NCBI GenBank assembly: GCA_035041965.1
Contig: JAPYMA010000525.1
Location: forward strand, 1 to 64,000
Reading direction: 5' to 3'
DNA length: 64,000 bases
From: Anisakis pegreffii
Lineage: Eukaryota; Nematoda; Chromadorea; Rhabditida; Anisakidae
Shown: in pieces, positions 1-64,000 of the stretch
How the letters are laid out: the number at the start of each line of letters is the position of its first letter
Position numbering within the stretch: the stretch's first letter is position 1
The notes under the pieces: model-generated
Databases searched by the model: none
Seen by the model: only the letters and a program-made list of their open reading frames with translations
What the model was told of the DNA's origin: nothing
Program-made: the position numbers and the translations under genes

Positions 1-1127
1 AATATTTGATTCAGTTACGTATTGCTCCATAATAATTTGCTATCAGAACAAATCTATCATAATAATTCGTACAAATATTTATCTATCATTTATCTATCAT
101 GAAAATGACATAAAATCAATAAACTTCATTTAATCTTTCCCATTCATTTCATAGTCTCGCCAAGATTCAACTCCTTACTTATAAGCCCTTCAATGCATCT
201 TGTAAAAGTGCTTTCATGTTGTATATGTACATTATACGAATACAGTATAAAAGAGTTAGAGCTCATACGGGGTAGTAATATGAAGATAATTCAATTGAAT
301 CCCTTCTTACTATTCACTTTTTTAATTCTCTTGCGATTATCTCTCCGCGCATCTCATGAACTCTATGTTCTCATCAGTCGAACTGCTCGACTATTCATAA
401 ATTAACCACTTTATTGCTTTCATTTTATTATATATTAATACTATATATTAATATTGGTGCTTATTATATATTATATATTAATATTAATACTGTAAACTTC
501 TATTTACTCATCTTCTAATTTTCATCAATATATCTCACGTCAATCCATCCCATCCACACCATTTTCGATCTAACTCATTACTTTTATGACCACTGATATC
601 TGTTATGAAAGTCTGGAAATTTCAGTATTATTTTTTCATCATGTTCCCATCAAATTAGTTCATTGCATGTTTATGAAACGAAATTCATGCGAATAACGTA
701 TGATAAACATCACTTGTATCATTTGAGAAGTTATTTATAGATTGTTTATTCAACATTTTACTTGATGTAAATGAATATTTGATTCAATTTCGCTTAACGA
801 TTACGTGTTAATGGAGTTCGTTTGTTCCTGAAGAATAAGTATTGATTGTTTGCTGTGTGACCTTCATTATTTTAGAATCACCGACAGCCTCTAGTTTCTG
901 TGTGCTCAAGATATTTTATGTTTGTCACAATCGCATTGCTATTTTTGAGGTACTATACCATATATAATCAGTGGCTTGTCCCCTGTTCAGTCCCAAGAAA
1001 TGGTCACTAAAAAAGCAGTTTGGTGTTGTTGCATGATGCGGTTGGGAGAATATTCACTATGCAAAGGCTCAACAGGGCAAAAGAAGGAGAAAAGTTGGCC
1101 AGCAGGAGCGTAGCGTGTAAATATTTC
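1..1127. other. AT-rich intergenic DNA, no gene recognised
   Basis: No open frame here resembles a protein family, and no acceptor/donor-bounded coding block was found. Positions about 420-495 hold a run of TATATATTAATAT-type simple sequence. The stretch ends at the target duplication of the hAT-type element that begins at 1136. Confidence 0.5.
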
Positions 1128-1135
1128 GTTTAAGG

Positions 1136-1935
1136 CAGTGGTTTTCGTAGGGGGTGAAATTTCCCATTTTGGGTAATTTGGAAGTATCAAGGGTAATGGA
1201 GGGATCGGGAAATTAGTATTTCGTGTAATTGTTACGTTTTGATTGAACGCCATTGTGATGGTGCTTTTTAACTTGAGTGAACTCTTTATTCTCCTGTTTT
1301 CTGAGTATCATTATCTCGTCCGGGCGTTACAGGGTTTTCATTCGTTGTAACAAGGTTTTCATTCTTTTTCTTGCTGCTACAATCACTCTCATAACTTTTA
1401 TCACCAAAAGTGTTCTCTTTAGCTAATTTCTGATTCATTTCACTCAACAATTAAACTCAGATTCTCATTCTATCAAATACACTCTATAATTGATCATTTG
1501 ACTGTCGAATGTTGTTCAGCAATAATATTCGATTGCTGTATTGCTGATTTCGGCTGTCAACACTCGTCAACATATCCAGTAGACAGTATATACTACATAA
1601 TAAGAAACTGATTCGAATGAGACGAAGTGAAAACTCATCAAGAGAACGGTATTCGCATGTAATAGCTATGAGAGTGAATACAACACGTCTGAAAAGAATG
1701 AGAATCCATCTGAATCAGTTTGAAGTGAGTGTGTCATAGACAATAGCTTTTCATGCAATCATAATCAATTGCAATAATAAGCAACACAACGGTCTAGGAC
1801 AATGTTTCTAATAGGAAGTGAAATTACTTGTTTTTGGTAATTTAGGGGTGTCGAGAGGGGAGAGAGGGGGGAGGGAATGGCGGCCTGCCAGATCATGAAA
1901 AGGGATAATGAAATAACGAAATGTGAGAACCACTG
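1136..1935. mobile_element. Non-autonomous hAT-type element (~800 bp), copy 1
   Basis: The left end starts CAGTGGTTTTCG and the right end finishes GAGAACCACTG, so the termini are inverted repeats of the CAGTGGTTCTC type common in hAT elements. The flanks are GTTTAAGG (1128-1135) and GTTTAGGG (1936-1943), an 8-bp target duplication with one change. The interior matches the element at 62876-63679 in the same orientation over most of its length, for example the block 1257-1570. No transposase frame is visible, so movement would need a transposase from elsewhere. Confidence 0.8.
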
Positions 1936-1943
1936 GTTTAGGG

Positions 1944-3756
1944 AGAGGGAACGGGAAACGGTGTGTTTGCTGGATATGTGAAAAGAAGCTCATTATGAAA
2001 CATTCATGAACAAAGGGCCTTCTCAAACTGCATACCAACGAGGCGGATGTGTCGAAGAAGCGAATGGAAATAATGCATCATGACAGCTCGAAAATTGACG
2101 ACTTTTATTATCATAGGAAAGGAATGTTTCTGATTATCGCACAATCAGTATCATGGCGATAAAATGGCACTTCTCATCACTGTAACAGAGCTGTTCCTAT
2201 AAATTGTGACTTTGCCGAGACATTCTCAGTGACAAACGCAGACAATTTCGACAGCGTTGAGGAGGAGACATTTACCTCATTGTCATTCCAGAATGCTGTT
2301 CATTTTTTCTTTCCAAAGACTGTGCTTTTTTTTGGTGTGTTGCAGTTAGATATTACTATTAAAACCGCATTATGGTTTTGCGGTAATATCTGTTCTGTCC
2401 TATAGATTACTTTATTTCGACAATTTTCTAACACATGTTCATGTTTTCGAGCTTCTACTGACTCCATTTCAATAACTGCGTTTCCGCGTAGAATTTGGAG
2501 ACGGCAACAACGCGAGGGGTAGGTTTTTCCCCAAAGTTCCTCGTTCTCGATTTTTTCCAATCCGACCGCATTTTCGGGCTTCCCGAGAACAAGTTTTATC
2601 CCTAATTTCGTCCGCCCTCGACTTTTTTCCTTCCTCGCAACAAATTGATGAGAACAATAATGGTATAAGCGTAGGCAAATGTAATTTTTTGTCACCGGAT
2701 CCAAATTTTCTAATTTACGACTCTAGCTTTGTGATCAGGAGATTTCCGCTCCGGGCGCGCGCTTTCGAATTTCCGCCTCCGTCTCCTCGTCCTTTGAAAT
2801 TCCGACATCAGTTCTAGCTCCGGCTTCAAGATTTCCGAATCTGAAAAAAAAAACACTGTTTGGGTCTTCGCTTCAGCTATTAAATGTTACTGAGATATTT
2901 TTTTTCGAGAAAGACACAAAAAATTTTTGTCTCCGGAGCTTGAACATCCCTGAAAATGACCCATGATGTCCATGCTCCTCCCTCGAACAAAGTATCGTAG
3001 TGACATTCAGAGGCCGCGGTTAAGAACTATTCATTGTTTTTGTCCCAGAAGAGGGTTGCGACGAAGCTGATCAAAACAGTTGGAAGAGGAGCCTTGGTCG
3101 GAATGCGAAAAATGTGGAATTGCAGCCGAATTTTCAGAAATGAGGAACAAGAATAAAAGTTTCAAAAAAGTGGAGCTGGAGATGAATTGCAGAGCTAGCG
3201 ATGAAGCCGCTTCATTGAAGTTCTGAAGACAGAGCTAGGATCCAGTCAGTTCTTTAAAACTTGGGCGTCAGTGTTTATGACTGAAGCGCGATATAACTGT
3301 TGAAATGTGCATTTACTTTGAAAGTAAACTCTTTGGTATTTGGTGATATCGGTTTGTGTGACTGTTTAATAGTCAATATTTGGAACGCGTTTGTATAATA
3401 GCATAATCACTAGTAGGTATCTTTGTAAGACTTTGTTTTTGTCGAAAAGCGTTATTATTTTGTAATATGCGTTGTGTTGTCGTTGTCTGGAGGAATATTC
3501 TTTGAATTGATGCTTGAAAATATTAATAACCAAATTCAGTAAATGTCATATCAGATACAATCAACATGCACATTTCTATAATAGAAATCACCGTATGCGA
3601 ATCGATTACCAAATTTGATTCAAATCTTCGTGCTTTGCGTCCTTCGACTAGAATCTTCCGTATTTAGAAGAGGTTTCTTTCGTGAATGGTTTGGGCGAGG
3701 TTTCTATCGACAAGAGCTCGTCGCAAGTTGGAAATTTAAATAAATTTCAATTTTAG
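1944..3756. other. Intergenic or upstream intronic DNA 5' of the HMBOX-like gene
   Basis: No supported coding exon. A GC-richer patch at about 2470-3240 (CTCCGG and GGATCC-containing sequence) has an old-repeat look, but I found no clean ends. The missing first exon of the HMBOX-like gene, or a trans-splice acceptor, should lie here. Confidence 0.4.
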
Positions 3757-6700
3757 GCTTTTCGAACCCTTGAGCAAATCGAAGCCGACTTGGACGCAGC
3801 GCGATTACAATCAGCCGCACTTGCGGCACTTATCGCTCCTACAACGAAAATGTTTCACTACGATGAAATCACAAGCAGTAACCATAATACTAATAACAAC
3901 AACACTAATAACAACAACAGTAATAATAACAATCCATCGTTTGAAACAAACAGCCCAATCCTACTGCAACATCTTAGGAGTCAGGTTATCTCTTATAATT
4001 TCTTATCATCAAGTTCATTTAGTGATTTTTAATCTCTGCTATGAAGTAGTCAATCAACTAGTGATTACTTGCAGAAGTGGTATACAAAGAGTTGTGTTAT
4101 ACAAATTAACATGTGAATCGTCTTTTGAAAAGAAATTTCTTTAGGTTGTGGAACAAATGAAGTGAGGCAAATTACTTCTTGTTATTTATTCGATCTACTT
4201 TTATCTATTGCCGTCGTTCATCAGAAACTCTTTGAAACATCGATTTTTAGTGATCTTTATAACTGTTGTTTATACACTTTAAATATGAAACATTAATGCA
4301 GCTACTCATCGCTTTTTTTCTGTCTCACTGTCTTGGTTCTTATCCACACAATTTTGTCTGTTTTCCTATTCTGTTCTTTCAGTACTGGGCTGGGAAAACA
4401 TCACATCAAGCGTTCTCGTTTCAAACATTCCCATGCAACTTTTCAAAACAGCGTTGGAAAACAGTGGGCCAAATCTTTTTTTCGAAATCCAAATAATTCT
4501 ATAGCATTTATTTTCTTTTGATGCTTATTTCTCGAATGTTTCCTTCGTTTATAAGGAGCAGAACGAGATTGAAATTCTTACGATCCGATTCTTTTACTGA
4601 CTGATTTGCCGAGCAAAGCCATTACACCTTCACTATGTTGCTCTTGACGTCTCGTTATTTCTTTTTGATATTTCCCATGTTCGTCGCGTATAATCTACTA
4701 ATCTCTGTTCCCAGCTCTGATAGATATCATTCCAATAGGCTGTTGACGAGTTCGGTTTCATCTCAATATCGGTTGGATTGTGTTTCAAAATTACCGTTAC
4801 GTGTGATCAATAGGCTTTTGAAAATATGCACTGCTAGTTCATTGTGATGTAAAATCATAGCTTAACACAACATGCTTAAATGTATTCAGCAACATCAAAA
4901 GTGCCCTAGCATTGAAGTGAAATTCACAGAAAGCTCAGCGTTAGCGTTAGACCATGAAACGACCAACTTATTTGAAGGTTGGCATTTTCAAAATGCAATG
5001 AAGATTTTTTGTCAGGTGAAATCATGGCCTGAGTAATCATATATTGAAGTGAGATTTATCGAATTAACTCGAAACCGAATTCGGAATCTCATGAAATCCT
5101 TATTGTTTTTGTCTATCCAATAATGGCGAAGAATAATGCAATGCTGTTGAATGCATTCTTGTTGAGAAAAGAATTGTAAATTTAAAATCAACTTAGTAAG
5201 ATGTCAGTGATCAGTGAGTTTTGAAACTTATTGTATAGTGATTCTGAAACTTGGATATTTTTTGATGGAATAATGAAAATTAGGATATTCACTAGTGCGC
5301 AACTGGATATCCATTAATCGATGCAGGCACGTTTCACTCCACTTAGGTTTTAATTTGAATACATAGAATATGTTGTATGAAACTGTTATCTTCCTCATAC
5401 TGATGACCATCATCATTAAGATTTCTTTCCACTTTTCACTTTTTTTTACACAGTGAAGACCTTAACAACTGCTTTCATTTTGGCGAATAAATCGATGTAG
5501 TTTGAGATTCAGTCGGGTTTATATGGATCTTGTAAGGAATTTCTGATGAAAATCTGTGTTGTAGTTAATGCTCATCGTCAGTGTAGAAATGTATAGAAAC
5601 AATTAGTTTTTTTCTTATAGCATCAAACTTCATTCAGTGATCAATTGCAATTTCATTTCTAATCACATCATAGCAGTGCGAAGATGAAGGCAATACAACT
5701 CAATGAATCGAGTTTTCATTTTGGACATTTTAAAGAGTCGAACTTCAAAGAGGCAATGCGAGAATAAACATATTCAAAGTTCAGGGATTCTGCGTTTCAT
5801 TACTAATTTTAATTGACTTTAAGTTACTCAGAAACAACTCTTTAGTTGGCATAATCTATACCCAATATGTTAGTTAGGACGAGAAAGAAATAAGGCATGA
5901 ACTATACTATCAATCGACTAACAGTTTCAAATCTCATTCGATCAGCATATTTTCTTTCTTCCCAATTGTACACCATTGACAATGTTTATGTTACAGTTAT
6001 CTTAGAAAATGAGTTTGAATTTGTACCGATTATTAAAAGATTCTTGTGGTGATTGATCATTTTCGACGACGTTTATTTTTCTGAAATGTGTTGAGCAGTG
6101 ATGTATTGTTTGCATGCTGTGCTATTCATTGGATAATTCCATAAATGTTTCTTCATTAAACGTATTATTTGAGCACTTAAGCACACATATGCTTCTAGCA
6201 TATTATATGATTGATTATCGTAGGAGGGATCGAAACTTTTGCACTCATCTATTAATGAACTGCATTTGGCAGTATTACTTATAAGAAACTCATCTCTGTT
6301 CCATATGAGCAAAGATTTTTATTGATGTTTTCATTGAATGCATGAGTCAGTTTGGATGGATCATCAACGACATGAAATTTTTGCTGTGAAATTTTGTTGA
6401 GTGAAGAAAAAGCACACATCAGGAAAACCCCAAAATAAAACAGGAAAATGATCAAAGAAAACGCAATAACTTTCACTCTCTTTGTTTAACATAAGTTGTT
6501 TCATGTATTCTAGTATCAGTGGTGTGCAGTTTCACTATCTTAGAACGATCTGTATTATTGCTCCGAGAAGAAATCGCTAAGAGAAGCAAGCAATTGGATG
6601 TTGAAGTATTTTCATAATAACGAAACAGCTTAAAAATTTTGAGCCAATTCACATCACGATAAATTCAGTGTTGGATAAATTGAGCAGTTTATTGGAGAAT

Positions 6701-9700
6701 AACCATGATTCACTCTTCTCACATTCTTTTCGAACAACTCAAGAGCATTCAATTCATTTCTAATATGAACAAATGCTAAAGCGATTTCAGGCGATCCAAA
6801 AATGAAATGACAAATTCTTCATTGAATTTGAAGGATGTATTCGAAGCTGTTACCTTTATGGCTTCTCTGATAATGTATGGGTATTTGTATATAGTACATT
6901 TATGATTATGATAAGGTCAAAATGCAGTACCAAATATATATGGAATTATCATGATAAAATCAAGATTATCCTTCTCGTTGAATCGATGCTCTGATGAGTT
7001 CCTACTAAGTGATATCGTAAACAATCCTTTTTGCTGCTGATAACTTCATACACATCCAACTTCATACACATCATGCATTAGCAAACCCTTTCACATCTTC
7101 CACTCTGATATAAGAATTTATGAAAAAATATTTTAAATTTAAATTTCACCTCATCCGGAAGCGTCAAATCCTTCAAGGTCGACTCCTTTGTAATCTTGGC
7201 ATGGAATTGGAATGTTCTGGCTGAAATTAGCAGCCGATATCGATAAAGTTGAGTATGATTATCGGTTATTAACGATCAAAGTTCGAAGTTACGGACAAAA
7301 TAAAGACCGGATTAGGTGGTGAATCGTTCATAGAGATTTAATATCTGCGAGGCTTCATACAACGTACGCCGAAAGCATTTCTCGCCTGTGAAGGTGTCGT
7401 TCGAAAAACGTTTGCTCATGATAGTTTGCGAAATGAATTGGTTGGGTGTGATCGTTTAGTTAATTATTCATTGCTTAAAGTACATTTTATGCGAAAAATG
7501 TCATTGCCTTCATGATACTCATTATTAGAAATGCTCTTTGCCTAAATGAGGACTGAATGCGCGTAATCACATTCTGAAAAAACTTGATGTATTTTTATGG
7601 GACGCGTGGATAGCTGAAGCCTTTTTCGAGGGATTTACAAGCCTTGTGATCCATATCTCTCGTATGATACCATGACAATAAACGAATATTCGTAGTGTTT
7701 GATAAACGTTGATCAATCATGCAAACAGTTCAAAATCTTAATTGGAACATGAATATGTTTGGTGAATAATTTCTTCATGATACTAAAGATTGCACAATTT
7801 TTATACGACTATTTGCACAACTTCCACAAGTCAATGTTTTCGAAGATGTGCTCATTTATGCATTCTTGTATGTTACGAAGAAGTATTTAATGTATTGTCA
7901 TTAGCATATATCTATGCAGTGTTGTTATGGGTTGATGTAAATTAAATTTCAGCCTCCCGTGCCCGTGACAATAAATGCTTCATCGTCACCAGTAGTAGCT
8001 CCTTGCTCACCAGAGCCATGCTCTGTTCAAACGGTCCCACTTGCATCCACAACTAATGCTCCAACCAGTACCAGTGTAGAACTGCAGCCTATAACCGTAC
8101 CTCCGACGTGTGTTTTTGGACAATACAACCCTGAAGAGAGCTCACCGACAAGTTGCCGTCCCATTAGGTCACAACGTACTCCGATGCGGGAAATTACGAC
8201 GCTAGATGATCCAACTGAACTGGATGATTTCATGCAACAAGGTGAAGAGGGATGCATTCAGGATATGAAACAATTCATCACACAATTCTCACTTCGGCAA
8301 ACCACTGTCGCGATGATGACTGGTACATTGTTTTACTTTGCGATCGTCTCCTCTCATTCCTCACTGTTTCAAAAATGAAATCTACCGTACTTTATTCAGT
8401 TATTTTCATCTTTCCTTTCATTTGTTTCCTGAATTTTAATAATTTCTGTTGAAATTGCACATGATCATATAAAGACATATTTCTGTAATGATTGCATATA
8501 TAATTGCTAGAGATGGCTGCCAGAAATTGATTGTTTCTACAAATTCTTGTACATTGCTTGGATATAAACTTATTTACAGGAGTATCGCAGCCATATATTT
8601 CGAAATTGCTCAATGGTAATCATCGAGAGTTATCATTACGTTGTCGAAAAAACATTTATTCGTGGTATCTTAACTGCAGGAGGCATCCCGAAAAGTTGTG
8701 TAAGTTTCGTACTTCTGTTTCCTTCACTTCTGGCTTGTTTTACGCTATTGTCAGTTATGTTACGGAAAATGAAGTAAACTCTCAATTCTATTCCTATCGA
8801 CGTTGCGGCCTTACAGTGCATTGCAGTTCACAGTTGCGCCTTCATATAATCGTTTTCTTGCTCGAATTAGACCATTCGTCTTTTAATGCTGCTCATCTAT
8901 TAAACCCATCCGCTAAACTTTTGGCATAGGATTGGTTTGAAAGGTGTGTGCGTACCCATATGGATATTACTGAATGATTCAACGTTATGTTATTTATATA
9001 CCAAATGTTCCGATCTTTAAACAATTCAATCATTAAACATTTTATGTCAAACAATTTGATTTCAAACGTTTTCCGCTGATGTGACAGTGCGACATTTTTA
9101 GTATGAATTGAAGCGTTATGAGGCACTAATGAATTGATGCTTGATTAACGCTGACGCTATGGAAATGTTTTTAAGCAATCGAATTCGATAATATGTCCTA
9201 GAATTGAACTTTGTGGCTGTTTTGAGTATATAGAATATCAGAGAAAATTGAATTTTTGGGAGACACATTGCTGATGAGTAGATACCTGAAATTATCACGA
9301 TACCCCTCTGTTGCAGCTTCAATCGCTCGTCACGAAGAAATTTAATGCTATTTTTGAAAAGATATGTTTCAATAGCAATTCTCAGCCATGGTTGAAAGGT
9401 ATTTTGGTTTGCTGGTTTGTAAGAACGAATGAAACGATTGAATAATTCCTTTCAGCGTACTGACTTGAAGCTAAAAAGCAGTATGAGCACATCAAAAAGT
9501 TTTAGCCTTATTAACAATGACCTAATAAACAAACAGAATATTGTTTATTAATTGCTGGCTTCAACAGGAAAAGCCTCTCATACCAACTGACTTTCGTTTC
9601 GTCCATGGGAACTTTAAAAACGTTGAAAGGTGAAATTGCAAGAACACTTTAAGACACTTAAACACTTTAAACACTCGAAGAACTTTTAAGACATTAATTT

Positions 9701-12700
9701 TGCCGCATAACCTTGTTCTACGTTTTGAAAAAGTATTTCTTCTGAATATTTGAGCAGGTAAAAAAATGAAATTCAGCTCCAGCCGTGAGGAATTGGATTG
9801 GGCTACTTGAAAATTGCCGAAGCACTTGATTATTCAGTCCACTGGGGTTTGTTTTCGAGCGTTTGGCCTATGATCCGGTTGTTCATTCAATGATTAGGCA
9901 TATTTCGTACTATTGCGCAAAGATAAGCAACACATATGGATTTATGTGATCATCATGCACGTTCATGTTAGATATTGTTGCCTTCGACTGCTGAATGCAA
10001 CAGTCACTATTTGCAACGCGTTAAATTCCTTTTACTATGAAAAATTGCATTATATACATTCGTATGTTTTATTAAACTTACATTGTAACGTGAATGCATC
10101 GTCTGCCTGTTTTCATTCCACAAACAACGTTTGCGTTTGAAAACGCACATCAATTTTGTGCAACTTGAATGGTGTAATATGCGACTTTTGAAGCACAACA
10201 TTTTTATAAACAACTATTGTGGTCTGCTTTTTCCAATGCATAAATCTCTTTACGTGATTCTGTTCTATGGTAAGAAGTTTGCTTGTTAGGGAAAATATAA
10301 CTCGGAGATAAAAAAATAATAACTTCGTTTTCAAGAATGCCTGAAACTGATGAAGCAAGAAATTGTGGAAAATTTAGCTCATCAATTTAAGTTCAGATTC
10401 GCTTCATAATTAGTACATGATCAAAGTACAATGCTCATTAATGTCATTGGAAAAGCTTTCGTGTAAAACAGGTATAATGAAATAAGATCGACTGACTGCT
10501 GCGTTACTAGACACGTACGACTAATGTTGCATAGACGATGCATAGTAACGTGGGTGCAACGACGCGCGTTGTGTGTACGGCACTTTGCTCTCGGTGGCAA
10601 TGATGAGAGTTTTTTGCGATTAAAAAATGGAGCATACTTGATTTGGGGGGACATATCGAAAGTGTGAATGCGTTGTAAATTTTTGTCATAGCGTATATGG
10701 TATCATCACAAACAACGTTTCATTTATTTATACGCGTATTGTAAAAATATATGATAAATATTGTACGAGAAGGGGATGTATGTGGTTTTGAAAATGGTCT
10801 TAATTGCAGTTTCATGGAAGGGTCGAAAAGAAAGTGGAGGGGGTGAAAATGAATATAATACCATTCGTGCTAATGATACAAGAAAGACAATATGTTTCGA
10901 AATCTTGTTATGGTGCTTACCTAAACGTAAAGTTTCACTACATCATCTCAGTGATTTTTTGCCGAAAAAACACATAAAACTAGCGTTGTGGAGATGGAAG
11001 AAAGTCGGTGACCTCGAAAACATATCACTTAAAACGGTTACGAAACAAACTTAAATACTGTTATGAATGCATCATAAAACGCTTTTACTTTTGCGTTTTT
11101 TGACGTGTTCAGCTGTTCTTTTCCGCCATAAAATTCTTCGGAAATCGGCATTTAGCCACTCCCCATCTTGAATAGATCATTCGTTCAAAAATTTTAGGCA
11201 GTCATCCTCCTTTGTTTGATCACTGCGTCCGAATAAGAGTTGCGAGACTAAATTAATGATTCTCGTGCGTTTTTATAATTGCGATTATCTTATTTCAATG
11301 CCTTTGTTCATATAGGGCAGGAGTGCCCATAGGGAGGGAATCAGCTGAGCACGCCAAAAAAAAACATCTTTAGAGAGTTTGCGTAAGTTATTGCTATGGG
11401 AGGGGAGTAATAACGGCCTGTCAGACCATCGAACGGAGTAATGGAGCACCCCGGCGTGGGACCACTGAAGTAGGGCATGTACTGTTTTGATAAGAGCAAT
11501 CACATTTGCAGCATCATTTTTGGCCGATCCGTCAACACGATTAGAAACGAATGGTGATGGTGAACTGATCCCACAGCGACGAGAGCGCTACGTTTTTCGA
11601 CCGATTCTTATCCGAATCCTCGAGAGTTTCTTTGCTCAAACACCATTTCCTGATTTGAATCGCCGTATCGAGATTGCTACTGCCTGCAATCAAGCATTAC
11701 AAATTGATAAAAAAGGTGCATTCATTTCTGTCGATCAGCCATCTATTTGACCATCTTGCTTTTATTCTATTCATTCTCAGTGATGATTTTCGAGTGAACA
11801 ACGTGGTAAGTGATCGAATAAGGATATGCATTCAGGTGTTGGCTTGATGCCGAAAGAAGTGGTTTCCCCTCAGGTTGTTGCCAATTGGTTTGCGAACAAG
11901 CGGAAAGAGTTGCGTCGTCGATCGAATGATGAATGTGCAGAAACGAGTGCTACCAATCGATCCCAACCGGTTAGACAATGATTACAGTTCACTTGTTCAT
12001 CAGCTGTGACAAATAAATCTGAGCGTGCTTCATCGGATCATTCATATAACTTCAAATCGTTTGCACAATAATTGCGCAAGGTAATCAGCGATCTTAATCG
12101 ATTTTTGATAGAATCAAAAGTGGGCAATAGCGCGCTGTCGTGTTCAAATAGCGGAATTTCATAGCAATAGCGGAAGCTATTGTCGTTGGATAGCGCTTCA
12201 GTGAGTTATTTTTTCGTGAACGGACTACGTCCGCTATTCCGCTTCAGCGGACTACGTCCGCTATTCCGCTTTCCGTTCGTCTGCAAGTAAATGCATATTT
12301 CTTCCATCATTAAGGTTTGTAAATGCAAATTTTTGCTGTAACACTGCATCAAATTCGAACGGTTTGAAGTTGAGTATACAATCGTGCCTCAACTGCCTTA
12401 TACAAGTACACCGCTAGCATTTTGCCTGAGCTTAATAAGCTATTTGGCTTCAAATAAATTCGGTGGCAGTGCTGTGATGATTTTTTTTAACCTTTGTTCT
12501 CGCTGTGAAAGGACATGATTGATATTTATTAGGACGATAATATGTGTAACTGTGTTCAATGTAAAAATTTTGCTCAACTAGCGGCTCAGCGATAGCGCTT
12601 CGCTATTTTTTTGGCGATGATAACGATAGCGAATATCGTTTGCAGTTTTTATGATAACGGATTAGTGAATAGCGCACTATCGTTCTCGATAGCGTTAATG

Positions 12701-13314
12701 GTATTGTGCATTTAACTGTTGAAGTCTTCATGTGATTAGTCATACTGAGTGCTTCAGTTATGCTCAGCATCGGTGATATTTATGGCGACAGTACTTAATA
12801 CAATAAAAGTGATAATGTTTAATGCAATAACACACTTAGTCGATAATATTTAATAATAATAATGTACGCATTTCAGAGTTCATCAGATGCGGGATCAACA
12901 CCTTCGCCGAGTGGATCAACATCGAACACGCCGCTAGAAAGTGATGAACGTGCCGTATCATCAGCTTCTGTGCCAATCTCAGTGCCTGCTTTACGACCGG
13001 ACGGTTACGGAATAGGAATCGAAACGAATCTCTTTCACACTTTGAGGGCATCTGCACTGATGAATGCACAGTCGATGTATTCGATGCCACATGAATCTTC
13101 ATCAGCTCCTCCTGCAGTCACAGCAGGCATCGTCGACGAAATCACCACAAACACCGAATCAGGGAGTATTCAAGAAGGCGCCACACCGGAGCAGTGTCTT
13201 GCCGAGATTCAAAGCCAACTCGATATTGTCAACAACTCAGTTCTCGCTTTAGTTAATCCTTATTCGAATTCCATTCATACGCCTGTCATTAAAATGGAAC
13301 AGACGGCTGAATAG
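3757..13314 (+). CDS. HMBOX1-like homeobox transcription factor (six exons, N-terminus partial)
   Basis: Exons 3757-3984, 7953-8322, 8580-8699, 11512-11715, 11836-11969 and 12877-13314; every junction is AG/GT and in phase, giving 497 residues to the TAG stop. Order: an N-terminal helix (TLEQIEADLDAARL) resembling the vertebrate FTIEQI start, an Asn-rich tract (NTNNNNTNNNNSNNNN), a Pro/Ser/Thr linker, an HNF1_N/POU-like DNA-binding domain at about 176-240 with MTGVSQPYISKLLNG across an exon junction, an atypical homeodomain at about 262-341 with WFANKRKELRRR, and a conserved C-terminus (NSVLALV...IKMEQTAE). Human HMBOX1 (HOT1) is a transcriptional repressor that also binds telomeric repeats; C. 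elegans has one relative, hmbx-1. That telomere role is not shown here. The first exon encodes no convincing start, so an upstream exon is expected. Introns reach 4 kb and host a hAT relative and short repeats. Confidence 0.9.
11318..11467. mobile_element. Short hAT-type element (150 bp) in HMBOX-like intron 3
   Basis: It starts CAGGAGTGCCCA and ends GGGACCACTG. The flanks ATATAGGG and AAGTAGGG match at 6 of 8 positions. Its right half (AACGGCCTG then GTAATGGAGCACC) resembles the right ends of the ~800-bp elements at 1136 and 62876. It lies only 44 bp before the homeodomain exon at 11512. It is decayed and short, so the ends are less certain than for the long copies. Confidence 0.5.
12118..12720. 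repeat. GATAGCG/TAGCGGA-rich repeat with tandem palindromic unit (HMBOX-like intron 5)
   Basis: Positions 12221-12271 hold nearly two copies of a 27-bp unit built on the palindrome CGGACTACGTCCG followed by CTATTCCGCTT. Around it, AATAGCGCGCTGTCG at 12126 and AGCGCACTATCG at about 12670 are similar in inverted arrangement, as in a decayed terminal-inverted-repeat element. I could not define ends or a target duplication. Confidence 0.4.
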
Positions 13315-14754
13315 TATGTTATTCTAGGCTCTTCGTCGTCTCATGTGTGTTTCTGATTTCATTTGCCATCTCAGTATTGTCACGTTATTATCTCCTTTCC
13401 ATGATACATCCCAAATCGCTTTTGCATCAATCGAAACTGCGAATGCGGCTTTTCAATATATATACATACCCCTTTATAATTACATTTTTGAATCACCCAA
13501 TTCAGTCCATTCTGTTGTTCATTGACGCCGAATTGGACGGATATTTAGCTTACAAAGCACATAATAATATTCATCAAATAAAACATGCGGTTCTTGATTT
13601 CGATGCAATAGCAATGCATCTACCTATTGTCTGCTTGATCTTCGAGATATTCTCGTCAATTAATCCTATTCAATCAATCATCCATTCGGTATGTTCCATA
13701 TAAAGTCTGTAAAAAGCGCGGGTCATGTAAAAATTCAAGCAATACAACGCGGGTTGCACTGAACTGTAATATCATACAAAAGTTTACTTGTCTGATGAAA
13801 TGCCACTAAAAAACAGTACATCAAATGCTGCTGCCTTGAACTGAAATGCTTCTTTTCGTATGTAAAAAAATATTTTGTTATCAATGCACTCATAATCATA
13901 CAGAGTAATTTTTTGTTCATTGCTGTCTTACATTCTTTTGAATAAATGTTCATTTCATTGTATATTTCGATTAATAATATTACTTTCCTGTCTGATCACA
14001 TCATTAATTGAGGTACATATTTCGATTGCGAAATGCGTTCTCAAGTCCTCTTCGATTTTTAGCTATGGTAAATCTTTTTTAAATTCATGTATGATGAGAG
14101 ATCACAGCAACCAAACTTTTCGGTGGTTGTTGCAAGTCATTTTTTTGAAATTCGCAACTTAGGTTCGAAATGATTGCCGTAACTTGTCTTTTGATCAGAG
14201 AAAATCAAATCAAGCATAAAGACGGCAATCTTCATGCTATAAATTCCAGATTAACACTTCAAAAAGTTGGTACTTCTCACACTTTGGTGATTTGTACTAA
14301 TTGAAGATTTCGTAAAGCTTTCGTCTCTGCATACGGTGGATGCGACTTTAGTGAGAAGATTATAACGACATGACGGCTCTACAAGGTTATTCCGAGGACG
14401 TATCGAAACTGCACATAATGGCTTTGACTAGTTCAATTTGTTGCTGATGAATTTGATTAGAAATACTTTTTGTTCTTACAGCCAAATAATAAAATTGAGG
14501 TTTCTTGAGCCAGCCGTGTTAATGACGATGAAATTATCGAGCAAACGGAATGTTTAATGCATTTTAATAGCGACACTTAATTGTCCCGAAGTATTGCTGT
14601 ACTATACAGTTAAGTAGTGCATATTCCAGTCTTATCAGTTCCGTACATCTCACTGACTGAAGAGTGATAATAAACAAAATAAGCACTTCTCAAAGTACCA
14701 GAGATGATGAGTGGATTGCCACCGTACACTTTAACGGTTCCTCATAGTTAATTT
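13315..14754. other. 3' flank of HMBOX-like gene and intergenic DNA
   Basis: Probable 3' UTR at first, with an AATAAA at about 13577. No further coding exon was recognised before the target duplication of the LTR element. Confidence 0.45.
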
Positions 14755-14759
14755 GTCGG
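14755..14759. repeat. Target-site duplication, left (GTCGG)
   Basis: GTCGG directly precedes the 5' LTR and recurs at 18500-18504 directly after the 3' LTR. This fixes both element ends and shows a single integrase-type insertion. Confidence 0.92.
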
Positions 14760-15109
14760 TGTCGCGATTATCGCGATATTAAATGGAGGATTGTGATTGA
14801 TTACTATGGATCAGAGATTATTTCTGTTTTATAAAGTTATTTTGGGATCAACACCGACAAACGACGATCATAAATTACGTCAGTGTTCAATGATCACGAC
14901 AGAGGCTATCTTCACATAAAATATGGCTATCAAATATCACAATAAAATGGAACAATTGGATTAAATAAAGATAATGGCAATGCACTCTTCATCAGAGATC
15001 ACTTCTCGGCACAAGTAATTCTTATAAATGTTTAAATTTCAAGGCATTCGGATAACTTTCGATTTTACATACTCATGGACCAAAGACCGCCACGCCCGTC
15101 GTCTCGAAG

Positions 15110-15116
15110 TATAAAA
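15110..15116 (+). promoter_or_regulatory. TATA box of the LTR promoter
   Basis: TATAAAA in the sequence AAGTATAAAAGGATGG, the best core-promoter match in the LTR; the 3' LTR copy is at 18107-18113. The start site about 25-30 bp downstream is inferred. Confidence 0.6.
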
Positions 15117-15434
15117 GGATGGAGTTGGCACGAAATCTTCATTTTTGTGATCCAATACTTTTTACATTGATATTGATATTTATATTCAATACTTTATGCT
15201 TTATACTTTATATTAGTATACGTAAATTTATGGAGTAATATTTCTAAATTTGATTATTAATCTTGATATGATCAGTTCTTTTATTTGATATTGTTATCAA
15301 CATTTCTCCTTATTATGGTTTATTATTATTGTTAGTGTTCGTTGCGATTTATATTATTATTATTATTATCATTATTGTTTTCTTATTGTTGATATGATAT
15401 GATCGCTATTTTTGAACGTTATTATTGTATGCAA

Positions 15435-15456
15435 GGTTTAATTACCCAAGTTTGAG
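15435..15456 (+). ncRNA. Embedded SL1 spliced-leader sequence with splice donor (5' LTR copy)
   Basis: All 22 positions match the nematode SL1 leader, which begins GGTTTAATTACC and ends AAGTTTGAG. It is followed directly by GTAATT, so the leader/donor junction of SL RNA (GAG before GTAA) is kept. AATTACC and GGTAATT can pair around it, like the first stem of SL RNA. The Sm-site region and 3' stems of a real SL RNA gene are not seen in the 46 bases left before the LTR end. It is therefore a leader exon plus donor, not a whole SL RNA gene. Confidence 0.9.
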
Positions 15457-15502
15457 GTAATTGACTAATAAACAATTGTTGACAACTCGACAATTCGTCA
15501 CA

Positions 15503-15522
15503 TGGTGCCCGAGGTGAGGTAC
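15503..15522 (+). other. Primer-binding-site candidate
   Basis: Sequence immediately after the 5' LTR begins TGGTGCCCGAGGTGAGG. The leading TGG would pair with the CCA of a tRNA 3' end, as in most LTR elements. I did not assign the tRNA. Confidence 0.65.
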
Positions 15523-15709
15523 GAATAGAGCACCAGAAGAGAAGAGAAACAAGTGTATCGCTGACTATCGAGTATTGTGCTTGGAACGAAATTGAAACGA
15601 CCGAGCGAGCAATACTAAACGAACGACTACACCGAGAGATTATATCGTTGGAGGAAGCAACGAGTTAAGTGAACAAGTTTAAGTTCATACTTAACAAGAG
15701 AGATCATTT

Positions 15710-17452
15710 ATGACGTCATTGGGCATCAGAAAGTCCCTTGACTTCAATCGCAGAAAATTGAGCAAGGCATTGACGAGCCTTCCAAAATGCGATGAACATG
15801 TTAGAAGCATTGACGAACTAGATTCGCGAAAGCTAAGCGTTAGGATCGCGCTAAATACGTTAACCACTAAAGTCCAACTTCTCCGTGAGAAGAATGAAGA
15901 ATGGATGAAATTAATGGACGAGATGAGTGGGGAGAAGAGAGAGAGAGAAGAGGAGCTTTATGAAAGCTACACCTCAAGGCCAGGGAATTTTCTTGAGGTC
16001 GTGAACGATGCCGAAGATAGTATGATCTACCTAGAGGCGAGATTAACAGAAACAATTCGTGAAAGACTGTTGAGACTGAATGTTAATAAGAGTGCCGCAC
16101 CAGCACAACCGACAGAACTTATGATGAGTGTAAGCTTACCAGCTGTATCACTCCCGAAACTTGACGGCAATGCTCAAACAGTTACTACACTCACCGTGAG
16201 TACACAGACAGAGAGCCGTGATAAAGCAGCAAAGCGCTGTGAATTATGCAACGGGCTCCACTTCGCCGATCAGTGCATGAAATATTTACGTGTTGATGAG
16301 AGGAAAAACCAACTGGCGGATCTTCGACGATGTTTTCGGTGTATGAAAAATGGACATCGGAGCTATCGATGTCAATACAATCGCCGATGTTATTTTTGCA
16401 ATGGTGATCATCATCAAGCCCTCTGTTCAAGACGGGAGGAGATTAATAATTCATGGCAGTTATGGCCACCGATGAGAAGACAAACGAAAGTGCAATCGAA
16501 TAGCAATTACGGGCACAGAGGTTTAAAACTGCTGCGAAATACGAGTTATCGAAATCGTGGGACAGAACTCAGTGGGTCCGAACGGCGACGAGGTGAAACG
16601 CAGAATATTTGTCCACAACCGTACAATGGTGCGTCAAGCTTACAAAATGACGCAATTAATGCAGTGTCCAGCAAGAAATTGAATCCAGCTGCTCGAGAAT
16701 TTATTCCTCGCCGACGAATCTTGATTCAAATGAAGCATGTTGAATCAAAGCAAACAGATTGCGGTAATGGGATAAAAACGGTCAATTATTTGGTTATCAA
16801 CGGACCAGACGGTATAAAAAAGGAGAAGAATGTTTATCAGACGACTTTGAAAGTACATGATCGAGCAAAGGTCACTTCAAGAGACCAACATCGACAATCC
16901 AACAAAATGAAGGCAACGATTGGAGAGATAGAAAAACGAATGCTGGCAGTAATCAGTCAGTGGAAACTCGGCTTGATCGGCCTAGCGATGAGGCTACTAG
17001 TCGTCGGAACTGTCGCCGGCTTTATTTATTTTCATACATGCAAATGGGCATGGACATGGTTGTGTCCGCGCAGGTTGCCTTGGACGGAGACGATAGAACA
17101 AGTGCGGACGCAGACGTGCAGATCGCTGCGCCATAAACGAGCGTCGAATAGTCGTGAGGGGAATGGAAGAATGGACGAACCGAAGCATCGAACCTCGATG
17201 TGGAGACCTATGCAGAAGGAACGAGCGTGTCAAGGAACTCTAACGGACGCGAACGAATCAGCTGAACAGATATGCATGCAGACGTGGAGGCCAATGGAGC
17301 AGAAACGAACACATCGAGAACTCATAAAGGAAATTGACGAATCTCGTGAACCAGATCAGATATCGAGCAAACCGCCTTTGTGGCATAACGTTAAAGCAAT
17401 AAAGCTTCTGCAAATATCAACCAACCACGACAATCAAACAACGGAGTTGTGA
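15710..17452 (+). CDS. Gag-like protein with three zinc knuckles and a C-terminal hydrophobic segment (580 aa)
   Basis: Single uninterrupted ORF between the LTRs; the ATG at 15710 is the first in frame and lies about 200 bp after the 5' LTR. The N-terminal half is charged and helical. Three CCHC knuckles follow: about 177-189 (CELCNGLHFADQC), 208-221 (CFRCMKNGHRSYRC) and 227-239 (CYFCNGDHHQALC), a triplet known from BEL/Pao-type Gag proteins that bind RNA during particle assembly. A strongly hydrophobic stretch at about 418-452 (LLVVGTVAGFIYFHTC, then Trp/Cys-rich) is unusual for Gag. It could be a remnant of a downstream membrane-protein frame fused by an internal deletion that removed pol. 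The tail is polar with repeated WRPM-type motifs. No pol motifs are present. Recent insertion and an open frame suggest it may still be expressed. Confidence 0.85.
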   Translation: MTSLGIRKSLDFNRRKLSKALTSLPKCDEHVRSIDELDSRKLSVRIALNTLTTKVQLLREKNEEWMKLMDEMSGEKREREEELYESYTSRPGNFLEVVNDAEDSMIYLEARLTETIRERLLRLNVNKSAAPAQPTELMMSVSLPAVSLPKLDGNAQTVTTLTVSTQTESRDKAAKRCELCNGLHFADQCMKYLRVDERKNQLADLRRCFRCMKNGHRSYRCQYNRRCYFCNGDHHQALCSRREEINNSWQLWPPMRRQTKVQSNSNYGHRGLKLLRNTSYRNRGTELSGSERRRGETQNICPQPYNGASSLQNDAINAVSSKKLNPAAREFIPRRRILIQMKHVESKQTDCGNGIKTVNYLVINGPDGIKKEKNVYQTTLKVHDRAKVTSRDQHRQSNKMKATIGEIEKRMLAVISQWKLGLIGLAMRLLVVGTVAGFIYFHTCKWAWTWLCPRRLPWTETIEQVRTQTCRSLRHKRASNSREGNGRMDEPKHRTSMWRPMQKERACQGTLTDANESAEQICMQTWRPMEQKRTHRELIKEIDESREPDQISSKPPLWHNVKAIKLLQISTNHDNQTTEL

Positions 17453-17746
17453 TTATGACGGTATGGTGGAAATCAACTAATTATTGAATAATAGATATCT
17501 ACGAATAATGATGAATGAAATTGGAATAAGGATTATTAATTAGATAATTGGAATATATTTAAATGTATACTATAATAATTGGATTTTAAATGGTTATAAT
17601 CGAATTGGATCAATATCGGTTAATATGGACATTGAATATATTATTGGATCAAATGAATATTATGGAAAGTGGACAATGGGCGTTAAGAAGTTTATTAATC
17701 GATTGGTATAAATAATAGAGAGAGACACATGTTTATTACACTCTTT

Positions 17747-17756
17747 GTGGTGGGAG
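17747..17756 (+). other. Polypurine-tract candidate
   Basis: GTGGTGGGAG directly precedes the TG of the 3' LTR, where plus-strand priming takes place in LTR elements. It is short and interrupted by T. Confidence 0.5.
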
Positions 17757-18499
17757 TGTCGCGATTATCGCGATATTAAATGGAGGATTGTGATTGATTA
17801 CTATGGATCAGAGATTATCTCTGTTTTATAAAGTTATTTTGGGATCAACACCGACAAACGACGATCATAAATTACGTCAGTGTTCAATGATCACGACAGA
17901 GGCTATCTTCACATAAAATATGGCTATCAAATATCACAATAAAATGGAACAATTGGATTAAATAAAGATAATGGCAATGCACTCTTCATCAGAGATCACT
18001 TCTCGGCACAAGTAATTCTTATAAATGTTTAGATTTCAAGGCATTCGGATAACTTCCGATTTTACATACTCATGGACCAAAGACCGCCACGCCCGTCGTC
18101 TCGAAGTATAAAAGGATGGAGTTGGCACGAAATCTTCATTTTTGTGATCCAATACTTTTTACATTGATATTGATATTTATATTCAATACTTTATGCTTTA
18201 TACTTTATATTAGTATACGTAAATTTATGGAGTAATATTTCTAAATTTGATTATTAATCTTGATATGATCAGTTCTTTTATTTGATATTGTTATCAACAT
18301 TTCTCCTTATTATGGTTTATTATTATTGTTAGTGTTCGTTGCGATTTATATTATTATTATTATTATCATTATTGTTATCTTATTGTTGATATGATATGAT
18401 CGCTATTTTTGAACGTTATTATTGTATGCAAGGTTTAATTACCCAAGTTTGAGGTAATTGACTAATAAACAATTGTTGACAACTCGACAATTCGTCACA
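17757..18499 (+). repeat. 3' LTR
   Basis: 743 bp, aligned base for base with the 5' LTR at a constant offset of 2,997 with about four substitutions and no gap. It carries the second SL1 copy (18432-18453), TATAAAA at 18107 and AATAAA at 18464. Confidence 0.92.
18432..18453 (+). ncRNA. Embedded SL1 spliced-leader sequence with splice donor (3' LTR copy)
   Basis: Identical to the copy at 15435-15456, including the following GTAATT. Conservation is expected from the youth of the insertion and does not by itself show selection. Confidence 0.9.
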
Positions 18500-18504
18500 G
18501 TCGG
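18500..18504. repeat. Target-site duplication, right (GTCGG)
   Basis: Matches 14755-14759 exactly. Confidence 0.92.
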
Positions 18505-20604
18505 TAAACAAGTCGGATCACATCAACATTCTTGACATTCCAGTTTAATGACTGTTTCCTTTGCAAACTAAGCCTTGAAATCCATGCGATGAAAATGTGC
18601 TCGCCTTATCAGCCTAAGCTAGGACCTAAGCCAGTCGCTTTCATTTTCTTAAATATTGCAATGGGTGTTTCCATAAACATGCCTCCAATCGACTTTGTAT
18701 CGCGGTTATTAGAGTAAGGAGGTGGGCAAGGGCACATTGCGATGGCAAACACTCAACAATGGCTAATCGTTTTTATCAGTCTATGGCCAAGAGCGATTCG
18801 GCTCATTCTTAACTGATCGATCAGTCGTCTGCGGTTTCGGTCGTTTGCACAGACTTGGCTGGTCTTCAAAGGTGGATGAGCGGCTGCCGACCGAAGCCTA
18901 ATATTATGGCACAATGAATATCAATTCTCACATCTAAGTAGTAATAACCAACACATATTAACTACCAACATCTGGTATTTGGATTGGTACTAAGACTGCA
19001 CACTGAATTTACCACTGTTCCTTTAAAAAAGTTTAGCAGTACCCACCCAATTACATGCGGAATGAAAAATGATGCAACAAAAGGTGAAATCCAGCGTATG
19101 AATATTATCATATTCCGAACGTGGTTCCTTGAAGGAGACTGCTGAAGTAAGCCAACCTTAATTGGATGGTGAAGATGAATTAAGTGCATAGTTTGTTCTT
19201 GATAAGTTGATTGATCAAAGCCTAACTTTAATTAAAACCAAGAAAAATAACAACATATAATATGTATATATTCTTTTAACAGAAAATGGACTGATAGCCC
19301 GCGAAATCGGGGTCGAGGAACTCGGACCACTCGCAAATGCTCGGGGCTGATACTCTTGAGTGCTCTCAGAGTCCTCCAAATACTCATTAGATCATTAGAC
19401 CACTCATTAGTTCGTAGGCCAAATGTCTATTGGGCCAAAGGTCCAGCCAGGCAATAACTCATGACAAGGATATTGAGAATCATATGCCATTTTATGCTTG
19501 CTTCCCTGCGAAAGCAATTATGGGGAAGAAAGTGAAGTCAGCAATAGATTAACCGACACTTTGATTGATCACTGGATTAAATTTAGAAATCCTTCAATGG
19601 AGATGTAAATGAGGTGATGGGGTATGATCAGCACACTCATGCAATCAATTGAAAATTTAGCAAAAATGATTGATCTACACTTGAAATGAGAATACTCAAA
19701 TTGAGATCGCATGGTTTGCCTACACATGGAATCACCACAAATAAGAAAACTGAGATCATTGACATCACCTTTAGATCACTGAAATGAGAAAGCGAAATTG
19801 GGAAGAAATACTTGGTTCGGTTAAGCTGTCAAATATTTCAAGCGTTCCGATAGATAAATCACTCCGTCTTCTGAACTAAAGCAAATTCCTAAGAATCATC
19901 TCTAGAGGTGAATTCGAGACTGGAAGTATGAACGAAGGATAAATTCGTGATTATTTTCCAAAAATGACTGTATTTATGCAAAAATTCATATTGTTCCATA
20001 TTAATTAGAAATACCGAAATTATATTACAGAAGAAATTGGTGTGCGCAAGGGTATTTTCACTCACTATTTGATCTTCTCCCTCTCCACTCACCGCAACTA
20101 ATGATCAGATGTGATCGGAAACAGGTTCGAAATTATTATTAATAGGTGAGGATGTTCCACAAGATAATGTATGCATGTTTTGTCTGCAGATTTTGGCAAA
20201 GGTTTGAATTGTATTTTGATAAATTAGACTGGCTTTCCTGTACTGCTACTAGGAACTAGTTTCCTGTAGCTTACTGATTCAGATCTTGACAACAAATTTA
20301 CATACATTCAAGTATGGCTACACTCATAAGCATGCACCTTTAAGTGTCAGTTTACGCTGCCAAGTGAGCAATCGCATATTGCGTCTGTGATACTCGGTCT
20401 AAAATGTATCATGTGTTTTGCATTCCTAGCATGAAAGTTCGCAGTGAACCGATCATTGTTATCAGCAAGAACGAATAATTTTGAAGTGATATTTTATCAC
20501 TCTACGCAGTAGTAGGTATCAATCGCATCGATTGCAAATACTCGTCAAACTACGAAGTGATAAGAACTTTATTGATGGCCGTAAACTGACGGCAACAATC
20601 AACA
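18505..20604. other. Intergenic DNA upstream of the Munc13-like gene
   Basis: No coding block I can support. It probably holds the promoter and any additional 5' exon of the gene that follows, since the first recognised exon has no secure start. Confidence 0.4.
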
Positions 20605-23600
20605 ATGCATACAAAAACTTATCGGTTGGTTGTTGCCTCGATTCTCTATTCAGAGCAAGACAAACGCGTTGGCTGTCGACCCTACGAATTGCTGGAATAT
20701 CTTCAGCAAGTAAATCCTCTTTCATCATTTGTTTCGCATTCAATGAAATGTTTCATTTTTTACGACATGATTGAGTATATAATTAAACTAAGCATAGTTC
20801 TTTTTTTTCATTTCATTCCGTAAAGAAATTCTTGAGATCATTTCAACTGATTTTTCATTGAATTGCTCGCTTACATTGTTCAAATGTGAAGTAACTCAAC
20901 AAAAGATATCATCAATAGTAATCTGTTACAATCATAAGACATCGTATTATTGAATAGCGTTCAGATTCGAAGAGTTTAGTCATCCGTCGAAATATGTAGG
21001 TGGTAAACAGAGACGAATCACTTTCAGAGTTGAATTCCTCGGATGAACATAACGATGACGATCAAATGACCTTGAAATGGATATATTTAGGAAGCAATTC
21101 ATTAAAATGCGATCGAATTAACGATTGTTTCATAGTTACAAATGCTTGATACTTGTTTCACAGGAATATTTTATTGCAAGAGCTTTGATTAATCACAACA
21201 CCGTTTGTTGGCAATTTTCTGGGTTGAAACTCATTTATATTCGTTGATGAATAATCTCTGTTTTTTTTAAGGCAGTCGACTACGACGATGAAGAGCACAA
21301 TGCGATCGTCTCCGATATAGAACATTCGGCAAGCTCATTACTTTTCAGCAATTTAAATTTTTTTATCAATTTCAAAATTTTTCGCTGTCTTTATGAATGT
21401 TTCAATGGGACTCACGGTAAATTCACCTATACTGTGAGCAAGCAGTTGTAACGAATTTGCTAACCATCTTACCAGCAATATCTGGATTGGCTAAGCTATC
21501 AGCCGTTTGTAGCGTTGCAGGCCACAGTGCGCTTCCATTCGGTTCTTGACCTTACTTTCTATTGCCAGTTCCTTCCGAGTTTCTAGTTCTATCCTGTGGT
21601 CTTTTTTTCAACCTTTAGGTACCACTCACTAACTGTATAAGTCCCTCTGTCGTCATTTGTTCTGGCTAAATTGTCTGCCCAGTTTAGTTCCTACTTCTTA
21701 AATTTTTCGATTACGTCCAACACTCCGCTTTTTCGGCGATTACCCAAACGTTGAATGTGTTCTCATAACGATATTCCCAATGTGCATCTTCCCATCATCC
21801 TTTTTGCTGTTAGCGGCCGTTACTTTTCTTTTCTCGATGTTGCCCACGTTTAACTTGCGTAATGCTGATCGAACGGTGCCACTAGAGAGACAAAAATTGT
21901 TGAATGCAAATGATCATGATGAAACCTTGTTGCAGACTCGATTCAACATCGAAATTCGCCTTTCTTGTGAGAAATCTCATTTTTTCATTGTAACCATTCA
22001 ACAGTGAGTTGATACTTTAAATTTTAATAATAAAATTATTCAATAACATGTATGAGAATTTTAAAAATCAAATTTTGGTTAGCGCAATTTTCTTGATTTC
22101 AACGGTTTGATGCTGTGTAGACAATCATAACTTCGAACAGCAACAGCGATCCGGCATTGACTGATATCTAAAAACTGTCTGATCACAAATATTTCATTGC
22201 TAGAACAGAAATTTCGTCGAGGCTGTTTGTTCTTTACATACTTCACCAGTTTGCGGACGGAATGACAGAATAACAATGAAACAATTATATCGTTTCAAAT
22301 AAAAGTGCCTACAGCTCATATGAAATCTTTTAGGGACAGAAGCGATGATCGAAGATTTCACTCAGAGCATTATTTGGAAGCAAATTCACGAGAAAACTAT
22401 TTTTTGTGAGTGGCTTATGATAATATCTTTGGGAAAGAGATCCGATCAAATCTTATCAAATTTCACGACAGAAATTCATAATGCATTGCTGAGTAAGTAA
22501 AGATTCAGCTACTACTGATCTATGATATAGAGATATTGGTGAATCAACAAATCGTTTATTGACGGTGTGCCGTGCTGAGGAAGAGAATGCATCCAGAACA
22601 CTCTCAACAAAATCCGATGTATCACCAAGTGAAAGTCCTATTCAAACACACAAAATGCGCAAATCCAGTTCGTTTCTCAAAAGGTACACCAATTCCGCTC
22701 GATCATTGTGAAATGCGCTTATGAAAGAGTAGTGCATCATTTGTTCGTTTCAATGCATTATTAAAATAAGAACAATCTGCATTCGAAACTGACAATGGGA
22801 TAAATATCTTAGAGGGGAGTTTGCGTTGGATGGTTTGGTGATTTTTTAGATCCTATTAAATTTATCCGTATTTCACAAAAATTCATCACAAGCATTGAAG
22901 TTTTTGGTTAATGCCGCATTGCAGCGGTCAACGCCATCCCTCGCATGAAAGCAGTTATTCTAGAACAAATTTAACATTACAAAGTTTCAAAGCATCCGAC
23001 TATAACTTGAGCAGGACACTAACTTGATGCAATTCGATTAAACAAAAACGAATAGTGTAGGTTAAGACGCAATCGATCAGACTCGCTTTATCAGATATCG
23101 CTGTCGAACTGTACTTTGGATGCGTGGAATCAACACTCACTGTGTTCGATTGTACCTAATTCAGTTATCACTTTCCGAATTTTGGTTAGTTCTTATATTT
23201 ATTCAGCATTCATTCAGAAAATGCATAGATTTAGCTGTTTTCCTATATACACTCTGATATCACCGAACAATCTAACTAACCTAAGTGGTTCATAACTATC
23301 GATTATGTCATTCATCTCAGTCTAATTCACTTTTCAGAGAAATTCAAAGAATATTCCCAGTCATCAGATAATCGTTCAATCAAAAGAAATATGTGACGAT
23401 TTCTTTGAATTAACCAAGTGCATCATTTATATGGAGGCTCGATTGCAATGCGAGGTTTTTTAATGCTTTTGAGATGAACTTTGCAGAGTTCATTAGCAAA
23501 AAAACATCTGAAATTTTGCATACTCCTCATTTCAAAACTTTAGTCTCAAAAAATCGATATATCTACGAATTCCAAAATGATACCATTCAATTGAAATACA

Positions 23601-26600
23601 GCGCTCATATGAAGTTCATTTTAATGTGATTAACTGCCTATTTGTTTTGTAGAGATATAATACACACGAATATCAAGGTGATTTGGGAGGTGCAGCTGAT
23701 GCAATTCTCTATCATTCATTCAACTTTAGCAATCTACCGTACGTTTACAGGAGAATCATGTTAGTTTTTGGCATGGCGCAAAGTGCACTGCAAAAGCCTC
23801 ATATCCGCAACAAAAGCTTTGCACTGTTGAATTAGGGCTATTCTTAAATATGTGTAAGACTGTTCGAATAAGTGTCCATTTTATTTTCGTTTCATCCGAA
23901 TGGTTCTTCAACGAATGAACACTGACTGCATGAGAATGCTATTTATAGGATCTTAGGCGTGTTTCTGGAATGGACGCACGACAAGATCTCGCTGAATGAG
24001 CGTGCCGTTTCTTATGCTATCACACAGCTACGAACTTCATCGCATATCGACATTGATAAATGCTTCTTAGCTGTACGTTTGTACATTAATGCTGAAATCT
24101 TTAAACTATGAAAAAAATCTTGAAAACAACCTAAGATCCGCTTGCGGAATAGACCTTCTGCCATGAAAACATCACATTCATTCACGCACTTAGTTCCTCC
24201 AAATACAAACCTTGATTTTTTGCCAACAATACGCTTAAAATGTTTCTTCAAACTGATTTCAACGAGCCTAGATACTGATTCAGCTGTCCAAGGAACTTTT
24301 TTGGAAATCAGTAAGCTCTTTTGAGCAGTCCCTTTTTTCGCCCTTAGAATTTTGGAAAATCTACACCGTTACCTGCAGTTTTCATTTGAAAACTTTTGGA
24401 AAACGCATTTGTTTGGGGTTTCAATCATTACTTCACAATGGATGAATCGATAGATTAGTTTGAAATAAATTATTCCGATCCGAAATCGCCTCACTTACTT
24501 TTACACAACTCAGTGTATACATATCAGTTTTCGTGCAATTTTCGAACGAAATTTCAAAACTGAGGAAAATGAACTGAGGATCAATACGAAATAAATTACT
24601 ATAAGATAATTCGCCGTGAAAAAAGAAAAACAAAGATGCAAAACCAATGAAGAATAAGATTTTCAAGAATGCGTCTTTCAGAGCTGTCGGTTGTCTCTTG
24701 CAGCTGATCACTTCATCAGAAAAACGTTGCACAGTGCTCATGCAATCAGATTTTTTCCACCTATCGCACACAATTCATTGATGGAGTTCGGTCGAAAAAT
24801 TGAGTAAGTTGTTCAGTTGTTTTTCTCACTAGGTAAATTCATTGGAGCATAGAAGATAGGTAATTGTTGATTGATTGATGACTGTCCAATATTACCCCTC
24901 CGTCGTTCGTTTAGAAAGATTACTTATTGTTAGTGGTTGCTGAAACGGTGCGTGTGTATGTTGCAACTGTCCTCGTCTTGGGTCGTCTTCCCATTAAACA
25001 ACAATGAAAATGAACGACTTTTATACAAACAGTGTTATTATTAATTAGGTTCAGAAATGGAGAGCCAATAGCATGCTGAAAAAGAATCAAACGAAACAAA
25101 ATTACTGGTTTCAACTAAGTGAAAATGTGTTTCACATAAGCGACGTTTTATGGCTTTCCAGCAATATGCATGCCACTTCTCAGTATTAGCGCAGATTAAC
25201 CTCTTGCATAGTTGGAATTGTTTGAAACATATTACGTCATTCAAAAGATCATAATCGTCAAATTTGTGAGCAATTCAAACTCAGTCGAAATGGCCCAGCA
25301 TGCAAACGCTTACATTAGGTCATCTAAGCACCGTTCAACGAATTCGATATGCATTTATTAAATAGCCCATTTGAAGTACGCGTACATTTTTTTTTGTTTC
25401 CAGCACATATCATTAATATTAACGCTCTCTCTCATTATTAAAACAACTTTGAAGATTGGCAATGTCAATGCGCAATCTTGAACTTTGGCGTCATTTTCCA
25501 TCGCATTCACCATTCGAGAGTTTTGGTGACGAACTTCGACAAATTATTCATGTGAGATAAATAAATTTGAACATTTTTGCTAGCCACGATTCACTTTTTC
25601 ACTGAATTAACTTGATCAATGACAGGCAGTGATTCACTGACCTTGCATCGAAGTATTATACTCTTGTAATACTTCAAAGCATTAATTTGATCGTTTGAGT
25701 TGAAAATGCCTATTAGATACTACCTAATGAAGGCACACAGGTTTAAGGATGAAGTCGTCATATGGATAGAAGAGCAATATGAGTTAGACTTGCCCAAAAG
25801 TGTTCGTTCGATCAGTTATTCTTTATCGCTCTTAGCAGAACCGTATATCAGCTTCTTTCGTCAGTTCGACATCTCATATATTCAAGTCATCTTCTCAACT
25901 CTCGATAACGAGGTTAATCTTGTTAAGTAATCTGAAAGCAACAGAACATCTTTTACTGATGTTAACATTCATTGTTTCACATCGATATCATATTGAAAAG
26001 CCATATTTCATCTAGTTGTCAGCAGTAAAGTGTGCAATTGTTCAAATGCGTTTTTGATTTGATTCGTTCCAGTTGTGTAGAAGGGGGAAACGTTTCATTC
26101 GAACAGCAATTAACCAACTGAACCCACATAACGACGAAAGTCTCGAAGCATTCACTAAGTCGACAATGAAATTGTTTGATGGATTCAAAAATATCGTTCT
26201 TACCGCGAAAGACGCACGGTTGGTCCACAAAAAATTATGCGAAATATATTTTCAGGAAGTGTTCATTGATTGTGAGCAATAATGAATTATTTCGAAATTT
26301 TCGTTCTGAAAATATTTGAATCGATTATTTATTCAAAAATCGAATCTAATAAATCAACATCGTCATCCGATGGATCACCGAAAAAAATCACGTTACATAG
26401 ATCATCCAGTGATCATCTATCGTTAACGTTTCTATCATTTGATCGAATCTGCCGTTTCGATCTGATTTGAAAAAAACAAATAAGCCAACATGCAGACAAG
26501 CCAAAACCATAACAAGCTCCACAGTCGTATCTGCAAGCCTTTAAAGAATTTCCTTGATATTCCGAAGAAATTTATCTCACACAGAAACGAATTTCTCATG

Positions 26601-29600
26601 CCTCAAGGGCATACCAGATTTTTTGCATCATCCGCTGAAATCAGAATGCCAAATATTTCGTCTCTAATCGAGGTTTATTTTTTGTTGTCTTATATCCAAA
26701 AGATTGGTCGCAATCGCGAACGTGTCCTGGTATACTTCAAATGTCAATCATTTCTTGTACGGCTCTTCTTGAGATCATATTAATGATTCCGAAGTGATGA
26801 AATGTTGTTGAAACACAAGAATACTGCAATTTTGTAGGGTGGAAGGAGGTGACTTATTTTTCTACGAGACATGGTTCACTCAGTGTGTCATTTTTTGGAC
26901 GTATACATGGAGGTGATCATTACATGATTCATTCAAAGTTATTTCTAAAAGCAGTCATCTTCCCAATAATTGATTAGCTTTATGATTGTACACCTCGATT
27001 TAGTTTTGTTGAATTTTGTTGAATTGTTGTCAGCTACAGTCTCTTTTCGGAGGTTCCTTTCAAAAGACAACCATTTTCTGGAATTCTTTAGGCGTTGAAT
27101 AGTGTCAGAAATATGCAGTACCAACGTACAGTTAATTTTCATACTCATTGTTTATCTAGAACTGTGCTATTGAAACCTGAAAACAGTTAACTCGCATGGT
27201 TTTGTGATATTCTCAGTTACAAAACCGATTAGTTTCATGTTTTTGAATTCATTTTCCCTCAGCAATAATTCGAGTATGTGTATCGTTTCCCAGTGAATTT
27301 AGAAATTACAAAAATTTTTAAGCTGACAAATCCAAGGAACAAAAAAGTTTAAGGACAATGTGTCGAAATCTGACACTTCGTGCATTAGATGAAGACAACG
27401 ATACTACTTACGACGAGCGCGTATTGCCATCTTGCGTTAATTTCTTGGCCGTTCATAAAGCACTCTACGAGGACTTCTCACGTCTGCAACTACGAAACAC
27501 TAGCACTGCATTGATGTGCGTTCTCAAAATCGCTCTTGTACGTCATTTGTCCATGGATATATAATTTTGGAGAAGGTGTAACTTTCAAGAAAATTTAATT
27601 AAGTATAAAACATTCCAGGCTTTTAAGCAAGCAAGTTCTTGAACACTTCAAATATTCCATCTCATTATTTTCTTATTTATTCCACTTAATTGCAGACAGT
27701 GGCCGACGATTTGCTCTTATATGCTAAACAAATGAAAGCCGAAAATCACAGATTTGACTCGAATAAGGTGGGCCTCGGAAATGCACTCAATCCAAAAATA
27801 TCATATGTACTTACTACTGATTTCTCATTTGTCATTGACTTTGTCTGGGTTCAATGAAATACGAGTGAACATCGCCGTCAGATTACGATCAAATAGATAC
27901 CGATCGCACTCATCTCACGCGTGTTAGCAAAAAAATATTGCAGAGGATGTTAGCAGCTAATAGCATCGACCACATATGTAAATTCGTACAAAATAATACG
28001 AGTAGACTGCTCGGTATTGATGCACTTCTAATGTCTTTACCTGAAGCCGAATCATATCAAGCAAATTCAACTTTACATCAAATCTTATCGAACACTGTTG
28101 AGGTAAATTCTTTCTTCAAGTTTCGTCGTATTCTTAGACATTTTTCCACTCGTTGAAATGCGAATGTGGCGAGGGAGCCCTTTTTTAGAATGATGACACT
28201 TACTGTTGATGGCAATGCACTAGCACGGATGTTGCTAACAATAAGATAAGTGGAATGTGGAAACGTATGAGGCGATATCGTTTTCCAAATGTGCGTCAAA
28301 TTTTGCGCTAAGGAATGAATAATGCATTTTGAATGTTTAGCAGTGTAAGAGTGTTTCTATTTGGATTGTGACAAGCTTGTGTGAAGAACGCTCTGAAACA
28401 ATCGCAAAGCATTGCCATTCGATAACACAAGTTGGTACCAAAAGACGCAAAAATCTTGTAGGTGATCACTAAGTTCCATTGAAATTTCAGAAGAGTTCGT
28501 ACTTTTGTCATTCACTTTCAAATATCGAATTACTTGAAAGTTGACAAAGACAAACAATAATTGTTGATTATGATAAGATGATTTGTTGAATTCCGTTCAT
28601 TTCTTAAATATACGAATTTCAGTTGGTGAATCTGTTGATCGTCACCATTTTTAAATTAGCGCCAATTCGAAATGTTAATATAAATTCTGATACACAAGTC
28701 GAGATCATTCGTAAACAAGCTTATTTGACGATGGTTTTTTAATAGCACTTGTTGGACACAGAACATTTCAAGATACTTTCCAAGTAAACTTTCAGAAAGA
28801 ACATCTCGAATGCACGAATATTGGGTTTTCAGGAGTGGTTACGAGCAGTGTTAACTTGTGACCGAATGGATCATTACATTTTAGCGTATTTGGATCGTTT
28901 CTGTGTGCAAATCAATACAATACTGTTTCCTCGTCTAAGGCTCGTAACCAATATCGATTCCTCTCGGAATGAGTTCTTGAGGATTTCAGCTGCACGATGC
29001 TTTTCAAAAAGTGCATTTTTTCGAACGGAATTTCATCCGTATTGTCAAGCATTTTGACTACCAATAGTTTGTGGCATTGTACAATTTGATATTGAGTAGC
29101 ACTTGTTCAGAAAATATCATATAAAAATGGAGAGTCCTTAACAGAGGATTGTTACTTTAGTGTACACGCACATCAACAAATCCTTCAAATATGTGAACGA
29201 TCGATTTTGGAAAGCCTTCAGAAAGGACAGCCACCAGCGTATTACCACCAAGTGCAGGTATTCTGTACATTATCACAACAACTGAATTTCTTGATTTTTA
29301 GACGTTTTCCAGAAAGCGATAACTTAATGTGCCGTTCACGGTTCTTTCAGGATTCACGGCATGCTCCTAAGAGCAGGACATGATTTTTATTTCGAATGTA
29401 ACGAGAACTAGCAATTAAAATCTCAGTGATGCTTGAACAAAAAAAATCATCCTATGCACTTTTATAGGCAATCATTTTAAGTGATGAACATTCGTAAAAA
29501 CCCTAAAATACAATCTTATTGCGGTTTATGCAATGGCGTTTCAAGGATAAGTGTGTCATACGATAGATTTGGAATACATTTGTTCAGTGTGATTATGAGA

Positions 29601-31153
29601 TGATTCGGCGGATAGTTCAAGCGGATGAAATAAATTCGAGCACATCGGTACTCATGAATGCACTCTATCTGAATTCATCTTCCACCAAAGAACTCATTCA
29701 ACAATATTACACACAACTCGCCGACAGAAGTGACAGCACTTCTTTGCAAACCTCAATGCCACACATTCGAATAAGAATCGGTTATGTTCCAACAACAAAT
29801 CAACGCGTCATTATACAAATTGACGGTTTGCATTCTTTTGCTTAATTGGGAACTTATTATATTCTTTTTGAAGTGAAATGATCGTCATCAGGTACAACAG
29901 CAAATTATTACTTATTCAGTTTAATGAATATTAAAAAAGATTAATACTATCTCCTCAAACACATTCACCTAAAGCTAAGAGGATAGTGAAGAGTTAGCCA
30001 CAAAAATGAGAGCACTGAACTAAAGAATGAGTGTTGCAGTACTGGGTGCATCCAACTTACCGATTCTCGATCATCTTGCAAAGACATGCGATGCATACTG
30101 TCGCATTGAAGTATTACCGCATATAATATTTCCACTGGAACAATTTCAAGCTCAAACGACAATGATCCAGAAAGAAACGCATAATCCAACTTGGGATGAA
30201 CATTTTCAGTTGTTCGTTTATCATTGTTTTCTTTCTTAGAGCAGAAGAAGAACAGTTTATCCCGAACAGCGATATCACCAAACATAACTCAGTACAACAT
30301 CTAATGATAGAACACTTACTACGAATTACGCATCCACTTATTATTATTATTATACTACTGGTATTATTATTGTAATGCATGCATTATAGTTATTTTTATT
30401 ATTGCGTATTATTATTATTGTTACATTGTAATATGGTTAAGAATTACAGAATGGTGAATGAAGATTGCTTCTATATGAACGGTTCAGTGCTATGTTTGAG
30501 CGTTTTGGAACATGAAGTGCTAGGCTATAACGATCTTGTTGGACAAGGTTTCGTGCAACTCTCGCGAATACCGCGCCTCATATCATTTTCTAAAAAGCAT
30601 CGTGCTGCGATCACTCGTCTTCCTTTGTTGCTGCCTACAAAGGAGCAGTTTATTGGACCATTTCAGGTGTTTTTATATCGTATTTTCTCACTGCAAATGT
30701 TTTCATTTTGAACGAAGAAACACGGCATTCGGCTCTGCATGCAACCTATTATTTTACGTGCTCGAAGTTGAGAAAAGTTGAAAAAGAATGTTGAGGAAAT
30801 CAAATTAACATCCCTTCTTTTCTTGGTCTTCCGGACGAATGCATCTACAAGTGGTGTTATACAAACCACATTTACCCACAAAGCATTTACAAAGATGTTG
30901 AAACCACTGTTCGATTTTTGATGAATGAACGTTGACAACATTGTAGGTGCTCGTTGAACGAAGTGCAAAAGACGTGACAGCAAAAGCAATGTGTGACTAT
31001 GAGCGCTATTTACATGACTATCACATGCTTCCACCGTATGCGGATCGCAGTAATACCACCAGAATCTTGCGAAGACGATCAACATTTAAAAAACTGATGA
31101 TGCATGCACATATCAGACGTTCTGCTACCACCATTTTAACCTCGTCATCTTAG
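20605..31153 (+). CDS. Munc13-4/BAIAP3-like MUN-domain protein (about 26 exons)
   Basis: Exons supported by splice sites and matching phases: 20605-20709 (start uncertain), 21272-21416, 22334-22492, 22533-22683, 23340-23454, 23653-23738, 23949-24072, 24136-24310, 24348-24417, 24720-24803, 25455-25551, 25700-25912, 26073-26271, 26485-26672 (end uncertain), about 26838-26912, 27354-27537, 27696-27767, about 27890-28102, 28623-28733, 28833 to about 28930, 29161-29257, 29588-29825, 30040-30211, 30450-30666 and 30947-31153. The N-terminal ELLEYLQQ/DYDDEEHNAI resembles the segment before C2A in BAIAP3 and Munc13-4. A long helical MUN-like middle follows. The C-terminal C2 domain is clear: HIRIRIGYVPTTNQRVIIQI, VLGASNLPILD, THNPTWDEHFQ and GYNDLVGQGFVQLS. 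Family members prime secretory granules or late endosomes for SNARE fusion. I could not find a C2A domain between 21417 and 22333. A Munc13-1/UNC-13 identity is unlikely, as there is no C1 domain. Confidence 0.8.
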
Positions 31154-31961
31154 GGCCTGACAGAAAAAAAATTGATTCGAATTTATTTAGTTGGTAGTTG
31201 TATTTATGAGTTCAACCAAAAGCTGTTTTAGTTGAGATCAATGCATGATTACAACCAGCACTGTGCTCATTGTAAAAGTGTGCACCATTTTAAAGTAAAT
31301 AGTTATTTACTTATTCGCTTGAAAATATGTGTACAAGTTTAGTGCAGCGATAGGAGTGTGGTGAATATGCTACCTCAACTGATGCTGGGCAAAGCAGAGA
31401 GGAGCAAAAAGATCGGAAAAAAATTTAAAAAATAAAAATCTTATCATATTTTGACAAGGATACCATATGAAATACACATTATCACATATCGTTAGCATAT
31501 CAAGCGAATCGTTCTTATAATACCCGGACAGTAGTATAACATAACATATATCTATTCGAATCATAATATTTTAGCTAGTTGTTTACAATGAGCACGATTA
31601 GACTTGTGAAAAAGAAACAGAAAATAATGCTCACATGAACTATGAAGAAATTGTTGATCTGCGCCGATATAAAGTATTAACGGGCTTTGTTTTTGTTCGT
31701 TAAAGAGGTCGTTACTAGATGACTGTTCTTCATGAGATGTACTAAATGACACGGCATGTTCAATACGTGAAACTACCCGAACGATGTGTATACGGCAAAT
31801 CCTCCTCAAAACTTGTTGCATATTACGACACAGCAACAAGGAAACTTTTAGTAACACATTTCCATTGATCTTCCATCATTCAAACCGCTTTTTGTAGCAG
31901 TTCGGCTCTCAGCTATTCAGTATACCTTCAGAAAGTTACCTGTTCAACAACAAATAAATGA
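31154..31961. other. 3' flank of Munc13-like gene
   Basis: Probable 3' UTR with an AATAAA at about 31431, then AT-rich DNA. No coding block recognised. Confidence 0.4.
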
Positions 31962-32192
31962 TTCCTTCAACAAATAAATGATCATTGGTTGAATTTTTTG
32001 GAAGGACAACGATATAAATGAATGATGCATACATTACTGTTAGCAAATAAATAAAGAATTGAATGAATCATGCAAAAATGTGGTCGTTGACCACGATTCA
32101 GGTTCATTTCCTCAACCCTAGGTCTGAATAAGAAAAGCAAGTCGTCGGAAAATGTGGTCATTCAACCACTGATCATTTATTTGTTGAAAGAA
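31962..32192. mobile_element. Small terminal-inverted-repeat element (231 bp)
   Basis: Positions 31962-31993 and the reverse complement of 32161-32192 agree at 30 of 32 bases (core CAACAAATAAATGATCA). The interior carries GTGGTCGTTGACCAC and GTGGTCATTCAACCAC motifs. No coding capacity. A related GTGGTCACTGACCACGA motif occurs at about 35864. Transposon class is not assigned, because no clear target duplication is visible. Confidence 0.65.
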
Positions 32193-33048
32193 TGGGAAAC
32201 CTGAAAATGATTAATGTTCACGAACTCCCTCACTCAGTTTTTAGTTGATAGAAGGGAAGAGGAGCATGCATGTACATTCAAAACCGCTGACTGAATACTG
32301 CTGAAGACTTCGATACGAAGCCTGACTCATGGCTGCCGGAGGGAGATGCAGAAGGTTTTTTCCGAAGTTACATGCTCTCCACAGAAGGAAAAAGTTGAAA
32401 ATAAGTCAGAGACAGCAACATTTTCTGTGCATATTACTAATCTTCAAACAGTGGTGCTCACTCTAGCTTGCTGATCTCATCGTAGGATTTACGCTAACAT
32501 GCATCATACGTCATACTATGAATGCTCTTTCCTATTTCCTATGAACGCTTTGCCATTCCCATCCTATGCTAAATGACTAAATGTCTTTCATAAACTCCGT
32601 CTTCTTCCGAGAGAATCTATCACCCTACTCGAGAACTCTTCGAAAGAAGCCAATTCACATCCTCAGTTCTTCGAAAGAAGCTAATTCACCTTGAGAATTG
32701 TCTCATTATGCTTAAGTTATGTGTGCAATCTTCCCACCACTCATGATTACACATTTCACTTATATTTTGCTAAATCGCCGACAGTATTTCGCATCAGCGA
32801 ATTTTCAAAATGTTTTCTCACATCGATATTTCGAAAAGCCTTTAAATCTCAAATTCTTAGTCCTCAACTGCGATGTAAACAATCCTGGAACCTATACTGC
32901 ACTTGAATTCACTCAAACCTGTCGGCATAAAACTACAATAGGTGCCGTCACGATAATCCTAAACTCGACAAATGCTGAGAATTTTTTGATCCTTTCAGGT
33001 GATTTCGGTGTAATGTGTGGTAACACGTCAAAAAATATTTAATAATAA

Positions 33049-33330
33049 CTGACAATAACTGCACTGACAAGGGAAATAAGGATGTCATCATAGATGTGTA
33101 TGAATGCCATCATGACACTAGCTAATAGATAAGCTTCGGCGAGTAACCACAAACACCTGAGGGTCGAGTCACCAGTCAGCGACTCGACTCTACATGATGA
33201 GTTGTCCAGGCGAACTTTCCAGGACTACCGCTAACTTCATAAGGCGATTCATACCCTACGTTAGTGTAACTCAATTTTTAAGGAACATTTTCTTCTTTTG
33301 ATATGCCAGTACAGCCATTATCAGCACCTC
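33049..33330. repeat. Repeat unit copy A (GC-richer, hairpin-bearing)
   Basis: First of three copies (also about 33540-34300 and 34386-34680). Conserved blocks: AAGGGAAATAAGGATGTCAT, GCTTCGGCGAGTAACCACAA, GTCGAGTC...GACTCGAC (a perfect 8-bp stem) and AGGCGAACTTTCC, ending near TATGCCAGT. The copies are more alike than their spacers. No protein frame is shared among them. Confidence 0.7.
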
Positions 33331-33539
33331 AGGTTAGCTCTTCCGTAAAGTAACTAATACGTCATTTTTAATGCGATAACTTCAGACTGAGATCCAAGCT
33401 CTCGGAAGTAGTTAACTATTGAAGACAAACCTTGAAAGTGGGTGTATATTGAAAACCTTTCCCCAAATGAAGAGGCCTTTTTATCCCATTCGAGTGGTTT
33501 GTTTGAAGTTATCGAGTATCTTAGTAGCACTAGTGATGA

Positions 33540-34300
33540 ATGATAACTACACTGGCAAGGGACATAAGGATATCATCATAGAATTTTGAATGAATGCCGT
33601 CATGACACTAGCTAATAGATAAGCTTCGGCGAGTAACCACAAACACCTGAGAAATTTCCCCTTATAATGCATTTAGCAACATTCAAACTGAGTGAAATGA
33701 TTTCATGTGTGCAGCCAATGGTCAACCCGATAACAATTCTCCCCTGTTAAGGGAAAGAGCGCACGGTGGGTCCGGGAACCCCCGTTACCTGAGCAAATGC
33801 ACGAAGACACTACTCAGGCCAACTTACGCGCAAGCCCTATCCCCGGTCAAATCGGCGCCTTTCCCGGGCCGGGAACGCCCGTGATATGTTGCGAAGAATG
33901 AATGCTAGCAACACTCGGGTAAATATCGCTAGCATATTTTGAGTTGTTTCTCCCCGATTCGCCGAGACTGCCGATAGGCGGGGAACGCCTATCGCACTTA
34001 CCTAAACCTAGCCCCTCTTGTTGGCAGCTCGACAGGTTGGGAACACCCACGCGAACGAAATGTGCATTTTTGATATGACCATTGGCTACATGCAATCTAT
34101 CGTTGCAACTTCAGTCTAACTGTCACTAAATAACACTACGAGGGAGTATGTCTTCGAGTCACCCATATAGCAACTCGACTCTACATGATGAGTGGTCCAG
34201 GCGAACTTTCCAGACCTACCGCTAACTTCATAAGGCGATTCACACCCTACGTTCGTGGAACTCAGTTTTATAGGGATATTTTTTCTTGTATGCCAGTGTA
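33540..34300. repeat. Repeat unit copy B, split by an insertion
   Basis: The left half (33540-33652) runs through GCGAGTAACCACAAACACCT as in copies A and C. The right half resumes at about 34150 with GAGTCACCCATATAGCAACT and continues to TATGCCAGT. The 33653-34137 DNA in between is absent from A and C, so it is an insertion or a retained extra segment. Confidence 0.65.
33705..34092. mobile_element. TIR-bounded GC-rich element with four GGGAAC hairpins
   Basis: GCAGCCAATGGTCA near 33712 and TGACCATTGGCT near 34076 form an inverted pair. Inside, GGGAAC occurs at 33774, 33871, 33981 and 34039, each beside complementary GC-rich flanks. The clearest is CGATAGGC...GCCTATCG around 33981. The composition is far more GC-rich than the surroundings. 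No protein similarity recognised. It could be a foldback-type transposon or carry structured RNA. Confidence 0.55.
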
Positions 34301-34385
34301 GCTACTCAAAACAAAGCTAAATTACCCATAATACCTCTTCTCCGATTCGGCTGGATTTCCTAAAGTCATCAAGTGCCTTACTAGC

Positions 34386-34680
34386 ATCTATGACACACAA
34401 TAACTGCACTGGCAAGGGAAATAAGGATGTCATCATAGATGTGTATGAATGCCATCATGACACTAGCTAATAGCTAAGCTTCGGCGAGTAACCACAAACA
34501 CCTGAGGGTCGAGTCACCAGTCAGCGACTCGACTCTACATGATGAGTGGCCCAGGCGAACTTTCCAGACCTACCGCTAACTTCATAAGGCGATTCACACC
34601 CTACGTTCATAAAACTCATTTTTACAGGTACAGTTTTCTTCTTATCATATGCCAGTGCAGCTATTATCGACACCAGCTAC
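34386..34680. repeat. Repeat unit copy C
   Basis: Closest to copy A over its whole length, with the same order of conserved blocks and the GTCGAGTC/GACTCGAC stem intact. Confidence 0.7.
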
Positions 34681-36846
34681 AGCTCTTTCCGCAACAAATT
34701 AAATATTCTCTCATGTGATAACTCTACCTCTAAGAAGCGATCAGTTCCGAGAGCTTGTTTCTCAGCCATGACATTACTAGGATACTGCATCAGGCTGTCC
34801 ATAGATAGCTAAACACTCCTCTAAATCGCATGCTAATATGGCTCACAGTTAGGTTGAACTAACGCTTGATTAAGCAAAGTCAAAGACCGCTAAGTGCTAC
34901 ACCAACTCAAGTCAACATGCGGTAAATTTCCAGTCAAGTCTTTTCAGAGTTTTGGCTCAGGGAACTTATAATACAGTCACAATTAAGGTAAATCAAGTCA
35001 AAGTTATGACCAAGTTAAATCAAGTTAAGTGAAAGCTTCGACGGCTACCTTAATACATACCAGCAAATGTGCTAGTCTTATATCTATGCAAGAGTCCAAC
35101 ACCAATTCACATAATAGAGTCCACATTGGGAGGGAGGGGGGAGGGGGAGGGAATGGTGGGGTGCAGAGACTGAAAAAAGTTTAATCAGGTGGGATGGGCC
35201 ATATCTATAGCCAGTCCAAATCCCTACCTCTGGCTCCGGAGTTAAGCGGGTCATTACGTGCCGCATCCCTCTTTCGCCCTACCACTTCTATTTATAAAAA
35301 TGTTTACAATATTCACAACAACGATGAATGTACAAAATGAATAAATAAAGAAACAAATAACGAAAATATTCATGACAATTAGTGGCAATTTACACAAGTG
35401 TATGAATACAAATTAATTAATTCATAACATTAAAAATGAATGAAAATCAAAATACGATAAGCAGTAATTTGAATCAGAATTTAAAACATTTTTTCTTTAA
35501 TATCAAACTGGTCCAAATGAGCTAAACTTCCCAACATTTGACAATACAGTGTTATTAACAATAATAACAATAAAACAAATCAATGACGATAAAATAGCAC
35601 ATATAACATTAACAATTGGATTAAAAAGCACTAAAAAATCTCCCAGTTAAAACACACGAGGTATCATAAACACCTTCACAAGTTTATGATCGACAATGAT
35701 AACATTTAACAATGCATTATAATATTTGCCACTGTATTGTTATCAATTCTTAATGAGTCAATTACAAATAAATCACGATTTACATGGATTTAACAACACA
35801 TAGAAACATAATTCACAATAATCATAAGTGAATTAAAGAATAAAAAGTTAAGTACGTAAAAAAGTGGTCACTGACCACGACTGAATTCTTCTGTCCCTAA
35901 ATACAAGTTTGAAACTACTAACCTGACGCTTCTTTGCGCCACGGTTCAATATTTACTGTATATTGTTGAATAACATTGTTGAAATTGTTGAATTGAATAT
36001 CCGTTGAATTGTTGATTGCTGTTGTTTTGATCTGATATATCCAGGCGATATTGTTGAATATTGATCCATCCACGGGATATTGACACAGTCGAATTGATAA
36101 CGCCACGTCTGTCGATTGCCATCGACCCATCACCACCGGTTGCCGTTTCTCGTCATCTGGCTGGAAAGATCAGCACGCGACTTTACCTGGAATTGAATGA
36201 CGATTAAATGCTGACAAGATGTATCATTTTCAGCCAAATATCGCATTGCCACCTTATCCAAAATATCAACATCTCTATCATTATTATGTCTGTTATCACA
36301 CAACTGTTTTGTACACCAACCCATCTAATAGAACATATTCACACAATACCCATACTTACTGAATATACGACAGATTTTTGCCAGATCAAGAGGAATCAAC
36401 AAGATTGATTGACAATAAAGTTATTTCACATCACCAGCAAATTAAACCACCACAGAAATAACTCAATCCCTCACCTTCGACTCGAGGTGATGACCAGTGA
36501 CAGTATCATTGAAACTGTCACGGTTTGTCCGGTCTCGATCACCACTGTTCTGGAACAGTTTAAATGATTAATTCGTGCTTTTCCTCAAGTTCACTTCAAT
36601 ACAATCCGAGCAATCAACCTTACAAGCGATATGATACTAAAAACATGAACAATTGGAAGGTTACATGAACTCAAAATATCTACGGCGCAATTCTGAATTG
36701 CACCAGAAAATACATGAAGAAACTAAATTCACGAATAACACATACAAACATACAACACGCACAACCACTCCACCGTACAGAACTTGTATGACAAAAATAA
36801 ATGATTACTGAATGAGTAAGGCAATCAGAGTGACATGATCTGCGGT

Positions 36847-36906
36847 GATCAATTGGTATGGTACCATGGTACTACACCAATTGATCTGTTAATGCATTAA
36901 CAGATC
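36847..36906. repeat. Overlapping palindromes
   Basis: GATCAATTGG (36847-36856) and CCAATTGATC (36877-36886) are perfect inverted arms around a near-palindromic GGTACCATGGTAC core. Overlapping them, 36883-36906 is a perfect 24-bp palindrome centred on TTAATGCATTAA. Confidence 0.7.
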
Positions 36907-38379
36907 GATGAAATTCATAGAGTGCACATTTATGATCAGAACGAGGTGATCATTTCGGATCAGAGCGAGGTGATCATTTGGGATCAGAACAAGCTGACTC
37001 TACCAGCGAACATAATGCGGAGCATGGATCGAAACTCTTATATTATCAAAGGAAAATTGAATTCCATCGAATACGGAAAATGGAATTCACAAATAAAATG
37101 AGTATCAAATGGAAGCATGCATGTAACTTTTGTAACTGAATTGAAAGTGGTTTAAGCCATCATGGTGGCTAAAAATCGATGGACAGGAGGGGTGTTTGCT
37201 TTCGTCACCAAGCCGAAAATTGTCAAAATACCATTGGGATGGCTAGTAAGAAAGAAAATAGAACGGAAATATATGAGAGAGTAGAGATGCAAACATTTCA
37301 TGAATCTAGAGTGTCATGCTTCGGATGCGAGCGTGCGTAGGTGTACACGTGCGTGTTTAAAGCATTGTAAGCATGGAACGTCGTTTGACGTTTTTTGACA
37401 GAGTGTATCCAGAAGCCTATTGCGAAATTCCAATGTACTGAGTAAACAACATCGCAAACAATTTTGATCTCTGATCAACTATTTGATATTGTATCAATGA
37501 AACTCTTTCATCAAAGGGAAGAGTAGAGCATGAGCATATAGTCTATTCAAAGTAATGATAAGAGACTGCTTTGATAAGATACTGTCCATTGATATCATAA
37601 TCAGCCTGAAACAAAAAGAGATGCACGTAAAAGGCGACTTATACAATTGAGATGTTCAATATCTTTAATTTGTATGCAGTCGAATCGCTCTGATGAGCAT
37701 ATCGCTTTCTAGCAATAAGATACCTGAGAACAACTGTAACAAAACTGCTGAATGAATAATGTAAAGTAACCCTGCATGCACACATCGAAACGATCGACAA
37801 CATTCGAATAGAATACAGCAAAATATGATTTCTAAGATGTTAATAAAAAGTATGAGAACACCGTATAGGGGCAAATATGTTCCAATGCACTATTTCGATG
37901 CTTGATTAGGGCTCTGTTGAAACTGATTCAATAATATGCAAATCTTCATTATCACGGTCTAATTAAAATCTGTATCACAGGATATCAAATAAAACTGACA
38001 TAAAAATGTCAATCTCTTCTGTGATTTTCCTTTCAAACTAGACCACATTCGGTTATATTACACCAGTCTCACAAATGCACTGACAAAAATATTTCATATT
38101 GTTTGCGTCTTCCATCGTCACATCCCGTTCGGCTTCATCTTCAATCAAACGATCGAATTTCAGTACTCGATTTGAGCACATAAACCTGAGAAGACCGACT
38201 ATTTGAAAATGATGACCCTCAAACAGCCATGCTGATGAATGATCAATATAGATACAGCGTATTGAAATGAACGAAGCCGAGCAACTGAGACAATTTCAGA
38301 AAATCAGCTATTCCTCAGAAAGTAAGCAGAATTGCCCTACAAAATATAAACTTTTCCAAAAGCAGAGAATCTGGGGAAT

Positions 38380-38960
38380 CTGACAGTGTGCAGAAAATAA
38401 CATGTTACTAGGAAAATCGGAGAGCACTGTTACCTTGAATACCTTGAATATGGCAACCCCTTTAGCGTCTTGGTAATGTATGTATTGATCTATAGTGATA
38501 CAATGTATACGAATAAGCGCCTCTCCTCTAGTTGAGATACCTTAAAGAAAATAGCTATATCTCCTCAACTGAACGGAATCTCTCGGCAAAATATTTCTTT
38601 TCTGAATGCCTGATTCCGCTGGATGAAATGATGCAAAGAAATTCATATGTTACTGGGCAAAGCTGAGAGTTCGGTCGGCTCCAAGATAGCAACCCCTATA
38701 AAAATGCGAAAATAGCCATATATCCTGATGTAATCATTACTGTTCGTTACAATACATGTTATTCTGAGACCAGAGGTTCTGAGGAATCGAATGTTGTGAA
38801 GAATTTGATATGTTACTGGGCAAACCTCAGAATAGTGGTAGCTTGAATATATGAACTCTTGTGGTGCTATAGCGCCATTGCACTGGTTGAGATAACTATA
38901 TATCTCCTCATATGGGCAGAATTGCTTGATAAAATTTATGTGCAGTAGCTCCGGGGTTAA
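38380..38960. repeat. Three degenerate direct repeats
   Basis: Units starting near 38404, 38649 and 38812 share TGTTACTRGGMAAA, then GAGAGY, GCAACCCCT and TATATCTCCTC-like blocks in the same order. Spacing is uneven and identity low, so this is an old duplication. Confidence 0.45.
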
Positions 38961-39652
38961 ATGGCTACGGTACCTAACCGCGCCCACAGTTAATGCAACC
39001 AACAGCAGTACTACCCCCAGGTTAAATGACTACGGTAACTAGCCGTGTATGTATTGCTATCCAGCACGGATTCATTTCAGCTGGTATCAGTATGCATGTG
39101 ACTTCTAGTGCACACTACGTCCATACTCTTCAGCTTCGAGTACAAATTTGCAATTCTTGATTGTATTCTATTTTTCACCTGAGGTAAATTGATTATATCC
39201 GCAATATGAATCCAAACTCTAGCCAGTTGTTGTTTAGTGTTTATCATTGATTTATTTCTCGTTTCACGAGTGTGTTTATTTACTCAAACTGACAAGAGTT
39301 AATTTCAGTTCAAATACTTCTTATTGTTACAGAAAACAGTTGTACGTACATATGCTAAGGTAGCTGTGGCAGAATGACTTCATGCGTGTGATGGCTGAGG
39401 CGTGTTCTGTTTCTGTGTGTGTTTGACCACACCCCCTTTTCCCTTGCCATCTATTGCAGAGTTACCCTACTTTCGGTTGGGTAATTACTTTTATTGGATG
39501 TGAGGTATGTAAAAAAATTCTCTTGTGCTTTTGTTGAGTGCCTGAGCCACTTCAGTTGATCTGATGTTTGCGGGTGATTAGACGTGTTTTGCTTAGTCAC
39601 TTCATGTTATGATTTGTGCCCTGGTGTGTAAAATATCATTACTGCGATTGAT

Positions 39653-42600
39653 ATGAGTTTTTTTAAGATGGATTTTTACGGGTCTTCTCCATCAGCACTG
39701 AGTCTCACTTGTAATGAACTGCGTGATAAAATTGTGAATGGAGCATGGCCTGGTGATTCAATCGATTTTGCGTTGATTATTGTTGAAAGACTATTTAACA
39801 ATCCTCAGATTGATTTGCTCTCTGTATTACCAAGTTCGAGTTATGATCTCAGTGGAATTGAATATGATCAAATAATTGATTTGATCGGTACCTCTTCATC
39901 TGCTTTCAAGGTTATTATTAATTGGTTTCGTTGTTTTCGTTCTAATTATCTTTGGTTTTTCTCTTGTAAATTGAGCATAATCTGTGCAGTATATATTTTG
40001 CTGGTGCTGCTTTTGTTTTCTTAAATATTTCATCCAGTGTTGTCTGCAATTCAGGCATTAATAGAATCTGATGGCGATCAGAATTTTGATTTCTTCATTG
40101 GTTCGTTTTGTGCACATTTGGAACGTTCAACATGTGATTTGCCTGTTCATCTCGTTGAAAACAGTGTTTACATGTATTTATTAGCCGATTATGTTTGCTT
40201 CATGATGCCAATTGAAACAACAGCAGGTTCGCGTGCGGACGTGTCGACGAAAAATTTAAAGTCCAGTAACATTTCCATCTCTTCTCCATTGAGATTATTC
40301 GAAGAGGTTTTTTTTATTCTTAATTGTCACTCCGTCAGCCAGATACAAAATGTGGTCCGATCGTGCATTCTAATTATGAATGCACGTAGCGCATTTGTGA
40401 ATGTTTCATGCGCATATAATAATATAGCTTTCATTGTTCCGTTCCACCAGTTTCAGCATATCAACATGAACGTATTTATTGCATTTCAGTGTGCTATCAG
40501 CAATTTTGAGCAAGAATATCTTCTGTTTTAACTGAACGTTTTCAAATGAACCACGTTAAAATATTTGTGTTGCTCTTTGGGTCGGAAAAACTGGATATCT
40601 TTTGTGATGTGCATCTTCAGAAATTTCATATTCCAATGTGCATTCCTTCCAATTGGAAACAGTCAATTGGTTATTGATTACAGGACGCGTTGCAACGTTA
40701 TTCATTATCACCAGCAAGAAATTCGTTAAAAACACTGCATTCATTCTCACAGTCGTTATCGCCTCACTTTGTCTCATTCATATGTACCGTCATTAAATCT
40801 TTATGCTCATTATCTTCATGGCCTTCCGAATATCGTCTGAGTGCTTTGAGGTGTGATTTACTGATTCATTCGGAAATATCATATCTTTTATTTTATTCAT
40901 GATTTCATCGATATGTTAATTTTTTGACTAAATGAGATTGCTTTTAATTGGTCAGCTTTGATTGATTTTTAAATAGGTGATAATCAGTGAACCTATTTGA
41001 AACCTTGAAAATTATCCTTAATGAATATCTTTTAAGATATGTGCTGAAACAATATCATGTTTTTGTATTGGCATTAACTGACGATGGTATATTGCTGCAA
41101 GTGAAATCACAACTGTTGCACAATCCTCCTTTTGTGGACCAACTGTATGATTTTCTTGATTCAATGCTCGCGAAATGGCCTGACAATGTCAAATTTATTG
41201 CAGTATTCGGTACACCACTCTTTTATCAAAAATTTTTTCTAACTTCGACTCTCATTTCAAAACTTCACCTTGCTTTCAATTCATTTACTCCTGCTTCTTG
41301 AAGTTACCAATAATTCACTTTACCCTAACCTCTGATTTGCGAAGTCCTTTCACTTTTGTTTTTTTAAATGAAAGTGAATGTTCTCGAACTAAACTATGAT
41401 TAGAAAGTTATCCGCATTGATTCATTAGAAATGATTTTACGTCGAGTTCAACTTATTTTTAAGAAGTGCTGCTAATTGACGATAATTTTGAGGGTGTTTG
41501 CCTAATTAATAAATTCGTGAGAGTTATAAAGAAGTGGTTGTTCAGAAGTTTGGATGACTTGGATCCGTCCGTGGCGTTATTCACAAGAAGGTGATGACGA
41601 CTGTAGTTCGCAACGTATACAACTTTTCATTGAATCGAATCGCCGTTTCTATGTTCAGCTCACCGATGCATTCTTTCGACGCGTCGTCTATCTCGACAAT
41701 CCAAGTTCCGTTTTAACACTTCGCAATTATCTGCTTGTTATCCTCTCGGAACAGCTGCAAAAGGTTCATTTTATTTTATCTTGTTTTGTTCTCTTGTACT
41801 TTTATGTTTAATTACCCTTCACAGATCATCACTCGACTTGTGTTTGTCACTTCTGCTAATACGAGTTTTGTTTTTGTGATTGCATTCATTTTTATGACGT
41901 TGCAAATACAACTTGAAAATGATCGCAAACGATGAAGTAATATGAGATTGTTTGATGAAATTATAGACTTACAAATGGTTGAGATACGATTTGGAAACAC
42001 CAATCGTGAAATTGGGTGCTGTAGTGGCGAAATGGGCGGATTATATCCGCAGATTGGTCGCAGAAGAACGTGAGTGTGTTGAAAATGAAAGCTGGTTGGG
42101 TCACTTCGTTAGTTCATCTGGTATTGTTTTCACAGTTACAATCTCATTTTCAATTTGTTTACCTCAGTTTTGAAAATTTTATTTATTTGTAAACATTGCT
42201 CGGAATGACTGGTGATAATAGCTTTTTTTCGATTAGAATATTTTTAACTTTGTTAGAAACATCACGTATGAAAGATAATACATGGAAATTCAGGAAATGA
42301 AAATCGTTATCAGAAGTTGAGTGTAACGTTGAATGAGCTGGATGAATTGACGAACTCAATAGCAGATGCAGCCTCGACAACTGTTTCGGTGTTGTTGAAC
42401 GAAAAAGCTTGTGTACCACCGTATATTACATCTGAATCGCCTCGTCTATCTTCATCGCCCTGGAATAAGCCCCTTCCTGACCACTATGTTAATCCCTCTA
42501 CGAAACTCATGCATCTTACCAATTTAGGAAGACAACAAGTGGGTCGTTGCATTACTTTTTTTATTCTGTAGTTTTTTTTTAAATTAAAAATTCATGAGGT

Positions 42601-43352
42601 ATATGATGTATGTGTAAGTTTAGTTTGAATGAATGTGAAAGAAGGTCGAAGAATATTGTTTGTTAAGAGCAGTTGATGTTGTGTTGTTGTATCAAATCAA
42701 TTTTAAGGTTCGTCGTGGTACGCATCGTTTTGATTTGTCGCGTTGTTGCGAATATATTCCTCCTTTATTAGCACCACAACGATCCGATGAAGTGTGGTGG
42801 CTCGCAAAATTATTGTATCGGTTATCATGCTTCTTGAATCGAACCGCTGTTATCAAGTGTGTGTTTTTTTTCAGTTTTCCATTTCATCATCTCATCCAAA
42901 AATTCCCAATGATTATATAATTTCTAACGTCGTATTATGCAGCTTATTGAAATTCCTGTGATTGTTGCAGCACAAAAAAAAGGAAGTTCTGTCGTTCATT
43001 ATTTTTTTCATATATAAGATATGAGCATTTTTTAAGGATATCATCGGAACTAATAAAGTCAAATTACGTTCTAATACAATTCAGATATCTTTCGATGAAT
43101 TACAATGAATGTTCATTGATCGGGATGCTCTCAAGAGCCGTACTCGATCCTGAATATCCACGCGTGGTTGTACCATCGTTCACCAAAACGACGTTCGCAA
43201 TGAAACCTGCCATGAATCTTCGTCGATTTGCACAATACAAATACTTTTTGCCAGTATGTATATTTGTGTTGCTTGCATTTCTAATGCCTTTTTATGTTAC
43301 GTTGCCTATGTTGTTTGTGTTCGTAGTTCTGTCATCAGTTTCACAGTTCTAA
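39653..43352 (+). CDS. SMPD4-like protein (neutral sphingomyelinase-3 family), nine exons
   Basis: Exons 39653-39910, 40055-40306, 40684-40852, 40988-41209, 41546-41763, 41967-42120, 42294-42538, 42708-42856 and 43085-43352; all phases agree and total 644 codons plus stop. The start is the ATG at 39653, the first in the frame. Landmarks shared with vertebrate SMPD4: MYLLADYVCFMMP (about 110-125), AVFEVWMTWIRPWRY ending at about 312 (human ...LEMWLSYLQPWRY), LMHLTNLGRQQV near the start of exon 8, and one or two C-terminal membrane helices at about 610-642. SMPD4 sits in ER and nuclear-envelope membranes and has been described as a neutral sphingomyelinase, with links to nuclear pores. I see no independent catalytic motif. 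The segment between exons 2 and 3 is shorter than in human, so a small exon of 3n bases may be missing. Confidence 0.87.
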
Positions 43353-43880
43353 TTCAGTCACTTCTTGTTTTTATTTTTCAAATTTGTTCTGTATGATGAA
43401 CGCTTGCATCGGCTCCACTCATTATTCTCTGCGAAGTTTCTTGCTGAAGTTTTTTAGTTATATTTGTGAGCGTCTGTTCGGAAATGATGTCTAGAGATGC
43501 ATTAATTGTATCGCAAAAACTTACTGAAATCACTTTTATCGACTGAAATTCTTCCACTAACCCACAAAGAGTGGTATTCTCATTCGCGATACTTTTCTAT
43601 TTTAATGTTTCGTTCACAACTGTACCATTGTTTGATGATCTCATTCATGTTATTTTCAAGATTGTTGAACGCAGAAATAATGGAGATATTTCGTCGTTTC
43701 ATAAATTTGCTCACTGCATTGATACATTCAATATATCTGGTGCAAATATTTCAGTATATTTTGTTTTTGACCGACCTAACCGATGCGCAAGTATTTCGTT
43801 ACTATTGACGGTCATATCATGATAGAAAAATGTTCAATTAGAAAAAAAGAATACTATAAAATCTCTCGCTGTGTTTCTAG
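43353..43880. other. Region 3' of SMPD4-like gene with possible coding exon
   Basis: Two overlapping open frames (about 43506-43808 and 43571-43822) are long for this composition. One or more short exons of the unidentified gene at 43881 may lie here, but splice sites are ambiguous. Confidence 0.3.
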
Positions 43881-44120
43881 GAATGGTCAGGTTTTTGGAA
43901 TTACTTCTCATTGATTTTGTCGCTTCGTGATCATCTTTTCATCGAAAAGTTAAGCACTGAATATTATGTAAAATATGATTGTGAAACTCGTTGTTTTATT
44001 GTGCCTTTTAAGTGCTTTTATCTCATCGAATTGTTTCCAGAGTGCAATGCGAAGGAATCAATCGATTTCGTATCCTTAATTCGTTGTTTGCAATCAGATA
44101 CAGATACTAGTTATGTGTGA
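43881..44120 (+). CDS. Unidentified terminal exon
   Basis: After the acceptor TGTTTCTAG at 43880 the frame is open for 79 codons to TGA at 44118-44120. It begins EWSGFWNYFSLILSLRDHL and continues with YYVKYDCETRCFIVPFKC. The residues look like real protein (aromatic and Cys-rich), not AT-rich noise. Upstream exons are not settled; a frame ending LTDLTDAQVFRYY at 43808 is the best candidate. I do not recognise the family. It may belong to a small gene between SMPD4-like and XTBD-like, or be a longer 3' form of either neighbour. Confidence 0.4.
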   Translation, partial: EWSGFWNYFSLILSLRDHLFIEKLSTEYYVKYDCETRCFIVPFKCFYLIELFPECNAKESIDFVSLIRCLQSDTDTSYV

Positions 44121-44324
44121 ACAGATGTTATTGCGTAATGATAAAAGTGATCGTTTGCGTCTGAGAAATAAACGTCTCATTATTATGATGTTTATTCGTT
44201 AATATTTCCTCTTTTGAGCATTTATTCGTTATTTAAATTTTGATCGAATCGCGAAAACTGATCGCATATTTCATCGCTGAAATTCTATGGCCAAATATGT
44301 TGTTTTCGATTTTTTATTTGGAGC

Positions 44325-44335
44325 GGGGGGGGGGG
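44325..44335 (+). repeat. Uninterrupted G11 tract
   Basis: Eleven consecutive G in otherwise AT-rich DNA. Such tracts can form G-quadruplexes and are deletion-prone in nematodes lacking the DOG-1/FANCJ helicase. Confidence 0.6.
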
Positions 44336-44567
44336 AAGAGAGATCATTTCCTGATTGATTATTCTTTCGGTTTTGTAGGACGCTTTCTCTTATATCCGCC
44401 GTTATAAGTGCCTCAAGTGTCAATATTGCTCATCTCGAGACTGATCAGTGTTATTCAGATATGCTCTGAATGTTGAATTTTCGATTTCTCCTTTCAAAGT
44501 TCATTTTACTGTTCCAGTTGCTGACAGAGTTTCTGTAGAATAATGCACTTGATATAAACCACAACAG

Positions 44568-46519
44568 ATTACCAACTGAAGATTATTCGCACTTGGGAAA
44601 TGGATCAACATTTGGATCGTAGTAAGATTGATTCGTTAAGAAAAGCGCACGAAAGCAGTCATGAATGGCGAGTAAGGAAGATGTTCTTGGAGCGTCATTT
44701 AGACGATTATCCAATCGCGACACTTCTTTGTCTCGCGCAGACTTTCATCAATATCAATTTCCTCGGTTGCAAGTGAGTTGTATCATTTCGAGATGCACTC
44801 TTTCGATTTTTCATGGAAATATCATGAACAAATTTTTAAGGTACAGTGACACTTTGATGGAAAAAGTACGCGAATTGGGTGCGGGAATTTGCGAAAAGGC
44901 AAACGTAAGTTCAGTGGTGCATCTCATCCAGAGAAAATTATCTTTAATGATTCAAACCTAAAAGCCTGCAATTTAAGGCAATATTTCAACTATTAGCTTT
45001 ATCACTTCAATGTTCCATCGATTTTCAAATTTGTCCGTTAAAAAGAAATGCGATTTTTTTTAGATCAACTGTGCACAACTTCAATCAATAACCTTTGCAG
45101 TTTAGCGTTAAATCCAAAAATATATGCAATTTTTGGGTATTTCTAAACTAGTTGGTAAAAATTCTCAAAATTAAACAGGGTCACCAAAAGAGTTTTGAGA
45201 AGGGCTATACGAAAGGTTCTGCTGGTCGAAGAGCAACCGACAGTCCACCGCTGAAGATGCAAAGAATGATTAATGGGGTATCTGAAGCAACAAAAACAAA
45301 AGTAACTGTTCATCGAAATCATTATATTTTGATTCAGTCTTTCGACGATTTGCTCAGTATTGTTGATTATCAGCGTTATGAAAAACCCAAGCCAAGTTGT
45401 TGGTTTATGATTCAGCCTATACATACATACCACTAGTGACCGCATTCGGAAACGTTTTCATGATCGGAATGTGATATTCTGTTGCAGGCAATGATATGAG
45501 GACTGTATCGTCGCTTAGCGAGTAAACAGAATTGTATTTCAGAATTTTATGTTGTTGAAAGCTGAAATTCGTGCACTTGAAAATGGACTTGATGCGTTGC
45601 AATCATTAAATCAAGCAGTGTCACGTGTCAAAATGATTTGGGAACTGAAGGACGCCAATAGTGATGGGAATATCGTTTTGACTGTTGATGATGTCGTTGT
45701 AATTAGGTCGAGATTTCCTGATGGCAAATCTCCGATCACAAAACAGTCTAGTGCCGCAGCAACCTTAGCTGCCATTTCAAGTGTGAGTAGTGTTCATGAG
45801 GATGGTTTTTTGTTCGCATTCAAATTGCTCCGTTAATGGCTTCGTTCAAAATTTTATGTAATCTGACCTCATTTAAAGCACTCTTCTATCGCTTTCAGAT
45901 CACATCCTTTTCACTTAGAACTGATCAATGCTTGACATTCATATGCATATCTGTCAAAGTGGTATTATCCATTAAAGTAATTCATCGCATCGATTCTCAA
46001 TGTTCTCATTTTTGAGGGTAATGTTGAAATTCGCGATGTCTCGGGAACGTTTGAATTATGGCGTGGTGAGATCGGTCCTGCGGCTTGTTATAGCGACTTT
46101 GTAACCAATACATTACGTAAGGCAGCTGCAGTATTGCCTCAACAAGGAAGTGCATATGCAAGGCTTGAGAAGGCTTTTCAGACCGTTAACACTCCTCTAA
46201 AATTTATAGCAGAACAAGGAACCGGGTACAGTTTTACTAATTGATGAATCATTACGAATAAGAAACGATATGTAATGTATTTGCATTAAAATACATCATC
46301 ATCAAATGAAATATGTTTCCGTTTTTCAGATGGGAAGAACGTATTGCGTTGAACGTATTGAATGTGCAATTAGCAGACGCAGTGCTCAAAAAGAGTGAGT
46401 GCACGAAAGCAAGAGAAGCGAAAAAGAAAGACGAATTGGCTGAGTTGGTTATTTCAATGATAACATCTCCTAGTTTGAAACTGCTTACAACTGCTGACCA
46501 GTTCACCATTGGTGTTTGA
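44568..46519 (+). CDS. XTBD-domain protein (XRN2-binding; PAXT-1/CDKN2AIPNL-like), six exons
   Basis: Exons 44568-44772 (first ATG at 44600), 44841-44904, 45152-45277 (an acceptor at 45178 is equally possible), 45543-45782, 46017-46225 and 46330-46519. Phases agree throughout, giving 333 aa from the ATG with the longer third exon. The first 80 residues are an XTBD domain: EWRVRKMFLERHLDDYP, LLCLAQTFININFLGCKYS, then LMEKVRELGAGI. Human CDKN2AIPNL has W-R-F-L-RHLPDY, LSMVWANHLFLGC and DKVMEMADGI in the same order. XTBD proteins clamp the 5'-3' exonuclease XRN2 and stabilise it; C. elegans PAXT-1 does this for microRNA turnover and growth. The rest is unassigned, with a Lys/Glu-rich helix near the end (ECTKAREAKKKDEL). 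An upstream exon ahead of the acceptor at 44567 remains possible. Confidence 0.85.
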
Positions 46520-47776
46520 GTTATATTTCATTCACTGACTGAATACTTGTTTATCAGTTGTTTTCAACATTGATCTGTTTGATTAACAATCGCTCTTCAA
46601 CTTTTCGAACAGAACAAGTGTTTATCAGAATTCCTTCTCGCAAAGAGTGCTTTCTTGAGTTGTTGCTCGCGTTAATTATTGTTACTATTGTTGCTATGTG
46701 TGCATATACAATATGATGATGCACGTCACTTGATTCTCATTGTTGTTTTTTATTTATTTATTGCATGTGCTTCTTGTCTTTCTAAAAAAATTTGGCTATT
46801 GTGTATGAATGGAAGGAATTTTTGCTCATTCGGCATTTACGATCGAATTAAGTGCTGATTTTGAATGTACTCGTTTACTGCCGTTGCGGTTTGCCTCGTA
46901 TAGTAATTAAAATGAAGACGCTTACGAAACACTTAATCAAATCAAATTTGACTTATGATTGATTCCTTCATGTACATGCGGTCTAATACGACAACTCCAT
47001 ACACTTCGAAGCGGTGAGATATTCTCAGAGTTTCGTTCCGTATTAAGATCGGTGCTGCCTTTGTTTTCACAAACTGTATCATTCTGTGTTGTGTTCTTGT
47101 GCTCGCTGATTGTTCTCAAGATTGTATTTTGTATTTGTCGAATTTTTCATTGACATTTTGAGTTTAAACGATATTGTGGCAGTAGGGTTGGGTCGATAGT
47201 CATCGAGACTGACATCGCCCCAGACTCAACTCTACGTGAGAGTAAGAGACAACTGTATGTATAAACAAATATTCACATAATTTTTATTTCTTCTAAAATG
47301 GAATAAAAATGAGCGATTCTACTAAAAAAATGTGTAACATTTCGACAAATTGAAGTTGAACAACATAGTCCACAAAACAAGATTAAAATAAAACACTCAT
47401 GATTGAATTCTTCTGCGGAAGCTCACTAGACAATCATCAATCAAGTGTATGTTATATGAAGAGGTAACATTTATAAAGGTGATTTGAAATATGAAATTTC
47501 TAAACTGTCTTCTCTAACGATAGGATGAACTCGAATAATGACAGCAGTGGCGTGGGTTGCTGGACTGTAGAGAAAAAAAGGTATGGTAGCAATCTCTAGT
47601 TTAAAATGTTAGTTGTAATAATTATCAGAACAACAACAATACTAATAAGAATGCTAGTACGAGTGTTGTGATAATACAAATTGGCACATATAAGAACTTT
47701 TTATGTGGATTTAAGTAATACCTAATGGATTTCTTGTTGCAAATATATTTCCAACAACAGATGTTTTTTGGTTTGT
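46520..47776. other. Convergent 3' intergenic region
   Basis: Lies between the 3' ends of the XTBD gene (+) and the NCKX gene (-), so it should hold both 3' UTRs. Open frames here (46937-47153) overlap on both strands and resemble no family. Confidence 0.45.
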
Positions 47777-50700
47777 TCAGCAGAATTTGAGTGGACAAAC
47801 GAAACGACCAGTTTCGAGTGATATCGCTAGAACACAAAATGCGACGTATGATATAATCATTATGACACCGAATAGTTTATTCATTTTCCATTTTGAAATG
47901 GCAGTTGCTAAAACCAACACAATCAACATCACAAACAGCATTCCAACACTGCACACCAATCCATTACTGAAACGAAATGCAGTTATGCCCCGAAATCACA
48001 TGAATTCAGTGTTACACGCTTCCAAAGATCGGCATTTTTTTGCTAGACCTTTGTTGAAAAAGACATTTTTATTACCAGACAATGGGACAAACGATGAACA
48101 ACGAATTTGTGCTGATATTCATTTCGACATCTGTTTAAGTACCGTTTCAGCGTCGTTTTTGACTCTCTACTTTTGAAATGTTCTGAGAATAGTTATGATG
48201 GTAATCAGCTTGACTGATTATATGCAAAACAAATAAATAACAATCTTAGCCATTGCTTAACTGCTTGGAATGGCAAGAATCTTGTCCCTTAAACAGTGGT
48301 ATTTTCAAGCATCTTCAGTCACATTTATCTAGAATTTTAAATGAACACTTTCACTGAGTAGCAAGAAATTGACTTAAATGCTGAAGGAGGCTGAATGCTC
48401 AGCTAACATGGTGTACACCAAATCAATATTTTTGCACCAACTTAACATGATTTATTCAATTTTTTTGCAGCAATATCTCCACTATGACAAAATGCGCTTG
48501 ATTTCAAACAACTGGCTTAGGCTTTATTTCGTATTGCACATTCGAATATTGTGACATTTAGTCATGTGATGGTAGCATAGCACACTTTAAAATTTTGAAC
48601 AGAGAGAGGCAGCTTCCTAGCTTGCACTCAGGTGAACAAGCATCATCTTTCGATATATTTCCTTAACATCAAACGATATCATTATTTCTGAATGACAAAG
48701 TAGACTCAGTAGTTTACCTGGACACGGAAATATATTCTGGAACAATACCATTATTTCGAATAGGTTCAATCACAAAATACAGCAACCATGGAACAGGCAA
48801 TCTAAAATACAAATTTAATGGTTCACCAAAAGAGCAATATTAATCGTTTCGTTTGCAATACTTATCATAGCAATGAGTGCGATTGAAAAAGACTGAAGGT
48901 CTTACCCAACACAAACATCGAAAATATTGCTACCAACAGAGCTTGACACTGCCATATCACCGAGACCTTTACGAGCGACAATAACACTGAATTAATTTAC
49001 TTTCATTTCAGTTTGTAATTAGTTCAGTGTAAGTCATCATCGATTGGTATTGCAAAAGAAAATTACTATGAGACAAGAAATATGAGAAGTTCATATTGAT
49101 TCAATGTAAAATTCACGCGTGATTTTCGATTTTCAACATGAATACGAAATGAATTTGTTTTTGATTTACTGGTGATATCAATATATTACTGATTTACTGG
49201 TCATTTAACTTTAAGCTTCGAACTGTAAGCAGTAGAAGGCTTCATTGAAGGTTGTTTATTTGGTTTTGCAAACTTGAAAGCGGTTAATTCTGAATGATGA
49301 TGGTTATTGGAAAAATTCAGTATGATGGTGTTTTCGATTCGAAACTATACCTGGTTATCAGATCTGGAATGCTTGTTCCAGCAGCTAAAATTGTTAGTCC
49401 AATTATCTGAAACAGGCACTTTTCACGGTAAAAGATGTTCAAGAGGAATTGCAGTCATTAAGGTGTTTGATGGGAGCGTCGATAAAGTGTCTTCTAAACA
49501 GTGAATTGTTCACCTCAGTTCGAATCGCAGCTGTCTCTCCGATCGTATTAGCCATCCACACCATAATATAGGAATAAAACGCTATCCAAAGAATAGAGCC
49601 AATAAAAGTTAACGGAAACCATTTTCTTGAGTTCTGAAATTTAGTTGGTGAAAAAGTCGATGGCAAATCAAATCAATGAAGATAATAATCAATCGCTGAA
49701 ACGATCACCTCAATTCGAACATCGGGAAGTGTGACCGAGAGCGGAAAGAGAATCGGTGAAAGCAGCAAAAAGATGATCTTTCGATGACACTTTTCTGGCC
49801 ATGTCATATCCAACGGCTTTTCTTCACCTTCGTCCAGCATCGATTTCTGCATTCATCAGAATCGAATAAAAAATTTCGGTTCCTTTATACAAAAAGAGGC
49901 AATGATTGATGTGGGGTTGGAAACCACATCAACTTGTGTTTAGGAGGAAGAAGAATGCCTAAATACTAGGGTCAAGCGAATTGAATTCGCAATAGTCTAT
50001 AAAGAATAACACCAAATGCATTCCAGCAGCATCTTCAACGTACAATTTCTTCGACAGTGGCCATATTTGGACATATCGATGATCTTCTTTTGACAGATAC
50101 TCGACGGACAGTAGCAACATTCTGTTGTTTAGCCACCTTATAAGCACTCACATCTTTCTGAATTTTAAGTAAATAAACTTGTTGATCCAGCAAGTTTAAT
50201 CAAGTAACTATCAATGAGGATTATAAATAGCCACACTTAGGATTACCTTCATTGAATTCAAAGTCGATCGCTGATTCTGATCGTCGCTCACCGCTACTGA
50301 ATCACTTTGCGCATTACCATTCTCATCACCTTCCCAATCTGAAAGTTTCAAAGAAAAACACGTTAGCATTCATCCAAAATATGGTCATCCATTCACTCTC
50401 AATAACAACTGATCATAATAACCTATTGAGGAACGTTATAAGATTCCTTTCACTTTGAAGCAAGAACACTCGCTATTCACCTTCGAAATCACCTTCTCGA
50501 AGTGGATCCAAACCGTGCGACATCAGCTGCATAATACCATTGCGGAACATTGCGCCTGAATGAAGTATCGGAATTGATTGACGTCGTCTGTATGACGCTG
50601 ATGCACGTGGTCTGCCGTACACCAACGATCCCGATCTTGTATTCGGTTCAAACGTTTCATTCACTCTCGCCGCATCGTTCTTCGCTTCTAACGAAGTTCG

Positions 50701-53700
50701 CTCAATAATTCCATCAGCGATAACTGCTGCAGTTGCGGTTTTAGATGAAGATACTTTTGATACCTTCAAAATGTAATGCTTTTTACATTTCTTTATCATT
50801 TGGGTCTTCGTAATTTTTATTATTTAGAGAATATGAAAATGAACCGAATAATGATCAATTCGAAATTAAATATGTCTGATGCAATAGCGTTTTCCGAGGG
50901 GGGGGAGAGGACGCAAAATGGTTTGGCCCAGAAAAACAGTTGAATTTTGAGGCGAATTTGTCTAGGTTTATTTCTTTCTTCCTTCTCCCTTCTATGCTTT
51001 CTTTGCCCACTTCCTTATTCCTTCCCTCTGTTCTCCCCTTTCTTGCGACTTTCAGGAGTGAAGCGCGACACCCCTGCGCCCTCGCACTGATCTGATGATA
51101 TGCTAACGAGCTGTTCGCACCACGATTGCAACGTTGTGATGTTCATTATGGGCAACCGATGCATATTCACCAATACAGCTCTTAACGAGTTTTTCAATCG
51201 CCTCATTATACTTCATGAAAATTGCATATAGAATATATATGATGAATAGACTGAGTGCCTCAAACCAACGAATCTGAAAGCAAATTAGCCATTTCAACTG
51301 AAGAGATGATGAACATGCTGAATTTAGAAACAAATGAGACTTTTAGATGGTGCTATATAATAGATTGAAGTTTTTCAAAAATTCATATCACTTCAGCTGT
51401 TCAAAATGCACATGAATTATGGACAGAATTATTGAACACAGTTCGTTTTTGAGGGAACTGCTGACAAATCATTGATTTTTTATAAATGAAAAAATCAAAA
51501 ATTCGGTTCTAAAGAGAAGCGATAGCAGAGAAATAAAAAACAGAAAACCTTTTCGTCAAGAAAGAAGATAACCAACATCAGTAATGCAATAATATAAAAT
51601 GCAACATCTCTGCAATTAACGATACAGATATTAAGAAGGAAGTAAATGTAAAGGAATCGGTGCATGATTAAATTCATCAACTTCTTGTGAAACTTATACG
51701 TTCATGAGAAACACCCAAAGAGTTTTGTGAACTATTCCAGCTATTAGAATTAACGTGATATGGAGATATGCAAACATTGTAGAACAACGATGAGTTATCC
51801 ATTGCAAGAATTATTACTTTTGGAAAGGTGAATGTAAAAAAGGTGGTTTTATCATCAACCTGTGAGCGAACTACACGTCAAAACGTGACATATTCAAGTG
51901 ATCAAGTTCTAATTGATGTGCTAAATCAGCCTGATAGTTGCAATTGCTGCATGGTCGTTATATGAATTCATAGCTTGCGAAGGAGAGGTCGTTATATGAA
52001 TTCATAGCTTGCGAAGGAGAGGTCGTTATATGAATTCATAGCTTGCGAAGGAGAGGTCGTTATATGAATTCATAGCTTGCGAAGGAGAGGTCGTTATATG
52101 AATTCATAGCTTGCGAAGGAGAGGTCGTTATATGAATTCATAGCTTGCGAAGGAGAGGTCGTTATATGAATTCATAGCTTGCGAAGGAGAGGTCGTTATA
52201 TGAATTCATAGCTTGCGAAGGAGAGGTCGTTATATGAATTCATAGCTTGCGAAGGAGAGGTCGTTATATGAATTCATAGCTTGCGAAGGAGAGGTCGTTA
52301 TATGAATTCATAGCTTGCGAAGGAGAGGTCGTTATATGAATTCATAGCTTGCGAAGGAGAGGTCGTTATATGAATTCATAGCTTGCGAAGGAGAGGTCGT
52401 TATATGAATTCATAGCTTGCGAAGGAGAGGTCGTTATATGAATTCATAGCTTGCGAAGGAGAGGTCGTTATATGAATTCATAGCTTGCGAAGGAGAGGTC
52501 GTTATATGAATTCATAGCTTGCGAAGGAGAGGTCGTTATATGAATTCATAGCTTGCGAAGGAGAGGTCGTTATATGAATTCATAGCTTGCGAAGGAGAGG
52601 TCGTTATATGAATTCATAGCTTGCGAAGGAGAGGTCGTTATATGAATTCATAGCTTGCGAAGGAGAGGTCGTTATATGAATTCATAGCTTGCGAAGGAGA
52701 GGTCGTTATATGAATTCATAGCTTGCGAAGGAGAGGTCGTTATATGAATTCATAGCTTGCGAAGGAGAGGTCGTTATATGAATTCATAGCTTGCGAAGGA
52801 GAGGTCGTTATATGAATTCATAGCTTGCGAAGGAGAGGTCGTTATATGAAAACCAATAAACAACTTTTCATGAAATTTTCACACTTTCCATGTGCCACGA
52901 AATAATCTGGTTAATGTTACGCATCAAAGCACACATTGGCTGTGAATATATAGTTGCACTAAGCATTCTATCGGAAACGCTTCACAGAAGTTATTGCGTG
53001 TCATTACTACTGTTATCGATATATTGTTTCCTCGCAAGCCATGCGATGATTACAGTCAAGAAAGACCAAAATGAGGAAAAAAACCTGAATAAAGGCCACC
53101 ATGTTAGGTGAAGAACACCATGTGAAAAAATGGTGCAGCACGCGAGAACGCAAAGAATGTTGAAAGTGGCACTGCCTGGGAATAGTGAAACACATTTAAA
53201 TTACTTTTTTTTTCGCAGTGATAACATTCAACAGTAACATTCAGTTCACTCAAAAAGCAAAAAGCTAATGATGATGATTCGAAAATTGATAGTAACAAAT
53301 TTTCGAATTACAACTATATTGTATCTATGTATTCCAATGATCTATCACCAACCAACGATTGTTCCAATGCCAACATTGTTTTGTGCGATAAAAACGCCTA
53401 TCACAGATGTGAAGAATTCCGGCGCAGAACCACCAGCCGCCATGAAAGTCGCACCTTGAATCAAACAAAAATAATCAATGATCACTAAGAATTGAAGTTG
53501 CATTCATAAGCTTATATTTTTCAGAGTTCATAGTTGATGACGTATGGAATACCAATGTGAGGTCACTTGTTACTCTGATAGAAGTTATTCCGAGATTCGA
53601 ACGGTACTATTGCGATGGTTGACCGAAAAGTAAAAATCTAGCAATAATTTTTGAATGTACGGAAGAGAACGCTCTCTTGCTCGATTGTTCCTTTTGCTTG

Positions 53701-56062
53701 CATTCGTTCACGTCGGATACATCACTCACTTCATCTGTTAAATAATCGAGAGAGCTTTTTTTTGAAAAAGAGTGAGTAAAACGGAAAAATTTGAATGACT
53801 GATTGAGACATATCAAAGTTCGCTTTGAAAATTTGAAGGCGATTACCATAGAGAATATGTACCGCTTATTTATCAGTGACAAAAATGAACGAATCATTCG
53901 AAGGAATTTGTTGATCTAGTAACTGGTGCGTTTACGAATGAAGTTAAATCGATTTGGCGGAATCTCAAGGCAAAACATAAGGCAAATCGGAATCTCCTTC
54001 CAACGTATACGGAACGATTCATTTGGAAAAAGGAGTTTTGTGGTGACTAGCGTTTCCATAATTTCTGGAGACAGGTTGCAGAACAATACCCAAACCAACA
54101 GACGCCTAGGACAGCACCTTTATAATTCAACAGTCCTCTTCAGAGTCACCCAAAAATTTGAACCAGATGAAGTCTACCTTTTCTTTAGTGTTGTTAATAA
54201 GATTTTTTTGTAGAAACATATGCTTGATGCCTTACATAAGCAAACGTAAAACGAAATGATACCAGTGTAAAGCAATATTTGAGAAATGCGATGTATTCAA
54301 TGGAAGCAGATACTGACCCTATGAGAAGAGATTTTGGACACTAAAAATTTTTGCTCTTTCGGCCAAGTATCGCAAGAGTGCCAACAGAAGTTGTAATTGC
54401 ATGTATCAACGTAAACGAAACACGTAATTTTAAAAAGACAGGATTCAATTTGTTGTTTTATTTTCTCTGAAACTGATTCGCTGAAATTAGACAACAGAAA
54501 AATCATTTGCGACAGAAAGATTTCTCAAGTGCAAAAAGTTCGACCTGCGACATCATCACTGATGGCCAATTTATCAGTGATAACACCCAGCGAGGGCACA
54601 AAAAATTCATCGCACACAATCGCTAATGCAATAAACATGTACCCGAGTCCGATGACATGAAGTATAACTGAAAAATCGAAATCGTTTTATTTTAATTGTT
54701 ATCATTTATTATATTGTTTTAATTACTATTTTTCATTCCGCTATTCCGTAAGAAAGAGTAACATAAGAGAATTACATAATTCCATTCAATTTTTAGCAAT
54801 TAGTTACCCAGTGCGCATCCATGCACTGGCGTTTTCGGCAGTTTTGTTTTGCAACAAGTTTGCTTTTTGATTTCATCACGTCGCATTTCAGCGATTTGAG
54901 TTGCTCAGAATGATGCATTCTCTGAGCCTCACTGGACAATTTCTCATCTTCCTGATTTGTGCTGTTAATCCAAATATTTTTCATCTCATCCATCTAAATT
55001 CTCTGCATTTCTCTTTTGTCATGCAGTGGGTCTTAAAAGGATGTTCCAGTACGCGTTATTTATTTATGGATGAATACGCACGATGCTATTCAATTAAACT
55101 CATCATATTTATGTTCTACTTTTGTTTGCTAACGAAAGTAAATAAAAAGGTGACATTTGAAATACCCCTTATTTGCATACATATAGAATTGAATATTTTT
55201 ATAGTCTTATTGAATGATAACAATTTTGAAATTCGTTGATATTTTTATTTCATTTTGCTGTAAATAATCCAACTTACTTGCACCCTTACGACGTTCCTCC
55301 ACTGAGAATAGATCGGGCGGAAATTGCCCCGAGTCGTCACCAGCATTCACTATGGACTGCGATCTGTTGCTGCAATTGGATCATCAAGCACTAGTGATGG
55401 TAACCGACTGCAGTTCGATCGGTAAAATCCGATGAATTTCGATCGGAATTCCGAGATTTGGATTTTGATCGAGAAATTCGTTCGGGATATCGAATTTCGG
55501 AATGTTGAAAGGTTGATCCGATCGGATTAAATTAGGAAATTTTGTTCGGATGCCATCGTTATATAGCATTAAGAAGCATCCGTACTGATAAAGTACGGAT
55601 GCTTCTTAATGCTATATAAATCACCATCCAGAATGGTCGTTTTTCACAACGGTTTCGCACAGCAAAAATGAACAATATTCGCGAATAACAACTCATATTG
55701 AGCGCGGGGTCAAGCCCCAGCCGAAGTCTACCAGTATTTTATTCGTTTTAAGCAGGATGATTTTATCGACCGTCGAGAATATGCGAAAACCAATCAGTTT
55801 TCTAGTGATCCATTTCGAAGATTCCAAAAAAAATTACTGAACGTTAATTGACGAATTCCATAATCATATTACATTCATATGAATCATAAAGAAAAATTTA
55901 CTCTTTACAATCGGGCAAAATTGACATGAGTCGTCGTTTTTTGAAGGTGTTGATATCGTCGAATGACTCTGACCGTATAATGTGTGATAGTGAGAATATG
56001 AATAGAGCTAATGAGCACAGCACAATACGTCGAACTAGCGTACCTCGATAAAAAGCACTCAT
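47777..56062 (-). CDS. K+-dependent Na+/Ca2+ exchanger, NCKX/SLC24 family (16 exons, complete)
   Basis: Exons in transcript order: 55902-56062, 55278-55369, 54545-54667, 53353-53454, 53085-53175, 51549-51609, 51121-51273, 50481-50763, 50247-50338, 50044-50157, 49709-49846, 49514-49633, 49351-49406, 48906-48986, 48718-48801 and 47777-47966. Every junction is AG/GT in phase, total 647 codons with stop. Residues 1-32 look like a signal peptide ([20 protein letters not shown]), as in vertebrate [19 protein letters not shown] precedes the first helix cluster. Alpha-1 at 126-142 is [17 protein letters not shown] (Glu138); alpha-2 at 511-526 ends GTSIPDL (Asp525); GSNIFD (Asp552) matches the residue linked to K+ dependence in NCKX2. 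A long cytosolic loop lies in exons 7-11, and the C-terminus ([13 protein letters not shown]) matches the family end. It should move Na+ in against Ca2+ and K+ out at the plasma membrane. Introns carry a minisatellite and a long hairpin. Confidence 0.95.
51953..52850. repeat. 34-bp minisatellite, about 26.4 identical copies
   Basis: The unit begins GGTCGTTATATGAATTCATA and ends GCTTGCGAAGGAGA; each contains the palindrome ATGAATTCAT. I see no base difference between copies over 898 bp. The array lies wholly inside the NCKX intron between exons 5 (53085) and 6 (51609), and 34 is not a multiple of three, so it is not coding. Confidence 0.95.
55395..55556. mobile_element. Decayed relative of the 58723 hAT-type element (NCKX intron 1)
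   Basis: Shares TCGGAATTCCGA, GAAAGGTTG, GATTCGATCGG-like and GGATGCCATCG blocks in order with 58723-58904. No target duplication is visible, so ends are approximate. Confidence 0.5.
55560..55618. repeat. Perfect hairpin, 27-bp arms, 5-base loop
   Basis: 55560-55586 and 55592-55618 are exact reverse complements (arm core AGCATTAAGAAGCATCCGTA) around the loop GATAA. It lies in NCKX intron 1, right beside the hAT relative. An RNA copy would form a pre-miRNA-like stem, though short for one. It could equally be a recent foldback event. Confidence 0.9.
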
Positions 56063-58714
56063 TGTTTTATCTGTAAATGATCGCGTTATTCAGAAATAAT
56101 CACAACAATAATCATAACTAGCATCTAAAAAACCGAATTTATAATTTACTCACAATCAGAAAAGTGCTTGTAAAAAGTCAACTGACAACAGTAGAACAAC
56201 GCGGCTGCTCTTTTCAAAGTTCCATCAGTTTGAGGTTTAAATTATATTTATGTTTTATGAAACCGATTTCAATTTTATGATAGCATAAATGCAGTTACAA
56301 GAAGCGTTTTCAACTGCTCTAGATTAGTGCCGAAATCTATGTATCAAAACCGACTTATGCGTTTATTTGTGAGAAGGATTGGTTCTTCATTCATGTGAAT
56401 GTTTCACCTTTCAGTGCTCACTATATAGCAGCGAATAAAAAATGATGGAATACGCTCTAATGAACACATTCTTGAGTTTTCTAAATCGAGCTATTTGTTT
56501 CGAATGAACTATTTGATAGCCGTCATTTCCTTATGGCACGCAAGCACGAATATGCAATTAAGTAATGAAGCTCAACGCTGACCAGCATTCGTCATCAAGG
56601 AATTGAAATGAAAAATTCTTAATCTTTTTCATGGTGCCTTGACGAAGTCATCTATCAAATAAGCTTCAAAGCAACAACTGAAAATTGATGACACCACAAT
56701 ATAACTGATTCTATCAAAAACTGGTGATAGGAACACAAAAAACAATGAGAAATATATGTACCAGCAACCATGTATTAACTTACAATGATGTTAGTTCGAC
56801 TTGATGATGCGATGAATAATTATCATTTCAATAATTGATTCTGATAAAACATTGGCAATTATTCGTCAACAGCTTCCAAGTTTTCTGTTTTTTCCACAAA
56901 TTAACAATGATCATTGACAATAATCAGTTTCTTACGTAATTTCAGACGGATACTATAATTCATTAATTATGATTTCCTTGCATCGGCTCAATCAGTCAAC
57001 TGACACTAAACAACAAAACTCATTTACATACGGGTAAAATAAAAAATAGCGCTGAAGCGAACAGCACGTGAAGTTTTGGCAATATTGATCACACAAATGA
57101 AGGTATTAGAAGATGACATGAAGCGTGAATGAGTTGATCAGCACGAGCTGTATACGAGTAGTTTCAGTACCATGCTAAGTGAACTGTCTTTAAAAAAAGA
57201 TTCTTGTAAAAATGACTATCAAAACTGAGAAAGAAAGTAAAAAGTCCAATAGAATAACAAAATAATCCTTCTGAAATGCAGTGTTTCTATGGAATAAACC
57301 CTGTAAACTCTGTTTGAAATTGGAAGTGCTCGCATTCGCTCAGTGTTTTTCTGCTATCAACGTAATTCTTCCTATCAAAACACTGACACTGTTTCACGAC
57401 TCACTTGAGCCGATATCAGCACATCTATAATCCTTCGTATATAAGCTATCGTTCTTCTTTATCTCTTACCGTATCACTTTTTTGAATATAATTTCTTAAA
57501 ATGACAATCGCTCATACATCAATTTTTTCTACGAATCATTTGAAAAATTCATTTCAATTCAGATAAACTTTCTTCATGAATCTGTTGACGCTTTGTTTCA
57601 AAAAGAATTCAGTGTAATTCAAGTTATTAATTACTAATTAAATATATGTTGAAGGAGTTAACTGAATAGGTTTGTTTGTTAATTGATATGAAATTGTATC
57701 ACTGATTAACATGGTTGAAGAAACAGAGAAACAAAACGTTTTACTGATCAGTGTGATACTTTTGCCCTTTATTTCGCACTAATTCGGGACTATCATCGTC
57801 ATTTTCACATATTTGTAGCTCAATTTGTTTTGAAAACTGCTTCTCGTAAGAATTTTATTCAGACGAGTGTATGCAAATATGACAAATATATGTAGATATG
57901 ATGCTTCACAACATACATATGCATGTGTATGTATTGCACATGTATGTGATTAAAGAGTATTTATTGTTTGAGTGAACAACATTAAACAAGCGACGACGCG
58001 TCACTTAGCGCAATGTTTTGCTTCGCACCTCACAGACTTGGCGAGATCGATCCATTCACTTATCCACTTCAACGCTTTCATGAGACTAGTTATGCAACAA
58101 AGCAATTTGATGAATATTCTCTTAATGAAGTATTAGTTTCAGCTGAATTCTTAACGAAGTATTAGTTTATGAATTAACACCTTAACGTTTATAGTTTAGA
58201 ATATTCAATACACATTATACACATCGAGCATTTTCAGAAGCAAATTTTATTCCAGTGAAATAATTGTATCATTCTTCTATATTGACACTCATATAGCATC
58301 CTCTAAATTCTTCTCGTTAGCTGTAACAAAATAACCTCAGCCGATAAAGTGCGCATCTCATTACTTTATACTCAGCAGCACATTAGTTTTAAATTCAGAT
58401 TCAGCAACTATGCAATGAGAGAGATCTCCGACTGGTAAGATTCCTCTGCTCTTCAACTATTTTCCCTTATTATGCGATCACAGAATTTCTGAATTATCGA
58501 TAAATGGTACATCATAGCTGGCAAATGTTACCACCAAAAGAAGCATCAACGATTCATTACATTTTCAACCGAAAACTTATTGTTTTCTTAAGCTTAGGTT
58601 AATCAAAAATCATTCATGAATTTGTATTTTTGGAACGTGTTTGTTGCGGCGAGATGAATGGCTGACGTTTGCGAACGATAGCGTGTAAAGAGGAAACTAA
58701 CTAGTGAGCAATTA
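56063..58714. other. 5' flank of NCKX gene and intergenic DNA
   Basis: AT-rich, no coding block I can support. The NCKX promoter and any 5' UTR exon should be at the left end, since that gene reads leftward from 56062. Confidence 0.45.
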
Positions 58715-58722
58715 TATCTTAA

Positions 58723-58904
58723 TAGTGATAGCATCCGACCAACTTCAGTCGGAAAAATCCGACAAATTTCGGTCGGAATTCCGACATTCGGATTCCGACC
58801 GGACAGTTTTGAAGTTCGATCAGAATTCCGAATGTCGAAAGGTTGTTAAAGTTGATTCGGTCGGATTACTACCGAACTGAAATTTCGATCGGATGCCATC
58901 GCTG
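58723..58904. mobile_element. hAT-type MITE (182 bp)
   Basis: The left end TAGTGATAGCATCC pairs with the right end GGATGCCATCGCTG. The flanks are perfect 8-bp duplications TATCTTAA (58715-58722 and 58905-58912). The interior is rich in TCGGAATTCCGA-type palindromes and is non-coding. Confidence 0.85.
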
Positions 58905-58912
58905 TATCTTAA

Positions 58913-61900
58913 AGAAAAGATATTCTAAAGTGAGAAACGAACACCGTTGCCGAGCAAACATAAATATTGCCAATTTTCTAATAGATTGAAGCAGCAAATA
59001 ATGTTTTGTACTTACTCGATGATAATAATTGAGAATTTTTATCTTGTTTCTATCTTCTTGAATATTTTCGTTACTCTTATACTTGAAAATGATAACACAT
59101 TGATGTTGCTTGCTTAAAAATTAATGGGACTAAAACGATTTACTTGTAAATAAACAAGCCTCAGAGGTGCTGATCGTGTCTGTAAGAGTTCAGCGAGTAT
59201 TATCGATCTAAGTATTTTCGTTGCTTTTGAATGTTCCTTTTTGTCACCTTTTGCGCTAATCGTTCTTTATGAAACGAAAAACAAACGTTTTCGTGCTGTT
59301 TTCTTCTTCTTTTTAAGTTACCTCATCCAATGTAAACATCTGGAAATGAAACGATAACTGATGAGTGTTGGAGAAGGATTATAGTTGCAAAATGAAAACA
59401 ACTGTGCACAATAAATCTTTGGTTGTGATCAGTCCTTGATTAATTACTGAACGCTTCTCATCGGGTTGTTCATTCATTTGCAATTTTCTTGGAACAAATC
59501 CCATTTTGCATAAATAATCTGCTTTGCATTTGGCTAACTCATGTTTAATGCCAAACAGTATCGCGTCGACTTCAACTTGAATTTCAATTCCAATGGGAAA
59601 CTGATATGCAATGGATTACATCTGCTCATCTCTTTAGTTTCAACATTTGCAGTTGTATTAGTCTCATATACGGTAATTCATCAATTTTTTTGAGCAATGC
59701 AACGCCTAAATCTCTAACAGCTATTCTCATGGGTCTTTTATATTCTTGTCAAGTTCCAACCAACACATTATACTTTAGCAATAAGACAAGCATAGTAATT
59801 CATGGAATTGAGTTAATTTCTACGAGAACATAATTCAATGAACTTATGGATTGTTGAGATACAGGTACATTCGTTTCACTGACGCGCGATGCTCATGAAA
59901 AAAGGACTGAACGAAAGCTTTAAGAGATGAGACGCATAATATAAGCATAATTCGTGAAAAGAAAAACCATCAGAATGAAAAAAAATGTCTGTAAAAGAAA
60001 ATGCAGATAATACCTTCCGTTTAGACTCATCGATAATTGTTCCGGAGAAATGAAATGTTCTTTGGTGAGATAGAAGATTGAAGACTGAATTCAGAAGATG
60101 AGAACGGAAAAGATCAGAAATATGAATGACGAGAGATTGGCACATAAGTTCTTTCTGGCCCACATAGTTGTCAGTAATAGCTGAATGACACTCAAAACCT
60201 CCTGAGGGGACAGTTGGTTGCCGAACCGCCCACAAGCACTCAATAAACAAACTGCTTATGCTCATGCTTTGGCCATGCAGCCAGGCAGCAGCCACTCTTC
60301 AGGCAAATAAAAACTGGGCTTACGCCCTTTTCGCATATTTTATCCTTACTTTATATAGGCATTTATCTGAGAAGAGGATGATATGTAAAAAGTATACAAA
60401 AAAACAACAAAAAAACTAGAGTTGTTGTTGGAATCTTCATTTTAGCAAAATATTCATCTTTTATTATTATATCAACTACCGAATTTTGGAGTTTAATTTC
60501 TGCGCATAAACTGGTAACGCTCGAAGAGTAATTGGATTCAAATTTACAAGTTACTGTACAAGTGGTAATTGCTGAGTTTAAAATGTATCTCATTCTAAAG
60601 AACAAATTGATGATAACGTTTTGGGAATGAAAACAAGTTCTCTATAGCAAAGTTCGTGGAAATTGTACCAGTTCGGTTTAGAACAACTGACTTGAGATAG
60701 AAGGATTCTGGATTGAACACTTACCAATGGACAATGAATAATTACTGAACAATATATGAAGACAAATTACGAAGCTATATCTACAATGAATTGGTGATAA
60801 TTGTTTCAATCAAATTGGTTATAAGTATGAAATGCGATGAAAGATTGTGCAAAATTGTTGATTAAAAGGTGAAAATAAAGCCAAACTAGGAGTTGCTGGA
60901 GAAGGTACTAAAATGCTGATGTTGAATGTTGAATAAAAATACTCATCATACTGAAACAGGAAAAAACCTTCATTTCAAAGGATGAATAATTTGGCACCTA
61001 GATATTGCTGCTGCACATAAGAAGTTAATTTCAGCAGTGTAAAATAAGGAATTATTCCGATGAATGAGAAGAACAAGCCATGCTCAGTGGATATTTCTCA
61101 TATCTTTTGCTTTCCTAACAACGAAATTATGCTACCATTCAATGCGATTCATGCATACTTCGCTCGTCAATAAATGCAAATGCCAACAATATTATGCATA
61201 ACACTTTAAGAAAATGCTCAAATGTGCTCGTCGTGAAGGTATTGTATGGAATTTCTCACCCAATTTTTTGAGAGCGCAAATTCAATCTGAATGAATTAGA
61301 CGTACACAAGTGATTGAGTGGAATGGCAAGCGCAGGCAAGTTGATAAGCGATGCTTTTGAAGCAAATAAAATCACATAATTGATCATAACGACTTTCACA
61401 AAGCCTCAATAATTTCGTTACTTTGAACATTTCAGTGAAGAGAATTTCGTTGATAACACAATAATGTGAAAAAAAAGCGTCGCTTAGGGCAACAACAATT
61501 CGTTGATTGCATTTGCGTGTGGGAAAAGTTCCGTCTTAGGAGCATTTGAATGGTGGTATGTTTAGTTGTCGAATTATTTGAGCATTCATTTGATTAATTA
61601 ATTCGTTCATAACAAGTTCACTTTTTTTTGATCTTGACAGTCGACTGATATACGCACTATTGTCGAATTGATATGTGGGTTTCAACATTCTGCGAAACAT
61701 TTATCTCTTTTGCTTGATTAATCTGTGAATGATTCACTAAAAACATTCTATTTTTATCAATAAATGCTCTTCGGGGCGTTTTTTTTTTCGAAGGAATTGT
61801 GTAAAAAACTCTTCAAAGGATAGAATATCAAACGCAGCTAACATATCAATACAAACTGAAGAAAGTACAACGATAATCAGTTCCATCGAAATGACAAATT

Positions 61901-62867
61901 GTGGCCATTTGTGGCCAAATTTTGATGTGGCCAAATCGTGCTCAAACAGAACAACACCATCAAGTTTGACGTTTTATGACCTAACTTTTTAATTTCACTA
62001 AATAGAGAACTGGATTAAGTGAAAACTTGATTTAATTCAATAAATCTTGGCTTTCGCTTGCTGTTTGCGATGGGTATTGTGCAGAAAAGCAATTATCAAA
62101 ATTTTTAGCTGTGCGGAAATAAGCAACATTAGAAAGAGTTCGTTTTTATGACTAATTGAAGGTATTTTTCTCTTGTGAAAAATCTTGACTGAAAAATCAA
62201 AAAAAAAGATCGAATCATTGCAGTTTTGTCGATTGTGAACTGTTCCATTTCTGGAAATTGGTGCGCAAAAGAATTTTTGCATTTTTACAACTTTTAACAA
62301 GTTTCGAACAGTATTGAACTCGTCACCACATTTATTGTTCTTTTTTTTCGATTTTGTTCCTCTATTGAGCATTATTTAAATCGCATACAACCTCAATTTA
62401 TTTACTTCAGTAAATTGTATGCATGCGTCAATAATTTGTGCTGTAATGCGATCTCGTATACACATGATTATAAAGTTGTTATTTACGTTACGTTAAGCAC
62501 ATTCACGCAATACACACCGCTCTAGGTGATTTGGATCTGTGATCAACTTCGTTACTCAACTAACCGAATTCGCTGTCGTGTTTATTAATTATTTCGTGCT
62601 CCAACATCCGCACATTCATGAGAACAACTTGCTTCACATTTAAGGCCAACTTTACGCTTCGTTTTAAAATATTCTTCGAAACAACGTACATATCGCATAC
62701 GATGATATCTCACAATCACTTTCACTGCACGTTGTGCATAGCACAATAGTGCTTTGAATTACGCGTTTTGGATGCTCTGGGATAAAGGCATGAACGATAG
62801 AATACATTCACCTAACAGACGCCTTAAATTCACCTATAAATTAAGGAAACACATTGAAGTCAAAGCC
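58913..62867. other. Intergenic DNA with one weak exon candidate
   Basis: No recognised gene. On the minus strand 60295-60014 is open from an ATG (MAAAWLHGQSMSISS...) and ends at a plausible donor (GGAAG then GTATTA), but I find no partner exon and no family resemblance. Confidence 0.35.
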
Positions 62868-62875
62868 GTCTAACA

Positions 62876-63679
62876 CTGTGGTTCTCATAGGGCGTTAAGT
62901 TACCCATCTTAGGTAATTTGAAGGTGTTAAGGGGTAATGGAGGAGGTCGGGAAATTCTATTTCGTGTAGTTGTTATTTTACGACAGAACGCCATTATGAT
63001 GGTGTTTTTTAACTCGGATATATAAATGAGATTAGTTGATGGCAACATTTTTCATTCTCCTATTTTCTGAGCATCATTAGCTGGTCCGCGCCTAATAGGG
63101 TTTTAATTCGTTTTAACAGGGTTTTCATTCTTTTCCTTGCTGTTAAAATCGCTCTCATAACTTTTATCACCGAAAGTGTTCTCTTTTGCTAATTTCTCAT
63201 TCATTTCACTCAACAATTAAACTCAGATTCTCATTCTATCAAATACACTCTATAATTGATCATTTGACTGTCGAATGTTGTTCAGCAATAACATTCGATT
63301 GCTGTATCGTTGATTTCGGCTGTCAACACTCGTCAACGTATTCAGTAAATAGTATATGCGGCTGAACGAGAAATTGATTCTAACTGTACAATGAAATGAG
63401 ACATAGTGAATGAGAAAAACATATGAAGAGAACGATATTCGCACGCAATAGATATGAGAGTGAATACAACACGTCTGAAAAGAATGAGAATCCATCAGAA
63501 TCAGTTTGAAGTGAGTGTGTCATGGACAATAGCATTTCATGCATTTCCATTTTTATCGTTTGGTCTTGAGGTTACACGTAGAAGTAGTAAGTTCTCATAT
63601 CAGTGGGGAGGGGGTGAGTAACGGCGGCCTGCCATTTCATCAAAAAGGGTAATGGAGCACCAGAACGCGAGAACCACTG
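62876..63679. mobile_element. Non-autonomous hAT-type element (~804 bp), copy 2
   Basis: Starts CTGTGGTTCTCATAG and ends GAGAACCACTG, with perfect 8-bp duplications GTCTAACA at 62868-62875 and 63680-63687. It matches the 1136-1935 copy in the same orientation across most of its length. No transposase frame. Confidence 0.88.
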
Positions 63680-63687
63680 GTCTAACA

Positions 63688-64000
63688 TGTTGAACGAACA
63701 CTGAAAAAATTTAAGAGAATGTTGAGAAGCACTGGAATTTAACATTCCAAAACTAAGAAGGATGCGGTACTGCTCTTCGATAGCCAAAATCCTCTTCAAT
63801 ACTTGTTCAATTTATCTTATCGCCAAAAAAAGAGAGCACAAACCACTTGCTGTCTATTGAATATTTTCGAACGGCAGTGGTGATGGCGAATATAGAATAT
63901 TTTCATCGCATTTTTATAGGCGATTCAATTCAATTCGAGCTGTTTAATATCATGCATTTACACTTCTGAGCAATGCTCTTTTACGCAACGTTGTGTAAGC
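63688..64000. other. Unassigned flank
   Basis: Nothing recognised to the end of the window. Confidence 0.4.

Follow-up and report, generated by a model that had tools for sequence, protein, structure and literature searches.

In Brugia malayi, 120 intrinsic copies of the spliced leader SL1 have been described, 60 of them no more than 1 kb away from PAO elements; certain elements have two SL1s on the same strand, and Foster et al. (2020, PMC7181701) infer that leaders were joined to expressed elements, which then integrated. SL1 beside Pao elements is thus known from B. malayi as well as from the genome studied here; the accessible part of that report calls the SL1s "flanking", and makes no mention of a position at the U3/R border inside the LTR, of mosaic LTRs or of renewal of the leader. 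The statement in an earlier, first-pass annotation of the present locus that no LTR element with SL1 had been described overlooks that report (Foster et al. 2020, PMC7181701). In Cer1, a Gypsy/Ty3 element of C. elegans, molecules of the spliced 2.4-kb mRNA both bearing and lacking SL1 were detected, and the 8-kb gag-pol RNA did not undergo trans-splicing at that site (PMC3315495); RNA of an LTR element receives SL1 in this case too, but SL1 in the Cer1 LTR goes unmentioned in the accessible text. In Hydra, about 30% of Iso-Seq reads from transposable elements bear a spliced leader, with no mention, in the accessible text, of spliced leaders in genomic LTRs (PMC12220107). In the accessible text of the Brugia, Cer1 and Hydra papers, SL1 is not described at the U3/R border. 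An R region defined by SL1 is, to our knowledge, not part of the description of the BEL/Pao clade; Ascaris Tas belongs to the related literature, as reportedly do older spliced leader papers on Brugia and Onchocerca by Takacs (1988) and Zeng (1990).

The window analysed here is a 64,000-nt stretch of Anisakis pegreffii DNA that contains an LTR element with an exact SL1 in each of its two LTRs, as the first-pass annotation had stated (Table 1). Apart from these two copies, no SL1 with up to three mismatches was found in the window. The match is not due to chance, an origin that was rejected because SL1 appeared in none of 100 shuffles of the window and a reversed-pattern control gave 0 matches in 122.7 Mb. 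That the window LTR holds a whole SL RNA gene was also rejected, as the window had no match to SL RNA (RF00198) at the gathering score; among LTR copies, the two that Rfam matched to SL1 RNA reached 30.5 and 26.3 bits, against a cut-off of 75 and a score of 78 for array copies of the gene.

Table 1. Coordinates of features of the SL1-bearing element in the window
Feature	Position	Strand	Remarks
5' LTR	14760..15502	+	743 bp, ends TGT...ACA; from self-alignment
3' LTR	17757..18499	+	743 bp, ends TGT...ACA
Target-site duplication	14755..14759 and 18500..18504		GTCGG, 5 bp
SL1 22-mer of 5' LTR	15435..15456	+	exact, 22/22; followed by GTAATT
SL1 22-mer of 3' LTR	18432..18453	+	exact, 22/22; followed by GTAATT
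TATAAAA box, U3 of 5' LTR	15110..15116	+	325 nt upstream of SL1
TATAAAA box, 3' LTR	18107..18113	+	
CG-bearing stretch	15390..15414	+	-45 to -20 from SL1
AATAAA polyadenylation signal, 5' LTR	15467..15472	+	11 nt downstream of SL1
AATAAA, 3' LTR	18464..18469	+	
Predicted primer-binding site	15503..15520 (extent approximate)	+	starts TGGTGCCC; abuts LTR end
580-aa ORF	15710..17452	+	

The two LTRs differ at 4 mismatches in a 744-bp self-alignment and, as in BEL/Pao elements, are direct repeats with TG...CA ends bordered by a short target duplication. The ORF between them has no Pfam match above the cut-off, neither to Peptidase_A17 nor to DUF1759, and no gag homologues scored in the protein database; some of its cysteines presumably form a pattern like that of zinc knuckles, as judged by eye. 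A relative is an element on contig C400, which has a Peptidase_A17 domain between its two SL1s. The first 668 bases of the inner DNA (675 bp aligned) are 87.6% identical to inner DNA at the 5' side of this relative, and further inner pieces, including 197 bp at 84%, match the region before the C400 3' LTR. At the protein level, the N-terminal part of the ORF matches its C400 counterpart at 73% over 156 aa, and residues 399-546 (30%) and 519-580 (76%) match sequence directly upstream of the C400 3' LTR. We call the window element a short, non-autonomous derivative; its assignment to BEL/Pao is made only through this relative with Peptidase_A17, a domain that had no match in the window ORF or on C383. 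Likeness to BEL/Pao consists of Peptidase_A17 between the SL1-bearing LTRs of relatives, DUF1759 in another lineage and the 5-bp duplication in the window. Elsewhere in the window, positions 51953-52850 hold a perfect tandem array (34-bp unit, 26.4 copies, 100% matches).

The genome set (G000; 122.66 Mb, 1740 contigs) holds 132 exact SL1s. SL RNA gene copies, recognised by position or flank, account for 25 of these, with 23 placed by position in three regular arrays (C14, 7; C181, 4; C1485, 12) and two more assigned by flank outside the arrays (L110, L135); the one array that was read (L003, from C14) alternates 5S rRNA and SL1 RNA (RF00198, 78 bits). For the 109 exact sites outside the three arrays, the classification covered the flanks of every site. 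One further exact copy lies in L089 (G000:C637, about 820-1090) among degenerate head-to-tail SL1-like units with 2-4 mismatches, apparently a satellite grown from SL1 and not LTR-like. Outside SL RNA genes and satellite, 106 exact sites remain, 96 of them distinct by their flanks; the ten sites dropped because their flanks were identical to those of another (L059, L074, L080, L081, L096, L114, L122, L128, L136 and L137) may include separate recent insertions. The 96 distinct sites fall into 16 upstream and 18 downstream clusters. LTRs with an internal SL1 were directly observed, by alignment, in eight upstream clusters (U0-U7), with lengths, where both ends were seen, of about 456-608, 743, 850, 972, 1031, 1275 and 1306 bp (the start of U7 was not seen) and with a distance between SL1 and the LTR end that ranges from 37 to about 854 nt. 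U8-U14 and U16 are small clusters or single sites whose LTR status is not proven by alignment; U8 and U9 adjoin ORFs that look gag-like by eye. Same-strand SL1s, in pairs or singly, bracket or adjoin Peptidase_A17 on C55, C57, C130, C400, C986, C382, C613 and C1688, which amounts to eight of the 43 Peptidase_A17 matches, or nine if another on C130 at about 7 kb is counted; the other matches, many of them on short contigs or broken, have no exact same-strand SL1 nearby. Among three ORFs scanned from other SL1 lineages, the one in L071 matched DUF1759 (2e-24).

Since counting exact sites is biased, conservation was assessed by a search with the flanks only, leaving 22 free letters between them. 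For family B, this search yielded 22 matches and 19 LTRs, in which SL1 was exact in 18 and had one change in 1; for family A, to which the window element belongs, it yielded 37 matches and 13 LTRs, with SL1 exact in 11 and with one change in 2. Among the first 100 of 202 matches listed for U4/U7, 7 were SL1-like, 4 exact and 3 changed. The first-pass annotation had asked whether other family members lack SL1 or carry it mutated at random, and on this point families A and B speak in favour of SL1, with weaker evidence from U4/U7; on its further question, whether SL1 and the following GTAA are conserved across the genome, SL1 is kept in many families and GTAA is not. A similarity search with the window LTR, which gives a lower bound because 40 of 188 candidates were scored, provided 11 loci for alignment; the 5' part of SL1 is cut or altered in L015 and L023, the SL1 stretch is missing in L017, at least one change is present in L018, L026, L028, L030, L035 and L038, and no SL1 region aligned in L033 and L027. 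Genome-wide, 73 copies of SL1 have one mismatch (205 minus 132), which we read as ordinary decay of old insertions. Two mutant forms recur, G16A in 3 copies, two of them on the same contig, and G2A at C82 and at one C11 site; this recurrence may weigh against renewal of SL1 in every cycle, as would be the case if a variant were inherited. A pool of variant SL RNA as the source of G16A was considered and rejected, given only 3 copies with two sharing one contig.

Comparisons between LTRs on the two sides of SL1 identified mosaics. Fifteen pairs of LTRs, picked by eye after the mosaic pattern had been noticed, were compared over the last 200 nt of U3 (440 nt for C657 versus the window) and 46 nt of R-U5; some of the U3 identities include microsatellite gaps. 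Three pairs combine a nearly identical U3 with a diverged R-U5, i.e., C657 versus the window 3' LTR (439/440 and 36/47; Fisher 2e-11), C1688 versus C1733 (197/200 and 38/48; 6e-6) and C1688 versus C61 (196/200 and 38/48; 2e-5), where all p-values are post hoc and rough and where the three pairs depend on two mosaic LTRs, C657 and C1688. Differences in evolutionary rate would hardly explain these pairs. Four pairs are of the reverse kind, with U3 diverged and R-U5 alike: C61 versus the window (152/216 and 46/46), C361b versus the window (130/210 and 44/46), C657 versus C1688, and C1739a versus C1739b; these fit reassortment, and slower change in R-U5 could also yield them. In 8 of the 15 pairs, the difference between U3 and R-U5 was not significant (p above 0.05). 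U3 regions ending in GCAA are joined to a GTAATTGACTAAT-like R-U5 in the window, C180, C1321 and C1494 and to a GTAATTGGACGAAT R-U5 in C657, and U3 regions ending in GCAT are joined to the GTAATTGACTAAT-like type in C61, C1733 and C1242 and to the GTAATTGGACGAAT type in C1688; with each of two U3 types found with both R-U5 types, all four combinations are present. The switch point lies between the base preceding SL1 and the eighth base following it. Recombination at the start of R during minus-strand transfer is established biology of retroviruses and LTR elements, and an R with SL1 as its 5' end would be expected to produce a switch at SL1; judged by these mosaic junctions, the SL1 at 15435..15456 would be the 5' end of R in the window element.

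We consider it probable that the RNA reverse-transcribed by these Pao elements starts with SL1, at the U3/R border, and that this RNA was most likely trans-spliced by the host. Among the possibilities raised in the first-pass annotation, reverse transcription of a trans-spliced RNA fits best, with the modification that R appears to start at SL1. Under this model, the U3 promoter would produce a precursor with a T-rich 5' outron, onto which the host would trans-splice SL1; the resulting capped RNA, with the order SL1-R-U5-...-U3-R, would be the template for reverse transcription. Minus strong-stop DNA would then end in the complement of SL1 and could transfer to the SL1-R of the element's own 3' LTR or to that of another, co-packaged family, so that SL1 would be rewritten in every cycle and double as a common landing site. 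More tentatively, a guild of Pao elements may use SL1 as the 5' end of R, reinstalled by trans-splicing in each cycle and hence undecaying in active lineages, as a common strand-transfer site that lets U3 and R-U5 modules reassort freely between unrelated families. We infer with more assurance that SL1 is the 5' end of the RNA than that trans-splicing, and not initiation of transcription, installs SL1 in each cycle.

Base composition around SL1 is consistent with such a border. The T fraction was observed to step from 0.44 to 0.21 exactly at SL1 in 20 representatives, and in 17 of 17 representatives the 100 nt preceding SL1 contained more T than the 100 nt following it (Wilcoxon 3e-4); this step resembles the passage from outron to exon, although composition could also change at a U3/R border for unrelated reasons. 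A polyadenylation-like hexamer was present between SL1 and the LTR end in all nine LTR copies examined from eight lineages, a count that includes TATAAA only (U4) and AGTAAA only (one B copy) and to which long stretches are expected to add chance matches. Variation of the base at -1, which might have signalled an RNA end, did not stand out; this base had 3 changes on 36 tree edges, which several other positions equal or exceed.

The main alternative, which we consider unlikely, is that the first G of SL1 is itself the transcription start, the LTR having copied the region where an SL RNA gene initiates; SL1 would serve as initiator or leader, with no role for trans-splicing once it had first been captured. 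Initiation would predict the same U3/R-U5 mosaics, and in SL RNA genes of Ascaris the SL sequence reportedly works as a promoter element within the gene (Hannon et al., 1990). All 17 lineage representatives have a CG dinucleotide in the interval from -45 to -20 relative to SL1, an interval that was selected after inspection of the data; background windows have one in a mean of 8.0 and a maximum of 12 of 17. This CG-bearing element may be the core promoter from which initiation at SL1 would proceed, or else an outron element. The box TATAAAAGGA, found at a variable distance (-204 to -360 from SL1) in families A, C and U4, was seen in no copy scanned from five of the eight LTR lineages and is also missing in some copies of C and U4, which also fits initiation at SL1, yet its presence upstream in three families suggests a different start. 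With regard to the splice site, the putative acceptor is SL1's own TTTGAG, a poor match to the nematode 3' splice-site consensus TTTTCAG, and trans-splicing is to that extent disfavoured. Against initiation stand the retention of all 22 bases across lineages whose flanks do not cluster, which goes beyond the usual need of an initiator, the sequence preceding the SL RNA gene, which by eye is not common to the LTRs, and the low Rfam scores of the LTR copies given above. The host leader is reproduced letter for letter across lineages, which, like the T step at SL1 and the box at variable distance, speaks for trans-splicing; on balance we regard trans-splicing as clearly the likelier of these two origins.

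Less probable still is a single ancient capture of a trans-spliced RNA, after which SL1 was inherited, or kept for translation, and the true 5' end remained near the TATA box. The eight lineages could have a common ancestor, as the visible LTR starts are alike (TGTCGCGA, TGTCGTGA or TGTTGCGA), and Foster et al. (2020, PMC7181701) write, in the accessible text, that leaders were added "at some point". However, the switches are located at SL1 and not near the TATA box, the distance from SL1 to the LTR end varies as widely as described above, and the flanks of different clusters cannot be aligned while SL1 is identical, a comparison of exact sites only and thus a biased one.

That the sequence after SL1 is a functional splice donor, with which LTR RNA would pass SL1 on to mRNAs of the host or the element, in cis or in trans, is very improbable. 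Of the 18 downstream clusters, 9 have GT directly after SL1 (45 of the 96 distinct sites), more than the 1/16 expected by chance, but the other 9 have AT, TG or CC there (AT in 6 clusters, 30 sites), GT is missing in 23 of 24 distinct family-B sites and the window lacks an SL RNA match at the gathering score. A conserved donor was thus rejected as a rule, the GTAATT of the window not being typical of the downstream clusters, and two proposals of the first-pass annotation do not hold generally: cis-splicing from the SL1 donor and mimicry of SL RNA both require a GT after SL1, which half of the clusters and nearly all family-B sites lack. Nor was support found for its argument that the GAG/GTAA junction points to an origin from SL RNA; families A and C briefly resemble SL RNA after SL1 (GTAATT and GTGATT, compared with GTAATTACA), and the base at +3 agrees with SL RNA in 2 of 18 clusters. 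A purine followed by T occupies +1/+2 in 15 of 18 clusters (9 GT, 6 AT), with a probability for T at +2 of 3e-8 on the assumption, not valid for some of them, that clusters are independent. An exon preference for such a dinucleotide after 3' splice sites was rejected, as it was absent at those TTTTCAG sites of the window that lie beyond the element (n=27, real splice sites or not).

If SL1 is the trans-spliced start of R, a host RNA-processing reaction would provide part of the repeat that a retroelement needs for replication, and the element would be bound to the leader sequence of its host. Such a mechanism would also account for scattered genomic SL1 copies in nematodes and would offer a route for exchange of modules among unrelated families; surveys that use SL1 to anchor RNA 5' ends may count SL1 that is encoded in LTRs.

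Three further observations concern individual SL1-bearing elements. In the C130 element, the end of an ORF that precedes the 3' SL1 (L052:1-879) weakly matches viral fusion glycoproteins, below the cut-off (Glycoprotein_B, 2e-6; Monjiviricetes_fusion, 5e-6), and this Pao element possibly carries an env-like gene. Another SL1-bearing LTR starts about 350 bp away from a U2 snRNA match (L040:443-635, 162 bits). Finally, two family-B SL1s are found on opposite strands about 215 bp apart, at G000:C1075:48113(-) and 48328(+).
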